Source: a virus. From it: a DNA stretch of 64,000 bases. The notes under the pieces are model-generated. The model was not told the DNA's origin and did not search any database. It worked only from the letters and a program-made list of their open reading frames with translations. The stretch spans positions 1 through 64,000 of the IMG/VR virus record IMGVR_UViG_3300008107_000089. One strand, given 5' to 3'. Positions 1-64,000 of the stretch are shown here, in pieces; position 1 is the stretch's first letter, and every line of letters starts with the position of its first letter. A program made the position numbers and the translations under genes.

Positions 1-2
1 AT

Positions 3-284
3 GATGGTTATGTTGTAGCAAAAGAAGGAGGAACAGATTTATTTAAGGCCTTTGTATCTTTTAAAGATTTTGACTCATTTGTTTCTCAAAAAGTAGCATC
101 ATTTAAACGAAAAGGATTTGACTCAGCAACAACTGCTCAAAAGTTTGGAGAAATATGGTATGCAAAATGGAATGGATACGGAGCTAGAAAGAAAAAACCA
201 GCTAATATTAGTATGGATGATTGGGATAAACAAAAAATTGCAGGAGCCGGAAAAATTTGGACTGATAATGCTAAATATCTATAA
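3..284 (+). CDS. 3' end of an unidentified gene (5' truncated)
   Basis: An open frame runs in from the left edge and ends with TAA at 282-284, overlapping the next start (TAATG). About 93 residues are visible, rich in Lys, Phe and Trp (for example EIWYAKWNGYGARKKK). Phe/Tyr-rich repeats of this kind occur in peptidoglycan-hydrolase or virion-associated proteins, but no catalytic motif is visible. Function unassigned. Confidence 0.55.
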   Translation, partial: DGYVVAKEGGTDLFKAFVSFKDFDSFVSQKVASFKRKGFDSATTAQKFGEIWYAKWNGYGARKKKPANISMDDWDKQKIAGAGKIWTDNAKYL

Positions 285-757
285 TGAGAGTACCTAAAAA
301 TATAGCAAAAGTAAATTACACAACTGGAGGGAAATATGTAGACTCTAATTACAATCCCTACACAGGGTATTACTGTGAAATAAAAGGTAAAGCATACCCT
401 GGAAAAGTATACACAGGAAAATCCAAACCATTAATATTAGCATCTAGTTTAGTTAAAAACAATAAAGTAAATGCGTACTTTTATGAACCTAGTGGAAAAG
501 ACTATGAAAATGGATTTGTGATTAGATATTTTACAAAACATCTTTTTAATGTTCCTGTTTATATAAAAGAAATAAATTTATCTACATTTAATTCTCTTAA
601 ATCAAACACATTGTACCAAACTTTATCCTTAAAATATAATCTTCTTTCTAACAGTTCCACATTTAGTGGTAATGGTTATTTTAATATAGATGAAGTAGAA
701 CAAGCGGAAAAGAAAATGCCTGGGATAAAACTTTATCTTCAAGAAGAGCTTGGTTAA
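284..757 (+). CDS. Hypothetical protein, 157 aa
   Basis: Starts with the ATG that overlaps the stop of the preceding gene, so the two are probably translationally coupled. The protein is Tyr/Asn/Ser-rich with no signal peptide, membrane segment or nuclease motif that I recognise. The composition suits a structural or virion-associated protein, which is inference only. Confidence 0.6.
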   Translation: MRVPKNIAKVNYTTGGKYVDSNYNPYTGYYCEIKGKAYPGKVYTGKSKPLILASSLVKNNKVNAYFYEPSGKDYENGFVIRYFTKHLFNVPVYIKEINLSTFNSLKSNTLYQTLSLKYNLLSNSSTFSGNGYFNIDEVEQAEKKMPGIKLYLQEELG

Positions 758-780
758 GTCAAAATTTTATCTTAAATTTA
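758..780 (+). promoter_or_regulatory. Phage-type promoter (GTCAAA-N9-TAAATTTA)
   Basis: GTCAAA at 758-763 and TAAATTTA at 773-780 match the box pair repeated through the window. The site lies just upstream of the polymerase-like gene at 802 and is followed by AAAGGTTATG, a leader seen before several other genes. Confidence 0.5.
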
Positions 781-801
781 ATATTATAAAGGTTATGAAA
801 T

Positions 802-2097
802 ATGTTTTACATTATAGAGAAATCAGAACAACTAACGCAACTGGGTCCTTTTGAGGATTGTTTCGTTAATTTTGTTCCGGAAAATGATAATTACCATCCT
901 GCATTGACTAATTTAAGTCTAATTTATATTAGACCACTTAATGGTAGGAAAGGATATATGTTGTGTCTTAACCACAATGAATCTCTTAATTTAGATAAGC
1001 AAGAGGTATTTGATTGGTTACTCAATAACACAGAACGTTTATGGTTATTAGATAAAAAGGATGCCTTACATTGGTTCCCTTACAATGATAAATTATTTGA
1101 CGCCCATTTGTTAGATTTTGTTGACTTAACCCAGACATTAGGTAATGCCTGTATTTCTTACTATTATAGTAGCTACAAGCATTTGCCTAATGTCAATTGT
1201 TTAATCCCAATCAGCAAACATTTTGAAGAAAGCGAAGCAATATTCAATGCAACACTACCTACTATTCGTAAATATACATTGCTAAATACACAATTCCAGT
1301 TTCAAAACTTCCGTACCGCATATGTGTTTTATCAAATCGAAAAAAACGGCGTAAAGGTTGATAAAAACTGCTTTATTGATTTCTACCAAGATAAGTTACA
1401 ATACCCACAATACAATTTATTTAAGGGCAAAGTATACACTAGGTATAATCTACATACAACAACTTCACGCCCATCTAATACATTCAATGGCACCAATTAT
1501 GCTGCATTAAATAAAGATAATGGTGAAAGAATATGTTATAAACCTGAAAATGATATGTTTATCGAATTTGATTTTCAGGGATATCACCCACGATTGATTG
1601 GTGAATTAGTAGGATTTGAATTTCCTAAAGATAGAAACACATACGAATATCTTGGTGAAATATTAGGTGTATCACAGCAAGAAGCTAAAGAATTAACATT
1701 CAAACAGTTATATGGTGGTGTTTGGGCTGAATACCAGTACAAACCATTCTTCCAAAATGTAAATACATTTATAGATGGTATATGGGATACGTACCAGTAT
1801 GGAAAATCATATTCAACTATAAATAAAACATTTATACCTGATGTTGAGATGACTCGCAACAAACTATTTAACTATATAGTTCAAAGTACTGAAACATCAA
1901 CCAATGTTGAATTACTAGAATTAGTATTAAGTCATTTAAAAGGTAAAAATACAAAATTAGTATTGTACACTTACGATGCTTTCTTATTCGATTATGATAA
2001 AGATGAGAAAGGATTATTAGAAGAACTAACAAAAATATTACAGTATCCCGTTACAATCAAACGTGGCAAATCATATCACGGTCTAGAAAAAATATAA
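802..2097 (+). CDS. Family-A DNA polymerase-like protein, 431 aa
   Basis: The C-terminal half reads like a Pol I/T7 polymerase palm. TTTSRPSN followed by NGTNYAALN resembles the TGRLSS..PNLQNIP region. FIEFDFQGYHPRL resembles motif A, with the metal-binding Asp kept but Ile-Glu replaced by Tyr-His. EAKELTFKQLYGG resembles motif B, and LYTYDAFLF resembles motif C, with HDE changed to YDA. No 3'-5' exonuclease motif is evident in the shorter N-terminal part. The window also carries a full family-B replicase at 17121, so this is an accessory or divergent polymerase. A second ATG at 795 sits better behind the AAAGGTTATG leader, but its frame stops after 19 codons. Family call moderately secure, activity unknown. 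Confidence 0.65.
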   Translation: MFYIIEKSEQLTQLGPFEDCFVNFVPENDNYHPALTNLSLIYIRPLNGRKGYMLCLNHNESLNLDKQEVFDWLLNNTERLWLLDKKDALHWFPYNDKLFDAHLLDFVDLTQTLGNACISYYYSSYKHLPNVNCLIPISKHFEESEAIFNATLPTIRKYTLLNTQFQFQNFRTAYVFYQIEKNGVKVDKNCFIDFYQDKLQYPQYNLFKGKVYTRYNLHTTTSRPSNTFNGTNYAALNKDNGERICYKPENDMFIEFDFQGYHPRLIGELVGFEFPKDRNTYEYLGEILGVSQQEAKELTFKQLYGGVWAEYQYKPFFQNVNTFIDGIWDTYQYGKSYSTINKTFIPDVEMTRNKLFNYIVQSTETSTNVELLELVLSHLKGKNTKLVLYTYDAFLFDYDKDEKGLLEELTKILQYPVTIKRGKSYHGLEKI

Positions 2098-2106
2098 ATA
2101 TTTATT

Positions 2107-2526
2107 ATGGAACAATTAAACGAACTAGACTTGAATAAATTATTCTGTACATTCACAACTCCATTGGATTTGGAAAGCACAGTGAGCACAATCAATCGTC
2201 GTTACGCTATTATATTCAATAAGATATTTATCTTAGAATCTCCACAGAGCGAAGAATTGATGTGCACATATAATATTGATGCGGGAAATATGCAAGAAGC
2301 CCCAATGGCCAACACTATCCTATTGCATCGTAAAAAGGAAAGTAATACGTTATATACAATTAATGCCTTGAATACACTAATCAAGACGTTAAATAATGGT
2401 GTTTTAGATAAAGCATATATAGTTGATTGGAACCAATATAAAAACTGTATATTGCTTACTGATGGCCCTAATCTACGCAGATTAGACACGGCTATTCACA
2501 GAATTATAGATTTGTCTGCCCACTAG
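2107..2526 (+). CDS. Hypothetical protein, 139 aa
   Basis: Lies 9 bases after the polymerase-like gene and just before the SSB gene, so it is probably part of the replication operon. No recognisable domain; mixed alpha/beta composition, no membrane segment. Its stop codon is directly followed by the SSB promoter. Confidence 0.6.
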   Translation: MEQLNELDLNKLFCTFTTPLDLESTVSTINRRYAIIFNKIFILESPQSEELMCTYNIDAGNMQEAPMANTILLHRKKESNTLYTINALNTLIKTLNNGVLDKAYIVDWNQYKNCILLTDGPNLRRLDTAIHRIIDLSAH

Positions 2527-2533
2527 TTTGGCT

Positions 2534-2558
2534 TTCAAAAGACCCTGTCGTATATTTA
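2534..2558 (+). promoter_or_regulatory. Promoter of the SSB gene
   Basis: TTTGG at 2527-2531, TTCAAA, then GTCGTATATTTA ending at 2558. The TTGG-N15-GTCGTATATTTA layout recurs at 34958, 38337 and 51711, and approximates the Bacteroidota TTTG/TAnnTTTG promoter spacing. Confidence 0.6.
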
Positions 2559-2578
2559 ATTCTAAACATAAAATAGTT

Positions 2579-3403
2579 ATGGATTTATCATTTGTAAAAC
2601 AGAAGTTAGCTGACAATGCTAACAAAGGCGCTAAGCGCGAAAAAATCGATTACACAAAAATTTTCTGGAAACCAAAACCAGGTAAGTACCAAATTCGTAT
2701 TTTACCTAACAAATTCAGAAAAGAATGGCCATTGCGTGAAATTCAAATGCACTATGGCTTCTCTAAAGGACCAATTTTGGCCCTAACAAATTGGAGCGAA
2801 TCAGATCCTATTGTGGATTTTGCTCAAAAGCTTCGTAAATCAGCTGATAAAGATGATTGGACATTAGCTAACAAAATTTCTCCTAAAACACGTTATTTCG
2901 CTCCAGTAATCGTTCGCGATGAATTGGGTGCAGGTGTACGTTTGTGGGAAGTTGGTAAATTGGTAAATGATCAATTAATGGGAATCGCTGCTGATGAAGA
3001 TTATGGTGATTTTACAGACATCACTGATGGTAGAGACTTTACAGTTGAAGCTGTTGATGATATCGTTGCTGGAAGAAAAAGTATTAAATGTACTTTACGT
3101 CCTAAAGTAAAATCAACCCCAATATCTGATGATGCTGATTTCGTTACTAAAGCATTAGATGAACAACCAGATATCTTAGGTATTAATCGTAAGTACTCTT
3201 ATGATCAATTGAAAGATATTCTACAAAAATGGTTGTCTCCTGAAGACGAAACAGAAGCTGAAGCTCCAATTGTATCTAAAGATGAGGAAGATGAAGAAGA
3301 TGACTTCATTAAAGAAATGAATGCACCTGTTCAACCTTATTCTCTAGATATCAAACCAAAAGAGAATGCTGCAGACAAATTTGATTCACTATTTAACGAA
3401 TAA
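2579..3403 (+). CDS. Single-stranded DNA-binding protein, T4 gp32-like
   Basis: The N-terminal core has IFWKPKPGKYQIRILPNK and a nearby HYGFSKGP stretch, as in gp32-type OB-fold proteins. The C-terminus is a long acidic tail (DEEDEEDDF) typical of SSBs that recruit partners. It coats ssDNA during replication and recombination. An ATG at 2579 was chosen over an upstream alternative at 2528 because the promoter occupies 2534-2558. It is followed after 2 bases by the RecA-like gene, matching the T4 functional pairing of gp32 and UvsX. Confidence 0.85.
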   Translation: MDLSFVKQKLADNANKGAKREKIDYTKIFWKPKPGKYQIRILPNKFRKEWPLREIQMHYGFSKGPILALTNWSESDPIVDFAQKLRKSADKDDWTLANKISPKTRYFAPVIVRDELGAGVRLWEVGKLVNDQLMGIAADEDYGDFTDITDGRDFTVEAVDDIVAGRKSIKCTLRPKVKSTPISDDADFVTKALDEQPDILGINRKYSYDQLKDILQKWLSPEDETEAEAPIVSKDEEDEEDDFIKEMNAPVQPYSLDIKPKENAADKFDSLFNE

Positions 3404-3405
3404 AA

Positions 3406-4485
3406 ATGGCAAAAAAAGACAGTTTAACTCAGGTAGTATCTGAGTCCCTAAAAAAATCCTTTGATATTGATGCTTTTAAGAAATCTAAATTCTTGGATCA
3501 ATCTGTAAAGTTTAAACCTCAAAAATGGATTCCACTGTCTAAAGCATTTCAAGATGTACTGTCTATTCCTGGTATTCCGATGGGCCACATAACTTTGTTA
3601 CGTGGTCACTCGGATACAGGTAAGACAACAGCGATGTTGGAAGCTGCAGTAGCAGCACAAAAGATGGGTGTATTGCCTGTCTTTATTGTTACTGAGATGA
3701 AGTGGAACTGGGAGCACGCCCAACAAATGGGCTTTGAAATGTCACCTGTAGTAGATAAAGAAACAGGTGAAGTAATTGATTATAAAGGATTCTTCGTCTA
3801 TGTAGATAGAGGATCATTAAATACAATCGAAGATGTAGCAGCGTTTATAGCAGATATGCTTAATGAACAAGCTAAAGGTAAATTACCATTCGATCTACTA
3901 TTCCTATGGGATTCAGTTGGATCAGTACCTTGTCGTTTGTCTGTTGAATCTAATAAGAACAACAACGAATGGAATGCAGGTGCAATGTCTCAACAATTTG
4001 GTAACTTTATCAATCAAAAGATTATATTATCACGTAAAGAAAACCAACCGTATACAAATACATTTGTAGCCGTTAATAAGGTGTGGGTTGCAAAACCAAA
4101 TTCACCTATGGAACAGCCTAAAATGAAAAATAAGGGTGGTGATACTATGTTCTTTGATTCATCATTCGTAATCACATTCGGTAATATCTCAAACAGTGGT
4201 ACTAGTAAGATTAAAGCAACTAAAGACGGTAAAGACGTTGAATTTGCTAAACGTACTAAAATATCAGCTGACAAGAACCACGTTACAGGTGTACAAACTA
4301 AAGGCACTGTAGTAATGACAGTTCATGGATTCATCGAAGACGATAAGAAAGCGATTGATGATTACAAGAAAGAACACTCTAAGAGCTGGTTACAAATCTT
4401 AGGTTCAACTGACTTCGATGTGGTTGAAGAAGATGAAATGGAAGAAAATTTTAAAGAAGTAAATTTAGTAGACGTTGAAGAATAA
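3406..4485 (+). CDS. uvsX: UvsX/RecA-like recombinase, 359 aa
   Basis: A RecA-fold ATPase with Walker A GHSDTGKT near residue 68 and a Walker B-like LLFLWDSVGSVP near residue 165. A disordered acidic C-terminus (VVEEDEMEENF) follows. It would catalyse strand exchange for recombination-dependent replication and repair. It sits between SSB and the exonuclease; the next gene overlaps its last codons. Confidence 0.88.
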   Translation: MAKKDSLTQVVSESLKKSFDIDAFKKSKFLDQSVKFKPQKWIPLSKAFQDVLSIPGIPMGHITLLRGHSDTGKTTAMLEAAVAAQKMGVLPVFIVTEMKWNWEHAQQMGFEMSPVVDKETGEVIDYKGFFVYVDRGSLNTIEDVAAFIADMLNEQAKGKLPFDLLFLWDSVGSVPCRLSVESNKNNNEWNAGAMSQQFGNFINQKIILSRKENQPYTNTFVAVNKVWVAKPNSPMEQPKMKNKGGDTMFFDSSFVITFGNISNSGTSKIKATKDGKDVEFAKRTKISADKNHVTGVQTKGTVVMTVHGFIEDDKKAIDDYKKEHSKSWLQILGSTDFDVVEEDEMEENFKEVNLVDVEE

Positions 4486-5500
4486 ATACTTTGAATTAAT
4501 TTCAAGTATTCAACCTGATCAACGCACTCAATTAAGTTCAATTTTAATAATAGATGGTCTTAATACATTCTTAAGATCGTTTATTATGATAAACCACATA
4601 AATCCAAATGGCCACCATATTGGTGGCCTAACTGGATTTTTAAAGTCAATTGGTTATGCTATTAAGATGATCAATCCGACTAAAGTGATAATTGTATTTG
4701 ATGGTGTTGGTGGTTCGAATGCTAGAAAGAATTTATACCCCGAATATAAGGCAAATAGAAATGTTAATCGTATGACAAACTACTCTATTTTCTCTTCAAA
4801 GGAAGAAGAAACAGAGAGTATCAATAACCAAATGTCAAGATTAATCCAGTACCTAAAATGCCTCCCCGTTACTGTAGTAGGAATAGATGGATTAGAAGCA
4901 GATGACATTATAGGTTATTTAGCAGGTAAATTCGAAAAGCATTCTGAAACAAAATCAGTGACTATCATGTCTGCTGATAAAGACTTCCTACAGTTAGTCT
5001 CTGACAAAGTACAAGTATACTCCCCAGTTAAAAAGAAAGTATACAAACCAAAAGATGTATTTGATGAATTTGGAGTATCTAGTATTAATTTTATTAATTA
5101 TAAGATATTATTAGGTGATTCCTCTGATAACATACCTGGTGTAACAGGTTTAGGACCTAAAAAATTAACTAAACTATTTCCTGAATTGACAGGCGATAAT
5201 GGAGTTACTTTAGAAAGCATTATAGAAAAATCAGCTGAACTAATTGAAGAAAATAAATTATATCTATCTGTTGTAGAAAGAAGACACCAGCTAGAAATTA
5301 ATAAAAGACTAATGTCTTTGAATGGAGATTTCTTATCACCAGACAATAAACAATTAGTTAAAGATTCATTTAATAGTTCGTTTGAGTTAAATAAATATCT
5401 GTTTCATCAATTGTATGTAAACGATAAACTAGGAGAATCTATACCTAACGTAGACAACTGGCTTCAAGAAGTATTTGGTTATCTGAATTCTCTAAATTAG
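4475..5500 (+). CDS. 5'-3' exonuclease / flap endonuclease (T4 Rnh-like)
   Basis: PIN/FEN fold: LIIDGLNTFLR at the N-terminus, VIIVFDGVGGSNARK, the acidic GLEADDIIGYL and MSADKDFLQL motifs, and a helix-hairpin-helix GDSSDNIPGVTGLGPKK. These carry the metal-binding Asp set of RNA-primer-removing nucleases. TTG is the only start compatible with the full N-terminus and lies 10 bases inside the recombinase gene. Expected to remove primers and flaps during lagging-strand maturation. Confidence 0.85.
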   Translation: MKNKYFELISSIQPDQRTQLSSILIIDGLNTFLRSFIMINHINPNGHHIGGLTGFLKSIGYAIKMINPTKVIIVFDGVGGSNARKNLYPEYKANRNVNRMTNYSIFSSKEEETESINNQMSRLIQYLKCLPVTVVGIDGLEADDIIGYLAGKFEKHSETKSVTIMSADKDFLQLVSDKVQVYSPVKKKVYKPKDVFDEFGVSSINFINYKILLGDSSDNIPGVTGLGPKKLTKLFPELTGDNGVTLESIIEKSAELIEENKLYLSVVERRHQLEINKRLMSLNGDFLSPDNKQLVKDSFNSSFELNKYLFHQLYVNDKLGESIPNVDNWLQEVFGYLNSLN

Positions 5501-5516
5501 ATTTATAAAATAAGTT

Positions 5517-6695
5517 ATGACAACATTAAGTAAATTAAATCAATACGGTCCTCAATTTCAATCCAAAGTTGTAGGAGCATTACTCACTCAAAAGAATTTC
5601 CTAGTAAACGTATCTGATTCGCTTGAAAAAGAATATTTCGAAAATCAAGCAAACCAATGGATCGTAGATGAAATTCTAAAATACTTTACTAAATACCATA
5701 CTGTACCTACAATGGAGGTATTGGCTACTGAAGTAAAGAAAATAGAAAACGAAGTATTGAAAATTGCTATCACTGAAGGTTTAAGAGAAGCATATAAAGA
5801 GTCTCAATCAAGTGATTTAGATTGGGTGGAAAATGAATTTACTAGCTTCTGTAAAAACCAACAGATGAAGAAAGCAATTATGACATCAGTCGATTTGCTT
5901 AATCTAGGTGATTATGATGGAATCCGATTCTTAATTAATGGTGCATTAAAAGCAGGCGAAGATAAAAATATTGGTCACGAATATGATAAAGATGTAGAAT
6001 CAAGATATCGTGAAGATGATCGTAATGCAATACCATTCCCTTGGAAAACATTTAATGATTTAACACAGGGCGGTATGGGCAAAGGCGATCTAGTATTAGT
6101 ATTCGGTAATCCAGGTGGTGGTAAATCATGGGCCGTTGTAGCAATGGGCGCTTATGCCGCAGCATTAGGTTATAATGTGGTACATTACTCACTAGAATTA
6201 GCTGAAGGATATGTAGGTAAACGTTATGATGCGGTATTTACAGGAATACCAGTTGACCAATTAGATAAACATCGCAGTAAGGTTGAGGAAACAATTAGTA
6301 AAGTGCGTGGAAAGGTAGTTATTAAGGAGTTCCCGCCTAAAAGCGCATCGTTTGATACAATTAATGCTCACCTACAACAATTAGAATTACAACACGATTT
6401 CAAACCCGATCTGATTATCATTGACTATTTAGATTACGTTAGAACTAAAGGTAAAAAAGAACGTAAAGATGAAATTGATGATGTTTATGTTGGAGCTAAA
6501 GCATTAGCTAAAGAATTAGGAATACCAGTGATATCACCTTCACAAGCAAATAGAAGTGCTGCAAAATCAGACATTATTGAAGGCGATAATGCAGCTGGTT
6601 CATATGATAAAATTATGATTGGAGATATCATATTATCTCTAGCTCGTAAGAAAAAAGATAAAGTAAACGGAACAGGACGTTGGCAGATGGATTAA
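5517..6695 (+). CDS. DnaB/gp41-like replicative helicase, truncated by frameshift
   Basis: N-terminal helical domain, then a RecA-type motor: TQGGMGKGDLVLVFGNPGGGKSW (Walker A GNPGGGKS near residue 197), DLIIIDYLDYVR (Walker B) and VISPSQANRSA (sensor-like). It should unwind the fork 5'-3' as a hexamer. The frame ends abruptly at GRWQMD (stop 6693-6695). The expected C-terminal extension, DGLTFGSKID, appears in another frame from about 6680. The K-N-R segment that carries the arginine finger in DnaB proteins is missing from both. See findings. Confidence 0.85.
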   Translation: MTTLSKLNQYGPQFQSKVVGALLTQKNFLVNVSDSLEKEYFENQANQWIVDEILKYFTKYHTVPTMEVLATEVKKIENEVLKIAITEGLREAYKESQSSDLDWVENEFTSFCKNQQMKKAIMTSVDLLNLGDYDGIRFLINGALKAGEDKNIGHEYDKDVESRYREDDRNAIPFPWKTFNDLTQGGMGKGDLVLVFGNPGGGKSWAVVAMGAYAAALGYNVVHYSLELAEGYVGKRYDAVFTGIPVDQLDKHRSKVEETISKVRGKVVIKEFPPKSASFDTINAHLQQLELQHDFKPDLIIIDYLDYVRTKGKKERKDEIDDVYVGAKALAKELGIPVISPSQANRSAAKSDIIEGDNAAGSYDKIMIGDIILSLARKKKDKVNGTGRWQMD

Positions 6696-6865
6696 CGTTT
6701 GGTTCTAAAATAGACACGTCAACAGGAAAAATAGATGTATACGAAACCCCATTAGATGAGGATGACGATGATGATTCTCGCCCTGTCAATGCTTACAGTA
6801 ATGTAAACACTGATGATAGAGACTATCTTCAACAAAAGTTTTTTGAACTTGGTGGAGGCCAATAG
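6680..6865 (+). pseudogene. Out-of-frame C-terminal fragment of the replicative helicase
   Basis: Reads ADGLTFGSKIDTSTGKID, then an Asp-rich tail. This is the normal continuation of a DnaB-like helicase after the Arg-finger segment, but it is displaced by one frame relative to the gene at 5517. It has no plausible start of its own apart from TTG at 6680. Best read as the detached end of the same gene. Confidence 0.7.
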
Positions 6866-6880
6866 TATATACTATATTTA
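6857..6880 (+). promoter_or_regulatory. Probable promoter of thioredoxin-RNR unit
   Basis: TATATTTA at 6873-6880, 20 bases before the thioredoxin ATG, with a TTGG at about 6850 and GGCCAAT at 6857. The match to the window-wide GTCAAA box is weak. Confidence 0.4.
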
Positions 6881-6900
6881 TAAACACAATCTAAAAGCAT

Positions 6901-7161
6901 ATGGTAAAGGTTAAAAGGTTCACGGCTACTTGGTGTGGTCCGTGTAAGCAACTATCTCCTCTTTTCGAACAATTAAAGTCGGAAATTGCAGAAGCTAGTT
7001 TTGAAACAATAGATGTAGATCAAAATAGAGAAGAAGTTATGAACTATATGGTTACTTCTGTTCCAACAGTAGTAATTGAAAAGGATGGAGAAATGATAAA
7101 ACGCTTTGTTGGAATCCAACCTAAATCTAGTTACGTTAACACAATTAAGTCACTTATTTAA
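6901..7161 (+). CDS. Thioredoxin/glutaredoxin-like protein, 86 aa
   Basis: Short thioredoxin fold with the redox motif TWCGPCKQ near residue 10 and the cis-proline region TSVPTVVI near residue 58. It lies 12 bases upstream of the ribonucleotide reductase, so it is the likely reductant for that enzyme's C-terminal cysteines. Cytosolic; no signal peptide. Confidence 0.88.
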   Translation: MVKVKRFTATWCGPCKQLSPLFEQLKSEIAEASFETIDVDQNREEVMNYMVTSVPTVVIEKDGEMIKRFVGIQPKSSYVNTIKSLI

Positions 7162-7173
7162 AACAGAACAAAA

Positions 7174-9024
7174 ATGGATGTAACGCAAAGTATCCTTAGC
7201 GAGATCACTACATACATGAAGTACGCTAAATTTAGACCAGAATTAAACAGAAGAGAAACATGGGAAGAATTAGTTACGAGAAATAAAGAAATGCATCAAA
7301 CTAAATTCCCACAATTAAAAGATGAAATCGAAGAAGCTTATAAACTTGTATACGATAAAAAAGTATTACCATCAATGCGTTCATTACAGTTCGCAGGTAA
7401 ACCCATTGAACTTAATAATACTCGTATATTTAATTGCTCTTTTCTTCCTATTGATGACTGGAGAGCATTCAGCGAAATAATGTTTCTATTATTGAGCGGA
7501 ACAGGAGTAGGATACTCAGTACAAACACATCACATTGAACAATTACCTGAAATTAAGGTACCAACTAAACATAAAAGATATTTAGTAGGCGATAGTATTG
7601 AAGGATGGGCTGACGCCGTTAGAATGCTTTGTAAAGCATATTTTACAGGTGCCCCATTACCATTATTTGATTTTAGAGATATTAGACCAAAAGGCGCTCA
7701 GTTAATCACTGTAGGTGGTAAAGCACCTGGTCCTGAGCCATTGAAAGAATGTTTATTCCAATTAGCTAAAATATTTGAACGTAAGAAAAATGGTGATAAA
7801 TTATCATCAGTAGAGGTTCATGATATGGCTTGTCATATTGCAGATGCAGTATTATCAGGTGGTATTAGAAGAGCAGCATTGATCTCATTATTCGATTTAG
7901 ATGATGAAGAAATGTTAACGTGTAAATTTGGAAATTGGTGGGAAGAAAACCCTCAACGTGGTCGCTCTAATAACTCAGCAGTAGTATTACGTCATAAAAT
8001 TGATGAAGAAGAATTCTTTAAACTATGGAAGAAAATTGAACTAAGTGGATCTGGTGAACCAGGCATTTATTTCAGTAATGATAAAGATTGGGGTACAAAC
8101 CCATGTTGTGAAATTGCTTTACGTCCGTTCCAATTCTGTAACTTATGTGAAGTAAACGTTTCAAACATCGAATCACAAGAAGACCTAAATGAAAGAGTAC
8201 GTGTAGGTGCATTCATCGGTACATTACAAGCAGCATATACTAACTTCCACTACCTAAGAGATGTATGGCAGAAAACAACTGAAAAAGACGCTTTATTAGG
8301 TGTTGGTATGACAGGCATTGGATCAGGAGCTATCTTAAAGTATGACTTAAAGAAAGCAGCTGATTTAGCTAAAGAAGAAAATGCTCGTGTTGCTGAAATA
8401 ATCGGTGTTAATAAAGCAGCTCGTGTAACTACAGTTAAACCATCAGGTACTTCATCATTAGTATTAGGTACATCATCAGGTATTCATGCTTGGCACAATG
8501 ATTTCTATATTAGACGCATTCGTGTAGGTAAGAACGAGGCTATTTATAACTATTTAGCTGTTAACCACCCTGAATTAGTAGAAGATGATTTCTTCAAACC
8601 AACAATCCAAGCTGTAATTTCAGTACCTCAAAAGGCACCAGTAGGTTCTATTTTAAGAACTGAAAATGTAATTGATATGTTAGAGCGTACTAAGAGATTT
8701 AATATGCAGTGGGTTAAGAAAGGACATCGTAAAGGTGCTAATACAAATAACGTATCAGCTACTGTATCAATTAAAGAAGGTGAGTGGGAACAAGTAGGAC
8801 AGTGGATGTGGGAAAACAGAAACACATTTAATGGCTTATCAGTATTACCTTATTTCGGAGGTACATATACTCAAGCACCATTTGAAGATATTACTGAAGA
8901 ACAATTCAATGAAATGGCTCAACATTTACATTCAATTGATTTAAGTAAAGTAGTTGAATTTAGTGATGAAACAGCATTGATGGACCAAGCTGCGTGCGCA
9001 GGAGGAGCTTGTGAAATAGTGTAA
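7174..9024 (+). CDS. nrdJ: Class II (B12-dependent) ribonucleoside triphosphate reductase
   Basis: Matches the monomeric adenosylcobalamin-dependent reductase family: PSMRSLQFAG, TRIFNCSFLP, LLLSGTGVGYSVQ, NPCCEIALRPFQFC (active-site Cys and Glu) and VTTVKPSGTSSLVLG. The C-terminus ends CAGGAC, the mobile redox cysteine pair. At 616 aa it is shorter than the roughly 740 aa Lactobacillus enzyme. It makes dNTPs without oxygen or a small subunit, but needs host cobalamin. The upstream thioredoxin is its probable electron donor. Confidence 0.88.
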   Translation: MDVTQSILSEITTYMKYAKFRPELNRRETWEELVTRNKEMHQTKFPQLKDEIEEAYKLVYDKKVLPSMRSLQFAGKPIELNNTRIFNCSFLPIDDWRAFSEIMFLLLSGTGVGYSVQTHHIEQLPEIKVPTKHKRYLVGDSIEGWADAVRMLCKAYFTGAPLPLFDFRDIRPKGAQLITVGGKAPGPEPLKECLFQLAKIFERKKNGDKLSSVEVHDMACHIADAVLSGGIRRAALISLFDLDDEEMLTCKFGNWWEENPQRGRSNNSAVVLRHKIDEEEFFKLWKKIELSGSGEPGIYFSNDKDWGTNPCCEIALRPFQFCNLCEVNVSNIESQEDLNERVRVGAFIGTLQAAYTNFHYLRDVWQKTTEKDALLGVGMTGIGSGAILKYDLKKAADLAKEENARVAEIIGVNKAARVTTVKPSGTSSLVLGTSSGIHAWHNDFYIRRIRVGKNEAIYNYLAVNHPELVEDDFFKPTIQAVISVPQKAPVGSILRTENVIDMLERTKRFNMQWVKKGHRKGANTNNVSATVSIKEGEWEQVGQWMWENRNTFNGLSVLPYFGGTYTQAPFEDITEEQFNEMAQHLHSIDLSKVVEFSDETALMDQAACAGGACEIV

Positions 9025-9025
9025 T

Positions 9026-9232
9026 ATGCAACCTCATTATAGAGATGGTTTTATTGAAAATATTCACTACTACAAAGAAGGTAGTAACATAATATTTAAA
9101 GAATTATTTCATATACAAAGAGGGCAGTGCTGCGGCAACGGATGTCGTCACTGCCCCTTTGATATTAAGCATAAAAAGGGAAGAGTGGTAGTGGCAAAAG
9201 AATTTCGTAAATTGATTGATAAAGAAGAATAA
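9026..9232 (+). CDS. DUF5522-like Cys-cluster protein, 68 aa
   Basis: Contains RGQCCGNGCRHCPF, the cysteine cluster of DUF5522 small proteins common in Bacteroidota. It probably binds a metal. It follows the reductase after one base, so it is co-expressed. Function unknown. Confidence 0.7.
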   Translation: MQPHYRDGFIENIHYYKEGSNIIFKELFHIQRGQCCGNGCRHCPFDIKHKKGRVVVAKEFRKLIDKEE

Positions 9233-9233
9233 A

Positions 9234-9425
9234 ATGGATCCAAATAGAATGCACGAACGAGTGCTTGAAATACAAAAGAACATAGAAACAGCATCACCAG
9301 AAGAACAAACAAACATGTTATCTGAACTATTAGACATTGCTTCTAGAATAGAGCAATCGCTTGCTGAAATTGGAGATGAAATCAATATTGATGAAGAACA
9401 AATAGAAGAAGAAGATGAAGAGTAA
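9234..9425 (+). CDS. Small acidic protein, 63 aa
   Basis: ATG at 9234 directly follows the DUF5522 stop. It is a predicted helical, strongly acidic peptide ending EEQIEEEDEE. No family recognised. Confidence 0.55.
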   Translation: MDPNRMHERVLEIQKNIETASPEEQTNMLSELLDIASRIEQSLAEIGDEINIDEEQIEEEDEE

Positions 9426-9621
9426 TTTTGAAATGATCGCCCATATTGTTGGGTTACTAATATTAGCAGCAATGCTGTTTGGTATGCCTTTACAATTACT
9501 ATGGAATTGGTTAATGCCACGTTTATTTGATCTCCCATACATTACGTTTTGGGAAGCATGTGGAATAAACTTAATGGCTGGAATATTATTTAGATCAAAT
9601 ATTACAGTAAAAAAGAATTAA
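9415..9621 (+). CDS. Small membrane protein, 68 aa
   Basis: Overlaps the previous gene by 11 bases. Residues 8-32 form a hydrophobic segment (HIVGLLILAAMLFGMPLQLL) and a second weaker one lies near residues 45-58. Probable inner-membrane protein of unknown role. Confidence 0.55.
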   Translation: MKSNFEMIAHIVGLLILAAMLFGMPLQLLWNWLMPRLFDLPYITFWEACGINLMAGILFRSNITVKKN

Positions 9622-9622
9622 T

Positions 9623-10093
9623 ATGTCAAAGTTTCAATCAACAAAGTTGTTTGACGGTTTCAGCACAGTATTCCGTCAGTGGAAAGCAGAAGGAACACAT
9701 TGTCGTTTCCTTCATGGTTATGGAGTAGCATTTAGAGTATGGTTCGAAGGCGAACTAGACGAACGTAATTGGGTTTGGGATTTCGGAGGCATGAAACGTG
9801 CTAAAGGTACCATTGATGGTATGAATCCTAAAGCATGGATGGATCATATGTTTGATCACACTACAGTAGTAGCAGAAGATGATCCAGGATTGAATGGTTT
9901 TAAAACAATGAATGAATTAGGAATTGTACAATTAAGAATACTTCCAGCTGTTGGGGCAGAGCAGTTTGCAAAATATGTTTTTGAGAAATTGAACACATTT
10001 GTTCAAGAAGAAACTAGCGGTAGAGTAAAAGTTGTAAGAGTAGAATTTATGGAAAACAACAAAAACACCGCTATATATGAACAAACGAACTAA
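9623..10093 (+). CDS. queD: QueD/PTPS-like 6-carboxytetrahydropterin synthase, divergent
   Basis: The T-fold core is recognisable: HCRFLHGYG aligns with CxxxHGH, VWDFGGMK with the xVxDFxxLK strand, and MFDHTTVV with the LDH motif. The third zinc His (HGH) is Tyr here, and the first His of the usual AAH motif is also not visible. The active-site Cys is kept. It would convert dihydroneopterin triphosphate to CPH4 in preQ0 synthesis. It sits two genes before DpdA. The family call rests on these motifs and the pathway context; zinc binding is in doubt. Confidence 0.7.
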   Translation: MSKFQSTKLFDGFSTVFRQWKAEGTHCRFLHGYGVAFRVWFEGELDERNWVWDFGGMKRAKGTIDGMNPKAWMDHMFDHTTVVAEDDPGLNGFKTMNELGIVQLRILPAVGAEQFAKYVFEKLNTFVQEETSGRVKVVRVEFMENNKNTAIYEQTN

Positions 10094-10352
10094 AAAAGCT
10101 CAACGCAAACAAATTATTGAACAAAACCCACCATTGTATCTTAGTGAAGGACATTGGGAGGAAGCTATGTTGGAAAACAACAGTTATTATGATATTGATT
10201 TGCTTCACAAACACAACAAACCAATTTATAAAAGAATTGAAAATTGGGAGAAAAAGTATGATGAAGCATCTAGTTGGTTAGGTAAATGGTATTGTCAAAT
10301 TAGAATAGATAAAGAAAGAGCAAAAATAAAACATTATGAAAGTAAGTCATGA
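10077..10352 (+). CDS. Hypothetical protein, 91 aa
   Basis: Overlaps QueD and DpdA at its two ends, so it is translated within the deazaguanine operon. Basic N-terminus (NKRTKKAQRKQ) and Trp/Tyr-rich helical body. No family recognised; a role in the pathway is only suggested by position. Confidence 0.55.
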   Translation: MNKRTKKAQRKQIIEQNPPLYLSEGHWEEAMLENNSYYDIDLLHKHNKPIYKRIENWEKKYDEASSWLGKWYCQIRIDKERAKIKHYESKS

Positions 10353-11124
10353 GTTGCCTCTAGGCCTAATGCATAACGCTTATAAGTGGAATGATTATGA
10401 TTATTGTCTTCCACATTTACTAGATCAGTACGAACAGTACAAATTATTCTTTCAAAAATCTAAAAAAGACAAACGATTCATTATCATGGATAATGGATTA
10501 TTTGAAGGAGTAACCCATACAACAGAAGATTTACTATCTAAAATTGAATGGTTACAACCAAATATATTCATTGTGCCTGACGCTTGGAATGATTCAACTA
10601 TAACATTACGTAATGCTAAAAGTTGGATGATTAATTACAAACAGAGCTTACCTGCAGGCGTTAATTTAATGGCTGTGTGTCAAGGTAAAGATATGGGTGA
10701 ACTAGTATCAACATACCAAATATTAGTTGATTTAGGTTATACCCATATTGCGTTTAATCACTCTAGCATTGCTTATGAAGAAGCATACCCAGGTGAGATG
10801 CCAAAACTGAAAAAACAGATGTATGGTAGAATGGAGTTTATTAGACGATTAGTTGAAAGCGGTTCTATCCGTAAAAGTCATTACCACCATCTATTAGGCT
10901 GTTCATTACCTCAGGAATTTATGGCATATGGAGATTGGCCGTTTATTCGCTCATGTGATACGTCTAATCCAATTTTAGTTGGAGCTGAGGGTGTTCGTTA
11001 TACAGATAGTGGAATCAATTTCAAACCAGAACATAAATTAGAACATTATTTTGAGAAAGATTTGGAAGACAAATTAGAAGATATTATATTTAACGTACAA
11101 AGATTTAAAACATATATAAAATAA
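10336..11124 (+). CDS. dpdA: DpdA-like DNA deazaguanine transglycosylase
   Basis: Short TGT-fold enzyme. FIIMDNGLFEG corresponds to the TGT DSGGFQ general-base region, HHLLGCSLPQEF to the xLMGxGxPEDL strand, and FIRSCDTSNPI supplies the nucleophile Asp. At 262 aa it matches phage-size DpdA rather than tRNA TGTs, and lacks the tRNA TGT C-terminal zinc cysteines. It should exchange guanine in DNA for preQ0 or a derivative. QueD, QueC, QueE and FolE are all nearby, so the phage DNA is probably modified against host restriction. Confidence 0.75.
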   Translation: MKVSHELPLGLMHNAYKWNDYDYCLPHLLDQYEQYKLFFQKSKKDKRFIIMDNGLFEGVTHTTEDLLSKIEWLQPNIFIVPDAWNDSTITLRNAKSWMINYKQSLPAGVNLMAVCQGKDMGELVSTYQILVDLGYTHIAFNHSSIAYEEAYPGEMPKLKKQMYGRMEFIRRLVESGSIRKSHYHHLLGCSLPQEFMAYGDWPFIRSCDTSNPILVGAEGVRYTDSGINFKPEHKLEHYFEKDLEDKLEDIIFNVQRFKTYIK

Positions 11125-11130
11125 ACAGTT

Positions 11131-11316
11131 ATGAATTACGTTTCGCTTTATGATTATTTAGGCCGTGCTGCAGGAAAACAATTAGGTAAAGAGGTAGCAG
11201 CAACAGCAGCATCAATGGGAATCCAAGCTAGAACAAGACAAGTATCTAACCCTGCATATACAGGTTTAGTATGTCTATACCCAGAAACATTCTTATCATT
11301 ATACTTTAAAAAGTAA
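11131..11316 (+). CDS. Hypothetical protein, 61 aa
   Basis: Short Ala/Gly-rich protein (LGRAAGKQLGKEVAATAASM) between DpdA and QueC. Its stop is followed by a hairpin. No family recognised. Confidence 0.5.
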   Translation: MNYVSLYDYLGRAAGKQLGKEVAATAASMGIQARTRQVSNPAYTGLVCLYPETFLSLYFKK

Positions 11317-11342
11317 CGCTTGAACGAGAAGTAAGCGTTTAA
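11315..11342 (+). terminator. Hairpin after the DpdA unit
   Basis: AACGCTT (11315-11321) pairs with AAGCGTT (11333-11339) around a loop of 11 bases. No strong T-run follows, so termination is uncertain. Confidence 0.35.
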
Positions 11343-11375
11343 TAAATAAATACATTCTCAAACAATTTAATTTAA

Positions 11376-12203
11376 ATGAAAAAAGCAGTTTTATCATTAT
11401 CAGGTGGAATGGACAGTAGTTCATTATTAATCCACCTATTAGCCAATGGCTACGAAGTAACAGCATTAGGCTTCGATTATGGTCAGAAACACAAAGTAGA
11501 ATTACAACGTGCAACATCGTTAGTAGAGTATCTACAATCTAAAAATCAACCAGTAACTTATCAAGTTATTAAGTTAGATGGTTTACAACAATTACTAAAC
11601 TCATCTTTAGTAACAGGTGGTGCTGATGTTCCAGAAGGACATTACGAACAAGACAACATGAAAGAAACAGTTGTACCTAATCGTAATAAAATATTCGCAT
11701 CATTAATTCAAGCAGTAGCATTATCAATTGCTACTAAAGGCGAAAAACAATCAGTAGAGATTGCAATGGGTATTCACGCAGGTGATCATGCTATTTATCC
11801 TGATTGTAGACAAGAGTTCCGCGATGTTGATTTTGAAGCATTTAAAATTGGTAATTGGGATTCTGAATTAGTATCAGTTACTACTCCTTATCTTCATACT
11901 GACAAGTATGGTATATTAAAAGATGGATTAGCATCATGTAATGCTCTAGGTTTAGAATTTGATGAGGTATATAAGCGTACAAATACGAGTTATAAACCGA
12001 TTCAGTTAACAGAAACTCTTTGGCTGTCAGATTATAAGTCCGCAGCTTCAGTAGAACGAGTAGAAGCCTTTATTAAATTAGGCCGTCCTGATCCTGTTCA
12101 ATATGGTGAAGTAATATCTGAAGGTATTAGAACCGTTAAATGGGAAGAAGTAAAAGCCGAAGTAGAAAAGGTACTAAACCAACATAAAAAAACAAACATT
12201 TAA
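11376..12203 (+). CDS. queC: QueC-like preQ0 synthase lacking the zinc cysteines
   Basis: N-type PP-loop ATPase: LSLSGGMDSSS at the N-terminus, ALGFDYGQKH, VPNRNKIFASL and YPDCRQEF are all QueC signatures. The usual C-terminal zinc site (TxSCY...CGxCxSCxxR) is replaced by TNTSYKP...LSDYKSAASVERVEAF, with all four cysteines gone. It would convert CDG to preQ0 using ATP and ammonia. The four-Cys loss is unusual and could mean structural replacement of zinc or an altered product. Confidence 0.82.
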   Translation: MKKAVLSLSGGMDSSSLLIHLLANGYEVTALGFDYGQKHKVELQRATSLVEYLQSKNQPVTYQVIKLDGLQQLLNSSLVTGGADVPEGHYEQDNMKETVVPNRNKIFASLIQAVALSIATKGEKQSVEIAMGIHAGDHAIYPDCRQEFRDVDFEAFKIGNWDSELVSVTTPYLHTDKYGILKDGLASCNALGLEFDEVYKRTNTSYKPIQLTETLWLSDYKSAASVERVEAFIKLGRPDPVQYGEVISEGIRTVKWEEVKAEVEKVLNQHKKTNI

Positions 12204-12223
12204 ACAAAAACCCAAGTATAGTT

Positions 12224-12466
12224 ATGAGTTATCAAACTAAGGTTCGTGCGAATTACCTTAACCGCACAGCTAAATTGTCTTTCTTTACACACCGTCAACG
12301 TACGGGAGATGTTGCTCGTCTTGCTGACGAAACAGGTTACTCTGAGCGTATGATTTATTACGTAGTACGTGGTGAGCGTCGTGTAAACAACACAATCGCT
12401 AATGCGATGTACAATTTGACTCGTCGTCGTATGAAGAACGAGGATTACATTGTAGCAACCGCTTAA
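12224..12466 (+). CDS. Small helix-turn-helix DNA-binding protein, 80 aa
   Basis: GDVARLADETGYSERMIYYVVRGERRVNNTIA reads as a Cro/XRE-like helix-turn-helix, with Arg-rich surroundings. It is a likely phage transcription regulator. A strong terminator follows, so it ends the QueC transcript. Confidence 0.65.
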   Translation: MSYQTKVRANYLNRTAKLSFFTHRQRTGDVARLADETGYSERMIYYVVRGERRVNNTIANAMYNLTRRRMKNEDYIVATA

Positions 12467-12475
12467 TTAGCATCC

Positions 12476-12510
12476 AAGGTCCCAATCACTAGATGGTTGG
12501 GACCTTTTTT
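12476..12510 (+). terminator. Rho-independent terminator
   Basis: Ten-base stem AAGGTCCCAA (12476-12485) with TTGGGACCTT (12497-12506), followed by TTTTTT. A strong canonical terminator after the HTH gene. Confidence 0.85.
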
Positions 12511-12523
12511 AAATTTAAACATT

Positions 12524-12781
12524 ATGCCTTATATATTACAATTTATTTTAGTATTCATCGCTATGACAATAGCAGATGTATGTTGGACACTTTACTTTAT
12601 CAGTGTTGATGAACGTAAATCAGTAACAGCAGGAATTTGGGGATCAGCAATTTACTTATGTGGTGCCTTTGGAGTATTATCATACACTGAAGATAAATCA
12701 TTAATTATAGCTGCTGTATTAGGTTCATTTGTAGGTACCTATTTCACAGTCGAGTATAAGAAGAAAAAAGAACAAAAATAA
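12524..12781 (+). CDS. Small multi-pass membrane protein, 85 aa
   Basis: Three hydrophobic stretches (ILQFILVFIAMTIADV, AGIWGSAIYLCGAFGVL, IIAAVLGSFVGTYFTV) and a Lys-rich cytosolic tail. The ATG at 12524 lies just after the terminator. Family unknown. Confidence 0.6.
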   Translation: MPYILQFILVFIAMTIADVCWTLYFISVDERKSVTAGIWGSAIYLCGAFGVLSYTEDKSLIIAAVLGSFVGTYFTVEYKKKKEQK

Positions 12782-12782
12782 T

Positions 12783-13631
12783 ATGAAAATATTGGTTACA
12801 GGAGGAGCAGGTTTTATAGGTACTAATCTTATAAAATTACTAGTTCAAGAAGGCCACGAAGTTGAATCATTAGACAACTATGATAGTGGTACTCAAAATA
12901 ACCATATAGACGGTTGTAATTATCACTTCGGTGATGTTAGAGCAATTGGAGCTGGTATAGATAGAAATTACAAATTAATTTACCATCTAGCTGGACTAAG
13001 CAGAATACAACCATCATTCGTAAACCCACTTGATACGTTTGAAGCAAATACAGTTGGAACTCAAGAAGTATGTGAATTTGCAAGAGAAATAAAAGCAAAA
13101 GTAGTATACTCAGGTTCATCTTCTCGTTGGCATAACCCATACCAATCACCTTATGCTTGCTATAAGCATCTGGGAGAAGAAATATGTAAAATGTATAGAA
13201 CATCATTTGGTGTTGATATTGAAATTGCTAGATTTTACAATGTTTACGGCCCCTATGAAATAGTAGACGGGGATTGGGCGGCAGTTATTGGTATTTGGAG
13301 AAAACAAGTAAGAGATAGCCACCCACTTACTATAGTTGGAGATGGAGAGCAACGTAGAGACTTTACTCATGTTGATGATATAGTAGATGGGCTATATAAA
13401 ATAGGAATGAGTAATGAAAAACATGAAGATGCATGGGAATTGGGAACAGGTAAAAATTATTCTATAAACGAGGTAGCAAATATGTTTGTTGAAAGATTTG
13501 GATGTGAATTGAAGTATATTCCAAACCAAAAAGGAAACTACAGAGAAACACTACGAGAAAACAATGATGCTATGGAGCGTTTAGGATGGAAACCATCAGA
13601 CAAATTAGAACAATATATTAAATCGTTATGA
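12783..13631 (+). CDS. NAD-dependent epimerase/dehydratase (extended SDR)
   Basis: Rossmann motif TGGAGFIG at the N-terminus, DVRAIGAG, YHLAGLSRIQ and the catalytic SSSRW...YACYK pair (YxxxK). FTHVDDIVDGL is the typical nucleotide-sugar epimerase segment. Probably acts on an NDP-sugar such as UDP-glucose. It may feed the glycosyltransferases at 27-33 kb. Substrate not determinable. Confidence 0.85.
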   Translation: MKILVTGGAGFIGTNLIKLLVQEGHEVESLDNYDSGTQNNHIDGCNYHFGDVRAIGAGIDRNYKLIYHLAGLSRIQPSFVNPLDTFEANTVGTQEVCEFAREIKAKVVYSGSSSRWHNPYQSPYACYKHLGEEICKMYRTSFGVDIEIARFYNVYGPYEIVDGDWAAVIGIWRKQVRDSHPLTIVGDGEQRRDFTHVDDIVDGLYKIGMSNEKHEDAWELGTGKNYSINEVANMFVERFGCELKYIPNQKGNYRETLRENNDAMERLGWKPSDKLEQYIKSL

Positions 13632-13632
13632 A

Positions 13633-13755
13633 ATGCATGAAATAGTTCACGTATTAGGTATTTGTGGGGATAAACACCCAAGCATTATACTCATTCTTTC
13701 GGAATGGCATAATTTTAGTCCTATATTTAATTACATAAAAACAATATTGAAATGA
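13633..13755 (+). CDS. Possible small protein, 40 aa
   Basis: ATG two bases after the epimerase stop, ending with TGA that overlaps the QueE start (ATGA). The middle is hydrophobic (PSIILILSEW). A TATATTTA box at 13722 lies within it, so the stretch may instead be a leader and promoter for queE. Coding status uncertain. Confidence 0.35.
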   Translation: MHEIVHVLGICGDKHPSIILILSEWHNFSPIFNYIKTILK

Positions 13756-14597
13756 GTAAAATAGATCCACACAAACTACTTATCAGTAGTGATTTCTACA
13801 GTGTACAGGGTGAAGGAATATCATCAGGTGTACCATCATATTTCGTGCGTTTAGGTATTTGTAACCTAACTTGCGGTATGAGTAGAGCATTCGCTAATAA
13901 ATTAGCCAAAGAACAAACATTAGAAGATGGTGAAATATTTGTAGGTGATCTTCATGCTGAAGGTAAAGCAACATGGACTTGTGACTCTACAAGCCAATGG
14001 TTGTGGAGAGGTGAAGATAAAGAGTTCCAATATCTAATTGATCGTTGGAAAGAACAAGGTATCTACGAAGATATTTTAAACGGTAATATTCATATTATCT
14101 GGACTGGTGGTGAACCTACAATTAAAGGACACCAAGAAGCAATCCTTAATTTTATTTCATATTGGACAGAACAAGAGGGTGGATATGGTAATTTACCTCT
14201 TAAATATGTTTATAATGAAATTGAAACAAATGGTACTGTAGTAATTGACAGCCTATTTAACCATATTGATCAAATCAACTGCTCACCTAAGTTAGCAAAC
14301 TCAGGTATGACTGAGAAGCAACGTATTAATCCTGAAGCTATTAAAAGAATAATGCAACATGATAACTACCAATTCAAATTTGTTATTTCGACTGAGGAAG
14401 ATGTACAAGAATTATTCCGTGACTTTGTTGTACCATTTAGCATACCTCTTAAAAATGTAGTGTGTATGCCTGGTTTAGATGATCAAGATGACTTCCATGA
14501 ACGTACTAATTTCGTTTTAGAAATGGCTAAGATCTACAAATTTAGAGGCCTTACTCGTTTACATATCTCAGCTTGGAATAAAACATTAAACGTATAA
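13752..14597 (+). CDS. queE: QueE-like radical SAM 7-carboxy-7-deazaguanine synthase
   Basis: YSVQGEGISSGVPSYFVRL is the QueE N-terminus. The cluster cysteines are CNLTC and, after an insertion of roughly 36 residues, TCDS. IIWTGGEPTIKG is the GGEP SAM-binding motif, and NEIETNGT and INCSPKLANSG are the later conserved strands. It converts CPH4 to CDG, the step before QueC. The large insertion between cluster cysteines is longer than in most QueE proteins. Confidence 0.85.
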   Translation: MSKIDPHKLLISSDFYSVQGEGISSGVPSYFVRLGICNLTCGMSRAFANKLAKEQTLEDGEIFVGDLHAEGKATWTCDSTSQWLWRGEDKEFQYLIDRWKEQGIYEDILNGNIHIIWTGGEPTIKGHQEAILNFISYWTEQEGGYGNLPLKYVYNEIETNGTVVIDSLFNHIDQINCSPKLANSGMTEKQRINPEAIKRIMQHDNYQFKFVISTEEDVQELFRDFVVPFSIPLKNVVCMPGLDDQDDFHERTNFVLEMAKIYKFRGLTRLHISAWNKTLNV

Positions 14598-14598
14598 T

Positions 14599-14694
14599 AT
14601 GGGAACAGTTATTTTTATATTAGTAATATTTTTAATTGGTGTTACTATCTACGGTGTTGTAGATGTATTTAAACAAATAAATAAACTAAAATAA
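14599..14694 (+). CDS. Single-pass membrane peptide, 31 aa
   Basis: MGTVIFILVIFLIGVTIYGV followed by a short charged tail. Starts 1 base after QueE's stop and ends 1 base before the next ATG, matching the tight spacing around it. Supported by position and composition only. Confidence 0.5.
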   Translation: MGTVIFILVIFLIGVTIYGVVDVFKQINKLK

Positions 14695-14695
14695 T

Positions 14696-14980
14696 ATGCT
14701 AAAGTATAAAATAATGGGTGAACGTACCCTAGTAGAAGCTTGGAGTTACATCGTTTAAGCAGATGATGTTGATCAAGCAATTGAAATGGTTGAAGAATGT
14801 CCTGATGGATATTGTGAAGGAATTGAACGTTTAGATGATGATCAGTGTTATGAAGATAGTACTGAATTTTCATTCTTAGAGGAAATTGAGGAACCAAAAC
14901 CAAAGAAAAAGGCTAATCCAAAACAGATGAATGGAAAGAAAAGTGACGAGCCATTCAAAAAAACTAGAAAAAAGAAATAA
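14696..14980 (+). pseudogene. Small acidic/basic protein gene interrupted by an in-frame TAA
   Basis: From ATG 14696 the frame reads MLKYKIMGERTLVEAWSYIV, then TAA at 14756-14758, then continues in the same frame as ADDVDQAIEMVEECPDGYCE with a Lys-rich tail to 14980. The join reads naturally if TAA was a Glu codon (GAA). Downstream ATG 14786 could start a 64-aa remnant. Either a recent nonsense mutation, a sequencing error, or read-through. Confidence 0.6.
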
Positions 14981-14981
14981 T

Positions 14982-15107
14982 ATGAAAAACAAATTAACAA
15001 AAATTTTAGAAACTGTGGGATATCTTTTGGCAATTGGGTTTGGATTTACTATCTTGTACTTTGGATTTCAAATGTTAGAAACAGCATTCAAAGCAATTTT
15101 TAAATAA
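14982..15107 (+). CDS. Single-pass membrane peptide, 41 aa
   Basis: Basic start (KNKLTKI), then the hydrophobic GYLLAIGFGFTILYFGFQML. Starts one base after the previous stop. Unknown role. Confidence 0.5.
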   Translation: MKNKLTKILETVGYLLAIGFGFTILYFGFQMLETAFKAIFK

Positions 15108-15112
15108 TATAT

Positions 15113-15346
15113 ATGGCAAAAGATCATTGCATAATGTGTGGTGTAGAAACACCATACGATTTCGAAACCCATATTGATCTGAGAATCGGATACATTGAAG
15201 GTGCAGGTCAATTATGTAGTAAATGTTATAACCAAGGTAGTAATAATCGTCACTTTACTGTACCTGATTGGTTAGTAGAAAATTATCCTAACGACCAAGA
15301 GTTGGGGAGCAAAGTAAGAGAAATATATTGGGAAAGTAAAAACTAA
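15113..15346 (+). CDS. Zinc-ribbon protein, 77 aa
   Basis: CIMCGVET and, about 30 residues later, LCSKCYNQG form a CxxC...CxxC metal site. It lies directly before FolE and may be co-translated. No enzymatic motif. Confidence 0.6.
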   Translation: MAKDHCIMCGVETPYDFETHIDLRIGYIEGAGQLCSKCYNQGSNNRHFTVPDWLVENYPNDQELGSKVREIYWESKN

Positions 15347-15349
15347 AAT

Positions 15350-15982
15350 ATGGAATTATTAAAGAAATCAAATGGTAGTTTAGCTCGTACACCAGAACAA
15401 ATCGAGCAAATGATTGATAAAGCAGCTGAAGCGTATGGTCAATTCCTCAATGCAGTAGGATTCGATTATACAGCTGATAGACAAACAGTAGATACACCAA
15501 GACGTGTTGCTAAAGCATGGCTTAAAGATTTGATCGTAGGTAGTATTACAGACGAACCAAACATTACAGTATTCCCTAATGATGAGGGATATAATGGATT
15601 AGTAATCCAATCAGGTATTCCTATCGTTAGTATGTGTGCTCACCACAATCTAGCATTTACAGGTTATGCTACATTAGCATATGTTCCTGGTGAAAATGTA
15701 ATTGGATTGAGTAAATTAAATCGCATTGTTGAATGGTTCTCACGTAGACCACAAATGCAAGAATCATTAACACAACAAATTCACGATTATCTAGCTACCA
15801 AAATGGATTGTCCATCTGTAGCAGTTAGTATCGCTTGTAAACACACTTGTTGCTCACACAGAGGTATTAAACATCCATCTGTAATGACTACAAATAAATT
15901 TAGTGGTGTGTTTATGGAAAAGGATAATTTAATTCGTGAAGAATTCTTACACGCAATTGAAGTAAATGGAACAAAGTTTTAA
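15350..15982 (+). CDS. folE: GTP cyclohydrolase I
   Basis: VSMCAHHNLAFTG and SIACKHTCCSHRG carry the zinc-binding Cys, His and Cys residues. GLSKLNRIVEWFSRRPQMQE is the conserved tetrahydrobiopterin-family helix, and TPRRVAKAW is the N-terminal signature. Produces dihydroneopterin triphosphate from GTP, the entry reaction of preQ0 synthesis. At 210 aa it is full length. Overlaps the PRTase gene by 17 bases. Confidence 0.93.
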   Translation: MELLKKSNGSLARTPEQIEQMIDKAAEAYGQFLNAVGFDYTADRQTVDTPRRVAKAWLKDLIVGSITDEPNITVFPNDEGYNGLVIQSGIPIVSMCAHHNLAFTGYATLAYVPGENVIGLSKLNRIVEWFSRRPQMQESLTQQIHDYLATKMDCPSVAVSIACKHTCCSHRGIKHPSVMTTNKFSGVFMEKDNLIREEFLHAIEVNGTKF

Positions 15983-16391
15983 TAAACGATTTATTACTTG
16001 GAGAGATATTGATGATGCAGTTGAAAGATTAGCAATCAATATCACAAACAGTAATATTGAAATAGCTGCTGTTGGAGGTCTACCTCGAGGAGGTTTGATC
16101 CCAGCAGTAATGCTATCTCATAAATTAATAATACCCTTCGTATCCCAAGCTAATATAGCTGGAGTAGTAGGTAATATTCTAGTTGTAGATGATATTTGTG
16201 ATTCAGGTAAAACATTAAAACGATTTAAGTTCGAAGATAGTGTTTACACTGCTACATTACATTATAAATCAACATCGGAATATGAACCTAATTTCTGGTG
16301 GAAATTAGCTCCAACAAATGAATGGATAGTTTATCCGTGGGAGAGAGAAGATTCAAATACAATAGCAGACTATGCAGTTAAAGGAAAGTAA
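15966..16391 (+). CDS. Phosphoribosyltransferase-like protein
   Basis: ILVVDDICDSGKTL is the PRPP-binding loop of type I PRTases, and GGLPRGGLIPAVMLSHKL is the preceding loop. At 141 aa it is a minimal PRTase fold. Probable purine/pyrimidine salvage or related base exchange; the position beside FolE suggests nucleotide metabolism. Confidence 0.75.
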   Translation: MEQSFNKRFITWRDIDDAVERLAINITNSNIEIAAVGGLPRGGLIPAVMLSHKLIIPFVSQANIAGVVGNILVVDDICDSGKTLKRFKFEDSVYTATLHYKSTSEYEPNFWWKLAPTNEWIVYPWEREDSNTIADYAVKGK

Positions 16392-16542
16392 AACAAATTG
16401 GCATTTTAGAATCAGTATAGCTAAATCAGTAGTAAGAATATTAGCTGGATTAGCTTTAATGTGTGTTGACGGATGGTATTTTAATGCCGCTGGGGGATTA
16501 TTAGTTGGAGCTGAAGTACTTGGAATATTAGAAGAATTTTAA
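16372..16542 (+). CDS. Small hydrophobic protein, 56 aa
   Basis: ATG 16372 overlaps the PRTase gene by 20 bases. Two moderately hydrophobic segments (VRILAGLALMCVDGWYF, AAGGLLVGAEVLGIL) suggest a membrane hairpin. No family known to me. Confidence 0.5.
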   Translation: MQLKESKTNWHFRISIAKSVVRILAGLALMCVDGWYFNAAGGLLVGAEVLGILEEF

Positions 16543-16554
16543 TACATTTATATT

Positions 16555-17082
16555 ATGTTAAACGCACAACAAATTTTAGACGAAGGACTACTTAAGCTAG
16601 AACATAGCAAAGGTAAAGTAGCACAGGTAGGATATGATCTTACACTTAAAGCAGTAAATAAAGTAGGAAATAAAATAGGAGGTAACGTTTATGCTCCTGG
16701 CCCAATTGGTAAGGTTTTAAAAGATAAAACCCAACTAACTACCTATTCTCCATTGGATACTATTAATTTAGATGGTGTAGAGGGTTGGATGTTACATCCA
16801 CATACGTACGATATTACATTTTGGGAAGGTTGTAAAATACCAGAAAACCGTGTAGCATTTATTAAGCAACGTTCATCACTTTGGAGAAACGGTGCATTAA
16901 TTAATTCACCTGTATTTGATCCTGGATTCGAAACCGAATTTATGGGTACAATTATGATGGTTACTGAACCAATATTCATTGAAAAGGATGCCCGTGTAGC
17001 CCAAATATATTTCCATGAATGCGACCCAGCAGAGAAATATGACGGACAGTGGCAAAACGATAAACAAAGAAATTCATTATAA
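16555..17082 (+). CDS. dcd: dCTP deaminase/dUTPase-family protein
   Basis: QVGYDLTLK, KQRSSLWRNGALIN and FDPGFETEFMG match the trimeric Dcd/dUTPase fold, with the RSS and D-PG-F motifs of the active site. C-terminus DGQWQNDK could cap the site. It would make dUMP precursors for ThyX or detoxify dUTP. Which reaction it performs cannot be settled from motifs. Confidence 0.75.
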   Translation: MLNAQQILDEGLLKLEHSKGKVAQVGYDLTLKAVNKVGNKIGGNVYAPGPIGKVLKDKTQLTTYSPLDTINLDGVEGWMLHPHTYDITFWEGCKIPENRVAFIKQRSSLWRNGALINSPVFDPGFETEFMGTIMMVTEPIFIEKDARVAQIYFHECDPAEKYDGQWQNDKQRNSL

Positions 17083-17086
17083 AAAG

Positions 17087-17109
17087 TGGGAGTCAAAGAC
17101 TCCCATTTT
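17087..17109 (+). terminator. Terminator hairpin overlapping a promoter
   Basis: TGGGAGTC (17087-17094) pairs with GACTCCCA (17098-17105) across a 3-base loop, followed by TTTTA. The promoter box GTCAAA at 17092-17097 lies in the stem and loop. Confidence 0.7.
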
Positions 17110-17116
17110 ACATTTA
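17092..17116 (+). promoter_or_regulatory. Promoter of the DNA polymerase gene
   Basis: GTCAAA (17092-17097) and TACATTTA (17109-17116), 5 bases before the polymerase ATG. The very short distance means a nearly leaderless mRNA. Confidence 0.5.
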
Positions 17117-17120
17117 GGGT

Positions 17121-19700
17121 ATGTATCAAGCAATTTATTACGATAGGGAAACCTATACATTTCATTTACGTGACGATAAGACTGGTTGGAGCGAATTTAA
17201 ATATAATCGTCCACGCTATCGAATAGACCCTAATGGGGATTTTCCAACATTAGATGGTAAACGAGCTAATTTAGTAACCAAATATGATTGGAAGGATAAT
17301 TCATTATATGAATCTGATCTAGATGCTTACACAGCAGTGTTAATTGATAGATATAGAGACAGTGATGATACCGCTGAATGGCAAAACATAGTTTATCTAG
17401 ATATTGAGTGTGAAATTGCAGGCGCATTAACACCAGAATTAATTAAAAACGCTCCTACTAAGATAACATCAATATCAGTTTATGATGTTACAACTAAAAA
17501 ATATTACTGTTTAATCTTAGATGAAAAACAACAACTACAAACAGTAAATGAAGAAAATAGAGCGATCATTCCATTTGCTCATGAACATGATTTATTACAT
17601 TCGTTCCTTAATCTATGGGAACAATTAGATCCAACAATCATTTCAGGTTGGAATAGTGAATATTTCGATATTCCATTCTTATATTACCGAATAGAAAATC
17701 AATTAGGTACTGGTTATGCTAAACGTTTATCTCCAATAGGTAAAGTTAAGTTTGCTCAATACATGAATGATGCTCCTGTAGAACTAGGAGGATTAAATCA
17801 TCTTGATTACATGTTGTTATATAAAAAATATAACCCAAAACAAGAGGAATCTTACAAATTAGGTGATATTGGAACTAAATATGTTAATCTAGGTAAAGTA
17901 GAATATGAAGGTAATTTAGATAGATTATTCAATGATGATATAAATAAGTTCATTGAATATAACCTTCGCGACGTAGAAATTCTAATTGAATTAGAAAAGA
18001 AATTCAAATTTATCGAATTAACGATTGCAATTTGTCATCTATGTCATGTGCCTTATGAACAAATATACCTATCAACAGCATTAAATGATGGAGCTATATT
18101 AACATACCTAAAACGTCAGGGTATAGTTTCACCTAATAAACCAACTACTATTCGTCCTTCATTATATGAAGCTAAGGAAGAATATGCTGGTGGATACTTA
18201 AAAGACCCAGTACCAGGATTATATGAATGGGTTATTGACCTTGACTTTACGTCGTTGTATCCGTCTATTATACGTTCACTTAATATTGGTATTGAAACAT
18301 ACATTGGCCGTATTGTTAATAATGACAAATATGACAATAACTGGACATTGGATGATCTAAAGAAAATGGATCCTGAGCAATTAATTACTCTTGAAAAACT
18401 AAATGATGATAAAACTACTAACCAAAACCAAGTGTCAGTGGCTAAAATTATTCAGTTTATTGAGAATGGAAGTATATTAGTTGCAGCATCAGGAGCACTA
18501 TTCAGAACAGATCGCTCATCAGTAGTATGTGATGTACTAACTGATTGGTTTAATAAGCGTGTTGAATATAAGAATCTAATGAAGAAAGCCTATAAAGCAG
18601 GTGATGCTGTTAAAGGCGAATTCTACAATCGACGTCAACATGCTTACAAAATTAAATTAAATGACGTTTATGGTTGTTATGCTATTAATGGCTGGCGCTA
18701 TACTGATGGTCATAAAATCATATCTAAAGCTATTACATTAACTGGTCAGCGTGTAACACAAGAATCGATTAAATTCGTTAATGAATGGATGAATAATAGA
18801 TTAGGTACAACAGGTAAAGATTATGTTGTTACTTCAGATACCGATTCATTATTTATTCAGGTTAAGGATTTAGCACTTAGAAGACATCCAGAGCTTGCTA
18901 CAGCAGGTAGAGATGAATGGACTAGAGTAATTTTAGAGATTGCCTCTGAAATTCAACAAGCAGCAAATGCTAATATTGATCGTGTAACTAGAGAGTATTT
19001 CAATGTTAAAGAGCGTACTCACTACTTTGAATTAAAGCAAGAGGTGATATTGGAAAGAGGTTACTTTGCCGGTAAACGTCGTTACGCTATGTTTATTGTA
19101 AATAAAGAAGGTGTACCTGTTGAGGAATTAGATATGAAGGGTCTTGATCTAATGAAGTCAAATATGACTCCAATGTATCGTAAATTTGGAGAAAGCTTAA
19201 TCAAACAGATAATGTTTGGTACTGCTAAATCAGAAATTGATAAACGTATACTTGATTTTAAAAAGCACGTTAAAACAATTCCAATAGCAGAAATTGCTAA
19301 ACCAACAGGAGTAAAACAAATCCGTTCATATATTGAGCGCAAACCAGGAGCAGGTGAAATATTCTCACATTTGAAACTAAAAGCACCAATCAACACTAAA
19401 GCAGCTATATGGTACAATGATTTACTACGATTTAAAAGATTAGATAAACAATACCCATGTTTCACTGAAGGTGATAAAATGAAATATATTCAATTAAAAG
19501 CAAATCCATATAAAATTGACGTTATTGGGTTTACAGGTAATGACCCTGATTTCATCAACCAATTTATTGAGCAGTACGCAGACAGAGATGAGGGATTTGA
19601 AGCAACGTTGATGAATAAATTGATAGGTATCTATGAGGATTTAGGTTGGGACTTTCCATCAATGCACGAAAAGGCAGGTAAATTCTTTAAGTTTGGATAG
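17121..19700 (+). CDS. Family-B replicative DNA polymerase, 859 aa
   Basis: Exonuclease motifs YLDIECEI (near residue 91) and SGWNSEYFDIPFLYYR, then YNLRDVEI. Polymerase motif A is DLDFTSLYPSIIRS near residue 372, motif B LNDVYGCYAINGWRY, and motif C SDTDSLFIQ near residue 571. Length and order match T4 gp43-like replicases with proofreading. Acts with the clamp at 20065 and the clamp loader at 23780 and 25258. Confidence 0.95.
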   Translation: MYQAIYYDRETYTFHLRDDKTGWSEFKYNRPRYRIDPNGDFPTLDGKRANLVTKYDWKDNSLYESDLDAYTAVLIDRYRDSDDTAEWQNIVYLDIECEIAGALTPELIKNAPTKITSISVYDVTTKKYYCLILDEKQQLQTVNEENRAIIPFAHEHDLLHSFLNLWEQLDPTIISGWNSEYFDIPFLYYRIENQLGTGYAKRLSPIGKVKFAQYMNDAPVELGGLNHLDYMLLYKKYNPKQEESYKLGDIGTKYVNLGKVEYEGNLDRLFNDDINKFIEYNLRDVEILIELEKKFKFIELTIAICHLCHVPYEQIYLSTALNDGAILTYLKRQGIVSPNKPTTIRPSLYEAKEEYAGGYLKDPVPGLYEWVIDLDFTSLYPSIIRSLNIGIETYIGRIVNNDKYDNNWTLDDLKKMDPEQLITLEKLNDDKTTNQNQVSVAKIIQFIENGSILVAASGALFRTDRSSVVCDVLTDWFNKRVEYKNLMKKAYKAGDAVKGEFYNRRQHAYKIKLNDVYGCYAINGWRYTDGHKIISKAITLTGQRVTQESIKFVNEWMNNRLGTTGKDYVVTSDTDSLFIQVKDLALRRHPELATAGRDEWTRVILEIASEIQQAANANIDRVTREYFNVKERTHYFELKQEVILERGYFAGKRRYAMFIVNKEGVPVEELDMKGLDLMKSNMTPMYRKFGESLIKQIMFGTAKSEIDKRILDFKKHVKTIPIAEIAKPTGVKQIRSYIERKPGAGEIFSHLKLKAPINTKAAIWYNDLLRFKRLDKQYPCFTEGDKMKYIQLKANPYKIDVIGFTGNDPDFINQFIEQYADRDEGFEATLMNKLIGIYEDLGWDFPSMHEKAGKFFKFG

Positions 19701-19723
19701 TCACAATAGAAATCGTATATTTA
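19700..19723 (+). promoter_or_regulatory. Promoter before membrane protein and clamp genes
   Basis: TTTGG at 19692-19696, GTCACA at 19700, then ATCGTATATTTA ending at 19723. It follows the TTGG-N15-(A/G)TCGTATATTTA layout exactly. Confidence 0.6.
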
Positions 19724-19727
19724 CTTT

Positions 19728-20063
19728 ATGAAAATAGTTTATGCATTACTGTTGAGCCTACTCGCCCAAGTTATCTCATTTATTCAGTTACAAGGGCAAA
19801 TGGCATGGAAATTCCCTAAGGAAAATCCATATATTATGATGTTGCTTGGATTACCAATCTCATTGATATTCATTAAAACGACTAAAATATTCAATGAAGC
19901 GTTTGATGCTAATTGGCCTGGTAGATTAATAGGCTTTGGGATCGGAGTAATTGTATTTACCGTTATGAGTTGGTTTATATTTAAAGAGCATCCAACTCCT
20001 AAAACATTAACGTGTTTAGGGTTAGCATTTACTATTGTTGTATTACAAATATTTTGGAAATAA
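19728..20063 (+). CDS. Small multidrug-transporter-like membrane protein, 111 aa
   Basis: Four hydrophobic segments fill the protein, with short charged loops; LGLAFTIVVLQIFWK ends it. The size and topology resemble small DMT/SMR-like proteins, but no diagnostic Glu is obvious. One base separates it from the clamp gene. Confidence 0.6.
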   Translation: MKIVYALLLSLLAQVISFIQLQGQMAWKFPKENPYIMMLLGLPISLIFIKTTKIFNEAFDANWPGRLIGFGIGVIVFTVMSWFIFKEHPTPKTLTCLGLAFTIVVLQIFWK

Positions 20064-20064
20064 T

Positions 20065-20790
20065 ATGGAAAAACAATCATTCGTTTCGTTAATTAACAAA
20101 TACTATTTAGATGGTGTTGGTGAAAAAGTAAGATGGAGTGTTAAAGATAAACAAGCCACTATTAAAACATTCTCTGCTACTAAAGATATGGTAGGGATGG
20201 TAACAGGTGAGGTTGAATTACCCGATAGTGAATTTGTGATATTTGATACTAGTAAATTTTTAAAGCTAGTGGGCATTTGCAACCAATTCCTTACTACGGA
20301 TATACAATTTCAAAACAACATCGCCACTAAAATATTAGTAGCCGATAATGAATATAACCTTGAGTATGCGCTTGCTAATTTGATGCTTGCACCTCAAGTA
20401 AACTTTACAGTTGAGGACTTTGAATCGCATTATTCATTTTCAATTGATAATGACTTCATCAACAGATGGATTAAAGCTAAAAAAGCATTAAGTAGTGCTT
20501 ATTGCTCTATCCAACAAATAGAGGGAGAAACAGGCCCATTGATTGAATTTACCTTAGGTGAATTAGAAGGTCACACTAATAAAATTGTATTTACAGAAAC
20601 ACCCGCATCACATATTCCCGAACAACAACCAACAATGTTGCAATTCAATGCAGATTATTTGAAATCTATATTTGATGCTAACTATGGAACAACAGGAATC
20701 ATGTTTATCAATAATGAGGGTGCTATGAAGTTGGATTTTGAAAGTGAAGATGGACAAAAAGCCTCTTATGTGATTCTAGCGAAAGTGTAA
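20065..20790 (+). CDS. Sliding clamp (T4 gp45-like)
   Basis: ATG 20065 follows the previous stop by one base. VELPDSEFVIFDTSKFLKLV, ILVADNEYNLEYAL and the C-terminal YVILAKV are typical of phage PCNA-like clamps. 241 aa with the expected two-domain repeat per subunit. It tethers the polymerase; the loader subunits are encoded 3-5 kb downstream. Confidence 0.82.
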   Translation: MEKQSFVSLINKYYLDGVGEKVRWSVKDKQATIKTFSATKDMVGMVTGEVELPDSEFVIFDTSKFLKLVGICNQFLTTDIQFQNNIATKILVADNEYNLEYALANLMLAPQVNFTVEDFESHYSFSIDNDFINRWIKAKKALSSAYCSIQQIEGETGPLIEFTLGELEGHTNKIVFTETPASHIPEQQPTMLQFNADYLKSIFDANYGTTGIMFINNEGAMKLDFESEDGQKASYVILAKV

Positions 20791-20809
20791 GCTCGTATAT
20801 ATTTATATT

Positions 20810-20830
20810 TGAGATACTTGACAGGTCTCA
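20810..20830 (+). promoter_or_regulatory. Hairpin upstream of hsp20
   Basis: TGAGA (20810-20814) and TCTCA (20826-20830) enclose TACTTGACAGG. The loop is complementary, with one bulge, to the loop of the hairpin after hsp20 at 21470. A TATATTTATA-type box lies just upstream at about 20797. Confidence 0.55.
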
Positions 20831-20876
20831 TTTATTAAATAACCGCTTACCTTAGGGAAGCACAAACATTAAGAAC

Positions 20877-21458
20877 ATGACAATGAAAACAAACTTTGGA
20901 GACATCCCTGTCACTTTAGAAGGACAGATGTTTAACACAACAGGAACCTCAACATTTGCTATTGGAGGAACCTCACCACTAACATTCGCTAATAGTGGCA
21001 TCACATCAACTTGGACATCAGCTCCACCAACTTACAACGATTTCTGGAACTTTAATGAAGAATTTGATTTACTGTGGAAGTCATTCTTTGATAGTAACTC
21101 TGGATACAAGCCGATAAAGGAAAAAGTGGCTAGTATTCCGTGTGATATCCAAGAAACTGAGAATGGCTTGCTAATTGAAATTGCGGCAGTTGGGTTGGAT
21201 AAAGAAGACCTAGACATAATTGTGGATTCAGAAACACTACGTGTTGCTTACCGCAAAACAGAAAAAGAAGAAGAAGATGAGAAAAACGAGTATAGATACT
21301 TGTTACGCTCAATTAAAAAAGCAAGCTTCGATATTGGAATTAAAATTTCTAGTAAGTATGACTTACAGAAAATGGAAGCAAAATTAGAAAAAGGATTATT
21401 GATTTTAGATGTTCCTTTTGCTAAAGAAAATAAACCTAAAAAAGTTACGATTAAATAG
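20877..21458 (+). CDS. Small heat-shock protein, Hsp20 family
   Basis: A disordered Thr/Ser/Gly-rich N-terminus of about 55 residues, then an alpha-crystallin domain: IPCDIQETENGLLIEIAAVG, DIIVDSETLRVAYR, and a final beta-strand GLLILDVPF. It is a holdase that binds unfolding proteins. It precedes GroES/GroEL, forming a chaperone island. The start could be 20877 or the ATG at 20883. Confidence 0.9.
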   Translation: MTMKTNFGDIPVTLEGQMFNTTGTSTFAIGGTSPLTFANSGITSTWTSAPPTYNDFWNFNEEFDLLWKSFFDSNSGYKPIKEKVASIPCDIQETENGLLIEIAAVGLDKEDLDIIVDSETLRVAYRKTEKEEEDEKNEYRYLLRSIKKASFDIGIKISSKYDLQKMEAKLEKGLLILDVPFAKENKPKKVTIK

Positions 21459-21469
21459 TTTTGAAAACC

Positions 21470-21489
21470 GAAGACCTGTCAGTATCTTC
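21470..21489 (+). promoter_or_regulatory. Hairpin downstream of hsp20
   Basis: GAAGA (21470-21474) and TCTTC (21485-21489) enclose CCTGTCAGTA. Its reverse complement is nearly identical to the hairpin at 20810, with compensating changes in the stem. Confidence 0.55.
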
Positions 21490-21506
21490 ATTTAACAAGT
21501 TATAAT

Positions 21507-21800
21507 ATGAAAATAAAAGCGTTACATAATCACGTTGTGATTAAACAAGATGAGAATCAAGAAGAAAGTTATGGCCGCATCGTTGTTGCCGATTTAGGTA
21601 AAGAAAAACCACTTCAAGGTACAGTTGTAGAAGTAGGACCTGGTGTTCGTTCTATTACTGGAGAATACTTTATTAAAACTGAAGTAAAGGTGGGTGAAAC
21701 AGTAGTATTCCCTTCATTTGGAGGTACTAAAATTACTGTTGACGGTGAGGAATATATCATTATGAAGGAGTCAGATTTATTAATTGTACTAGAAAAATAA
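21507..21800 (+). CDS. groS: GroES co-chaperonin
   Basis: 97 aa: IKALHNHVVIKQDE, a mobile loop region SYGRIVVADLGKEKPLQGTV, VVEVGPG and VKVGETVVFPSFGGTKI. This is the standard Cpn10 strand order, with YIIMKESDLL at the end. Forms the heptameric lid for the GroEL encoded 3 bases downstream. Confidence 0.93.
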   Translation: MKIKALHNHVVIKQDENQEESYGRIVVADLGKEKPLQGTVVEVGPGVRSITGEYFIKTEVKVGETVVFPSFGGTKITVDGEEYIIMKESDLLIVLEK

Positions 21801-21803
21801 AAC

Positions 21804-23429
21804 ATGAGTAAAATAATCAGTTTCGATCGCGAAGCAAAAGAAAAGCTACAGAAAGGTATAGACAAAGTATACAAGGCAGTAGCAGTTACAATGGGTCCCT
21901 TTGGACGTAACGTATTAATTGAAAAAGAATACGGACAGGTAGGATCAACAAAAGACGGTGTTACAGTAGCAAAAACAATTTCATTGGAAGATCCAATCGA
22001 AAATATGGCTGCAACTGTAATTAAGCAGGCAGCATCTAAAACAGTTGATGCAGCTGGTGATGGTACTACAACATCAACAGTACTAGCACATTCTATTGCT
22101 ACAAGAGCATTAGATGCAACGTCTTATGCTTCGACTAATGCCACTCAGATTAAGAAAGGTATTGAAGAAGCAACTAAAAAAGTAGTTGATGCCCTAAAAG
22201 AAATATCTAAGGATATTACAGATGAAAACCAAATTAAACAAATTGCTACATTATCAGCAAATGGTGATGAAGAAATTGGTAATATCGTTGCAACAGCAAT
22301 TGATAAAGTAGGTAGAGATGGAGTTGTAACTGTAGAGAAATCACGTACAGGAGAAACAACACTAGAAGTTGTAGAAGGTTTACAATTTGATCGTGGTTAT
22401 AAATCACCTTACTTTGTAACTGACAACAATGCAATGCAAGTTACTTTAAATGATCCATATATTTTAGTTTATGATAAACGTATTAGTGCAGTTAAGGATT
22501 TACTTCCACTACTTGAACGTGTTTCTACTGAGAACAAATCTTTACTTATTATAGCAGAAGATATTGACGGTGAAGCACTAGCAACATTAGTAATGAACAA
22601 AGCACGTGGTGTATTGCAAGTTGCTGCTGTTAAGGCTCCTGAATTTGGTGATCGTAGAACAGCAATGTTAGAAGATATTGCTACACTAACTGGTGGTGAA
22701 GTAATCAGTAACGATAAAGGTATGACATTAGCTAAACTTGACATTAATTGGTTAGGTAAGGCTAGAGTAGTCACTATCAGTAAAGATACAACAACCATTG
22801 TTGATGGTAAAGGCGACGCTGATAAAATTGAAGCTCGTATCTTGAGTGTTAAAGCACAAATGGATTCTCCAAATACATCACCTTACGAAATTGAAAAATT
22901 ACAAGAGCGTTTAGGTAAAATGGTTGGAGGTGTAGCTATTATCAATGTAGGTGGTGCTAACGAAATTGAAATGGAAGAAAAGAAGGATCGTATTGATGAT
23001 GCTTTACAAGCAACTAAAGCCGCTCTTGAAGAAGGTATTCTACCAGGTGCTGGTATTGCTTTACTACAAGCAAGAAGAGTAATTGCAGATGATATTTTAG
23101 GTGATAGTGATAAAGCAAAAGGTGCTAGTATCATTTTCCAAGCATGTTCATCACCATTCAAACAAATTTTAAAGAATGCTGGTGAAGACGCTACTGAGTG
23201 GTGGATGAAACTAAGCAATACATCAAATATGGTACCAAACATAAGCAACGGAACAATAACAGATGCTTATTCATCAGGTATCATCGATCCAACTAAAGTA
23301 GTAAGATCAGCGTTGCAAAACGCAGCTGCAGCAGCTATTACATTGCTGATGACTGAATGTGTTATCCATGAAAAGCCTGAAGAAAAAAAGGACAATGACA
23401 TGGGTGGTATGGCAGGATTCGGAATGTAA
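21804..23429 (+). CDS. groL: GroEL chaperonin, 541 aa
   Basis: Full-length Cpn60 with VAVTMGPFGRNVLIEK, DGVTVAKTISLED, AGDGTTTSTVLAH (ATP site), GGVAIINVGG and EEGILPGAGIALL. The C-terminus ends GGMAGFGM, a host-like GGM tail. Nearly host length. Makes a folding chamber with GroES, perhaps for large phage structural proteins. Operon with hsp20 and groES. Confidence 0.96.
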   Translation: MSKIISFDREAKEKLQKGIDKVYKAVAVTMGPFGRNVLIEKEYGQVGSTKDGVTVAKTISLEDPIENMAATVIKQAASKTVDAAGDGTTTSTVLAHSIATRALDATSYASTNATQIKKGIEEATKKVVDALKEISKDITDENQIKQIATLSANGDEEIGNIVATAIDKVGRDGVVTVEKSRTGETTLEVVEGLQFDRGYKSPYFVTDNNAMQVTLNDPYILVYDKRISAVKDLLPLLERVSTENKSLLIIAEDIDGEALATLVMNKARGVLQVAAVKAPEFGDRRTAMLEDIATLTGGEVISNDKGMTLAKLDINWLGKARVVTISKDTTTIVDGKGDADKIEARILSVKAQMDSPNTSPYEIEKLQERLGKMVGGVAIINVGGANEIEMEEKKDRIDDALQATKAALEEGILPGAGIALLQARRVIADDILGDSDKAKGASIIFQACSSPFKQILKNAGEDATEWWMKLSNTSNMVPNISNGTITDAYSSGIIDPTKVVRSALQNAAAAAITLLMTECVIHEKPEEKKDNDMGGMAGFGM

Positions 23430-23438
23430 CGTTACCCT

Positions 23439-23783
23439 ATGAGAAAATTATATTTGGATGATATCCGCATCCCACAAACAGAGGGATGGGATATCGTTCG
23501 CAATTACGATGAATTTGTGTTTTGGATTAAGCTAAACGGTGTACCTGATGAAGTATCATTTGACCACGATTTGGCAGAAATAGATTATAATCCATCAACA
23601 GGTGCTCAGAAGTTTAAATACTATGAGAAAACAGGATATGATGCTGCTAAATGGCTAGGGCAACACTGTATTGAGAAAAATATCCCATTTCCAAAATGGA
23701 ATGTACACTCTGCAAATCCAGTTGGTAAGGCAAATATAGAAGCGTATATTCAAAATGTTATTAAACATCAAAATCAGTTATGA
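23439..23783 (+). CDS. Cyclic-phosphate-processing receiver-domain protein (cREC family)
   Basis: KLYLDDIRIPQ, FDHDLAEIDYN, TGYDAAKWLG and WNVHSANPVG match the small receiver-like family named for a proposed cyclic-phosphate function. The paired Asp residues (LDD, DHD) and HSANP are the conserved positions. The family's link to RNA-end processing is a published prediction; it would suit the RNA-rich part of this genome. Overlaps the clamp-loader gene. Confidence 0.65.
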   Translation: MRKLYLDDIRIPQTEGWDIVRNYDEFVFWIKLNGVPDEVSFDHDLAEIDYNPSTGAQKFKYYEKTGYDAAKWLGQHCIEKNIPFPKWNVHSANPVGKANIEAYIQNVIKHQNQL

Positions 23784-24700
23784 AACAACATTCACTTTGG
23801 ATTGAGAAATACAGATCAGAAAATTTAGAACAATACATAGGCAACGATGCGGTTAAAGCCCGCATCGCTGACTGTATTGCTTCAAACGATATACCCCATT
23901 TCATCTTTGCTGGCACTGCAGGCACAGGTAAAACCACACTCGCGAAACTAATAGTAAAGAACATCCAATGTGACTATCTTTATATTAATGCCAGTGATGA
24001 AAATGGGATTGATGTTATTAGAGAAAAAGTAAAAGGCTTTGCGTCAACAGCATCTTTCCAACCTATTAAGGTGGTAATACTAGATGAAGCTGATTTCTTA
24101 ACCCAACCAGCTCAGGCTGCGCTTCGTAATCTAATCGAAGAATACTCAGCTTACACTCGTTTTATTCTTACTTGCAATTATCTAGAGCGTTTGATTGAAC
24201 CACTACAATCACGTTGTGAGGTTCATATGTTAAAACCACCTACGAAAGGTGCTGTTGCAAAGCATATTTGTACTAATATTCTTGATGTTGAAGGTATTAC
24301 CTATGAAATGTCAGATATTGCTCAAATAGTTAATTTGTTCTACCCTGATGTTCGTTCTATTATTAAAACGCTACAACAAAATTCCAAAGATAATAAACTA
24401 ACAATTACTACAATTGATGACAATTGGTGTAAACAATTAGTTCAAATATTAAATAAACGCGAGAAAAACGCTTGGTATCAAGTTAGACAATTAGTAGCTG
24501 ATTCGCAAGTAGATGATTTTCAAACAGCTTATAGATACATGTTTGATAGCCTATCTGAATTTAGCTACGGACATGATGCTGAGCTATCAGTTATATTAGA
24601 TGATTTCATTTGGCGTGCAGGTGTAGTACCTGACAAAGAAATTAACTTTGCTGCTTGCATCGCTAAAATATTACAAACAAATAAAAAACAAGTATTATAA
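23780..24700 (+). CDS. Clamp-loader large subunit (T4 gp44/RFC-like)
   Basis: AAA+ ATPase: WIEKYRSENLEQYIG, Walker A FAGTAGTGKTTLAK near residue 46, Walker B VVILDEADFL, and SRCEVHMLKPP with the SRC arginine finger motif. Loads the clamp of 20065 with the small subunit at 25258. 306 aa, full length. Confidence 0.93.
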   Translation: MKQHSLWIEKYRSENLEQYIGNDAVKARIADCIASNDIPHFIFAGTAGTGKTTLAKLIVKNIQCDYLYINASDENGIDVIREKVKGFASTASFQPIKVVILDEADFLTQPAQAALRNLIEEYSAYTRFILTCNYLERLIEPLQSRCEVHMLKPPTKGAVAKHICTNILDVEGITYEMSDIAQIVNLFYPDVRSIIKTLQQNSKDNKLTITTIDDNWCKQLVQILNKREKNAWYQVRQLVADSQVDDFQTAYRYMFDSLSEFSYGHDAELSVILDDFIWRAGVVPDKEINFAACIAKILQTNKKQVL

Positions 24701-24701
24701 T

Positions 24702-24986
24702 ATGTCACAACAAATGAATTTAAATATTAGTTTAGATAAAACTAAAGAAGTGGTTTGTGAAAAATGTGGTAACAATGTCTTTATTGAAGGTATGCTATTA
24801 AGAAAAGCATCTAGATTATTGACAGGCACATCACAAGACGCTTTAATTCCAATCACAGTGTTTGCTTGTAGCAAATGCGGAAACGTGAATGATGAATTTC
24901 TACCCTTCCAACTTAAACAACAATCAAGTGAGATTGAAGAGGTAGAAGTAAAAGAAGAAAATGAAGGTAAAATTATAAAATTTTAA
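24702..24986 (+). CDS. Zinc-ribbon protein, 94 aa
   Basis: VCEKCGNNVFIEG and FACSKCGNVNDEF make a CxxC...CxxC ribbon, with LLRKASRLLTGTSQD between. ATG 24702 lies one base after the loader stop, so that start is used. A conserved phage type of unknown function in my recollection. Confidence 0.65.
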   Translation: MSQQMNLNISLDKTKEVVCEKCGNNVFIEGMLLRKASRLLTGTSQDALIPITVFACSKCGNVNDEFLPFQLKQQSSEIEEVEVKEENEGKIIKF

Positions 24987-24988
24987 TT

Positions 24989-25258
24989 ATGTTAATAGCA
25001 ATAGCAATACTCGTAATAGCAATAACTAGTGCATTTACTGCTTATTACAGTTCCAAGAAAATGGATCAACTACAAGCTCAAATTGATAGTTTAAGTAGTG
25101 AACTACAAAATATGAATTCATGGGCTAAAAAATTCTCTAATGATAGTAAACATATAACAGAAAATTTAGATAAACAGATTAAGTCTCAATACAGCCATTT
25201 TACAAGCCGTATTGATAAGACTAGAAACGATGTACTACAAAATACAAGACAATATTAA
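24989..25258 (+). CDS. Membrane-anchored coiled-coil protein, 89 aa
   Basis: LIAIAILVIAITSAFTAYY is a single N-terminal membrane segment. The rest is heptad-like (DQLQAQIDSLSSELQNMN). Stop and next ATG overlap (TAATG). Unknown role. Confidence 0.6.
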   Translation: MLIAIAILVIAITSAFTAYYSSKKMDQLQAQIDSLSSELQNMNSWAKKFSNDSKHITENLDKQIKSQYSHFTSRIDKTRNDVLQNTRQY

Positions 25259-25635
25259 TGCCAAATATATTTGACCATATTAAGAACATCACTACTAATA
25301 AGGGACCATATCTAGGTGACGAGGGATGGAACAATTGGATGATCAATCGTTATCTAAGTATGGACCCTGATTACTGTGAGGTAGTCAATATAGTACAGAA
25401 GAATACTTGGCAAATGAAGGGAGAGTACCTATACAATCTATATAAGGACCTTATCCCACAGCAATATAAGTTTTTAAAGTATATCAAAGCATCTAAGAAA
25501 AATACTTATGATGAAAGCGAAGTAGAAGCAGTAGCTACTTATTTCGAAGTGTCTAAAAAACAGGCTAAAGAATATATTAGCATGTTACCCAAAGATGAAT
25601 TAAATAATATAACAGCACAGATAAATGGAAAATAA
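25258..25635 (+). CDS. Clamp-loader small subunit (T4 gp62-like)
   Basis: LFD-type start (NIFDHIKNITTNKG), WNNWMINRYLSMDPDY and QQYKFLKYIKASKK match small gp62-like subunits in large phages. No ATPase motif, as expected. Position beside the large subunit supports the call. Confidence 0.7.
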   Translation: MPNIFDHIKNITTNKGPYLGDEGWNNWMINRYLSMDPDYCEVVNIVQKNTWQMKGEYLYNLYKDLIPQQYKFLKYIKASKKNTYDESEVEAVATYFEVSKKQAKEYISMLPKDELNNITAQINGK

Positions 25636-25837
25636 TTTAGATTCAGTAGTTACATCTATTATAAATCAATTTGTAGAAAGATCAGCTAAAGGTAAAGCAA
25701 AATACGGTGTTGATCTAGATCGTACAGATCTAACATTACTAGAGTGGATTGAACATGCTAAACAAGAGCATATGGATGCAATCCTATACTTAGAAAAAAT
25801 TAAACAAGAAATTAGTGGCCAAGAAAAAGTTATCTGA
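25625..25837 (+). CDS. Small conserved phage protein, 70 aa
   Basis: FVERSAKGKAKYGVDLDRTDLTLLEWIEHAKQEHMDAILYLEK is a widespread phage segment resembling the N-terminal region attached to dATP/dGTP diphosphohydrolases. Standing alone it has no catalytic domain. Overlaps neighbours at both ends. Confidence 0.6.
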   Translation: MENNLDSVVTSIINQFVERSAKGKAKYGVDLDRTDLTLLEWIEHAKQEHMDAILYLEKIKQEISGQEKVI

Positions 25838-26756
25838 GGTTGAATTAAAGATAAAAAACTATCAACCACCAGAGATTAATCATAGTTTCCAGCGCAGCGT
25901 CTCCTACTCCCAATTCTCAATGTGGAGTTCATGTCCACATAAGTGGTATTTAACTTATGTAGAGAACAAACAACCGTACCAAGCTAGTATTCATACTGTG
26001 TTTGGTACGGCGTTTCATGAAACATTACAAGATTATATAACAGTAATGTATAATGAAAGCGGAGCAGCAGCTGATAGAATGGATTTAATCGCTTTATTTC
26101 AAGCTAAGTTTGCAGAAGTGTATTCTAAAGAATACAAAGCAGCTGGAGCACACTTCAGTTCACCTCAGGAAATGGGTGAATTTTATGAAGATGCTGTTGC
26201 TATATTAGATTGGATTAAGAAAAATAGAAATAGAATATTCACTATACGTAAAATGAAGTTACTTGGAATAGAGTTACCATTATTGCTAAAAGTACAGAAT
26301 AATTTATTCTACAAAGCATTCATTGATTTTGCTCTATATGATGAAGATTTAAAGAAAATTTACATATATGACATCAAAACATCTACCAGAGGATGGAACG
26401 ATAATGACAAAAAAGATGATGCTAAAATCTCTCAAGTATTGCTATACAAGCAGTACTTTGCGCAGCAATTTGATGTGGATGTGGAAGAAATCGAAGTCGA
26501 ATTCTTTATCGTCAAGCGCAAAATCTGGGAACAATCAGAATACCCTATCCCAAGAGTACAATCATTCAAACCAGCTAGCGGAAAAAATAAACGCAAGCAA
26601 GCAATAGATAACTTTCAATCCTTTATCAACGACTGTTTTGATAATGTTGGTAAACCACAAATAAAGTCGTATATTAAAAATGTAGGTGAAAAATCATGTA
26701 AGTGGTGTCCCTACAACGATAAACCAGAACTTTGCGATAAAGCTACAGTTTCTTAA
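25815..26756 (+). CDS. PD-(D/E)XK nuclease, Cas4/RecB-like
   Basis: SYSQFSMWSSCPHKWYLTYV with one cluster Cys, then FHETLQDYI, FIDFALYDEDLKKIYIYDIKTSTRG (DIKT catalytic core) and the C-terminal CKWCPYNDKPELC. The Cys arrangement suggests an Fe-S cluster. Likely a recombination exonuclease. GTG at 25815 is used as start because the N-terminus is needed; it overlaps the previous gene. Confidence 0.82.
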   Translation: MAKKKLSEVELKIKNYQPPEINHSFQRSVSYSQFSMWSSCPHKWYLTYVENKQPYQASIHTVFGTAFHETLQDYITVMYNESGAAADRMDLIALFQAKFAEVYSKEYKAAGAHFSSPQEMGEFYEDAVAILDWIKKNRNRIFTIRKMKLLGIELPLLLKVQNNLFYKAFIDFALYDEDLKKIYIYDIKTSTRGWNDNDKKDDAKISQVLLYKQYFAQQFDVDVEEIEVEFFIVKRKIWEQSEYPIPRVQSFKPASGKNKRKQAIDNFQSFINDCFDNVGKPQIKSYIKNVGEKSCKWCPYNDKPELCDKATVS

Positions 26757-26798
26757 AGATTTATATATTTATATCCGAATATATAAAATTTAAAAACT

Positions 26799-26993
26799 AT
26801 GGCAGAAAAAATGCAATTAACAAGTGTAAAGGTGCCTGAATCGTTATTTGAAGAATTCAAAATCGCCTGTGTTAAATACAAGTTCAGTATTCAAAAATTA
26901 ACTGAGCGTTCAATGTATCTATACTTAACTGATGAAGAGTTCCGTAAAACGGTGCACAACCAATTAAATACACAACTAAAGAAAGAAGATTAA
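26799..26993 (+). CDS. Small ribbon-helix-helix-like protein, 64 aa
   Basis: LTSVKVPESLFEEFKIACVKYKFSIQKLTERSM has the short strand plus two helices of RHH DNA-binding proteins. A possible regulator. Preceded by an AT-rich TATATTTATAT stretch at about 26766 that may hold a promoter. Confidence 0.5.
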   Translation: MAEKMQLTSVKVPESLFEEFKIACVKYKFSIQKLTERSMYLYLTDEEFRKTVHNQLNTQLKKED

Positions 26994-26999
26994 TTTGTT

Positions 27000-28454
27000 A
27001 TGAAAGAAGGTTATATCCCACAATCAGACAGAAAGAAAATATTACTACTTTGCGATGACATCAGAATGACGAGTGGTATCTCTACAATGGCAAGAGAAAT
27101 TGTAGTAGGTACTGCTCATCATTTTAATTGGGTAAACTTAGGTGGAGCTATCACCCACCCAGAAGAAGGTAAAAAATTAGATATTTGTGCTAGTACTAAT
27201 GAATATGCTGAAATAGAAGATTCTAGTGTATTCATCTATCCAGTTAAAGGATATGGTACTATCGAATTTCTAAGACAAATCATTCAGTTAGAAAAACCAG
27301 ACGCATTGATGATCTTTACAGATCCTAGATATTGGATTTGGTTATTCCAACATGAACAAGAGATTAGAAAACATTTACCTATTATTTATTTGAATATCTG
27401 GGACGATTTGCCTTACCCAATGTATAATAAACCGTATTACGAATCATGTGATGCTTTATTTGCAATTAGTAAACAAACAGAAAACATTAATAGAGTAGTA
27501 TTAGGTGATGTTGCTGAGGAAAAAATTATTAAATATGTTCCTCATGGTATAAATGAAAAATTATTCTTCCCTATTACTGAAGATAAACCTGAGTATTTAG
27601 CTTTACAAGAGTTTAAAAAACAATTATTCGGTGATAAAGAATATGATTTTACTCTCCTATACAATGCTAGAAACATTAGACGTAAATCTACTCCTGATTT
27701 GATGTTAGCTTGGAAGATATTTAGAGATAGTCTACCAAAAGAAAAAGCAGACAAATGTGCTTTAATAATGCATACTCAACTTAAAGATGAGCATGGTACT
27801 GATTTAGCAGCTGTTAAAGATATGATATTTGGAAGTGAAGGAGGTAATGTAATCTTCTCACAACACAAACACCCAGCTCAGATAATGAATTTACTCTACA
27901 ATGCTACAGATGCAACAGCATTGATTAGTAGTAATGAAGGATGGGGATTATCATTGACTGAAGCAATAATGTGTGGTAAACCAATCATCGCTACTGTAAC
28001 AGGAGGAATGCAAGATCAAATGCGTTTTGAAGATGAAAACCACGAATGGATTAAATTCACTGAAGAATTCGGATCAAATCATAGAGGCAAATATAAAGAT
28101 CATGGTAGTTGGGCTTTCCCAGTATTCCCAGCTACACTATCACTTGTAGGGTCAATACCAACTCCTTACATTTACGATGACAGAGCATCTGCTGATGATA
28201 TAGCTAAACAAATAGCAAATGTTTATAAGTATAAAACAGAACGTCCTGATTTGTACAAAATGATCTGTGAACATGCTTATGAATGGGTTACATCAGATGA
28301 ATCAATGATGTCAGCTAGATGGATGTCTAAAAATATTATTGATGGTATTGAGGAAACATTTGAAAAATGGCAACCTAGATACGCATATGAATTAATTCCT
28401 ATTGAAACACCAAAACAACCTAAACATTATAATCCTTATTTAATAGCAAAATAG
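27000..28454 (+). CDS. Glycosyltransferase, GT-B fold (GT4-like), 484 aa
   Basis: MTSGISTMAREIV at the N-terminus and EGWGLSLTEAIMCGKPIIA at the C-terminal donor site match GT4-type retaining enzymes. HGINEKLF is the typical linker. First of a glycan cluster to 32.7 kb. Target could be a virion protein, host envelope glycan or modified DNA; not determinable here. Confidence 0.82.
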   Translation: MKEGYIPQSDRKKILLLCDDIRMTSGISTMAREIVVGTAHHFNWVNLGGAITHPEEGKKLDICASTNEYAEIEDSSVFIYPVKGYGTIEFLRQIIQLEKPDALMIFTDPRYWIWLFQHEQEIRKHLPIIYLNIWDDLPYPMYNKPYYESCDALFAISKQTENINRVVLGDVAEEKIIKYVPHGINEKLFFPITEDKPEYLALQEFKKQLFGDKEYDFTLLYNARNIRRKSTPDLMLAWKIFRDSLPKEKADKCALIMHTQLKDEHGTDLAAVKDMIFGSEGGNVIFSQHKHPAQIMNLLYNATDATALISSNEGWGLSLTEAIMCGKPIIATVTGGMQDQMRFEDENHEWIKFTEEFGSNHRGKYKDHGSWAFPVFPATLSLVGSIPTPYIYDDRASADDIAKQIANVYKYKTERPDLYKMICEHAYEWVTSDESMMSARWMSKNIIDGIEETFEKWQPRYAYELIPIETPKQPKHYNPYLIAK

Positions 28455-28456
28455 TT

Positions 28457-29749
28457 ATGAAACCAGTTATAGCAGTTAGTTGCCCTGTAGACACATTCAG
28501 CGGTTATGGAGCAAGATCAAGAGACATAGTTAAAGCTCTTATCAATTCAGGTAAATACGAAGTAAAGATATTATCACAAAGATGGGGTGGTACTCCATTT
28601 GGGTTCTTACAAGTAGGTAATCCTGAACATAAGAAAATTATTGATTGTATTTTACCAAAGAATAATCAATTAGAATTTACTCCTGATATTTGGATCCAAA
28701 TCACCGTACCTAATGAATTTCAAAAGGTAGGTAAATTTAATATTGGTATAACAGCAGGTATCGAAACTGATTTATGTTCTACTACTTGGATTGAAGGATG
28801 TAATAAAATGGATTTAGTGTTGACTTCATGTAATCATGCTAAAAACGTATTCTTAAATTCAAAATACGAACAACGTAAGAAAGATAATCCTGAAGAAGTA
28901 GTTGGTATTATCCAAACTACTGTTCCGATGGAAGTGCTATTTGAAGGTGTTGATACCAATATCTACAAGAAAGTAACAGATACAGACGAAAGTTTAGATT
29001 ACGTATTACAAGGCATTCCAGAAGATTTTAACTTCTTAGTTGTAGGTCACTGGTTACAAGGTGATTTAGGTGAAGATAGAAAGAATATGGGAATGACTAT
29101 TAAAACGTTCCTTGAAACATTCAAAAATAGAAAAGTAAAACCAGGCCTTATTTTAAAGGTAAATGGTGGTACTTATTCTACTATGGATAGAAACAACATG
29201 ATTGATAAAATTGAAGATATTAAATCACAAGTTGAAGGTGAATTACCAAACATTTATTTACTTCATGGTGAATTAACTGATGAAGAAATGAATTACCTAT
29301 ATAACCATCCTAAAGTTAAGGCAATGTTAAGCCTTACTAAAGGTGAAGGTTATGGTCGTCCGTTAATCGAATTTACTCAATCACAAAAACCAATTATCGT
29401 TAGTGGATGGAGTGGACATACTGATTTCTTAAATAAGGAATTTAGTGTATTCGTAGGTGGAGAATTAAAACCAATTCATCAAAGTGCAGTTATGGAAAAC
29501 ATGTTAATAGCTGAATCTAAATGGTTTACTCCTAATTATGGTGAAGCGTCTTTAGCATTGAAAACAGTTTACACTGACTACGATGAATACTTAGAAAAAG
29601 CAAAAAGACAATCTTACACTTGTCGTACTAATTTTAGTTTAGATAAAATGGAAGAAAAATTAGTTGAATTACTAGAAGCTAATTATACTAAAGAAATTCC
29701 GTTACCTAAATTAAGTAAAACATCATTACCAACTTTAAATAAAATTTAA
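28457..29749 (+). CDS. Glycosyltransferase, GT-B fold, 430 aa
   Basis: CPVDTFSGYGARSRDIVKAL at the N-terminus; LTKGEGYGRPLIEFTQSQKP and VSGWSGHTDF form the donor-binding half. GVDTNIYK precedes the second Rossmann domain. A paralogue-like partner of the upstream enzyme, two bases away. Confidence 0.82.
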   Translation: MKPVIAVSCPVDTFSGYGARSRDIVKALINSGKYEVKILSQRWGGTPFGFLQVGNPEHKKIIDCILPKNNQLEFTPDIWIQITVPNEFQKVGKFNIGITAGIETDLCSTTWIEGCNKMDLVLTSCNHAKNVFLNSKYEQRKKDNPEEVVGIIQTTVPMEVLFEGVDTNIYKKVTDTDESLDYVLQGIPEDFNFLVVGHWLQGDLGEDRKNMGMTIKTFLETFKNRKVKPGLILKVNGGTYSTMDRNNMIDKIEDIKSQVEGELPNIYLLHGELTDEEMNYLYNHPKVKAMLSLTKGEGYGRPLIEFTQSQKPIIVSGWSGHTDFLNKEFSVFVGGELKPIHQSAVMENMLIAESKWFTPNYGEASLALKTVYTDYDEYLEKAKRQSYTCRTNFSLDKMEEKLVELLEANYTKEIPLPKLSKTSLPTLNKI

Positions 29750-29752
29750 ATA

Positions 29753-30184
29753 ATGGATAAACTAATTACATGCCCAACATGCGGCTCAGATTTCTGTTAT
29801 GAATTAAATGTAGAAACAAAAACATTATGGCACTGCTTTGGATGCGGATTTGCATCTAACTCAGATCAACATATCGAAACTATTGATTTAGAAAAAGTTG
29901 AAGCTGTAATACCTGAATTATATAGAGCAATTAAGAAATTAGATCCAAACGGATACTACTGGTATCCTTCAACTATCAACCATCCAACTAAAGGAATGGT
30001 ATTCGTTGATTTAGTTGATAATGTTTGGCAGTGGGCTGGAGCTAAAGCAGTTCCTATTATTGAAGAAGAAAAATCTAAGTTTCCTGAAGGTGCTACTCAT
30101 AGAGTTGATCTAAAAACAATCCAGCATTTCGGAAGCACATATATGGAAGCTTTGAATTATATTGAATACTTTAAACAAGACTAA
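29753..30184 (+). CDS. Zinc-ribbon protein, 143 aa
   Basis: CPTCGSDFCYEL and HCFGCGFASN form a CxxC...CxxC ribbon at the N-terminus; the rest is a Trp/Tyr-rich domain without a known motif. Embedded in the glycan cluster; stop overlaps the next ATG. Confidence 0.6.
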   Translation: MDKLITCPTCGSDFCYELNVETKTLWHCFGCGFASNSDQHIETIDLEKVEAVIPELYRAIKKLDPNGYYWYPSTINHPTKGMVFVDLVDNVWQWAGAKAVPIIEEEKSKFPEGATHRVDLKTIQHFGSTYMEALNYIEYFKQD

Positions 30185-30819
30185 TGCACGCTACTGCCGA
30201 AGCTAACGCTAGAAGATTCTTTGAAACATATGTTAATAAAGTTTCAAATCCTACTATAGCTGAAATAGGTTCTCAAATAGGGGGAAATGGAGCTGAATTT
30301 AATATTCGCTCATTAGCTCCATCTGGTTCAAAATATATAGGAATAGATTTAGAAAAAATGCCTGGGGTAGATGTTGTATTAACAGATCCTTATAAATTTC
30401 CTATTGAAGACAATTCTGTAGATTTTATTGTAAGTTCATCATGTTTTGAACATATTGAATTTTTCTGGTTAACATTTTTAGAGGCAATAAGAATACTAAA
30501 ACCATCAGGAGTATTCTATATTAATGCCCCTTCTATAGGAGCATTTCATAGATATCCTATGGATTACTGGAGATTCTTTCCAGATAGTGCACACTCATTA
30601 TCTAATTGGGGAATAAGAAATGGATATAATTGTGCTGTTTTAGAACAATATACTAGTGATAAAGAAAATGATATCTGGAGTGATTATATATCAATTTATG
30701 TTAAAGATAAAAATTGCATGTATGGTTATCCTGATAGAATAATTAATACTTTTAGAAACTATACTAATGGTTCTATACACCCCCATAATACAATATTAAA
30801 TGAATTAAAATGGAGATAA
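30184..30819 (+). CDS. Class I SAM-dependent methyltransferase, 211 aa
   Basis: AEIGSQIGGNG (motif I), YIGIDLEKMPGVDVVLTD (acidic residue after strand 2) and IVSSSCFEHIE / LKPSGVFYINAP are standard. Probably methylates a sugar or small molecule given the surrounding glycosyltransferases. Confidence 0.78.
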   Translation: MHATAEANARRFFETYVNKVSNPTIAEIGSQIGGNGAEFNIRSLAPSGSKYIGIDLEKMPGVDVVLTDPYKFPIEDNSVDFIVSSSCFEHIEFFWLTFLEAIRILKPSGVFYINAPSIGAFHRYPMDYWRFFPDSAHSLSNWGIRNGYNCAVLEQYTSDKENDIWSDYISIYVKDKNCMYGYPDRIINTFRNYTNGSIHPHNTILNELKWR

Positions 30820-31370
30820 AGAAAAAACAACCTAACTTCAGATACATGAGAACAGAATCCATTATGATACAAGGATTATACGATCTCATTGAATATATAA
30901 ATGAAATAACTCCAACCAAAAAAATGAAAATGGTTGAAATAGGATCTTATTTAGGTGAATCTACTCTAGTATTTGCGGATCATTTTAAAGAAGTTATCAC
31001 AATAGATCCTTTTTTAGACAATTATGATCCTAATGATGAGACTTGCAAACATGTTTCTTTATCAGTAGTTCATGAACAATTCTTATTAAATATAGAAGAC
31101 AAAAATAATATTAAACATATTCAGAAATTATCAGATGATGCTATTATTGAATTAAAGGATCAATCGTTTGATTTTATCTATATTGATGGTCTTCATACTT
31201 ACGATCAGATAAAAAAAGATATTAAAAATTATCTTCCTCAAGTTAAAAAAGGAGGATTTATAGCAGGGCACGATTATCATCCAAATCACCAAGGTGTAGT
31301 TGATGGGGTAAATGAAATGCTAGAGATAGATCGAACATTTTCTGATACTAGTTGGATTAAAAGAGTATAA
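30810..31370 (+). CDS. Methyltransferase_24-like SAM methyltransferase, 186 aa
   Basis: MVEIGSYLGESTLVFADHF (motif I), VITIDPF, and FDFIYIDGLHTYDQIKKDI then GGFIAGHDY resemble the family acting on sugars and cephalosporin-like substrates. Overlaps the preceding gene by 10 bases. Confidence 0.8.
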   Translation: MEIKKKQPNFRYMRTESIMIQGLYDLIEYINEITPTKKMKMVEIGSYLGESTLVFADHFKEVITIDPFLDNYDPNDETCKHVSLSVVHEQFLLNIEDKNNIKHIQKLSDDAIIELKDQSFDFIYIDGLHTYDQIKKDIKNYLPQVKKGGFIAGHDYHPNHQGVVDGVNEMLEIDRTFSDTSWIKRV

Positions 31371-31372
31371 TT

Positions 31373-31930
31373 ATGTTTTTAAATATTATAACACCATGTT
31401 CTAGGCCTCAAAACCTAATGACAATTAGTAAAAGTATTAATATTCCTAAAGAGAATTATAGATGGATAGTTGTATTAGATGCTCCTGATTTATCTACATT
31501 AAGTGAATATATTTTACCTGAAAATTGTGAGTTTCATAATTATCAAGAAGAAGGAAGTATAGCAGGTCATGCTCAAAGAAATTATGCTATTTCTCTTATT
31601 AAAGAGGGATATGTTTATTCAAATGATGATGATACTGTTATTCACCATGATTTGTGGGATAATATTAAAGATTTAAATGAAGATTTTATTTCATTTGATC
31701 AGGAAAATCAAAATGGAACTTTTAGATTAAAGGGAGATAATATTGCCCTTCATAGAGTAGATAGTCATAATTTTATAGTTGATAGAGATACTATAGGTGA
31801 TACAAGATTTCAAATTGAAAAGTATGATGCTGATGGGTATTTTGCTATTGAATGTTTTGATAAAGCAAAAACAAAGTCGTATATTCCTAAAATATTATCC
31901 ACATATAACTCATTAAGATGGTATCTGTAA
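31373..31930 (+). CDS. GT-A-like glycosyltransferase, 185 aa
   Basis: LNIITPCSRPQNL at the N-terminus, AGHAQRNYAISLIKEGYVYSNDDDTV carries the DxD-type metal motif. Short for a full GT-A enzyme but it keeps the nucleotide-sugar half. Overlaps the next gene. Confidence 0.7.
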   Translation: MFLNIITPCSRPQNLMTISKSINIPKENYRWIVVLDAPDLSTLSEYILPENCEFHNYQEEGSIAGHAQRNYAISLIKEGYVYSNDDDTVIHHDLWDNIKDLNEDFISFDQENQNGTFRLKGDNIALHRVDSHNFIVDRDTIGDTRFQIEKYDADGYFAIECFDKAKTKSYIPKILSTYNSLRWYL

Positions 31931-32700
31931 TAATCCCAACATATAAAGAACCTCATGCTTTAGACGTATGTTTAAAATCAGCAATTGAGGGACAAACAAA
32001 TAAAAACCAAATTATAGTTGTTGTAGATGGTTTTTATGATATTAATAAAGAAGTATTAGACAAATATTCTAAACACATTGATGTACTTAGTCTTCCTGAA
32101 AATAGAGGATTAAATACAGCTACTAATTTTGGAGTATATAATGCATCATCAGATAAAATACTAATTGTAAATGATGATAATGTATTTGATAAGGGGTGGG
32201 ATGTTAAATTAGAGGAAATGTACGACCCAAATATAGTTTGGGCTCCAAACCAAATAGAACCTAACCCAGGGATATTCAAACAATTCGTAGTTCATCCTTT
32301 AGGAACAGTAGCTGAATTCGATATTAATAAGTTTTGGGAATATACTGAAACCATTAATAGAAAAGAATCTGATGCTTGTGGTTCAACTCTACCAATATTC
32401 ATGAATAAAACCAAATACCTACAAGTAGGTGGGTGGGATGAAACATACCCAGGACCATGGGTAGTAGATTGGGAGTTCTTCATGAAATGTGAAATGATGG
32501 GAATGAAAATGTTCAGAACATACTGGTTACATTTCTACCATTTCGTTTCAGTAGGTACTAGAAAAGTAGAACCAGAAGTAACATATCAGAAAGGATTGAT
32601 CGAAAGAGAGTGCCACGAGTATTTTAAATACAAGTGGGGATTCTACGGGTATAGAAACGGCGAAACAAATTCTAATTGTCCTCCTTTGTTAAAGCCATAA
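31918..32700 (+). CDS. Family 2 glycosyltransferase, 260 aa
   Basis: SVIIPTYKEPHALDVCLKSA, VVVDG, NRGLNTATNFGVYNASSDKILIVNDDNVF (DxD-like NDDN) and WVVDWEFFMKCEMMG match GT2. Ends the glycan cluster; a promoter follows. Confidence 0.85.
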   Translation: MVSVIIPTYKEPHALDVCLKSAIEGQTNKNQIIVVVDGFYDINKEVLDKYSKHIDVLSLPENRGLNTATNFGVYNASSDKILIVNDDNVFDKGWDVKLEEMYDPNIVWAPNQIEPNPGIFKQFVVHPLGTVAEFDINKFWEYTETINRKESDACGSTLPIFMNKTKYLQVGGWDETYPGPWVVDWEFFMKCEMMGMKMFRTYWLHFYHFVSVGTRKVEPEVTYQKGLIERECHEYFKYKWGFYGYRNGETNSNCPPLLKP

Positions 32701-32716
32701 ATTTATCTTATATTTA
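32694..32716 (+). promoter_or_regulatory. Probable clpP promoter
   Basis: TTG at about 32686 and TATATTTA at 32709-32716 with a 20-base spacer, 14 bases before the clpP start. The GTCAAA box is degenerate (GCCATAA). Confidence 0.45.
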
Positions 32717-32730
32717 TAGAAAATCAGTTT

Positions 32731-33288
32731 ATGGCAAAAGCGCTTCGTACTCCTCAACGTAAACAAGAATATTTAAGCCGAGTAATAACACTTGGTGAAA
32801 TCGATAATGAAGTGGCGTGTGAAGTGATTGGATTGATTCATGAAATTAATAATGAAGATAGAAATAAAGCGGAAGAAAACCGTGAACCAATAAAATTAAT
32901 TCTAAATTCACCAGGAGGGAATGTATATGATGGGATGGGTATAGTTGATGCAATCGAAAATTCAACCACACCAATACACATGCATATACACGGCCATGCA
33001 ATGTCAATGGGATTCGCTATTGCTACCTGTGGTGATTATCGTTACGCTACTAAACGCACTACGTTTATGTATCATGAAATGAGCTGGAATACAGGTCAAG
33101 AGAAAATGAAATATCACGAACAAGAATTAAAAGAAGGTAAACGCTTATGGAAAGTATATGATGATATAGTAGTTAAAAATACTGAAATATCATTAAGAAC
33201 TTTGCAGAGCATACGTAAAGAACAAAAAGAATGGTACATAAATGCCGAACAAGCATTAGCTCTTGGCATTATTGATGAAATTCTTTAA
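32731..33288 (+). CDS. clpP: ClpP-like serine protease, 185 aa
   Basis: ILNSPGGNVYDGMGI is the oxyanion-loop region, HGHAMSMGFAIATCG contains the nucleophile Ser, and FMYHEMSW the His. The Asp lies later in the helix region. In phages ClpP can act in prohead maturation or in host-type proteolysis. With a phage tmRNA whose tag ends ALAA, a role in tagged-protein turnover is also plausible. Confidence 0.85.
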   Translation: MAKALRTPQRKQEYLSRVITLGEIDNEVACEVIGLIHEINNEDRNKAEENREPIKLILNSPGGNVYDGMGIVDAIENSTTPIHMHIHGHAMSMGFAIATCGDYRYATKRTTFMYHEMSWNTGQEKMKYHEQELKEGKRLWKVYDDIVVKNTEISLRTLQSIRKEQKEWYINAEQALALGIIDEIL

Positions 33289-33310
33289 TATTTATACATA
33301 AACGCATATA

Positions 33311-33640
33311 ATGGCAGATATTAAACCAAAACTTAAAGTAGACGTAAATCATAACCCAACTAAAAAGGGTATCAAGGTACAATTTGCATTGCCTCAAGTA
33401 TTAGTAGGTGATGAGAAAGCAGCTATGACTCAAAAGTTACAATCTAAATTAAACCAAGGATTGCAACAATTTAACTTAACTGCTAATATGGATACAGACG
33501 TTCCTTTTGAGAATGTCATTGGTTTTCTTATCCCAATCCAGGATGTTAGATTGATGATTAAAAACGCAATCATGCCTGCAGAAGCGGCTGCTGAAGAACC
33601 AGCGGCACCTCCAGCTGAAGAGGAAGTTACAGCTGAATAA
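33311..33640 (+). CDS. Hypothetical protein, 109 aa
   Basis: Ends in an Ala/Glu/Pro-rich tail (AEAAAEEPAAPPAEEEVTAE). The body is strand/helix mixed with no motif. Follows clpP closely, so probably co-transcribed. Confidence 0.55.
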   Translation: MADIKPKLKVDVNHNPTKKGIKVQFALPQVLVGDEKAAMTQKLQSKLNQGLQQFNLTANMDTDVPFENVIGFLIPIQDVRLMIKNAIMPAEAAAEEPAAPPAEEEVTAE

Positions 33641-33659
33641 AACATATAAAAAAGGAATT

Positions 33660-33962
33660 ATGAAGAGAAGAAAAATTCCTGTATTTAAATTAACAATGGG
33701 AAATGGAGCCACTTACGAACAAATAAGTGAACATCCCGTTATCAGAAAAGTGGTTATAGAGGAAACAATATTTGCTATTAGAGAAGGAATTAAAAAGAAA
33801 AAAGACACTATACCTCTATTTCAAATATCTGGTACTAATGCCTATGTTGAATTAGAAAAGGAAAAGTGGCAGCCAATACTTGAAAAGATATTGGATAAAT
33901 ACATTGAAGATGAAGATTATACTAAATGTATTGAAATAAGAGATTTAATAAAACAAATTTAG
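33660..33962 (+). CDS. Hypothetical protein, 100 aa
   Basis: Lys-rich mixed protein whose end (LEKILDKYIEDEDYTKCIEIRDLIKQI) resembles the short helical UVR-like hairpin seen in many phage proteins. No catalytic signature. Confidence 0.55.
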   Translation: MKRRKIPVFKLTMGNGATYEQISEHPVIRKVVIEETIFAIREGIKKKKDTIPLFQISGTNAYVELEKEKWQPILEKILDKYIEDEDYTKCIEIRDLIKQI

Positions 33963-33964
33963 TT

Positions 33965-34378
33965 ATGGATGAAAACATTGATGGTGTTAAAAAATCAATT
34001 GATTTAATTTTAGGTTCTGATACTACACTTACTAGAAGAAAGAAAACACAAGAAGATCATTCTAGAGAAATTTTTACTTCTGCTATTATAGCTTTAGAAC
34101 AAGCCAATGCTCGTTCAATAATTTTAGAAGCAGATTTTGGATTTAATTTTGCTAAGTATGATGATGTATTCTATGAAGCAATAGATAATCTTATTGTACT
34201 TTACTTTGGGAAGGAAGTATCTGAATTGGTATTCTTCTATTTGTATGAAAGAATGAATCCTGATGGTAGTATAAACGCTTTAGTTGATCCAACTGGACAA
34301 GAAATAATACTCCAAAACCCAGATGATCTATGGGCTTTAATAAAGGTTATTCAAGAGAAGTCTAAAAAGAAAAAATAA
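33965..34378 (+). CDS. Hypothetical protein, 137 aa
   Basis: Helical protein (IALEQANARSIILEADFGFNF..YFGKEVSELVFFYLYERM). The type is frequent beside HNH-like proteins in Bacteroidota phages as far as I recall. Stop overlaps the next ATG (TAATG). Confidence 0.55.
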   Translation: MDENIDGVKKSIDLILGSDTTLTRRKKTQEDHSREIFTSAIIALEQANARSIILEADFGFNFAKYDDVFYEAIDNLIVLYFGKEVSELVFFYLYERMNPDGSINALVDPTGQEIILQNPDDLWALIKVIQEKSKKKK

Positions 34379-34971
34379 TGAAACCAAAACCGCTATCTAA
34401 AGATGATATCTTAAGGGCTATGAGACATACTCGTAGTAATAGGGCGGCTGCTCGTTATTTAGATTGCTCCTATATTCACTACAAAGCGTATGCTAAGCTT
34501 TATAAGGATGAGGAGACAGGAAAGACATTGTTTGAAATTCATTTAAACCAAGCTGGTAAAGGTATTCCTAAACACTTAGTTGGATTAAAAAAGGAACCTG
34601 CACTAGACCTAATATTAAGTGGGCAAATGGATCCTTCACATTTCAGTCCAGAAAAAATCAAGGTTAGACTATTGCTAGAAGGTAAATTGGCTGAGGAATG
34701 TAATAATTGTCAGTTCTGTGAACGCAGAGTGACGGATTATAAAGTTCCGTTATTACTAAACTTTAAAGACAACAATAAACGCAATTATCGTTTAGAGAAT
34801 TTAGAATTGTTATGTTATAATTGTTATTTCCTACTTATAGGCGATGTGTTTACCCCCGAACAGGTAGATAAGATCGAAAGCTTCACTACCCATAAATTCA
34901 AGGTAGAAACACCAGACTTCCAACTTTCAGAAGATCAAATAGAGAATATGAAAGCACTTGGAATCCTATAA
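34378..34971 (+). CDS. HNH-like zinc protein with N-terminal HTH, 197 aa
   Basis: SNRAAARYLDCSYIHYKAYAK is a helix-turn-helix of the inserted-element type. Then CNNCQFCERRVTDYKVPLLL, NRLENLELLC-like YRLENLELLCYNC is the HNH treble-clef core with two CxxC pairs. Could be a DNA-binding regulator or nuclease; the catalytic His is not obvious. Confidence 0.65.
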   Translation: MKPKPLSKDDILRAMRHTRSNRAAARYLDCSYIHYKAYAKLYKDEETGKTLFEIHLNQAGKGIPKHLVGLKKEPALDLILSGQMDPSHFSPEKIKVRLLLEGKLAEECNNCQFCERRVTDYKVPLLLNFKDNNKRNYRLENLELLCYNCYFLLIGDVFTPEQVDKIESFTTHKFKVETPDFQLSEDQIENMKALGIL

Positions 34972-34988
34972 TGCCCGTCGTATATTTA
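34958..34988 (+). promoter_or_regulatory. Promoter
   Basis: TTGG (34958-34961), 15-base spacer, then GTCGTATATTTA ending at 34988. Same layout as the promoters at 2534, 38337 and 51711. Confidence 0.65.
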
Positions 34989-35007
34989 ACGTAAATAAGT
35001 TATAAAA

Positions 35008-35292
35008 ATGGAAGGATTACATAATCAGTATGCTGGTTTTGAATTACCAGAAGAAGTAAAAATGATGTATAAGCAAGGCTATCAGCCATTTGGTCCTAAA
35101 AATAGAGCCAAGATGATGTTCTTTGCTAATGAAGTAAAGTTAAATAACGATGTTATTGACTACTACACAGGTATCAAACCTCAACGTAGAGAGGGAGAGG
35201 TGTATGAAGATTATAAAAACCGTCAGAAATTCCAAAAGGCACTAAACAAATATAGACCTTATATTTACGATTATTCAGTATACGAAAAATAA
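35008..35292 (+). CDS. Hypothetical protein, 94 aa
   Basis: Preceded by a good promoter. Tyr/Lys-rich (YRPYIYDYSVYEK end). No domain recognised. Confidence 0.6.
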   Translation: MEGLHNQYAGFELPEEVKMMYKQGYQPFGPKNRAKMMFFANEVKLNNDVIDYYTGIKPQRREGEVYEDYKNRQKFQKALNKYRPYIYDYSVYEK

Positions 35293-35297
35293 AAACT

Positions 35298-35528
35298 ATG
35301 GCACAATTTTTTAATGTAAAAGTACAATTCACAGTAGAAGTGAATGGTAAACTAAAGAAACAAAATGTAAATTATCTAGTAGACGCTATGTCAGTGACTG
35401 AAGCTGAAGCTAGAACAGTAGAATACCTTACAGAACAAGGTGAAAACGAATTTGAAGTAAAAGCAGCTTCTGAAGCTAAAATAGCAGAAGTAATACTTCA
35501 AGAAGAAAATGTGGAAGTGGCAAAATAA
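35298..35528 (+). CDS. DUF4494-like protein, 76 aa
   Basis: FFNVKVQFTVEVNGKLKKQNVNYLVDAMSVTEAEARTVEYL matches the DUF4494 signature (YLVDAxSxTEAEAR), a small family widespread in Bacteroidota and their phages. Function unknown. A promoter overlaps its stop codon. Confidence 0.75.
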   Translation: MAQFFNVKVQFTVEVNGKLKKQNVNYLVDAMSVTEAEARTVEYLTEQGENEFEVKAASEAKIAEVILQEENVEVAK

Positions 35529-35541
35529 GTTATTATATTTA
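35519..35541 (+). promoter_or_regulatory. Promoter leading into the RNA region
   Basis: GGCAAA (35519-35524), 9 bases, TATATTTA (35534-35541). The sequence is nearly identical to that at 54138. A second TATATTTA lies at 35561. Confidence 0.55.
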
Positions 35542-35571
35542 CAGGGAATTGATATTTGTATATATTTATAA

Positions 35572-35721
35572 ATGCAAACAATGAAAACAAACATATTACA
35601 TATGACCAACTGGCAAAACGAACGTAGAAATACGTTGGCGCTAGGGTATTGCTTTAGTTCGATTAATGCGGACGTGCAAGGCAAACCTAGTACCCCAGGG
35701 CGATGTAATGTGATTGTATAA
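35572..35721 (+). CDS. Possible small protein, 49 aa, or non-coding leader
   Basis: ATG 35572 (or 35581) opens a frame with NWQNERRNTLALGYCFSSI and ends with TAA before a terminator. The GC content of 35630-35710 is clearly higher than surrounding genes, which may mean a structured RNA or a transferred segment. Coding status uncertain. Confidence 0.4.
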   Translation: MQTMKTNILHMTNWQNERRNTLALGYCFSSINADVQGKPSTPGRCNVIV

Positions 35722-35749
35722 GTATAAAAATACAAATCAACATAAAACA

Positions 35750-35781
35750 AAGCCCTGGATTCAAAACCCAGGGCTTCTTTT
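35750..35781 (+). terminator. Rho-independent terminator
   Basis: AAGCCCTGG (35750-35758) pairs with CCAGGGCTT (35768-35776), followed by CTTTTATT. It isolates the small ORF from the tRNA array. Confidence 0.8.
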
Positions 35782-35786
35782 ATTCT

Positions 35787-35859
35787 GGTGATCAAGCTAA
35801 CTTGGTAGAAGCGCGAGACTGAAAATCTCGAGGACTCAGCTCGGAACTGAGGTTCACCA
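35787..35859 (+). tRNA. tRNA-Phe(GAA)
   Basis: Acceptor GGTGATC/GTTCACC, anticodon loop CTGAAAA in a CGAGA/TCTCG stem. The T loop is CTCGGAA instead of the usual TTCGANN. CCA not encoded. Confidence 0.85.
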
Positions 35860-35910
35860 CACAAACTATAAAAAATGAAACGAAAGATAACTAAACGAAA
35901 ACGATAGTCT

Positions 35911-35928
35911 CCCTCTAGTAGAAGAGGG
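35911..35928 (+). other. Short hairpin between tRNA genes
   Basis: CCCTCT (35911-35916) pairs with AGAGGG (35923-35928). Lies between tRNA-Phe and tRNA-Lys; possible processing signal. Confidence 0.4.
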
Positions 35929-35936
35929 AATGAATA

Positions 35937-36012
35937 TACCCTCTTAACTCAGATGGATAGAGTACTAAACTTTTAATTTAGGAGTCACAAGTTCGAATCT
36001 TGTAGGGGGTAC
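35937..36012 (+). tRNA. tRNA-Lys(TTT)
   Basis: Acceptor TACCCTC/GGGGGTA, anticodon loop CTTTTAA in CTAAA/TTTAG, T loop TTCGAAT. Confidence 0.9.
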
Positions 36013-36040
36013 AAATGATCTTTGACATATTGGTATTAAA

Positions 36041-36113
36041 CATCCGCTTGGTGTAATGGTAACATGCCGGTCTCCAAAACCGTTGATTGCAGTTCGAGTC
36101 TGTAAGTGGGTGC
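36041..36113 (+). tRNA. tRNA-Trp(CCA)
   Basis: Acceptor CATCCGC/GTGGGTG, anticodon loop CTCCAAA, T loop TTCGAGT. Confidence 0.85.
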
Positions 36114-36117
36114 TAAC

Positions 36118-36238
36118 GGGGAAGAAATTCAAAACACTCTGTCGAATTTCTTCAGCAATGATAGTAATGATAAGAGTTACTTCGGTTAAAAATTACTCTG
36201 CAACAGTAAAATAGTTGGTTCGAATCCAACCTTCCCCG
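36118..36238 (+). tRNA. Outsized tRNA-Cys(GCA)-like gene, 121 nt, with embedded Y-like motif
   Basis: Perfect acceptor GGGGAAG (36118-36124)/CTTCCCC (36231-36237), a canonical T arm GTTGG-TTCGAAT-CCAAC and an anticodon-like arm TTACT-CTGCAAC-AGTAA (GCA). The 5' half is abnormal: a perfect 10-bp hairpin GAAGAAATTC/GAATTTCTTC, then TAGTAA (36162) and TTACTTCG (36177-36184), the motif of the Y-like RNAs. AGAGT/ACTCT (36173, 36195) competes with the anticodon stem. A normal tRNA-Cys(GCA) follows at 36323. It may be a tRNA-Y RNA hybrid rather than a working tRNA. Confidence 0.6.
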
Positions 36239-36243
36239 CAATT

Positions 36244-36316
36244 GCTCTTGTCGTTCAATGGATTAGGACTCTAGACTACGGATCTAGGAATAAGCGTTCG
36301 AATCGCTTCGAGAGTA
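36244..36316 (+). tRNA. tRNA-Arg(ACG)
   Basis: Acceptor GCTCTTG/CGAGAGT, anticodon loop CTACGGA in CTAGA/TCTAG, T arm AAGCG-TTCGAAT-CGCTT. Confidence 0.9.
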
Positions 36317-36322
36317 CAAAAT

Positions 36323-36393
36323 GGTTCTTTGGCCGAGTGGTTAGGCTCAGCTCTGCAAAAGCTGCTACACCTGTTCGATCCAGGTAGGAACCT
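36323..36393 (+). tRNA. tRNA-Cys(GCA)
   Basis: Acceptor GGTTCTT/AGGAACC, anticodon loop CTGCAAA in CAGCT/AGCTG, discriminator T as expected for Cys. Confidence 0.9.
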
Positions 36394-36400
36394 CAAATAA

Positions 36401-36475
36401 CGAGATGTAGCGTAATCAGGTTATCGCGCTTGGTTTGGGACCAAGAGGCTGGAGGTTCGAATCCTCTCATCTCGA
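36401..36475 (+). tRNA. tRNA-Pro(TGG)
   Basis: Acceptor CGAGATG/CATCTCG, anticodon loop TTTGGGA in CTTGG/CCAAG. Confidence 0.9.
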
Positions 36476-36481
36476 CAACAT

Positions 36482-36557
36482 GGGGTAGAAGCTCTAGTGG
36501 ATGAGCACAAGATTTGCATTCTTGAGGTTGTGGATTCGAGTTCCACCTACTCCACCA
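36482..36557 (+). tRNA. tRNA-Ala(TGC)
   Basis: Acceptor GGGGTAG/CTACTCC with the G3-T70 alanine identity pair, anticodon loop TTTGCAT, encoded CCA at 36555-36557. Confidence 0.92.
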
Positions 36558-36559
36558 AT

Positions 36560-36632
36560 GGAAGATTAGCTCAGCTGGAAGAGCACTTGTTTTACATACA
36601 AGGGGTCACAAGTTCGATTCTTGTATCTTCTA
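36560..36632 (+). tRNA. tRNA-Val(TAC)
   Basis: Acceptor GGAAGAT/ATCTTCT, anticodon loop TTTACAT in CTTGT/ACAAG. Confidence 0.9.
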
Positions 36633-36637
36633 CAACA

Positions 36638-36711
36638 AGCAGATATAGCACAACGGTTAGTGCTCGGCCTTGCCAAGGCTGAGATGCCAGTTCGAGTCTG
36701 GCTATCTGCTC
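36638..36711 (+). tRNA. tRNA-Gly(GCC)
   Basis: Acceptor AGCAGAT/ATCTGCT, anticodon loop TTGCCAA in CGGCC/GGCTG, T loop TTCGAGT. Confidence 0.9.
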
Positions 36712-36715
36712 ATAT

Positions 36716-36787
36716 TGCCGTATTGTGTAATGGTTAGCACAATAGTTTTTGGAGCTATTTGTCTTGGTTCGAGTCCAGGTGCGGCAA
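36716..36787 (+). tRNA. tRNA-Gln(TTG)
   Basis: Acceptor TGCCGTA/TGCGGCA, anticodon loop TTTTGGA in ATAGT/GCTAT. Confidence 0.9.
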
Positions 36788-36792
36788 CAATT

Positions 36793-36881
36793 GGAGGTGT
36801 CATCCGAAATTGGTATCGGTCCGGTCTTGAAAACCGGTTAGCGTGCTGAGCGCTATGTAGGTTCGATCCCTATCACCTCCG
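36793..36881 (+). tRNA. tRNA-Ser(TGA)
   Basis: Acceptor GGAGGTG/CACCTCC, anticodon loop CTTGAAA in CCGGT/ACCGG, long variable arm typical of Ser. Confidence 0.92.
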
Positions 36882-36883
36882 CT

Positions 36884-36956
36884 GTGACTATGGTGTTAAT
36901 GGTTAGCACAACAGATTGTGGTTCTGTTGGTACGGATTCGAGTTCCGTTAGTCACC
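36884..36956 (+). tRNA. tRNA-His(GTG)
   Basis: Acceptor GTGACTA/TAGTCAC, anticodon loop TTGTGGT in ACAGA/TCTGT, C discriminator. Confidence 0.9.
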
Positions 36957-36961
36957 CATTT

Positions 36962-37042
36962 GGAGAGTAAGCAGGAGGTCCTGTAGACAGTTTGCTAAAC
37001 TGTTGGCTGTAAAAGGTCGAGTTTCGATTACTCTGCTCTCCG
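36962..37042 (+). tRNA. tRNA-Ser(GCT)
   Basis: Acceptor GGAGAGT/GCTCTCC, anticodon loop TTGCTAA in CAGT/ACTG, extra variable arm, T arm GAGT-TTCGATT-ACTC. Confidence 0.85.
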
Positions 37043-37047
37043 CACTA

Positions 37048-37122
37048 TGCTTATGTAGTTCAATGGTCAGAGCACACGCCTGATACGCGTGAAGTTGGAA
37101 GTTCGAGTCTTCCCATAAGCAC
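37048..37122 (+). tRNA. tRNA-Ile(GAT)
   Basis: Acceptor TGCTTAT/ATAAGCA, anticodon loop CTGATAC in CACGC/GCGTG. Confidence 0.9.
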
Positions 37123-37126
37123 AATA

Positions 37127-37200
37127 CGCTGATGTAGCTCAGGGGCAGAGCAGGAACCTGTTAAGTTCAAGGTCGAGATATCGTAATTCTCCATCAGCGC
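37127..37200 (+). tRNA. tRNA-Asn(GTT)
   Basis: Acceptor CGCTGAT/ATCAGCG, anticodon loop CTGTTAA in GAAC/GTTC. The T arm is degenerate (loop ATCGTAA). Confidence 0.8.
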
Positions 37201-37205
37201 AATAA

Positions 37206-37287
37206 GCCGACGTCGCATAGTGGCAATTGCTGGGGACTGTAAATCCCCTCTCTTCGGAGTTCAGAGGTTCGAGTCCTCTCGGCGGCA
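37206..37287 (+). tRNA. tRNA-Tyr(GTA)
   Basis: Acceptor GCCGACG/CGGCGGC with one mismatch, anticodon loop CTGTAAA in GGGGA/TCCCC, long variable arm. Confidence 0.88.
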
Positions 37288-37327
37288 CAAATGAATGGCA
37301 AAATAAAAATTGTACATTCAATATAAT

Positions 37328-37438
37328 TGATGAATAGTAAGGATCAGCGTTACTTCGTGAGCATGATGCTCGTCAAAAATTAGGACTTTGAAAATGCGGT
37401 TTGATTCCGCCTGAAACGCTCCCAATGTTCTTTCATCA
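37328..37438 (+). ncRNA. Y-RNA-like RNA 1, with tRNA-like apical domain
   Basis: Closing helix TGATGAA (37328-37334)/TTCATCA (37432-37438); 5' loop TAGTAA (37335-37340) opposite CAATGTTCT; helix GG-ATC bulge-AGCGTT (37341-37351)/AACGCT-CC (37415-37422); then ACTTCG. The apical part holds GAGCA-TGA-TGCTC (D-arm-like) and GCGG-TTTGATT-CCGC (T-arm-like, 37396-37410), but no proper anticodon arm. This agrees with bacterial Y RNAs that couple a Ro-binding stem with a tRNA-like module. The assignment is inference from shared structure with three other elements and the nearby Ro60 gene. Confidence 0.6.
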
Positions 37439-37441
37439 GTA

Positions 37442-37515
37442 TGCTCTGTTCGACTAAGGGCTAGGTCACTTCCCTTTCACGGAAGTAATACGGGTTCGAA
37501 TCCCGTACAGAGTAC
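37442..37515 (+). tRNA. tRNA-Glu(TTC)
   Basis: Acceptor TGCTCTG/CAGAGTA, anticodon loop CTTTCAC in CTTCC/GGAAG, T arm ACGGG-TTCGAAT-CCCGT. Confidence 0.92.
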
Positions 37516-37518
37516 AAA

Positions 37519-37614
37519 GTGAGAAGCAGACGAAAGTGATTCTACGGTCAGTGTACATATTCCGTAGATAGCTAGTAGAAACATTGATTTGTTAGACGTA
37601 ATAAATCTTCTCAC
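37519..37614 (+). ncRNA. Unclassified structured RNA, 96 nt
   Basis: Closed by a perfect 8-bp helix GTGAGAAG (37519-37526)/CTTCTCAC (37607-37614). Inside are CTACGG/CCGTAG and a T-arm-like AACA-TTGATT-TGTT hairpin. It sits in the spacing of a tRNA but has no canonical anticodon arm and lacks the TAGTAA/TTACTTCG motif. Possibly a tRNA mimic or a divergent relative of the Y-like RNAs. Confidence 0.5.
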
Positions 37615-37620
37615 CTATTT

Positions 37621-37695
37621 GGTCTATTAGTGTAATGGTTAACACGCTGCACTGTCTATGCGGTAGTCTCGGTTCGAACCCGTGATAGACCGCCA
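37621..37695 (+). tRNA. tRNA-Asp(GTC)
   Basis: Acceptor GGTCTAT/ATAGACC, anticodon loop CTGTCTA in CTGCA/TGCGG, encoded CCA at 37693-37695. Confidence 0.92.
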
Positions 37696-37700
37696 ATAAA

Positions 37701-37760
37701 ACTACCTGCTGGTACAACCAGCGCATGACGTGGATGGTGACTAAGTGGAGAGTGGGTAGT
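37701..37760 (+). ncRNA. Unclassified structured RNA, 60 nt
   Basis: ACTACC (37701-37706) pairs with GGTAGT (37755-37760), enclosing a GCTGG-TACAA-CCAGC hairpin and a GC-richer tail. Not a tRNA. Seen only once in the window. Confidence 0.4.
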
Positions 37761-37764
37761 ATAT

Positions 37765-37838
37765 TGACCTTTAGCTCATCAGGTTAGAGCAACGCTCTCA
37801 TAAAGCGTGGGTGTCCAGTTCGAGTCTGGGAAGGTCAA
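37765..37838 (+). tRNA. tRNA-Met(CAT), copy 1
   Basis: Acceptor TGACCTT/AAGGTCA, anticodon loop CTCATAA in ACGCT/AGCGT. With a CAT anticodon it could be elongator Met, initiator or Ile2. Confidence 0.88.
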
Positions 37839-37840
37839 CA

Positions 37841-37926
37841 AAACCATAGTAATAGAAGTCTTACTTCGCTAAGCAAAAGCAACAGACTTGTAAACTGAAA
37901 CACAGACTTCTAGGTTTTCTTGGTTT
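37841..37926 (+). ncRNA. Y-RNA-like RNA 2
   Basis: Closing helix AAACCA (37841-37846)/TGGTTT (37921-37926); 5' loop TAGTAA (37847-37852) opposite GGTTTTCT; perfect 9-bp helix TAGAAGTCT (37853-37861)/AGACTTCTA (37904-37912); then TACTTCG (37862-37868). The apical loop is about 42 nt with small hairpins. Same architecture as the elements at 37328, 40025 and 40231 but different paired bases, so the pairings are supported by covariation. Confidence 0.6.
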
Positions 37927-37935
37927 AATTTATAT

Positions 37936-38007
37936 TGTGGGGTAGAGCAGAGGTAGCTCGGAAGGCTCATAACCTTTAGGTCGCCAGTTCGATCCTGGCC
38001 CCCGCAA
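37936..38007 (+). tRNA. tRNA-Met(CAT), copy 2
   Basis: Acceptor TGTGGGG/CCCCGCA, anticodon loop CTCATAA in AAGG/CCTT. Differs throughout from copy 1, so the two probably have distinct roles. Confidence 0.88.
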
Positions 38008-38011
38008 CATA

Positions 38012-38085
38012 AGCTTGGTTAGTTCAATCGGTAGAACGCTAGATTTGTAATCTTGAAACGACAGTTCGACTCTGTCACTGAGCTC
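38012..38085 (+). tRNA. tRNA-Thr(TGT)
   Basis: Acceptor AGCTTGG/CTGAGCT, anticodon loop TTTGTAA, T loop TTCGACT. Confidence 0.87.
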
Positions 38086-38088
38086 ATA

Positions 38089-38162
38089 AGCGAGTATAGT
38101 ATAACGGCTATTATGCCTTCCTTCCAAGTAGGATATGTCAGTTCGATTCTGACTACTCGCTC
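38089..38162 (+). tRNA. tRNA-Gly(TCC)
   Basis: Acceptor AGCGAGT/ACTCGCT, anticodon loop CTTCCAA, T arm GTCAG-TTCGATT-CTGAC. Confidence 0.88.
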
Positions 38163-38166
38163 ACTT

Positions 38167-38238
38167 GGTCCTATAGTTAAACGGATATAACGTCCGCCTT
38201 CTAAGCAGATGTTCCAAGTTCGATTCTTGGTGGGACTA
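38167..38238 (+). tRNA. tRNA-Arg(TCT)
   Basis: Acceptor GGTCCTA/TGGGACT, anticodon loop CTTCTAA, T arm CCAAG-TTCGATT-CTTGG. Confidence 0.88.
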
Positions 38239-38243
38239 CACTT

Positions 38244-38325
38244 GCCTCCTTGGTGGAATTGGCAGACACGGTAGACTTAGGATCTACTGCCGCAAGGTTT
38301 GAGAGTTCGAGTCTCTCAGGAGGTA
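38244..38325 (+). tRNA. tRNA-Leu(TAG)
   Basis: Acceptor GCCTCCT/AGGAGGT, D arm GGTGGAATTGGCAGACACG typical of Leu, anticodon loop CTTAGGA, long variable arm. Confidence 0.92.
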
Positions 38326-38336
38326 CTTAAAAATAT

Positions 38337-38367
38337 TTGGTTGGCTTAAATGCCCGTCGTATATTTA
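38337..38367 (+). promoter_or_regulatory. Promoter of the Ro60 gene
   Basis: TTGG (38337-38340), 15 bases, GTCGTATATTTA ending at 38367. One of the best matches to the recurrent layout. Leaves a leader of about 50 bases. Confidence 0.7.
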
Positions 38368-38419
38368 TGATATAAAATTTGAAAGCAATTAATATTCTCT
38401 AATTTAAATTAGTAGTAAA

Positions 38420-39958
38420 ATGGCACGTTACAATGTAAAAGCAAAACCAACTGTACAAACAGTTGTAAACCACCAAGGTGGTTCTGGGTATCAATATGAC
38501 CCAAAAGTAGAATTAGTATCAATCTTAGCTACAGGCTTAGATAACAAATACTATGAGAAATTAGGTGAGCGCGAACAACGCTTTGCTAATGTTATAGCTG
38601 ATGTAGCTAAAACAGATAAAACATTCGCTGCTAAAGCAATGGTTTATGCTCGTAGTGTTATGGGTCAAAGAACTGTTACACACTTCGGTGCTGTAGAATT
38701 AGCTAAAGTATTAGCTGGTGATAGCTTAGGTTCTAGATTCTTCTCTAAAAGAGCAAGAAAAGCAAATGCTGGTGGTATTATCTATCGTTTAGACGATATG
38801 TTAGAAATCGCAGCATGCTACCAAGCAAGAAACCCAGGTAAACAATTGTCAAACGCAATTAAAAAAGGTTTCAAAGCAGCTTTAGAAGCAGCTGATGAAT
38901 ACGAATTAGCAAAATACCAAGCTAAAAATCGTGATTTGTCTTTAGTTGATATTGTTAACTTAGTACACCCAAAACCATCTGAAAAAATGGTTCCTGTATT
39001 TGCTAAGTTGATGAAAGGTGAGTTAAAGCAATTTAACACTGTAGAAGATAAAAACACTAAAGCAGGTCAAGAAGTAGCAGCTAAAGTAAAAGCAGGTGAA
39101 ATTACTGCTGATGAAGCTAAAACAGTATTAAGCGAAGCTAAAGAAGACAACTTTGCTGAATTGATTGAAACTCGTAAGATTGGATACTTAGCGTTACTAC
39201 GTAACTTAAGAAACATCTTAAAAGTAGCTGGCAAACCAGGCTTAGTAAGCGGTGCTTGTGAATTGTTAGTTGATCCAAAATTGATTAAACAATCATTAGT
39301 ATTCCCACACCAAATCGATTTAGCATTAGAAATATTGTTAGATGAATTTGGAAGCAAAGCACATGCGTTTGTTAAAGCATTAAATACAGCTTACGAAATA
39401 TCAATTCCAAACTTAACTGAATTGTTTAAGACAGGAAAAACAGCAGTTGTATTTGATAGCTCTGGATCAATGAGCTCAGCAATTAAATTAGCTAATAAGA
39501 GCCAAGGTTCTGAAGCAGCTATTGCTAAAGCAGCATTAATTGCAGCTACATTAGCTAAGGGTATTGGAGCTGACGTTTACCACTTCGCTGATAGCTGTGC
39601 TCAAATCAAGTTTAACCCACTTGATACAGTAAACACACTTAAGAGCCAATTCTTAAGCAAGCAAGGATCAGTAGGATATGGTACAGCATTCCAAAGCATT
39701 ATGAGAACCTTAGATGGTAAATACGATAGAGTATTTGTAATCTCAGATATGCAAGGTGCTGATATGGTGGATTCAAAAGCATATGCTAATACTCATATCT
39801 ATTCAGTTGATATTTGCGGGTACGGAACTACAATGTTCAAACCAGGTAGCAAAGTATACAAAATATTTGGTTACTCAAGCGATATCTATGAATTGATTAA
39901 GAAAGTGGAAATTGATCCACAAGCATTGATTAAGGAAATCGAGAAGATAGAGATTTAA
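38420..39958 (+). CDS. rsr: Ro60/Rsr-type RNA-binding protein (TROVE + vWA), 512 aa
   Basis: The N-terminal roughly 330 residues are a HEAT-repeat TROVE region (LVSILATGLDNKYYEKLGER, AKAMVYARSVMGQRTVTHF, LVHPKPSEKMVPVFAKL, IGYLALLRNLRNILKVAG). The C-terminal von Willebrand A domain has the MIDAS motif FDSSGSMSS near residue 346, YGTAFQS and VISDMQGAD. Ro60 rings bind misfolded RNA ends and Y RNAs, and in bacteria can couple Y RNA to PNPase or take part in rRNA/tRNA turnover. It has its own promoter and terminator. It stands between the tRNA array and two Y-like RNAs. Confidence 0.9.
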   Translation: MARYNVKAKPTVQTVVNHQGGSGYQYDPKVELVSILATGLDNKYYEKLGEREQRFANVIADVAKTDKTFAAKAMVYARSVMGQRTVTHFGAVELAKVLAGDSLGSRFFSKRARKANAGGIIYRLDDMLEIAACYQARNPGKQLSNAIKKGFKAALEAADEYELAKYQAKNRDLSLVDIVNLVHPKPSEKMVPVFAKLMKGELKQFNTVEDKNTKAGQEVAAKVKAGEITADEAKTVLSEAKEDNFAELIETRKIGYLALLRNLRNILKVAGKPGLVSGACELLVDPKLIKQSLVFPHQIDLALEILLDEFGSKAHAFVKALNTAYEISIPNLTELFKTGKTAVVFDSSGSMSSAIKLANKSQGSEAAIAKAALIAATLAKGIGADVYHFADSCAQIKFNPLDTVNTLKSQFLSKQGSVGYGTAFQSIMRTLDGKYDRVFVISDMQGADMVDSKAYANTHIYSVDICGYGTTMFKPGSKVYKIFGYSSDIYELIKKVEIDPQALIKEIEKIEI

Positions 39959-39963
39959 TATAA

Positions 39964-39983
39964 GGGCGGTTTACCGCCGCCCC
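39964..39983 (+). terminator. Terminator-like hairpin after the Ro60 gene
   Basis: GGGCGG (39964-39969) pairs with CCGCCC (39977-39982) around TTTACCG. The following sequence TATATATTTATA may be a promoter for the RNA at 40025. Confidence 0.6.
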
Positions 39984-40024
39984 TATATATTTATATACAC
40001 AAATAGATCTTTGATAAAAATATT

Positions 40025-40222
40025 ACCGTAGTAAGGGAGTGAGGTACTTCGCAATTAAATTTTGCGGCTTCAAGCCGCTCATTAATTATGATTCAATAAT
40101 CAACCCCCCTCTGGTTACTAGGATAGAGGACGTATACTGGTGTGTAAAAAGCACTTGACAACGAGCATAAACGTCCTAGTGCTGTTCGGAGCTTCCGAAC
40201 GACTCACCCCAATTAACTCGGT
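40025..40222 (+). ncRNA. Y-RNA-like RNA 3, about 198 nt, with predicted pseudoknot
   Basis: Closing helix ACCG (40025-40028)/CGGT (40219-40222); 5' loop TAGTAA (40029-40034) opposite AATTAACT; helix GGG, bulged A, GTGAG (40035-40043)/CTCAC-CCC (40203-40210); then TACTTCG (40045-40051). The apical part has GCGGC/GCCGC and GTTCGG/CCGAAC (40184-40200) hairpins. AGGACGT (40127)/ACGTCCT (40171) interleaves with AGCACT (40150)/AGTGCT (40178), which predicts an H-type pseudoknot. It lies 67 bases downstream of the Ro60 gene, as Y RNA genes often do. Confidence 0.65.
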
Positions 40223-40230
40223 TACCTTAT

Positions 40231-40304
40231 TTAATGCTGTAGTTATAATTGAGTTACTTCGCTTATACATGAAAAACACTCAGTTAGTTATTCTCAGTTA
40301 TTAA
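40231..40304 (+). ncRNA. Y-RNA-like RNA 4, about 74 nt
   Basis: Closing helix TTAATGCTG (40231-40239)/CAGTTATTAA with one bulge (40295-40304); 5' loop TAGTTA (40240-40245) opposite GTTATTCT; 9-bp helix TAATTGAGT (40246-40254)/ACTCAGTTA (40278-40286); then TACTTCG (40255-40261). A T-run (TTTTT) follows directly, consistent with a transcript end. Minimal form of the family: the apical loop is only about 23 nt. Confidence 0.6.
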
Positions 40305-40322
40305 TTTTTAAAAAAATCGGTG

Positions 40323-40781
40323 ATGAACAGAACATTTAAAACTTTATCTCAACATCAAAAGGTTGATTTAATACCATATATCAAAGAATATGTTTCACAA
40401 CATCCAAATATTGAAATATTAGTTGGTTGTGATTCACAAAATAGAAAAAGAGAAACAATATACGCTATCGTAATTGGTCTCTATACTCCAGGAAAAGGCG
40501 CTCACGTGCTATATTCAAAATTTGCTTCGCAACGCGAAAGAGAAAATACCGTTCGTTTATTAAACGAAGTATGGTTTTCTGTTGAAGTAGCTGAAGCGAT
40601 TAAGAATGAAACTGGTATAATAGCAACCTGGATTGATATCGATCTAAATCCAGATCCAAAATATCGTTCTAACCAAGCATTATCAAGTGCTGTAGGTATA
40701 GTAACTGGTATGGGTTATAAAGTAAGACATAAGGGTTTATCACCTGTAATGACTTACGCAGCTGACCATCTTGTAAAATAA
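40323..40781 (+). CDS. DUF458/YkuK-like RNase H-fold protein, 152 aa
   Basis: ILVGCDSQNRKRETIYAIVI, GKGAHVLYSK, IDIDLNPDPKYRSNQ and VGIVTGMGYKVRHKG followed by TYAADHLVK match the DUF458 family, predicted RNase H-like. The acidic residues of CDSQ and DIDLN would be the metal site. Encoded immediately after the Ro60 gene and its RNAs, so a joint RNA-handling role is plausible. GTG at 40320 is an alternative start. Confidence 0.75.
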   Translation: MNRTFKTLSQHQKVDLIPYIKEYVSQHPNIEILVGCDSQNRKRETIYAIVIGLYTPGKGAHVLYSKFASQRERENTVRLLNEVWFSVEVAEAIKNETGIIATWIDIDLNPDPKYRSNQALSSAVGIVTGMGYKVRHKGLSPVMTYAADHLVK

Positions 40782-40791
40782 ATTTGGAGAA

Positions 40792-40814
40792 GTCAAAATA
40801 AGATTGTAAATTGA
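40792..40814 (+). promoter_or_regulatory. Probable promoter
   Basis: GTCAAA (40792-40797), 9 bases, TAAATTGA (40807-40814), just upstream of the ATG at 40821. Confidence 0.45.
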
Positions 40815-40820
40815 CATTAT

Positions 40821-41030
40821 ATGAAAAAAGAATTATACGATATGCTTATGACATCAGCAATGGCTGAAAAATCAAAAGCATTACTAACTTTAGATTTGTT
40901 GTCGAACCACCCATCAGGGATAGGTGATCATTCAACAAAAGACTTCTACAACAATGCTGAAGAAGCATTACAAATGTTAGTTGATGCTGAAGATAAGATC
41001 GAAGCACTTGAAAAACACTTTAAACAATAA
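40821..41030 (+). CDS. Hypothetical helical protein, 69 aa
   Basis: All-helical sequence (MLMTSAMAEKSKALLTLDLLSN..) with an acidic C-terminal helix. No domain recognised. Confidence 0.55.
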   Translation: MKKELYDMLMTSAMAEKSKALLTLDLLSNHPSGIGDHSTKDFYNNAEEALQMLVDAEDKIEALEKHFKQ

Positions 41031-41033
41031 TTT

Positions 41034-41264
41034 ATGTTCTGGACTTATTATGTTGCTTGTTTTATTTACTGTATTATAATGTCTATTAAAAAATGGAATA
41101 GGGACGTTATGGCAGGTGGATTAGGCATATCACCAGGACTTGAAAGTATAGGTTTAATTGTTATGTGCTGGATATTAGCTCCGGTAGATATTACTCTAAC
41201 CTGGATTCGTATTTATAAAGAAGCTGAGGAAGCAAGAAGACGTGGTAGTAAGAGAAAATTGTAA
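41034..41264 (+). CDS. Small membrane protein, 76 aa
   Basis: Two hydrophobic segments (TYYVACFIYCIIMSI and SIGLIVMCWILAPVDITLTWI) and a basic tail. Its stop codon overlaps the 5' end of the following tRNA-like gene by 5 bases. Confidence 0.55.
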   Translation: MFWTYYVACFIYCIIMSIKKWNRDVMAGGLGISPGLESIGLIVMCWILAPVDITLTWIRIYKEAEEARRRGSKRKL

Positions 41265-41416
41265 GGTGGTGAAATAGCCTAGGCTATGGCAGACACGCCC
41301 ACTCGTCTCGTGGGTGCGGAGCTCGAGATAGATAAACGATAAGGGTTGACCACAAGCTGCAGCACAAATGTCGTTTATTGAATCGCCGCGTGTTGGTTCG
41401 ATTCCAACCCTTACAG
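41260..41416 (+). ncRNA. Outsized tRNA-Leu-like RNA, 157 nt, giant variable arm
   Basis: Perfect acceptor TGTAAGG (41260-41266)/CCTTACA (41409-41415), a Leu-type D arm ending GGCAGACACG, T arm GTTGG-TTCGATT-CCAAC. The anticodon stem CCCAC/GTGGG holds TCGTCTC, with C instead of T at position 33 and no Leu anticodon. The variable region is about 95 nt, built on GCGG/CCGC and AATAAACGA-type/TCGTTTATT pairing, with a GCTGCAGC palindrome at its tip. Too small for a group I intron. Probably a tRNA mimic rather than a decoding tRNA. Confidence 0.6.
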
Positions 41417-41454
41417 CAAATTACTGTTCTTTGACATATAAGGAGAAACAAATT

Positions 41455-41697
41455 ATGGAAATACTATCATTCGTTTTAGGGATAGCGTCTGTGGTGGTTA
41501 TTGCTACGGCAATAGTTGCTGTTTACGCATTCGTTAAGGTAAATAAAGTAAAAAAACAAATTGAGCATAATGAAATATCGTTATCTCGTGAAATCGAAAA
41601 TGTTTATAAAACAATAAACGAAGAAACACAAAATATCTATCGTCAAATGGATTCACGTCTTGATAGATTAGAATCTAAATTAACTAATAAAAAATAA
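41455..41697 (+). CDS. Membrane-anchored coiled-coil protein, 80 aa
   Basis: ILSFVLGIASVVVIATAIVA is the membrane segment, followed by a charged coiled coil. AAGGAG lies 9 bases before ATG 41455, an unusually good Shine-Dalgarno for this genome and the reason for the start choice. Similar in layout to the protein at 24989. Confidence 0.6.
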   Translation: MEILSFVLGIASVVVIATAIVAVYAFVKVNKVKKQIEHNEISLSREIENVYKTINEETQNIYRQMDSRLDRLESKLTNKK

Positions 41698-41724
41698 AAA
41701 ATAAGTTAAAGAACAGTAATTTAT

Positions 41725-41814
41725 GCCCTTGTGGTGGAATAGGTAGACACGCAGGACTTAAAATCCTGTGGACCGAAAAAGTCCGTGCGGGTTCGATTCC
41801 CGCTGGGGGCACCA
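41725..41814 (+). tRNA. tRNA-Leu(TAA)
   Basis: Acceptor GCCCTTG/TGGGGGC, anticodon loop CTTAAAA in CAGGA/TCCTG, normal variable arm, encoded CCA at 41812-41814. Confidence 0.93.
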
Positions 41815-41826
41815 ATAATTATAGAC

Positions 41827-42150
41827 ATGGCGTGCCATTGTTTAAGTCTTAAAAACGCGCAGGAATTTTACGGGATGTTGAAAGACCGTAATCCTGACTT
41901 AATCATGAAAATGGTTAAATGTGTCCTTAGTGCTTACAAACGAGACAAAGATCAAATAGACATATTTGATATTACGTTTAAAAGCATGGATCAACTTACA
42001 TTCAGTATAGAAAAAGTACAATACAAAGAATTATTAGGCAATTGCATGAACGATTTGATTGCAATGGAAGAATATGAGCTATGTGCTGAGATTAAAAAGA
42101 TACTGGAAGGTAAGAAACGTGGCCGTAAGCCAAAACTAGAAGTTCTTTAA
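41827..42150 (+). CDS. Hypothetical protein, 107 aa
   Basis: ATG 41827 avoids overlap with the tRNA. N-terminal ACHCLSLKNAQ, and a basic C-terminus (KKRGRKPKLEVL) with AT-hook-like KRGRKPK. Helical middle. A DNA-binding role is possible but unproven. Confidence 0.55.
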   Translation: MACHCLSLKNAQEFYGMLKDRNPDLIMKMVKCVLSAYKRDKDQIDIFDITFKSMDQLTFSIEKVQYKELLGNCMNDLIAMEEYELCAEIKKILEGKKRGRKPKLEVL

Positions 42151-42155
42151 AATAT

Positions 42156-42539
42156 GGGGATGTTTGGTATTGATTGCTATGCGATTGGTAGTACCACATG
42201 CAGACGTTCGGTAGTGTCGTCTTAAAAAGCTACAAACAAATAAATGACGAATTGTCAACTATGACCTTCGACGACCTTATGGCGTTCGTAGGTGCCGATT
42301 ACGCTTTAGCAGCCTAGTCCGCGTCGGGTGTGAGTAACCTAGGAACAGAAGACCACTGAGTATTCACGATCGACTCATTAAATAAGGACTGTGAATTAGT
42401 TTCCTGATGTCATAAATCAGGTGGTGGAAGTCGACCATATCGGTTCGCCCCTACTGATCAGATTTATCAGATCTAAGCATGTGATATGCTGGTATTATGA
42501 ATACTTAGCAAGACACGGGTTCGACTCCCGTCATCTCCA
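42156..42539 (+). ncRNA. ssrA: tmRNA (SsrA), phage-encoded
   Basis: Acceptor GGGGATG (42156-42162)/CATCTCC (42532-42538) with the G3-T70 alanine identity pair, T arm CACGGG-TTCGACT-CCCGT. The tag frame reads from AAT at 42243 to TAG at 42315-42317: 24 residues, starting NDELSTM and ending GADYALAA. The host-like ALAA terminus would direct tagged proteins to ClpXP-type proteases; a phage ClpP is encoded at 32731. The tag is longer than usual. Exact resume codon (ATA or AAT) uncertain. CCA not encoded. Confidence 0.92.
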
Positions 42540-42556
42540 CTTATTGTTCATCTTTT

Positions 42557-42580
42557 AAGGCAACCAGAAATGGTTGCCTT
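42557..42580 (+). terminator. Terminator after tmRNA
   Basis: AAGGCAACCA (42557-42566), GAAA tetraloop, TGGTTGCCTT (42571-42580): a perfect 10-bp stem. Only a short CTCT follows. Confidence 0.75.
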
Positions 42581-42621
42581 CTCTGTCATATTTATGTCCG
42601 AACCAATTAAAAAATTAAAAG

Positions 42622-43272
42622 ATGAAACAAAGAGCCACATCTCTGGCCATCAGCCTACGTGACAAACTATTCCATTTATTCTTAATAAGTGCCTTATCAT
42701 TTATAGGCCTTGCTTTTCTATTCCAAGTCTTCATGGTATTCTTGGAATTTAGTGGTAGAAGTGAATATGCAACCCAAATAGCAAATGAAATTACTTGGAG
42801 AATGGATGGTACATTCAAAAACCATCCTGGTAATATCTGGTATAACGCAGATGAACATATCTACGTTGAAAAGGTTACTAACAAAGTAGTTGTTGGTAAA
42901 TTAGCAGGTAACCGCAATTTAGAATTCGGTGTTAAAAACGTACTAGAAGAATACTTACAAGACAAAGGATATAATCTATCTCCAGATGCTGAAAATAAAC
43001 TACGTGTTGAAATTATCTATTTAGACGTACTAACTACAAAGAAAAGTATTTCAGTATTCCATAAAGGTGAAGATGAAGTAGTTATTCGTTTAAAAGGAAT
43101 CCTATACAAAGACGGTATAAAAGAAAAGGAAATAATTGTTGAAGAATCTTCATCTGAAATTTCTATGTCTACTTTACTTGTAGATCAAGGTGGAAAATTC
43201 AATCAAACATCATTAAGCAATGCTCTAAAGAAAGGTTGTGATAAACTAATCACTAAACTATTCGAAAAATAA
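42622..43272 (+). CDS. Membrane-anchored CsgG/FlgO-like protein, 216 aa
   Basis: One strong membrane segment near residues 19-45 (LFLISALSFIGLAFLFQVFMV). The rest (GVKNVLEEYLQDKGYNLSPDAENKLRVEIIYLD... ALKKGCDKLITKLFEK) resembles envelope proteins of the CsgG/FlgO type. First gene of the secreted/surface cluster. Family call tentative. Confidence 0.5.
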   Translation: MKQRATSLAISLRDKLFHLFLISALSFIGLAFLFQVFMVFLEFSGRSEYATQIANEITWRMDGTFKNHPGNIWYNADEHIYVEKVTNKVVVGKLAGNRNLEFGVKNVLEEYLQDKGYNLSPDAENKLRVEIIYLDVLTTKKSISVFHKGEDEVVIRLKGILYKDGIKEKEIIVEESSSEISMSTLLVDQGGKFNQTSLSNALKKGCDKLITKLFEK

Positions 43273-43274
43273 CT

Positions 43275-44945
43275 ATGAAAAAATTAATAGTAATTATAGG
43301 GGTATTATTGATGTCCCTAGCAGCTGACGCACAGTTAGTCGTCAACCAAACAGTAACTCCTTCATCTAATGTTAAAGTAGGTGATACAGTTACTGTGAAA
43401 TATACTGTAACTAGAGGTACAACAACACCACGTTACTTCTGGTTAAGATATCAATTTAACAACAAGGCACTAACATTAGTACCAAACAGTACTGTATTCT
43501 CTCAAGGAACATCAGTACAAACATATTTTACAAACTGGAACAACTACAAATTTACTCCATCTAATACTGCATCAGATACTTCATTATACGCGCAGTATCA
43601 GGCCTCACCTTGGTCTTATGCTACCAATGCTGATTGGAATGTAGGTCAATTAACAGTACAAAGAGCCGATGCGTCTATCAATGGCGATATTGCAACTCAA
43701 AAATATGTTATTAAAGATTTAGGTGCATATAACGACATTCATAAATTAGACTTAGCACATGCTATCAACGATGCTTCAGTTTATATTTCACCAATCACAA
43801 GACCAAACATTAACGCTTCATTAACTAACGTAACCGGTAACACATCTCAATTTAAAGTAAGAGTATTATTCCCTTCAGGATATAATATTACTGATCATAA
43901 TGTTCAGTTGATGAGATTAAAGAACGATGGAACAGGTGATATTGACTGGTCACAACAACCAATTGCTCAATTACCATTAGATGCTAGTGGTGAAACTACA
44001 TTTACAACACAAGTAAAAGTAGGTGATAGCTTAGGTGTATTTGTTAGTCCTGCTTCTCAAAAGCAGTGGATGAACAACGTAATTACTGTATCAGATGCTT
44101 ATAAGGCATTCTTAGGACATTCTCAAACTGATATTAGTGGTAATGCTACTTTCTTCACTCGTCCAGTATTAGAAAAGAAAATAGGCAATGTAACTAAAAA
44201 CGATATGACGTTTAACGAATCAGACGCTTATTATTCATTTGCCTATGTAATGGGACAAGATGTATCAGCTCAAGCGTTTATTCCAACAGCAACAGCTACA
44301 TCTTGGAGATGGCATAGTGGGTTATTAAACCAAAGCTGGCTAGATGGTACAACTAAAAATAGAGTATACATTACTAATTCAAATCAAACAGTAGATGCTG
44401 TATTTGCTTGGGCTGGTGATTTAGATTGGTCACATTCATCTCATCCAGATACTATTGCTGCAAGAATAGCTGCAGGCATCTATACTAACAAAGCAAATCC
44501 AGGAACAGCAGACGTAGCTACAATTAAAACTATGGCAATGACTTCTACTATGAGTAATGCTTATGAAAAGACTGAAGTAGAGAAAGCTAGTTTAAATATT
44601 ATTTCAACAATTGAGAATGGTAAAGTAGTTTTAGCTTGTGGGTTAACTAAAGAAGGTTTAGCAGGTTTACAAGTAGTAATGAACTACGATTCAACTAAAT
44701 TAACTTTAGAAAATGTAATATTCAATACTGGCTCTACAATCACTAACTTCTCAACTAAAGATGAAGGTAGATTAACATTTGGATCTATTGATCAGTTAAA
44801 GACAGCTAGAATTAAAACAGGCACTCCATATAAATTAATATTCACACCAAAAGTACCAGTAAGTAATACTGCAGGGTTATTCTTCTTCGTATTAGCAGAT
44901 GCAGTAGATGCGGCTGGTAAGAAAGTAGAACTTGTAGTAGAATAA
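43275..44945 (+). CDS. Secreted cohesin/dockerin-like protein, 556 aa
   Basis: Signal peptide KKLIVIIGVLLMSLAADA. An N-terminal cohesin-like domain (VKVGDTVTVKYTVTRG), a middle segment VSDAYKAF...FAWAGDLDWSHSSHP that recurs in the next protein, and a C-terminal cohesin-like domain (GLAGLQVVMNYDSTKLTLENV). Exported by Sec and likely to the cell surface. Not typical for virion proteins. Confidence 0.65.
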   Translation: MKKLIVIIGVLLMSLAADAQLVVNQTVTPSSNVKVGDTVTVKYTVTRGTTTPRYFWLRYQFNNKALTLVPNSTVFSQGTSVQTYFTNWNNYKFTPSNTASDTSLYAQYQASPWSYATNADWNVGQLTVQRADASINGDIATQKYVIKDLGAYNDIHKLDLAHAINDASVYISPITRPNINASLTNVTGNTSQFKVRVLFPSGYNITDHNVQLMRLKNDGTGDIDWSQQPIAQLPLDASGETTFTTQVKVGDSLGVFVSPASQKQWMNNVITVSDAYKAFLGHSQTDISGNATFFTRPVLEKKIGNVTKNDMTFNESDAYYSFAYVMGQDVSAQAFIPTATATSWRWHSGLLNQSWLDGTTKNRVYITNSNQTVDAVFAWAGDLDWSHSSHPDTIAARIAAGIYTNKANPGTADVATIKTMAMTSTMSNAYEKTEVEKASLNIISTIENGKVVLACGLTKEGLAGLQVVMNYDSTKLTLENVIFNTGSTITNFSTKDEGRLTFGSIDQLKTARIKTGTPYKLIFTPKVPVSNTAGLFFFVLADAVDAAGKKVELVVE

Positions 44946-47239
44946 TGAAGAAATTATTAGTTATATTATTTACCTTAATAACAAGCTTTGGGTTTGGACA
45001 GTCAGTGACTGCTCCCGAACCCAAATCTTTTATTATTAATACAGCAGCTCAAGATGCTAGTGGATTTTCTTTAAGTGGATTTAATTCAACCGCAACTTTA
45101 CTTTGTGCTATTGGTTTACCACAAGCACCAGCCGGAACAACATTTAATATAAGTACAACAACGGGTCTTACACCAGCATCTGGATTTAACTTTACGGGTA
45201 ACAAAACTCGTTTGGCGTTTACAGGCACAATGGCTAATATAAACAATGCATTAGCAACGTTAAAAGTAAACACAAATGCTACCGCAGGTAACATACAAAT
45301 ATCAGTATCGGCAACTGTTAATCCAACTGGGTATTTCTATAATCCATCAAACGGACACTTTTATAGACCAATATCAACCGGTGCAACATATTCAAATGCT
45401 AAACTACTTTCATCGCAACAAACTTTCAAAGGACAGCAAGGATACTTGGTAACAATTACTTCATCCGATGAAGATGCTTTTATATTTGCTAATGTTCCAC
45501 AATCTAGTATTTGGTTTGCACTAACCGATGAAATAGTTGAGGCACAATGGAGAATTGATGCTGGACCTGAAGCGGGAACACTTATTAAAACATCAAACGG
45601 ACAAACCGCCGGAAACATAGTTGGTCAGTACAACAATTGGGCACCCGGTGAACCAAACAATAGTGGCAATGAAGATTACGCAGTGACTAAATGGGGTGGT
45701 GGTTCTCAATGGAACGATTTACCTAATCATTTTAGTTGTGCTTATGTAGTTGAATTTGGAACTTGGACTAACCCCGATGATGCAACATTTACTGAATTTT
45801 ATTCTAATAGCGTAAACCATTCAAATGGTAATATACTACGAGCTGAATTTAATTTTAATTTTGGAAATAATGTTGATGAAACAATGTTTAAAACTAGAAT
45901 ACTAACATCAAATGATAATACTACATTTTCATCAAATAATCCTTATGTGAATTTGAATGGTATTGGTAGAGTGAACATGACATCACAAATGGATACTACA
46001 CAGATTAATGGAACCGGATTTAAAGCAAATACAATAGGTGGACAAGTTGAATGGTGCGTAGTATATGATTATGAACCACAAAACCAACGATACCAGATCT
46101 TAATTGATAAAAGAGAATTTACAGGTACAGGCGTTTCAGCAAATAGTATTACAAGTTTGAAATTATTTGATTTATGGGATGGACCAGTAACATATCAATG
46201 GGATGATGGAACTTGGGCAGCATATTGGATTTATACACCAACTCAATTTAATTTTGCAGGTTCATCGTTTTCATCTAATATAAGACGAGCCAGTTTCTTC
46301 TGGGGATTAAGTGCGGAATTTACATTTGTGCAGAATAGAATGAATAAATTTCATAAATTGGAATTTGGAAGTTTGACAGCAACACAAAATACAAATTTAT
46401 TATCAAGTATTGTTACTGTATCTGATGTGTATTTGGCATTTAGAGAATTTGCAGATAGAGGAATAATGGGAGATGAGAGTAAATATTTTACATCTGGTAT
46501 TCAATTTGATAATGCCGATATAAATGGTGATAATTTATTTGATGAAAGAGATTGTTATTTGTTATTAACACACTTACAAGGAACAACATCATTGTGGTCA
46601 ACAACTCCTAGTATAGCAGATGCTATAAAAATTATACCATCCACGAATTTTGATAATATTACAAAACAAAATTGGAATACATTCACATTACCTATTGGAA
46701 TTGATTATCCATTTACATTTACAAATGGAATATTGAATGCTTATAATTTAGATATAACTTGGAAAGGAGATGTTAATTTATCACATTCATCCCAACCAAC
46801 AAGTTTTATACCTAATGCAGCAAATATGTCTACATCAGATATAAAATCTATGTCCGCGTTTTCTACAAATTCAGCTGGCACTACTGAAGCTGATATTATG
46901 ATGGAAAAAGTAGGTGATAGTATTATAGCAACTATAAAATTAATTCCAAATGGCAATGAAATAGGAGCCACTCAATTTATAGTACACTATGACAACTCAG
47001 TATTAGATTATTCGAAGGTTGAATTTAGTAATAATCAATCTACTAACTTTGGTAGAAATAACGGTTCATCAGTAGGCGTAGGATCATTAAATACATCTGG
47101 TGGTTCAATATCTAATATTGGGTATAAAATAGTATTTAAACCTAAAACAACTATAAATAACGTGTTAGGATTAATATCAATACAGAATGTAGAAACATTA
47201 GGAATTAATTTAAATAAACTTAATGTAAAGATTAAATGA
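44945..47239 (+). CDS. Secreted C-type lectin/dockerin/cohesin-like protein, 764 aa
   Basis: Signal peptide KKLLVILFTLITSFGFGQ. Residues about 115-280 form a C-type lectin fold: GYLVTITSSDEDAF, WFALTDE, NNWAPGEPNNSGNEDYAV and QWNDLPNHFSCAYVVEF. Later ADINGDNLFDERDCYLLL is a dockerin-like calcium loop, and VSDVYLAF...ITWKGDVNLSHSSQP matches the upstream paralogue. The C-terminal cohesin-like domain contains GATQFIVHYDNSVLDYSKV. Carbohydrate or cell-surface binding is likely. Overlaps its neighbour by one base. Confidence 0.75.
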   Translation: MKKLLVILFTLITSFGFGQSVTAPEPKSFIINTAAQDASGFSLSGFNSTATLLCAIGLPQAPAGTTFNISTTTGLTPASGFNFTGNKTRLAFTGTMANINNALATLKVNTNATAGNIQISVSATVNPTGYFYNPSNGHFYRPISTGATYSNAKLLSSQQTFKGQQGYLVTITSSDEDAFIFANVPQSSIWFALTDEIVEAQWRIDAGPEAGTLIKTSNGQTAGNIVGQYNNWAPGEPNNSGNEDYAVTKWGGGSQWNDLPNHFSCAYVVEFGTWTNPDDATFTEFYSNSVNHSNGNILRAEFNFNFGNNVDETMFKTRILTSNDNTTFSSNNPYVNLNGIGRVNMTSQMDTTQINGTGFKANTIGGQVEWCVVYDYEPQNQRYQILIDKREFTGTGVSANSITSLKLFDLWDGPVTYQWDDGTWAAYWIYTPTQFNFAGSSFSSNIRRASFFWGLSAEFTFVQNRMNKFHKLEFGSLTATQNTNLLSSIVTVSDVYLAFREFADRGIMGDESKYFTSGIQFDNADINGDNLFDERDCYLLLTHLQGTTSLWSTTPSIADAIKIIPSTNFDNITKQNWNTFTLPIGIDYPFTFTNGILNAYNLDITWKGDVNLSHSSQPTSFIPNAANMSTSDIKSMSAFSTNSAGTTEADIMMEKVGDSIIATIKLIPNGNEIGATQFIVHYDNSVLDYSKVEFSNNQSTNFGRNNGSSVGVGSLNTSGGSISNIGYKIVFKPKTTINNVLGLISIQNVETLGINLNKLNVKIK

Positions 47240-47574
47240 TGAAAAAGTTATTATTAATATCATTATTGTTAATTGGATGTAGAAAATTAGACGTCCCTGC
47301 ACCACCCCAGATAGTAGATGTATTTAGTTCTACTCAATCCACTGTAGTTAACAACAGTGATATATCATTTAAACTAGATAAGGCGGGAGTATACATAATT
47401 AAATTAGTAGATAAAGATACGGAACAGGTCATAACTAAGGAACGAATTAATGGTAAAGTAGGTACAAACACTATTAAAATCTACACTAGGACGCTACCTG
47501 TTAAATATTTATATCTGATTTTAGATGATGAAGGTGGAAACCAAGTCAATAAAACAACCATTATAATAAATTAA
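47236..47574 (+). CDS. Lipoprotein with T9SS-CTD-like domain, 112 aa
   Basis: Lipobox LLLIGC gives a lipidated Cys, then RKLDVPAPP. The body (GVYIIKLVDKDTEQVITKERINGKVGTNTIKIYTRTLP) reads like a type-A T9SS C-terminal beta domain. Paralogue of the next gene. The CTD likeness may be a fold resemblance only; a CTD on a small lipoprotein would be odd for sorting. Confidence 0.6.
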   Translation: MMKKLLLISLLLIGCRKLDVPAPPQIVDVFSSTQSTVVNNSDISFKLDKAGVYIIKLVDKDTEQVITKERINGKVGTNTIKIYTRTLPVKYLYLILDDEGGNQVNKTTIIIN

Positions 47575-47577
47575 AAG

Positions 47578-47949
47578 ATGAAGAAACTATTATTGGTACT
47601 GATATGCTCAATAGCATTATCAGCTTGCCGCAAATTAGACATCCCGACTCCTCAACCACCAGTAATGGCTGAGAGTTTAAAGATAGCAAATTCAGTAGGG
47701 ATTAAATTACAAAGCCCATTTGTAACTACTGAAGTACTAATGAATGTGAAGCTGGAAACAGCAGGCACAGTTACGATTAAAATATTTGATATCTCGAATA
47801 GAGTAGTATCTAAAGAAACTGTAAGTGTAGTTGCAGGTGACAATATACTAAAAGTATACACTAATGCTCTACCAACATCAGCTTATAGAATTGCTTTATA
47901 CGATGTAAATAATAACCAATTAGGAATAACAGATTTTAATAAACTATAA
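47578..47949 (+). CDS. Lipoprotein with T9SS-CTD-like domain, 123 aa
   Basis: Lipobox ALSAC followed by RKLDIPTPQPP. Body TVTIKIFDISNRVVSKETVSV..GDNILKVYTNALPTSAYRIALYD matches T9SS type-A CTD patterns closely. Tandem duplicate of the gene at 47236 sharing the CRKLD(V/I)P start. Confidence 0.62.
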   Translation: MKKLLLVLICSIALSACRKLDIPTPQPPVMAESLKIANSVGIKLQSPFVTTEVLMNVKLETAGTVTIKIFDISNRVVSKETVSVVAGDNILKVYTNALPTSAYRIALYDVNNNQLGITDFNKL

Positions 47950-47961
47950 AAATAAAAGTAT

Positions 47962-48267
47962 ATGTCAGAAGAAAAACAAGAAAGCACAGGTACATCCCTT
48001 AAAAATATTTTTATCGGATTGGCCTCAACTATCACCTTAGGTGTAGGTGGATGGGTAACTACTAAATTAACTGGTGGTGAAGAAGAAAAAGCAGCTCCAG
48101 TACAACAAGCAGCTCCAGTAATCAATATTACTAACTCAAACCAACAACAACAAGCAGCAGGTGGTAAGACTGTAGTTGTTAAAGAAAAAGTAGTTGAAAA
48201 ACCAGCAGCAGCTCCAGTTAAGAAGAAAGAAGGTGACGAATTCAAAGAGAAACCAGCTCAATGGTAA
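47962..48267 (+). CDS. Membrane-anchored Ala/Gln/Lys-rich protein, 101 aa
   Basis: SLKNIFIGLASTITLGVGGWV is the single membrane segment. The tail is low-complexity (APVQQAAPVINITNSNQQQQAAGG, then Lys/Val-rich). Unknown role. Confidence 0.55.
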   Translation: MSEEKQESTGTSLKNIFIGLASTITLGVGGWVTTKLTGGEEEKAAPVQQAAPVINITNSNQQQQAAGGKTVVVKEKVVEKPAAAPVKKKEGDEFKEKPAQW

Positions 48268-48270
48268 TCT

Positions 48271-48378
48271 ATGGCAAACGCACAACCTAAACCTAAACCA
48301 AGACGTAGTAAACGTTCTGGAATGAAAAAAGCAAAGCAAATAAAACAAAATAACGAAGTTTTAAAAAAGTATAAGTAA
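48271..48378 (+). CDS. Small basic protein, 35 aa
   Basis: NAQPKPKPRRSKRSGMKKAK and a Lys-rich end. Stop overlaps the next ATG (TAATG), which supports real translation. Probable nucleic-acid or membrane binding. Confidence 0.5.
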   Translation: MANAQPKPKPRRSKRSGMKKAKQIKQNNEVLKKYK

Positions 48379-48992
48379 TGAGTCAACAACCAAATACAGG
48401 ATTTAGAGAACTACTAAATAAAATGATGTCCCGCAGATGGTACATCACAGCAATGGTATTGGGTGGTTTTATAGTAATCATAGCTGGTATATTTGCCGCT
48501 ATTAGTTTACAAACACCAATGGCAGCAGCATGGAAAGAATTATTAATGTTATTATTAGGTGCCTTCATTGGTTCATATGGTAAGATTATTGATTACTGGT
48601 TCAGTGATACAGACAAAGATAAAATGTTAGTTCAGAAAATGGATGAGGAAGACGGTGTAGCATTAGGTAGTGTTAATGACATTAAAGAAAGCAACAAACC
48701 AGTAACTCCATTAATTCCAGATGCATTCGTAGCAGGTGCAGCAGCAGCTAGAGATTTAGCTGTAGTTGAAAACAAACAAAACTACGAGTTAGCAGCTGAC
48801 CAACAAGAACATGACCAAAAATTAGAAGCCGATCAACAAGAACATGAACAAGAAATGGCTAAATTAAAATTAGAACATGAAATAAAAGCACATAGATACT
48901 GCCAACATGAATGGGGTGACTCAGACAATGATGGTGAATTAGAGTGTCAAAAGTGTGGGTTGTTGAAAGACGCTTGGGACGAATCCCACTAA
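48378..48992 (+). CDS. Two-pass membrane protein with coiled coil and zinc tail, 204 aa
   Basis: Two membrane segments (YITAMVLGGFIVIIAGIFAAI, ELLMLLLGAFIGSYGKII), then a long charged helix (EQEMAKLKLEHEI) and the C-terminal ...RYCQHEWGDSDNDGELECQKCGLL, a possible zinc site. Phage role unknown. Confidence 0.6.
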   Translation: MSQQPNTGFRELLNKMMSRRWYITAMVLGGFIVIIAGIFAAISLQTPMAAAWKELLMLLLGAFIGSYGKIIDYWFSDTDKDKMLVQKMDEEDGVALGSVNDIKESNKPVTPLIPDAFVAGAAAARDLAVVENKQNYELAADQQEHDQKLEADQQEHEQEMAKLKLEHEIKAHRYCQHEWGDSDNDGELECQKCGLLKDAWDESH

Positions 48993-49010
48993 CCAATAAA
49001 AATTAAAAGT

Positions 49011-49256
49011 ATGAAACAATTTTTGAAAAATCTATTTGATGATTCAAACACAATCAATGAAAAATCAGTAGTTGGCTTTACAGCATTCGTGATGATGGTA
49101 ATCACCTTGATTGCTGATATTGCAACTGGTTTAGTAGGTAAAGAAATGCCTATTCACGAGTTTGTATTTGACGGATTCATGGTTATCGTATTAGGTGCAT
49201 TTGGTATTGCATCAGTTGATAAATTTATCAACAAAAGAAAAGGAGATAAAGAATAA
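49011..49256 (+). CDS. Small two-pass membrane protein, holin-like, 81 aa
   Basis: Two membrane helices (VGFTAFVMMVITLIADIA, FVFDGFMVIVLGAFGIASV) separated by a short loop, with a Lys-rich tail. The topology fits a class II holin, but there is no lysin next to it. Followed by a terminator. Confidence 0.45.
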   Translation: MKQFLKNLFDDSNTINEKSVVGFTAFVMMVITLIADIATGLVGKEMPIHEFVFDGFMVIVLGAFGIASVDKFINKRKGDKE

Positions 49257-49261
49257 TAACC

Positions 49262-49288
49262 AAAGGGAACTTCGGTTCCCTTTTTTTT
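49262..49288 (+). terminator. Strong rho-independent terminator
   Basis: AAAGGGAAC (49262-49270), TTCG tetraloop, GTTCCCTTT, then TTTTT. Ends the membrane-protein unit. Confidence 0.9.
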
Positions 49289-49301
49289 AATTTATTATAT
49301 A

Positions 49302-49628
49302 ATGAAAAAACTATTAACAATATTACTAGGGGTATTATTAACAGGGTGTACTACTACAAAATATGTTTTCATTGATCCTAAAGACAGTACTAAATTAGTT
49401 GAAGTTAGAAAACGAGTTATTTATGATGACGTATACTATAGTGCTCCTATAATGTCAACTCCATTGTGGTGGGATTGGAATTATAGATTTAGACAACCTA
49501 TTATAGTTAATCCTAGACCTATAATTGTAAATCCAAGACCTAGAGTTCAACCACAACCAAGATGGACTCCATTACCACCACCAAGAAATGATAATAGAGC
49601 TCCAATTAGAAAATTTAATAACAAATAA
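49302..49628 (+). CDS. Proline-rich lipoprotein, 108 aa
   Basis: Lipobox LLTGC. Middle YIDDVYYSAPIM-like region, then Trp-rich and Pro/Arg/Asn-rich repeats (PIIVNPRPIIVNPRPR). Could be a spanin outer-membrane subunit or a surface lipoprotein. Confidence 0.6.
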   Translation: MKKLLTILLGVLLTGCTTTKYVFIDPKDSTKLVEVRKRVIYDDVYYSAPIMSTPLWWDWNYRFRQPIIVNPRPIIVNPRPRVQPQPRWTPLPPPRNDNRAPIRKFNNK

Positions 49629-49631
49629 TGT

Positions 49632-50348
49632 ATGAAAAATTTATTAATATTATTAGGTCTATTATTGACCATAAGTGCGGGTGCCCAAACTGTGGGAAGC
49701 ACAAAAACAGAACAGTATAAAGCATCATTCGAAACATCGATTGACATATCTCAGTTTCTAGATTATGATGGTAAGCAAATACCAATTCAGATATTAAAGT
49801 GTGGTATTAGTGATGAAATGTATGAAATGTATCCTGAATTAAAGGAAAAACGTGTTGGTTTAGGTGTGGCTAATATTACAATGGAGTATTTAGAAAATCT
49901 AAATCGCTTCAAATTCACTGAAGACAAAACTGAGATCAAGAACAGAATGGTAAAACAATTCCAAGCATCACAAGCGGGAATTAGTGAAAATAAATTAGAT
50001 GGTAGAGGTAAAATTAATCTAGCGGAATACTTCGTTACTATTGAAGTATACGACTACTCTATCTCAGAAGATGAAACAGTAAATTTAAAAGACGGTGTTA
50101 AAAACTTATTAGTAACACGTTTGGGTTTACAAGTTCGTTTTACAAATGCAGAAACTGGAGTAATATTCGGAGCATCAGGTTTAGGTGAAGCTAAAACAAC
50201 ACGTGAATTAACTTTACTATCAGATGCTACAGTTGATCCAGTTAAATTTAACCAATCAACTATTTCAATAGCAACCAAAAAAGCATTAGATATAGCTTGT
50301 GCTCGTATCTTAAAGCGTATGGTTGATAAGGGAATATTTAGCAAATAA
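49632..50348 (+). CDS. Secreted CsgG/FlgO-family-like protein, 238 aa
   Basis: Signal peptide KNLLILLGLLLTISAGAQ. RVGLGVANITMEYLENLNRF, then LLVTRLGLQVRFTNAETGVIFGASGLGEAKTT resemble the CsgG/FlgO core strands. KRMVDKGIF ends it. Neighbour of a beta-barrel-like protein, so it may be part of an envelope assembly. Confidence 0.6.
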   Translation: MKNLLILLGLLLTISAGAQTVGSTKTEQYKASFETSIDISQFLDYDGKQIPIQILKCGISDEMYEMYPELKEKRVGLGVANITMEYLENLNRFKFTEDKTEIKNRMVKQFQASQAGISENKLDGRGKINLAEYFVTIEVYDYSISEDETVNLKDGVKNLLVTRLGLQVRFTNAETGVIFGASGLGEAKTTRELTLLSDATVDPVKFNQSTISIATKKALDIACARILKRMVDKGIFSK

Positions 50349-51709
50349 TGAAAAAATGGGTTGTAAGTGTAATTATATTATTGTTCGTTTGCCTTAAAAC
50401 GAATGGCCAAACCTTCACTCAGACGTTTGTAGATAAATGTACTGGTGAAACTAAGATTGCAACTACAACCTATATTAATGGCAACGCTGTAGTATCGTTT
50501 TACAACCAAGTAAAAACATTTACCCCAGCAGAAGTTCAAAGTGGGGCCTTACAAGCATGGTTGCAAGCAACATACGCAGCGTATAATTCAGCAGCATGTC
50601 CAGTATCTCAAACAGTAACTCAAACCGTTCAAAATACAGTAACGCAAGCAGCAAGTCAAGCAGCATCAGCAGCCTCATCAGCGGCTTCATCAGCCGCTTC
50701 AAGCGCAGCGAGTTCATCAGCAAGTTCAGCAGCAAGCTCAAGCGCTTCCTCAGCTGCATCAAGCTCAGCTTCGAGCTCATCAGCCTCTTCAGCGTCTTCC
50801 TCTTCAGCATCTTCGTCATCCTCATCCCAATCATCCTCATCATCTGGGTCTTCGTCGTCATCAGGCTCAAGCTCAGAGAGCAAATCAGAAAGTACAAGTT
50901 CAAGCGAAAGCAAGAGCGAAAGCAAATCTGAATCTAAATCAGAAAGCAAAGAAGAAAGCAAATCTGAATCTAAGGAAGAAAAAAAGGAAGAAAAGAAGGA
51001 GGAGAAAAAAGAGGAAAAGAAGGAAGAAAAAAAAGATGAGAAGAAACAACTACGAATGAATCCTATATTGATGAATTCGGATTTAACTACTGCTCAAAAC
51101 CCAACAGGTGGCTTTACACCTATACTATCATTAGGTATGTCTCAATCATCAGCAACTGGTGAATCTAGTTGGGGTGTTAGTTCAATGATATGGATGGATT
51201 TTAAATCGTTTGCCTTATCAATTAACAAAAGCGATTTAGTATTTAAAGATGGTCAGTTAAAAGCAATTAAAGCATATTCATACACAGTAGCTAGGGTTAA
51301 AGGTACCAACATGACATTTGGTGGTTATACCTGGATTAAACCACATCCTAAATTAGGAACGTATGGTTATAACTTAGCTTATATTAATATTAAATTAAAA
51401 GACGGAATAACAGGTAAATATTCATACTCAATGGTGTCATCAATAACATCATTCTGGACTAAACCGTATCAGGTAAATCTAAAAACAACATTATCTCCAG
51501 GAGTATTTGTTATGGCATCACCTTATTCGTATAATACAGCTACAGGTTCAACTTGGAATTATAATATTAATTCGTTAATTGGATGTGGATACTCATATAA
51601 GATAAGTAAACGCTTTGGAGTAAACATGGACTATAAATTGATGGTATCAACAGTGCCAGGTTCACCTATGCTTAGTTTCTTTATGATTGGTTCTAAATTA
51701 CAATTCTAA
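50348..51709 (+). CDS. Secreted Ser/Ala-rich and Lys/Glu-rich protein with barrel-like C-terminus, 453 aa
   Basis: Signal peptide VVSVIILLFVCLKTNG. A cysteine-containing N-terminal domain, then a long SSAASSA-type tract (residues about 105-170), then a charged KSESK/EEKKEE block, then about 200 residues of alternating strands with aromatic ends (YSYSMVSSITSFW, FFMIGSKLQF). The final Phe suits an outer-membrane barrel. The low-complexity tract may span the periplasm or cell wall. Confidence 0.65.
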   Translation: MKKWVVSVIILLFVCLKTNGQTFTQTFVDKCTGETKIATTTYINGNAVVSFYNQVKTFTPAEVQSGALQAWLQATYAAYNSAACPVSQTVTQTVQNTVTQAASQAASAASSAASSAASSAASSSASSAASSSASSAASSSASSSSASSASSSSASSSSSSQSSSSSGSSSSSGSSSESKSESTSSSESKSESKSESKSESKEESKSESKEEKKEEKKEEKKEEKKEEKKDEKKQLRMNPILMNSDLTTAQNPTGGFTPILSLGMSQSSATGESSWGVSSMIWMDFKSFALSINKSDLVFKDGQLKAIKAYSYTVARVKGTNMTFGGYTWIKPHPKLGTYGYNLAYINIKLKDGITGKYSYSMVSSITSFWTKPYQVNLKTTLSPGVFVMASPYSYNTATGSTWNYNINSLIGCGYSYKISKRFGVNMDYKLMVSTVPGSPMLSFFMIGSKLQF

Positions 51710-51710
51710 T

Positions 51711-51741
51711 TTGGTTCGGTCAAAATGTTGTCGTATATTTA
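51711..51741 (+). promoter_or_regulatory. Promoter of the small lipoprotein gene
   Basis: TTGG (51711-51714), 15 bases including GTCAAA (51719-51724), then GTCGTATATTTA ending at 51741. One of the best matches in the window. Confidence 0.7.
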
Positions 51742-51761
51742 ATTCAAATAAATAATTTATT

Positions 51762-51932
51762 ATGAAAAAAGTAATGTTCGTATTCGCAGTTGCAACTATG
51801 CTAGTTGCTTGTGGAGGAAATGCATCAGTTGAAACTACAAACACTGACAGTACAGCCGTAGCTGATTCTTCAGTAGTAGCAACAGATTCAACTGTAGCTG
51901 CAATTCCAGCTGATTCAGTTTCAGCTAAGTAA
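51762..51932 (+). CDS. Small Ser/Thr/Ala-rich lipoprotein, 56 aa
   Basis: KKVMFVFAVATMLVACGGN: signal and lipobox (MLVAC). Mature protein of about 40 residues rich in Thr, Ser, Ala and Asp. It is monocistronic, with a strong promoter just upstream and a terminator just downstream, so it is probably made in quantity. Superinfection exclusion is a possible role, not shown here. Confidence 0.75.
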   Translation: MKKVMFVFAVATMLVACGGNASVETTNTDSTAVADSSVVATDSTVAAIPADSVSAK

Positions 51933-51938
51933 TTAAGA

Positions 51939-51962
51939 GGGGGCGATGAGCCCCCACTTTAA
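51939..51962 (+). terminator. Rho-independent terminator
   Basis: GGGGGC (51939-51944), GATGA, GCCCCC (51950-51955), then ACTTT. Confidence 0.8.
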
Positions 51963-51967
51963 TTTTA

Positions 51968-52468
51968 ATGGTTATGTATAAGGTAAAGCAATTCTTTAAA
52001 CGTATTTATAATCTCTATCGTTGGTTACCCATTATATGGAAAGATCAGGATTGGGATGATTTCTATATTTTCGAAATACTTAAGTTTAAACTTAAGAACC
52101 AAGCTGAATATATTGGTTATCACGATAGGCATATGTCTGCTAAACGTGATGCTGAAATAATGATGTTATGTGTTCGATTAATTGATAAGGTACAAGATGA
52201 ATGGTATGGAAGAGAATACTTTGATTACCATAAATCAAAACTTAAATTTATAGATAGTATAAGCCATCCAGGTAGCTATGAAATGGAAGAGGAATATATA
52301 TCTGAAAACTTTGATGAATATTTTAAAAAATATCCTCGTATTTATAAGCAGGTTAAGTGTGATGATAAGCATAGAACAGCATTTAATATAGCTAAAACAA
52401 ATGAAGAACGTGCTCATAAATTATTATTCAAAATATTAGAAAATAACATCAGAAGATGGTGGGATTAA
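51968..52468 (+). CDS. Hypothetical protein, 166 aa
   Basis: Trp/Tyr-rich helical protein (RWLPIIWKDQDWDDFYIFEI..). The middle RDAEIMMLCVRLIDKVQDEWY and the end ERAHKLLFKILENNIRRWW are typical of a widespread phage family as I recall. ATG 51974 is an alternative start. Confidence 0.6.
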   Translation: MVMYKVKQFFKRIYNLYRWLPIIWKDQDWDDFYIFEILKFKLKNQAEYIGYHDRHMSAKRDAEIMMLCVRLIDKVQDEWYGREYFDYHKSKLKFIDSISHPGSYEMEEEYISENFDEYFKKYPRIYKQVKCDDKHRTAFNIAKTNEERAHKLLFKILENNIRRWWD

Positions 52469-52478
52469 AATAAAACAT

Positions 52479-52631
52479 ATGTGGAAAGTATTCTTATTAA
52501 TGTTCATTATAGTTGCAATTATCTCTTGGAGATGGGTTGCTGCTATTGATTATATGAAAGAAAATCACCCCGACTATAAAGGTGATGATTTTTTAAATTG
52601 GGATGAAAACGATAAAAACGAAATATCATGA
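52479..52631 (+). CDS. Single-pass membrane peptide, 50 aa
   Basis: WKVFLLMFIIVAIISWRWV is the membrane segment; the tail is acidic. ATGA overlap with the next gene supports translation. Confidence 0.55.
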   Translation: MWKVFLLMFIIVAIISWRWVAAIDYMKENHPDYKGDDFLNWDENDKNEIS

Positions 52632-52870
52632 AATATATCCTTACACTTTTAACCTTAGTGTTATTTGTATCTTGTAGTAATAACAAGACTGAAATTGATT
52701 GTCAATCTGAAGTAGATATTTTACAAGCTAAAGTAGATAGCATGCATGACGAACTATTTATCAAACACGTTGAGTTAGGTAGATATGAGTTATCATTAGA
52801 GCATTTGAAGGAAGTAAATCTAAATGCTGGTCTTGAATTTGAAAACTTTATGTACCACGAAACTGAATAA
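52628..52870 (+). CDS. Small lipoprotein, 80 aa
   Basis: ILTLLTLVLFVSCSNN gives a lipobox (FVSC). The remainder is a coiled coil (VDILQAKVDSMHDEL). Outer-membrane spanin-like layouts look like this, but no partner is certain. Confidence 0.6.
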   Translation: MKYILTLLTLVLFVSCSNNKTEIDCQSEVDILQAKVDSMHDELFIKHVELGRYELSLEHLKEVNLNAGLEFENFMYHETE

Positions 52871-52871
52871 T

Positions 52872-53210
52872 ATGAGAAAGAATATTAACAGCGGAGAAGA
52901 TTACGCTAAAATACTAACTAGCACTATCAGAGAGGCAGATGGCCCACTACCAGAACAATTAGTAGAATATTGGTGTGAGGAAATTTGGGAATTAGCTATT
53001 AACAGCTATAACGACTATATTATAGGTAAAAAGAATGATTATTTACTTTCAGATGAGGATATGAATGAAGCATATGATCGTGCTGGATTAAAATATACTC
53101 AAGAAATGGTTAACGGCTTAGTAGACAAAGGAATGTTACAAGCAGGTGTAGGTGAGGAAGGAGAAATACTATATTCACTAACTGAAAAAGGCAAAAAACA
53201 TACTCTATGA
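52872..53210 (+). CDS. Hypothetical protein, 112 aa
   Basis: ATG 52872 chosen two bases after the previous stop. The C-terminal half (LKYTQEMVNGLVDKGMLQAGVGEEGEILYSLTEKGKK) looks like a winged-helix. Overlaps ThyX by 4 bases. Confidence 0.58.
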   Translation: MRKNINSGEDYAKILTSTIREADGPLPEQLVEYWCEEIWELAINSYNDYIIGKKNDYLLSDEDMNEAYDRAGLKYTQEMVNGLVDKGMLQAGVGEEGEILYSLTEKGKKHTL

Positions 53211-53857
53211 ACAAAGTAGAATTGTTAGGTTATTATGGAAGCGATCTAGTTCATGCTCAATCAGCTTGGACATCAACATCAAGAGATTTAACTGAAGATA
53301 AAATAGCAAGAGTAGGTAAACTACTTAAAATGCTAGCAAGTGAGGGTCATCATACTCCATTTGAAAAATCATCATTACATTTCCTAGTAACAGTAGATCA
53401 AGCAACACACATCCATTTAATTAAGCATCGTATTGGTGTTTCAGTTAATGGTGAATCAGCTCGTTACAAGGAATTGAAGGAAGATAAATACTACATTCCA
53501 AATGATTGGCCTGATATTCCTTGCAGTATGGAACATCTACAGAGAAAGAATTGGGCTGATATATTAGATGAATATACTAGGTATGGTAATCAACTATATC
53601 ATCAATGTTTAGAAGACCTAACACCAATACTAGGCCGTAAACGTGCTAAAGAATCAGCTCGTTTCTTTAAAACATTCAATAGCCAAATTACAATGGATGT
53701 AATGTTTAACTGGCGTTCATTCTATCACTTCCAGCAATTACGTAATAGTGAACATGCTCAGGTTGAGGTAAGACAATTAGCTCAAGATATGCTTGATCTA
53801 GTTAAGCAAATTGAAGGTAACCCATTTAAAGAAACTATAGAGGCATTTGAACTGTGA
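53207..53857 (+). CDS. thyX: Flavin-dependent thymidylate synthase ThyX
   Basis: KHRIGVSVNGESARYKE carries the RHRxxSxNxxSxRY motif (Arg replaced by Lys at the first position). EGHHTPFEKSSLHF is the upstream conserved block, and FFKTFNSQITMDVMFNWRSFYHF the later one. Makes dTMP from dUMP using FAD, with methylene-THF. Links to the Dcd-like enzyme at 16555 and the reductase at 7174. Confidence 0.92.
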   Translation: MNKVELLGYYGSDLVHAQSAWTSTSRDLTEDKIARVGKLLKMLASEGHHTPFEKSSLHFLVTVDQATHIHLIKHRIGVSVNGESARYKELKEDKYYIPNDWPDIPCSMEHLQRKNWADILDEYTRYGNQLYHQCLEDLTPILGRKRAKESARFFKTFNSQITMDVMFNWRSFYHFQQLRNSEHAQVEVRQLAQDMLDLVKQIEGNPFKETIEAFEL

Positions 53858-54000
53858 GTAAATTAAAAGACAAACTTAACTCAGGCCACTACCATGAAAT
53901 GATGGATCGTTTACACGTGCTAATGAGTACACTAGATGATCATATATTACAACACCCAGTAGCTAAAGTTGATAAAGAGTTCTGTGCAAATTCATGTTAG
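53854..54000 (+). CDS. Possible small protein, 48 aa (GTG start)
   Basis: GTG overlaps the ThyX stop (GTGA). Sequence SKLKDKLNSGHYHEMMDRLHVLMSTLDDHI is helical. Another frame follows at 53984. Coding supported by tight coupling. Confidence 0.45.
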   Translation: MSKLKDKLNSGHYHEMMDRLHVLMSTLDDHILQHPVAKVDKEFCANSC

Positions 54001-54136
54001 TTTATCTCATTTAAAAGAAGTAGATAAAATTAAGGTTCAAAAACATTCAAATTACTTCTTCAATCGCGTTTTCAAGTCTATTTCAAAACCAAAACAACCA
54101 CTTAAGATAGAAAAACCGTGGTATAAATTTTGGTGA
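53984..54136 (+). CDS. Possible small basic protein, 50 aa (GTG start)
   Basis: GTG within the end of the previous frame. Basic with aromatic tail (KPWYKFW). It ends just before the promoter at 54138. Coding status moderate. Confidence 0.4.
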   Translation: MQIHVSLSHLKEVDKIKVQKHSNYFFNRVFKSISKPKQPLKIEKPWYKFW

Positions 54137-54137
54137 G

Positions 54138-54160
54138 GACAAAATAAGTTATTACATTTA
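54138..54160 (+). promoter_or_regulatory. Promoter
   Basis: GGACAAA, 9 bases, TACATTTA (54153-54160). The core is nearly identical to the site at 35519. The next ATG is at 54165, so the mRNA is nearly leaderless. Confidence 0.5.
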
Positions 54161-54164
54161 CGTA

Positions 54165-54395
54165 ATGACAGTTAAACAACTAATAGAGCAACTACAACAA
54201 TTAGACCCAGATCTACACGTATTCGTAGCAGGATATGAAGGTGGTTATGACGATGTGGGACCAGTTAGTAATGTTATGAATATAGCATTAGACGTACATG
54301 AAGAATGGTACTATGGTAAGCATGAAGATGCTGATACTGCCTATTATGTACCAGATAAAGACAAATACACAATAGTAAAAGGTATAATATTATAA
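54165..54395 (+). CDS. Small conserved phage protein, 76 aa
   Basis: TVKQLIEQLQQLDPDLHVFVAGYEGGYDDV is a type frequent in phages. No catalytic residues. Next gene follows after 3 bases. Confidence 0.6.
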   Translation: MTVKQLIEQLQQLDPDLHVFVAGYEGGYDDVGPVSNVMNIALDVHEEWYYGKHEDADTAYYVPDKDKYTIVKGIIL

Positions 54396-54398
54396 GTT

Positions 54399-55154
54399 AT
54401 GAAAACAGTAGCAATCGGAGACGTTCACGGACGCTCACTCTGGAAATTAATCGTTAATCAAGAACAAGACGCTGACAGAATTATATTCATCGGTGATTAC
54501 TTTGATTCATTTGATATTAAAGGAGAAGAACAACTAAATAATTTCCTTGACATCATTGAATTTAAAAAATCAACTGATAAGGAAGTCATTATGCTTATTG
54601 GTAACCATGACTATCATTATTTTCCTGAAGTAGGTGAAAATGGAACATCAGGCTACCAATCAGTATTCAGCCACCAAATCAAACCAACGATTGATGCTAA
54701 CAGAGAGCACCTACAAATGGCTTATCAGTTTGATGAGTTCCTATTCAGCCACGCTGGTGTTAGTAGTAAATTTATGGATAGTGTATTTGGAGCTGATGGA
54801 TGGAACGTAGAAACAATGGTAGAACAATTAAACGAACAATTTAAATATAAACCACTTACATTTCAATTCGGAACAGCAGTTAGTATAAAGAAACTAAGCT
54901 ATCTAGATCCGTATGGTGATAATGAAGAACAATCTCCAATATGGATTAGACCACGTTCACTAATGGCTGCTAACAGAGATACACTACGTACTCAAGTAAT
55001 TCAAGTAGTAGGACATACTGGAGTTAGAAAACTTGATATTGATGGTGCTATGAAATCAGCTGGTGGTAGATATTATCTTATCGACTGTCAAGAAACTACA
55101 GGTGAATATTTGGTTATTCAAGATGGAGAGCTTAGCGTTGGACAAACAAGATAA
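54399..55154 (+). CDS. Metallophosphoesterase (PPP-like), 251 aa
   Basis: IGDVHGRSL, FIGDYFDSFD, LIGNHDYHYF, FSHAGVS and VVGHTG are the five metal-binding motifs of calcineurin-like phosphoesterases. Substrate could be a protein phosphate, nucleotide or diadenosine polyphosphate. Phage lambda PPase is a known parallel. Confidence 0.85.
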   Translation: MKTVAIGDVHGRSLWKLIVNQEQDADRIIFIGDYFDSFDIKGEEQLNNFLDIIEFKKSTDKEVIMLIGNHDYHYFPEVGENGTSGYQSVFSHQIKPTIDANREHLQMAYQFDEFLFSHAGVSSKFMDSVFGADGWNVETMVEQLNEQFKYKPLTFQFGTAVSIKKLSYLDPYGDNEEQSPIWIRPRSLMAANRDTLRTQVIQVVGHTGVRKLDIDGAMKSAGGRYYLIDCQETTGEYLVIQDGELSVGQTR

Positions 55155-55221
55155 TTATGAATTGGGTTTCAACAGTAAGCACAACAGTAACAGGTTATAG
55201 TAAAATAAATTTCATTTACAA

Positions 55222-55839
55222 ATGAAAAAATTAAAGTACACATTAGAACGATTTAGATGGATTAAAGCACTATTCAGTCCGTTTACACCATTTAAAATTG
55301 GATGGTATGTTGGTAAAATACGAATTGGTACTCCATATTTCTTACCTCGCAAATGGGTTAAAGCAACACCCGAATTAGCATATAAAGCAGCAGAGGAGGA
55401 AATTAAACGTAGAGAAAATTTTAATAAATCAAATGCTAATTCAAAGTTTAAACATGAAATACCACCAATTGGTGAATTATATCAAGAATATATGAAACGC
55501 CAACACGCAGTACCACTTAAAGTAGGATTCAGTATGTGTGGTTTGGGATGGAAAACAAAATGGACATCCACTGACTTCAGACATGAGTGGAACCCAGTAA
55601 TATCATTTGTATTCTTCGGATATCAAATAGCAGCTACATTTTATCATCCACACCATAGTCACTATTGGGAACCTTGGTTGTATTATGAATACGAAACAGA
55701 TAAAACTAAATCTAAACGTGAACGAATAGAGCAGTGTAGAAAAGAAGCTCCACAAACATGGACTTCAAGCAGACATAATGAAGAACCAATAACAACTGAT
55801 TATTATACTAAGATACTCAAACCAAAATATCTAAAATAA
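55222..55839 (+). CDS. Hypothetical protein, 205 aa
   Basis: Basic, Trp- and His-rich (YHPHHSHYWEPWLYYEY) with a KxxFSPFTPFKIG start. No domain recognised. Preceded by a 67-base spacer containing a 22-codon frame of doubtful value. Confidence 0.55.
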   Translation: MKKLKYTLERFRWIKALFSPFTPFKIGWYVGKIRIGTPYFLPRKWVKATPELAYKAAEEEIKRRENFNKSNANSKFKHEIPPIGELYQEYMKRQHAVPLKVGFSMCGLGWKTKWTSTDFRHEWNPVISFVFFGYQIAATFYHPHHSHYWEPWLYYEYETDKTKSKRERIEQCRKEAPQTWTSSRHNEEPITTDYYTKILKPKYLK

Positions 55840-55843
55840 TGTT

Positions 55844-56011
55844 ATGGAAATAGATAAAGACGAATTATTTAAACTTTATATGGAGTGGGTAGATAAAGTA
55901 TCTGAAGATAACGATTGGAAAACTTCATTCGGACCAAAAGAAATTGTACATTCAATTACAAATATTATAGAAAATAACCCACAACTAATTAAAAATAGAA
56001 GCAATACTTAA
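55844..56011 (+). CDS. Small acidic protein, 55 aa
   Basis: ATG 55844. EIDKDELFKLYMEWVDKVSEDNDW is helical. No family known. Spacing to neighbours is typical. Confidence 0.5.
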   Translation: MEIDKDELFKLYMEWVDKVSEDNDWKTSFGPKEIVHSITNIIENNPQLIKNRSNT

Positions 56012-56026
56012 ATCAAAGTATCTAAA

Positions 56027-56326
56027 ATGAAACGAGCAGATAAAAGTAAATTAGTATTAAAAGAACTGATTGATAAGATGTTTGAGATAGCAGGTCATCC
56101 TCTTAAATTCGAAGATGTAGAAGGTAGAACTGATAACTGGTTTCAACAATACACTATGACTGAAGCTCAAAATGAGGAGTGGCGAGAGTGGGGTATTAAA
56201 TTGATAATGAAAAAACAGCGTTACAATAGATATCTAGCTGATCGTGAAATGAGAATGTTAGATCTATACTGTGGATTAAAAATATCAGATTCAAAATATG
56301 ACAGGCAAGAAACAACCGAAGCGTAA
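56027..56326 (+). CDS. Hypothetical protein, 99 aa
   Basis: Helical, with RTDNWFQQYTMTEAQNEEWREWGI resembling common small phage proteins. Overlaps the next gene by 29 bases. Confidence 0.55.
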   Translation: MKRADKSKLVLKELIDKMFEIAGHPLKFEDVEGRTDNWFQQYTMTEAQNEEWREWGIKLIMKKQRYNRYLADREMRMLDLYCGLKISDSKYDRQETTEA

Positions 56327-56504
56327 TTGGTTCATTGTAATGAACTCACAACTAGAATACTTCAGTGGTATGATGTATGGAGGTGAATTGGTATGGTGTA
56401 GCGACTATAACGAAGCAAAACCATTAGATGATGAGGCTAAATTTAGAACACTACAATCACTTTGTAGGGGCGAGGAACTGATCTTAGATTATATTAATGA
56501 ATAA
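56298..56504 (+). CDS. Hypothetical protein, 68 aa
   Basis: Short mixed protein without a recognised domain. Overlaps both neighbours. Confidence 0.5.
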   Translation: MTGKKQPKRNWFIVMNSQLEYFSGMMYGGELVWCSDYNEAKPLDDEAKFRTLQSLCRGEELILDYINE

Positions 56505-56724
56505 AGAACCAGTATACCCTAAAGATAATGGATCATTAGAACGAGCACGTCAAGCGTTCTATAAGAAGGTACGTGAATGGAGATGGGATGAACCTGATGA
56601 GAGGCCTAGTAAACCAAGAGGCCGTAAACCAAAACAATTCGTTAGAGTAGAATCTAAACCACGTAGTGAAGGAGAAAGACGAGCAATGGAGGCAGGACGA
56701 AGTAAATTCTTTAATTTCAATTAA
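56497..56724 (+). CDS. Small basic protein with AT-hook-like motif, 75 aa
   Basis: DERPSKPRGRKPKQFVRVE contains PRGRKPK, an AT-hook core. Arg/Lys-rich throughout. Possible DNA-binding protein. Stop lies one base before the nuclease ATG. Confidence 0.55.
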   Translation: MNKEPVYPKDNGSLERARQAFYKKVREWRWDEPDERPSKPRGRKPKQFVRVESKPRSEGERRAMEAGRSKFFNFN

Positions 56725-56725
56725 T

Positions 56726-57454
56726 ATGGACAAGTACACAGCATTAGGAAGCAACATTTTCGGATTTGAAATCTTTGAAGAGGTATTTAAAGCAATTAAT
56801 GAACGCGGAGAGCAAAGTGATGAAAGTATGTTTAAAGCAGGTGTGGCGAGTGCTGAAGCTGCTGTTAGACGTTTGACAGTTACAATTCAACACAAAGCGT
56901 ATAAAACAACATTCAGTAAATCCAAAGGATACCCTGTAAAGGTTGAATGGTGGGTTACTAGAGCATCAATCGAATGCAATGTTAAAGCTAAACGTGGAGA
57001 CAAGTTCATACCTGATCCTAAACTATCAGCTGAAACTAATCTACAATCAGACTATACAGGACAAGGATTCGATCGTGGACATAATTTCCCAGCTGCAGAC
57101 GCAGCGTGTGATCAAGTAGCAAATGACGAATCATTCTACTTCAGTAATATGACAGCCCAATACCCAGCATTGAATAGAGGTGATTGGAAAGAATTAGAAA
57201 CTATAACACGTACTGAAGTTAAATTATACGATTCAGTCTATGTATGGTGTGGATCTGTAGGTGAAGCTAAAAAGATAGGTAAAGTATCAGTACCAAAGCA
57301 ATGCTGGAAAGTAATGTATACTAAACGTTTAAATACATATAGTGCATTTCTATTTGATAATAGTACTACTAAGGCAGATGGAGTTAAGAATAATGAAGTG
57401 CCTTTAGAGGTGGTCGAGCAAATTTCTGGTTTTAAATTTAAGATAAATAAATAA
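56726..57454 (+). CDS. DNA/RNA non-specific endonuclease (beta-beta-alpha metal, DRGH), 242 aa
   Basis: GFDRGHNFPAADA carries the DRGH motif with the catalytic His, and SFYFSNMTAQYPALNRGDWKELE the Asn metal ligand. ATG 56726 is the start placed after the previous stop. Lacks a signal peptide, so it acts in the cytosol, for example on host DNA. Confidence 0.87.
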   Translation: MDKYTALGSNIFGFEIFEEVFKAINERGEQSDESMFKAGVASAEAAVRRLTVTIQHKAYKTTFSKSKGYPVKVEWWVTRASIECNVKAKRGDKFIPDPKLSAETNLQSDYTGQGFDRGHNFPAADAACDQVANDESFYFSNMTAQYPALNRGDWKELETITRTEVKLYDSVYVWCGSVGEAKKIGKVSVPKQCWKVMYTKRLNTYSAFLFDNSTTKADGVKNNEVPLEVVEQISGFKFKINK

Positions 57455-57457
57455 TAA

Positions 57458-57652
57458 ATGCCAATTCAAACTAAAGACCAAGCACAAGACAAAGCAAGTA
57501 GGAAATTAGATAAAGCATTACACAGAAAAACCAAACACCGTCCATTACATGAAGAAGAATGGAGTGATCTAACTCAACGTGGAGCCAGTTTGGCTGAGCA
57601 ATTTGAATGGCTTAGATTAAAGAAGAAACAAAAAGAAAAGTATGGCAACTAA
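57458..57652 (+). CDS. Small basic protein, 64 aa
   Basis: Gln/Lys/Arg-rich helical protein (QDKASRKLDKALHRKTKHR). Overlaps the next gene by 11 bases. Confidence 0.5.
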   Translation: MPIQTKDQAQDKASRKLDKALHRKTKHRPLHEEEWSDLTQRGASLAEQFEWLRLKKKQKEKYGN

Positions 57653-57836
57653 TGATGAAATGTTCCGAAAGTGTATGGAAATCGAAGCTATGGTTACTAC
57701 AATGGTAATGCGTGGCATAACAGATAACCGTAGATTAGTAGAGGCAGTAGATGTTAGATACCATCCCAACACTGAATGGGAACAAGAAATGTTCAGTGAA
57801 GCGATTATATACGCGAAGCATGCAGTCCTAAATTAG
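57642..57836 (+). CDS. Small hypothetical protein, 64 aa
   Basis: Helical (EMFRKCMEIEAMVTTMVMRGITDNRRLVEAV). No domain recognised. Ends 53 bases before the DUF932 gene. Confidence 0.5.
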   Translation: MATNDEMFRKCMEIEAMVTTMVMRGITDNRRLVEAVDVRYHPNTEWEQEMFSEAIIYAKHAVLN

Positions 57837-57889
57837 GATGGGCAGAATAGTGAGTGTAGATTTAAGTATAATAATTAAAATCAAAGGTT

Positions 57890-58636
57890 ATGAGTTACAA
57901 CATTGAACAAATTAGGGAATTAGCCCCGTCAGTATTTACAACTGAAAAAGCTAAACATTTATCTGATAAGTACATTCAGACACCTACTATTAGAGTAGTA
58001 GAAGATTTAATGAATCTAGGTTGGGAAGTAACTAAAGTACAAGAGGTTAGATCTCGTAAGTACAAAGGGTTCCAAAAACACCTATTAGTATTCCGTCACC
58101 CAAACATCACAATTAAGGGTGCAAATGGAGATGATTCATGTCCTCAAATCCTATTAACCAATTCACATGACGGTAAAGCCGCATTCAATTTTAGAGTTGG
58201 TATCTTCAGATTCGTATGTAGTAATGGATTGGTAATCAGTGATGCTGATTTCGGAGTGATGTCTATTAGACACGTAAACTATACCTTCGAATCATTGCAA
58301 GTTAAGGTAAACGAAATGATTAGTAAGCTACCAGGATTGGTTCAGAAAATCAATTTATTTAAAAGTACAGTGTTAACTGATGCTCAAATGGAAGATTTCG
58401 CTACTAAAGCATCTCAGTTGAGAACTAAAAAGCGTGTTAACATTATGGATGTACTTACTCCAACACGTACTGAGGATCAAGGTAATGATCTATGGGTAGT
58501 ATTTAATCGTGTACAAGAGAAAATATTAGGTGGTTCATATACATCTGGTGGTCGTAAGGCTAGGTCAGTAAAGAACTTCCAAAAAGATATTCAGTTGAAC
58601 GAGCAATTGTTCGAATTAGCTGAGTCATACCTTTGA
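57890..58636 (+). CDS. DUF932-like protein, 248 aa
   Basis: Leader AAATCAAAGGTTATG. VEDLMNLGWEVTKVQEVRSR, HLLVFRHP, LLTNSHDGKAAFNFRVGIFRFVCSNGL fits DUF932, a family on plasmids and phages with no assigned activity. Terminator follows. Confidence 0.75.
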   Translation: MSYNIEQIRELAPSVFTTEKAKHLSDKYIQTPTIRVVEDLMNLGWEVTKVQEVRSRKYKGFQKHLLVFRHPNITIKGANGDDSCPQILLTNSHDGKAAFNFRVGIFRFVCSNGLVISDADFGVMSIRHVNYTFESLQVKVNEMISKLPGLVQKINLFKSTVLTDAQMEDFATKASQLRTKKRVNIMDVLTPTRTEDQGNDLWVVFNRVQEKILGGSYTSGGRKARSVKNFQKDIQLNEQLFELAESYL

Positions 58637-58649
58637 TTAACGTAGGATT

Positions 58650-58669
58650 GGGGGCGCAAAGCCCCCATC
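58650..58669 (+). terminator. Terminator hairpin overlapping a promoter
   Basis: GGGGGC (58650-58655), GCAAA, GCCCCC (58661-58666), then ATCTT. The loop supplies the CAAA of the adjoining promoter. Confidence 0.75.
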
Positions 58670-58678
58670 TTACATTTA
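58656..58678 (+). promoter_or_regulatory. Promoter inside a terminator
   Basis: GCAAA (58656-58660), 10 bases, TACATTTA (58671-58678), just before the ATG at 58686. Confidence 0.5.
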
Positions 58679-58685
58679 TAATGTT

Positions 58686-58982
58686 ATGAAAAATAAAAGC
58701 GAAATACATATAGGATCAGGTTCACACTTAAACATTCAAACGTCACAGTTAGTTTCATTGCATGAAACGTTAACATTGATTAATGGATCTAAAGAACCAA
58801 TTGAATTGGATGTTAAAATAGAAGCTGACTTCGGAACTATACCTGAGCAATATCATGAGGTATTCCTAAACATAATGACCTCTAAGTATTACAATAAGAC
58901 ATCATTCGGTGATAATCCATTCAGCCAATGCTTACCACCAGTAAAGAAACGTTGGTGGCAATTTTGGAAGGCAAGGTACTAA
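58686..58982 (+). CDS. Hypothetical protein, 98 aa
   Basis: Mixed strand/helix; ends KKRWWQFWKARY, a basic aromatic tail. No domain recognised. Confidence 0.55.
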   Translation: MKNKSEIHIGSGSHLNIQTSQLVSLHETLTLINGSKEPIELDVKIEADFGTIPEQYHEVFLNIMTSKYYNKTSFGDNPFSQCLPPVKKRWWQFWKARY

Positions 58983-59009
58983 TCGTATCTTCAATGCAAA
59001 TCAAAGGTT

Positions 59010-60092
59010 ATGAAATTATCAAAATTATTTAAGCGTGCCGTAAACGGCAAAACGCTAGAGTGGGAAATTGAAGTGGAAAACAACTGCTTCAGAACAATAT
59101 CAGGCTACACAGACGGAATCAAAACAACATCAGAGTGGACATGTTGCGAAGCTAAAAACGTAGGTAAGAAAAACGCTACAACAGCAGAACAACAAGCATT
59201 AGCAGAAGCAATTGCAATGCATCGTAAACGTATTGAAACAGGTTCATTTGAAAATATAAATGAAATAGATACGCCCGTATACTTTAAGCCAATGTTGGCT
59301 CACGATTATAATGATTATAAGGATAAAATTAAATTTCCAATCTACAGTCAACCTAAACTAGATGGTATTAGGTGTATTGTTAGAGCTGATGGAATGTGGA
59401 GTAGAAACGGTAAACAAATTATATCTGCGCCTCACATTTACGAGGCACTGAAGCCATGGTTTGAACAGAACCCCGATTTGATTTTGGATGGTGAACTATA
59501 TGCTGAAAAGGATGTAGCTGACTTCAATACAATTATATCTTGCGTTCGTAAAACAAAACCAACAGCAGCAGACTTAGAAACATCTAAGAAAATACAGTAC
59601 TGGGTATATGATATTCCTAGCATTGATGGAACGTTTATAGAGCGATTTCATGAACTATTAGACTTTAATCTACCAGATTGCTGTGTTAAAGTACAAACAG
59701 ATCAAATTGATAACGATAATGATCTATCAGCTTATTATTTCGATTATATGGCTGCTGGATATGAAGGACAAATACTCAGAACAGACTCATTATATGAAAA
59801 CAAACGTTCTAAATCATTACTAAAATATAAACAATTCCTTGATAGTGAATTTACAATCTTAGGCGTTGAAGAAGGTAAAGGCAATCATGCTGGTAAAGTA
59901 GGTAGATTGAACTTTGAAATTAATGGTAAGCCATTTGATGCTGCTGTAAACGGTGATTGGGAGTATATTGAACGTCTATGGCATAGTAGAGAGGGATTAA
60001 TAGGTAAAGTAGCAACAGTCAAATATTTCGAATTAACTGAAGATGGAATACCACGATTCCCAAAGGTAATAGCAATTAGGGACTTTGAATAG
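59010..60092 (+). CDS. ATP-dependent DNA ligase, 360 aa
   Basis: QPKLDGIRCIVRADG carries the KxDG adenylation motif near residue 117, then SRNGKQI, LDGELYAE, GYEGQILR, SKSLLKYKQF and a C-terminal OB region (RLNFEINGKPFDAAVNGDWEY). N-terminus EWEIEVENNCFRTISGYTDG resembles a WGR-like region. Seals nicks after primer removal. Leader AAATCAAAGGTTATG precedes it. Confidence 0.9.
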   Translation: MKLSKLFKRAVNGKTLEWEIEVENNCFRTISGYTDGIKTTSEWTCCEAKNVGKKNATTAEQQALAEAIAMHRKRIETGSFENINEIDTPVYFKPMLAHDYNDYKDKIKFPIYSQPKLDGIRCIVRADGMWSRNGKQIISAPHIYEALKPWFEQNPDLILDGELYAEKDVADFNTIISCVRKTKPTAADLETSKKIQYWVYDIPSIDGTFIERFHELLDFNLPDCCVKVQTDQIDNDNDLSAYYFDYMAAGYEGQILRTDSLYENKRSKSLLKYKQFLDSEFTILGVEEGKGNHAGKVGRLNFEINGKPFDAAVNGDWEYIERLWHSREGLIGKVATVKYFELTEDGIPRFPKVIAIRDFE

Positions 60093-60115
60093 TCAGAGTC
60101 CTGATTGTACATTCA
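60092..60115 (+). promoter_or_regulatory. Promoter
   Basis: GTCAGA (60092-60097), 10 bases, TACATTCA (60108-60115), followed by AAATCAAAGGTTATG. Confidence 0.5.
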
Positions 60116-60131
60116 CCGCAAATCAAAGGTT

Positions 60132-60488
60132 ATGTCAGTAATAATAGGTGGAGACAAAATAATCGCACACAGCTTCTTACCGCCTGTAGTGTTCGATTCA
60201 ATACAAGAACCAGGTAAGCGTTACGTTATTGCAGATGGTAAATGGACTGAGATTCCAAATCATTTAGGTTATGGTAATGTCATTCATTTCAAGAAACCAT
60301 ATGAAAACGGTAAACACCACGCTTTCAAACCTACATTCGAACAGGAAGTAGATGGTAGTAAGGGTAAGAAGTATACTGTTAAATGTAATGATGATAGATG
60401 GAGCTGTACCTGCCCTGCATTCGGTTGGTCAGGTAGTAGAAACTGTAAACACATTGATCAGATTAAAGCTGAAAACGGATGGAATTAA
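60132..60488 (+). CDS. SWIM zinc-finger protein, 118 aa
   Basis: WSCTCPAFGWSGSRNCKHI is the CxCx(n)CxH SWIM motif near the end. ATG 60132 lies behind the AAAGGTTATG leader. Probably binds DNA or protein; partner unknown. Confidence 0.7.
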   Translation: MSVIIGGDKIIAHSFLPPVVFDSIQEPGKRYVIADGKWTEIPNHLGYGNVIHFKKPYENGKHHAFKPTFEQEVDGSKGKKYTVKCNDDRWSCTCPAFGWSGSRNCKHIDQIKAENGWN

Positions 60489-60916
60489 AAGAACGAATAT
60501 CTAATTATACTCCAACAAAATACAATCCGTATTATTGGTGGCGTCGATTTAAAGGTAGAGAAACGCTTCATAAATACAGACGTTTGAATGAGAAAATAGC
60601 AAACGGCGATTATGAAGTAAGCGATTACCATTGGTGGATGATGTGGGAGAATGAATTGGAAAGCGAAGCCGTATCTAAAATAACTGATCCATCTAAACTA
60701 CACGAGGCGAGATGCCTATTTGGAGAACGTAGACGTAGACTATCTGCTGATTATGAAAAGGACGAAGCCAAAATATTAGAGGCAATGTATAAGGATTTCA
60801 GAATAGAGCTTCGAATGAGCCAAGAGGAAGTAGAGGAGGAAATGCTTCAATTCGATGGTACGTTGTCTGAATTCTACTACTATATTTATAATAAAAAGAA
60901 ACAAAATGGAAATTAA
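60479..60916 (+). CDS. Hypothetical protein, 145 aa
   Basis: Long charged helices (LHEARCLFGERRRRLSADYEKDEAKILEAMYKDF) with aromatic N-terminus (YYWWRRFKGRE). Overlaps neighbours. No family recognised. Confidence 0.55.
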   Translation: MELKERISNYTPTKYNPYYWWRRFKGRETLHKYRRLNEKIANGDYEVSDYHWWMMWENELESEAVSKITDPSKLHEARCLFGERRRRLSADYEKDEAKILEAMYKDFRIELRMSQEEVEEEMLQFDGTLSEFYYYIYNKKKQNGN

Positions 60917-61106
60917 AGACATTTTAAGCGAACTAATTACAGTAGCAACAAACGTATTAAACGAGAAGGGACATCCTGAAAATTTCGATTTAGAAGACTT
61001 CATTGACACATTAGAAACTTACTATAGCGATTTAGATGAAATTGGTGAGTTTTACTTTGAAGGTGAAGGTGAAGACGATTTTGGATGGGATGAAGACGAA
61101 TATTAA
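60906..61106 (+). CDS. Small acidic protein, 66 aa
   Basis: ATG 60906 overlaps the preceding gene. EGEGEDDFGWDEDEY end gives strong negative charge; DNA-mimic behaviour is conceivable but not shown. Confidence 0.55.
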   Translation: MEIKDILSELITVATNVLNEKGHPENFDLEDFIDTLETYYSDLDEIGEFYFEGEGEDDFGWDEDEY

Positions 61107-61108
61107 TT

Positions 61109-61132
61109 GTCAAAGTTAACATCGTATATTAA
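61109..61132 (+). promoter_or_regulatory. Promoter
   Basis: GTCAAA (61109-61114), 10 bases, TATATTAA, upstream of the ATG at 61147. Confidence 0.55.
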
Positions 61133-61146
61133 TACAAATAAATGTT

Positions 61147-61413
61147 ATGGATAACAGAAATCAACACCGTTTACTTAATCAAGAGCAAATTACAAACATC
61201 ACAGCTCAAGTCGCTTATGACTTAGTTAAATTCGCAAACGAATCAGCAGAAATACTTGTAGATCATTATTTGAGAGGTGATGCTGAAGGTTTACTTGAAG
61301 TGGTAAGTAATTGGATTGAAGGTGCTGAAGATGAAGTATTAGATGAACTTAATACTCAACTAAACGAAGATTCATTTAAACAAGCAGAACAGGATAATGA
61401 CTATGATTACTAG
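61147..61413 (+). CDS. Small acidic protein, 88 aa
   Basis: Helical and acidic (LLEVVSNWIEGAEDEVLDELNTQLNEDSF). Overlaps the next membrane peptide. No family known. Confidence 0.55.
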   Translation: MDNRNQHRLLNQEQITNITAQVAYDLVKFANESAEILVDHYLRGDAEGLLEVVSNWIEGAEDEVLDELNTQLNEDSFKQAEQDNDYDY

Positions 61414-61558
61414 CATAGTAGTATCAATGATAACATCATTAGCGTGTATCATTGCTATATTTAAAGTATCAGACTATCTGATTGATAAACCCAAAACAAG
61501 TAAGTTTAGGCAGTGGTGGTCACGTCACATCTGTGACTTGGATAATAACTACGAGTAA
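61403..61558 (+). CDS. Single-pass membrane peptide, 51 aa
   Basis: TSIVVSMITSLACIIAIF is the membrane segment; a basic tail FRQWWSRH follows. Overlaps the preceding gene by 11 bases. Confidence 0.5.
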   Translation: MITSIVVSMITSLACIIAIFKVSDYLIDKPKTSKFRQWWSRHICDLDNNYE

Positions 61559-61566
61559 AATAGATT

Positions 61567-61590
61567 GGCAAAACAACAGTCGTATATTCA
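61567..61590 (+). promoter_or_regulatory. Promoter
   Basis: TTGGCAAA (61565-61572), 10 bases, TATATTCA, 5 bases before the ATG at 61595. Confidence 0.55.
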
Positions 61591-61594
61591 GGGT

Positions 61595-62185
61595 ATGAAA
61601 ACATTAGTAATACACCCAGATGATCGCAGCACGGATTTCTTAAAACCAATCTATGCTAACGTAACAGATGCTACTATAGTAACAGGAGGCGTTACTAAAG
61701 AAGACATTGTTGAAATGATCAAAACACACGACAGAGTAATGATGATGGGACACGGTTCTCCATCGGGATTATTCTCAGTAGGTAAGTTCAAACTAACAAC
61801 ACCGTATGAGTTTAATTATATAGGAGGTGTAGCATACACCAACGCCTATATTATTGATAGTACAATGGTTCCGTTACTAAATGAAAAGGAAAATAACGTA
61901 TTCATTTGGTGTAACGCTGATAAATTTATTGATAGACACGATTTAAAAGGATTCTATAGTGGAATGTTCATTAGTGAAGTAGGTGAGGCGGTTTACTGTG
62001 GATTACCAGGAACAGAACAAGATCAAGTGAGTGCATCAAACCACTACTTCGCTCAATTGTTAGGTGAGGTAATAAACGATCCCCTTAAAGATGCTTACTT
62101 CCATGTGTTGGATAACTATGCATTATTGGCTGAAGAAAATCCTGTAGCATTATACAATTACAATAGATTATACTTAAAAGACTAG
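61595..62185 (+). CDS. Caspase-fold peptidase-like protein, 196 aa
   Basis: DRVMMMGHGSPSGLF follows a hydrophobic strand and offers the His of a His-Cys dyad; NVFIWCNADKFIDRH offers the Cys after the next core strand. This order matches caspase/CHAT-like peptidases. ATG 61595 is used. Substrate unknown. Its own promoter stands just upstream. Confidence 0.55.
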   Translation: MKTLVIHPDDRSTDFLKPIYANVTDATIVTGGVTKEDIVEMIKTHDRVMMMGHGSPSGLFSVGKFKLTTPYEFNYIGGVAYTNAYIIDSTMVPLLNEKENNVFIWCNADKFIDRHDLKGFYSGMFISEVGEAVYCGLPGTEQDQVSASNHYFAQLLGEVINDPLKDAYFHVLDNYALLAEENPVALYNYNRLYLKD

Positions 62186-62187
62186 TT

Positions 62188-63234
62188 ATGAGCCGAATTA
62201 AGGATTTAAAGGAAAAATACCCAATCCTATCATTATCAGTTGCTGACCTTCTAGAAATGATTGATCCAACAGATCAAAACAAATACCTTAGCATGTTAGG
62301 TAGAATTGTAAAAAATAAAGTAGAAGAACGTTTCAATGGAGAGGATGCATATAAAACAGAAATGAGTGATATAATTGGGGACAGTTATGTTGAATCTCAA
62401 CCATGTGGATACAGCTATATATTATATCAACTTATGGATTTAGTTGGTGGTAGAAGCAGTGTTGAGGTATTTAAAAAGTTTATAGAAATGAATGAACGTG
62501 GTGTTATTGAAAACAATGACATCCAACAATATAATTCAATTGATGATTTACAAGCGGCTATTTCATTGATCGAATTAAAGGAAATGGATAAGGAAATGGC
62601 TGCTCAAGTTGTTAAAACATTTGAAGATGATACTTGGTTAGTTGTTCGTCCACTTACATTCGAATCATCTTGTAAATATGGAGCCGGAACTAAATGGTGC
62701 ACTACAGCATCTTCAGAGCCACAACACTTCCATCGCTATTGGAGTCGTGGAGCATTGATTTATATCATTAATAAGAAAACAGGATATAAAGTAGCAACTC
62801 AAAGATATTATGATGATAGTGATCGTTCAACACTATGGAACGCTGCTGATAGAGAAATGAATTGGGCTGATGTTGACGTTGATAACCACATATTCAATAT
62901 TGTTAAAACTGAATTATCATTAAAAGTAACTAATCAGAGTCTATGTAGTGATGAAGTACAAGAAAGAGTAAAAAGGATATGTTTAGGAGAACAATTTAGA
63001 TTAGTTGAACAACCTACGGAAGTGGGAAGAATATATATCAATCCTAATCCACCCAATACAGCACGCCTTGATTTAGCCTTATTAGATGCTTTAAGAAATG
63101 AAGTTCGTAATGAAATAGAACAAATAGGTCTTGATGAACCAACAGTTGAAATGGACCAAATTCCAGTGGTTGATTTATCAGCACTATCTATTCATGAGGC
63201 TTCAAATGAATTACGTAGAATGCTAAATAGTTAG
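62188..63234 (+). CDS. Conserved phage protein with GTKWCTT motif, 348 aa
   Basis: Two parts: a helical N-terminus, and ESSCKYGAGTKWCTTASSEPQHFHRYWSRGALIYIINKKTG, a motif found in many phage proteins of unknown function. No catalytic assignment. Promoter follows. Confidence 0.65.
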   Translation: MSRIKDLKEKYPILSLSVADLLEMIDPTDQNKYLSMLGRIVKNKVEERFNGEDAYKTEMSDIIGDSYVESQPCGYSYILYQLMDLVGGRSSVEVFKKFIEMNERGVIENNDIQQYNSIDDLQAAISLIELKEMDKEMAAQVVKTFEDDTWLVVRPLTFESSCKYGAGTKWCTTASSEPQHFHRYWSRGALIYIINKKTGYKVATQRYYDDSDRSTLWNAADREMNWADVDVDNHIFNIVKTELSLKVTNQSLCSDEVQERVKRICLGEQFRLVEQPTEVGRIYINPNPPNTARLDLALLDALRNEVRNEIEQIGLDEPTVEMDQIPVVDLSALSIHEASNELRRMLNS

Positions 63235-63238
63235 GCTG

Positions 63239-63262
63239 GTCAGAGTAATGATCGTATATTCA
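63239..63262 (+). promoter_or_regulatory. Promoter
   Basis: GTCAGA (63239-63244), 10 bases, TATATTCA (63255-63262), upstream of the ATG at 63289. Confidence 0.55.
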
Positions 63263-63288
63263 CGTTACACAATTAAAAAATCAAAGTT

Positions 63289-64000
63289 ATGAGTAAAGCA
63301 ATTAAGCCACAACAAGGCGTCGTTTATGAGTGTTACAAAGGTTATAAGGATGCAGGTATGGACCGAGTTAGAATAGGTCAAAAATTCGTTTGGGATGGTG
63401 ATGATAATGGATCACAATATGTATTTGATAAAGCATCAGGTAAAGGAGTAAGTGTATTCGTACCTAAAGACAAATTCGCTTCATATTTCTGCCCCGCAGC
63501 GGATCAATCTGAAACGAAACCTAAACCTAAATCTGAATCTAAATTCAAAGTGGGTGATAAAGTAAAAATTGCAAACGATTCAGAATGGTACGAACCAGGT
63601 AATAAATTCAATCCAATTGACACAGTAGGGGAAATTACACAAATTAGTAAAGGATACTTAGGTATCAACGTGGAATGGGATGATGAAATAACTAATAGCT
63701 ATAACGAATGTGATTTAGTGTTGGCAAAGCAAGAGTCGTATATTGACGTCACAGAAAAAATTAAAAATATGACAATTCAAGCCATTACAGTAAGCTCTAC
63801 AGAGCAAATCAAGGAATTAGCTAAAGTATCATTCCTTAAAGATCAAATCGAAGCAGCGTTTCCACACCTATTCGTTACCCATAAAGTAGGTAACAGGTAT
63901 AAACATGAAGATGGTAACCGCTATATCCTAACAGGTGAAAACAGTCATGTAGCATTGACTAACCTAAGAACAGGTATGGTTGAATCCCATACAATCAGAA
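63289..64000 (+). CDS. Possible fused ORF, runs off the window edge
   Basis: From ATG 63289 a frame stays open to the end. The first part (KFKVGDKVKIANDSEWYEP..) resembles a small SH3/KOW-like domain. The frame then passes straight through promoter boxes at 63723-63746 and reaches a second ATG at 63769 (TIQAITVSSTEQIKELAK). That ATG is the start expected for a separate gene. A lost stop codon would explain the fusion. Confidence 0.5.
   Translation, partial: MSKAIKPQQGVVYECYKGYKDAGMDRVRIGQKFVWDGDDNGSQYVFDKASGKGVSVFVPKDKFASYFCPAADQSETKPKPKSESKFKVGDKVKIANDSEWYEPGNKFNPIDTVGEITQISKGYLGINVEWDDEITNSYNECDLVLAKQESYIDVTEKIKNMTIQAITVSSTEQIKELAKVSFLKDQIEAAFPHLFVTHKVGNRYKHEDGNRYILTGENSHVALTNLRTGMVESHTIR
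63723..63746 (+). promoter_or_regulatory. Promoter lying inside an open frame
   Basis: TTGGCAAA (63721-63728), 10 bases, GTCGTATATTGA. Same spacing as at 61567. It should drive a gene starting at 63769. Confidence 0.5.

Follow-up and report, generated by a model that had tools for sequence, protein, structure and literature searches.

Complementary elements flanking hsp20 covary in uncultured phages with T4-like gene content

The hsp20 locus and its flanking elements

The window, the whole stretch of DNA analysed (64,000 nucleotides), covers positions 1-64,000 of a 64,867-base uncultured virus record. The region around hsp20 is T4-like, as judged by gene content, with the gene order gp45-like clamp, hsp20, groES, groEL, clamp loader. 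No close isolated phage was found; the nearest GroEL of a named phage is that of Flavobacterium phage immuto (57% identity). The features of the locus are as follows.

17121-19700: family B DNA polymerase
20065-20790, + strand: gp45-like sliding clamp, the gene before hsp20 (PHROG 223 DNA polymerase processivity factor, 5e-7)
20796-20807, + strand: promoter-like box TATATATTTATA, immediately 5' of E1
20810-20830, + strand: E1, the 5' element, hairpin TGAGA[UACUUGACAGG]UCUCA, of which 20811-20828 pairs with 21472-21488
20845-20861, + strand: E2, covarying hairpin GCUU-A-CC[UUAG]GG-AAGC between E1 and the hsp20 start
20877-21458, + strand: hsp20, the enclosed cistron, an alpha-crystallin small heat shock protein of 193 aa (Pfam PF00011, 8e-10; PHROG 432 Hsp20, 2e-11)
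21459-21468, + strand: TTTTGAAAAC stretch from the hsp20 stop to E3, kept in most relatives
21470-21489, + strand: E3, the 3' element GAAGACCUGUCAGUAUCUUC, complementary to E1 and covarying with it
21507-21800, + strand: groES, the next cistron after hsp20 (Pfam Cpn10, 8e-25)
21804-23429, + strand: groEL (Pfam Cpn60_TCP1, 1e-68)

Hsp20 of the window type has a long Thr/Gly/Ser-rich N-terminal extension (20877-21060), which is absent from another Hsp20 type found at the same locus. The window also encodes 24 tRNA genes and a phage tmRNA with the tag DELSTMTFDDLMAFVGADYALAA (35787-38326, 41725-41814 and 42156-42542).

The initial annotation had quoted TGAGA-TACTTGACAGG-TCTCA at 20810-20830 and GAAGA-CCTGTCAGTA-TCTTC at 21470-21489, either side of hsp20, and both sequences are exact. 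Positions 20811-20828 and 21472-21488 can form 16 Watson-Crick pairs and one G·U pair, leaving a single U (20818) bulged. The inverted match TGACAGGTCT/AGACCTGTCA, perfect over 10 nt, is confined to these two sites in the window and, with one mismatch allowed, in the 64,867-base record; the E1 motif was not found at other places in either. The 3' end of E1 lies 46 nt from the hsp20 ATG. No intrinsic T-tract terminators were found at E1 or E3. Compared with shuffles, the E1 region folds mildly better (z -1.6) and the surroundings of E3 no better (z +0.94), the E3 hairpin being marginal in this sequence. Because E1 folds barely above shuffles and E3 not above them, the window sequence alone is no proof of a pair.

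The exact TATATATTTATA motif occurs four times in the window (20796, 26762, 35559 and 39984), always intergenic and on the + strand, against 0.23 occurrences expected. In relatives lacking hsp20, TATATATTTATA or CATATACGTATATACG stands directly before groES, without E1 and E3. It is likely a phage promoter element. An ORF-free stretch 3' of a promoter-like box, 39997-40310 (+), folds better than shuffles (z -2.5) with a closing stem; it had no match in Rfam, and an 81% identical copy is present in one relative (G001:C1:21038-21396). This stretch is a candidate non-coding RNA. At the other end of the cistron, AGTTTTGAAA directly follows the hsp20 stop in most loci and is not kept in L079, L080, L101 and L133. 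A small ORF of ~65 aa, starting just past E3, lies between E3 and groES in L022 (L022:3460-3657) and also in L015, L020, L057 and L064; that of L022 had no PHROG match.

Conservation and covariation of the pair

Queries with groEL and hsp20 gave 79 loci, to which two later scans added others. All carriers are uncultured metagenomic contigs. Conservation in related phages, on which the initial annotation had staked its reading, is complete: the pair is present in every relative having hsp20 with both flanks on the contig (53 distinct loci), and it covaries in all of them. Loop and partner switch together from clade to clade, with GACAGG/CCTGTC in 34 loci, GGTAGG/CCTACC in 8 and GATAGG/CCTATC in 3. 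Further combinations are CTTAGG/CCTAAG, GCTAGG/CCTAGC and GGTGGG/CCCGCC, the last with one G·U. The entire 17-bp helix differs in sequence in L066, and in L141 an E1 stem of GCTAG/CTAGC is accompanied by an E3 in exact agreement with the entire loop (TACTTGGTAGG/CCTACCAAGTA).

Of the cells in the 15 core pairs, 95.6% are canonical. This dropped to a mean of 86.6% (maximum 89.1%) on permuting E3s among loci, a control that ignores kinship, and to 32-47% on sliding the register, which preserves kinship. Double compensatory events on the hsp20 protein tree number 33, against a mean of 5 (maximum 12) for permuted pairs and 0-5 for slid registers. For twelve divergent rows the alignment was made manually, one bulged T being left out of the L066 row. 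Comparison of free duplex energy per locus with cross-locus pairings was blurred by extra AT-rich pairing beyond the core.

Departures from Watson-Crick pairing favour G·U, with 16 changes to G-U against 5 to A-C; the corresponding cells in automatically aligned rows number 33 and 4. Fixed-column counts were used, those from free local alignments being uninformative since unpaired flanks are included. DNA repeats would give no G·U/A·C bias and an antisense transcript the reverse bias, so that the preference seen in these alignments is taken as a sign of RNA with the hsp20 sense, not of DNA repeats. The marks of a conserved cis-acting structured RNA are thus present, namely compensatory changes above controls and RNA-type G-U deviations. 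Base pairing in the transcript around hsp20, as first proposed, is borne out by the covariation and by whole-cistron folds, changes in stem and loop alike being compensated. The flanking sequences have co-evolved in a group of uncultured T4-like phages such that pairing in the mRNA stays possible, and we hold the E1:E3 pairing to be very probably real and functional.

The elements are linked exclusively to hsp20. A covariance model of the E1-E2 leader (R1) found one match per genome, only where hsp20 is present; contigs without hsp20, including four of 159-172 kb, had neither a leader match nor an HSP20 domain anywhere. The leader pattern had 0 matches in bacterial genomes. Some phages have the hsp20 unit as a whole and others lack it. 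The pair persists across a switch of Hsp20 protein type in close relatives (L003 vs L005, 78% vs 46% identity), where the downstream gene changes, and without gp45 upstream (L141-L143). In 36 of 50 loci, pairing in E3 begins 15-18 nt past the first base of the hsp20 stop codon, whereas E3 is a variable 10-39 nt from the next ATG (10-15 nt in 16 loci). Because the first spacing is steady and the second varies, the element, by its placement, is taken to belong to hsp20 and not groES. No single effect on a downstream gene follows from the anatomy, again because the distance from E3 to the start varies.

Outside this group, the hsp20 flanks of eight other phages (isolated; cyanophage, rhizobial) gave no convincing pair and mostly ordinary complementarity. 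Those of L152 and L154 (4 and 3 of 100 shuffles) were treated as not convincing. A Bacteroidetes-like lipoprotein ORF lies upstream of hsp20 in L142 (L142:411-1616), on a contig that otherwise carries a phage groES-groEL block; either this ORF was acquired or the contig is chimeric.

Hairpins and the long-range duplex

Unguided folding of the whole cistron recovered the E1:E3 helix with P>0.93 in 50/50 loci, over spans of 547-815 nt, and with a duplex probability of 1.00 in the window. Mean free energies were -27.8 kcal/mol for the E1:E3 duplex, -4.6 kcal/mol for the E1 hairpin and -1.6 kcal/mol for the E3 hairpin. Nearest-neighbour folding leaves out ribosomes, kinetics and pseudoknots, and E1:E3 may therefore be disrupted in translated mRNA.

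The E1 stem itself covaries, with 26 compensatory events on the hsp20 tree and 4/5 stem pairs altered on both sides in an 18-sequence subset. The E3 hairpin is weak: it has 6 compensatory events, reaches 0.0 kcal/mol in a good share of loci and is absent in L141 and L143 (0.0 kcal/mol). Covariation of the long-range pairing is not confined to the loops but extends to the stem strands (r7:a4, r8:a3 and t1:a1), and the 3' stem strand of E1 covaries with its own 5' strand and also with E3. Since this strand covaries with both partners, the alignments suggest two mutually exclusive states, a hairpin that would form first and a long-range duplex that would replace it later.

The initial annotation had pictured two kissing hairpins. 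Its loop pairing stands; its intact E3 hairpin is poorly supported, with 6 events against 26 for E1, and the pairing runs beyond the loops. A true kissing complex, with both stems intact and only the loops (9-11 nt) paired, perhaps stabilised by a protein, would accord with the strong covariation of the E1 stem and with L141, whose E3 matches the whole loop beside a GCTAG/CTAGC stem. It would need two stable hairpins, however, and E3 is not one (mean -1.6 kcal/mol, 0.0 in L141 and L143); covarying pairs lie beyond the loop, and the extended duplex is far more stable. We consider such a complex unlikely. The data agree better with an extended duplex, or with a largely unpaired strand caught by a hairpin loop, than with two kissing hairpins that both stay intact, and we lean towards strand exchange rather than pure kissing.

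E2 is found in nearly all hsp20 leaders. It has a bulged A, a CC/GG pair and a UUAG/UUCG tetraloop (AAUU in L052); 94% of its cells are paired and 3 pairs are altered on both sides. Of 83 loci, 46 contain a single copy of ACCTTAGGG. Taken together, the E1 and E2 helices contain 17 cells with change on both sides, compared to 4.4 in shuffled data. Two other leader candidates were rejected. A mini-ORF between E1 and E2 has an in-frame ATG and stop in several relatives and ACG or no start in others, and is not general. No covariation supports pairing between CACAAA, the tail of E2, and the TTTTG stretch, and CACAAAA is kept in relatives without TTTTG.

Possible roles and known parallels

The best explanation overall, and one we regard as reasonably probable, is an RNA helix closing the hsp20 cistron and governing how this segment is processed or degraded. 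E1 and E3 would each supply one half of a cis-acting RNA structure that serves this cistron specifically. Transcription would start just upstream of E1, as the promoter-like box suggests, and the nascent 5' end would fold first as the E1 hairpin. E3, ~16 nt past the hsp20 stop codon, would pair with the E1 loop once transcribed. The pairing would then zip into a 14-17 bp helix, opening the E1 stem and enclosing the hsp20 coding sequence in a loop of ~550-800 nt. Most likely the helix would determine what becomes of this portion of the mRNA. It could protect both ends of the hsp20 segment, or it could act as a double-stranded processing site (e.g. for RNase III) between hsp20 and groES-groEL. 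The outcome would be a set ratio of small HSP to chaperonin. This role in processing or decay relative to groES-groEL is a tentative part of the scheme, conceivable on our analysis rather than probable. A function in mRNA stability or in setting hsp20 apart from groES/groEL, as suggested initially, would be plausible.

Several known RNA systems resemble parts of this arrangement. Precursors of rRNA contain long-range stems for RNase III processing, in which a single helix formed by inverted, mutually complementary flanks closes off a long stretch of RNA. E1 and E3 are likewise complementary flanks closing a long segment; here the helix is shorter, the segment is protein-coding and processing is putative. 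In the kissing-loop elements of plus-strand RNA viruses (3' CITE type), the loop of a hairpin in the 5' leader base-pairs with a 3' element of that RNA, as the E1 leader hairpin loop does with E3. The differences are that the RNA here is a dsDNA phage mRNA and the extended duplex is favoured, the translation enhancer being a feature of the viral systems. ROSE and fourU RNA thermometers are cis-acting RNA structures in the leaders of bacterial small heat shock genes, and the hsp20-type gene here likewise has a cis-acting structure in its leader. Unlike in those thermometers, no Shine-Dalgarno sequestration is seen and the partner lies past the stop codon. A search of 20700-21600 against Rfam (E<=5) returned one chance match (bxd_6, far under its cut-off) and no thermometer family.

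The closest experimental parallel is the icaR mRNA of Staphylococcus aureus, in which pairing of the 5' and 3' UTRs prevents initiation and creates a substrate for RNase III; the UCCCCUG motif of the long 3' UTR was shown experimentally to pair with the Shine-Dalgarno region (PMC3868564). The 5' and 3' untranslated regions of hsp20 also pair, by computation, in what we infer to be a shared transcript. In contrast to icaR, the helix is 14-17 bp long and connects a hairpin of the 5' leader, located ahead of the start region, with an element ~16 nt beyond the stop codon; it lies in a phage operon and shows clade-wide covariation. It does not cover the Shine-Dalgarno/start region, the AGGAGG of relatives being outside E1 and E3. 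Because the start region is uncovered, the structure is not classed as an icaR mechanism.

Control of translation would have E1:E3, perhaps with E2, modulate initiation at hsp20 (thermometer-like or icaR-like) or at the gene after E3. The heat-shock nature of hsp20, the position of E2 just before the start, the 16 loci with the next ATG 10-15 nt from E3 and the blocked initiation of icaR (PMC3868564) all speak for it. Against this, the hsp20 start and the AGGAGG of some relatives are outside E1:E3, the spacing to the next ATG is not conserved and no thermometer of Rfam matched, which leaves this reading doubtful.

It is extremely improbable that the flanks act as DNA-level inverted repeats, whether as a pair of regulator sites, transposon ends or an invertible segment. 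E1 and E3 are inverted copies with palindromic ends, and the whole hsp20 unit is present or absent depending on the phage. However, G-U is preferred over A-C, and the sequence differs by clade with complementarity alone kept, which speaks against the common DNA regulator site suggested initially. Nor does a DNA site of inverted copies hold in L141-L143, where E3 does not copy the E1 stem. Moreover, hsp20 is co-directional with gp45, groES and groEL wherever these were placed, and it lies alone between the repeats, with no transposase or recombinase. Independent local hairpins (terminators or stabilisers), alike by chance or duplication and not interacting, would suit the local E1 hairpin and the commonness of intergenic hairpins, but are refuted by E1:E3 covariation over 53 loci unless the alignments are wrong, and neither element has a T-tract terminator.

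The combined evidence points to E1:E3 as a previously undescribed RNA structure closing hsp20 into a loop. No conserved, covariation-supported 5'-3' UTR pairing in a dsDNA phage was found in the literature searched, which lay largely outside subscription journals. More speculatively, and improbably in our estimate, the element may represent a new class of dsDNA-phage cis RNA switch, in which a 5'-terminal hairpin swaps strands with an element located past the stop codon, closes a single cistron, responds to temperature or stress and tunes small HSP against GroES-GroEL. The natural compensatory variants available across the clade make E1:E3 directly testable. If the cistron-closing helix is confirmed, cis-acting RNA control would be linked to a small heat shock gene that a phage carries beside its groES-groEL.
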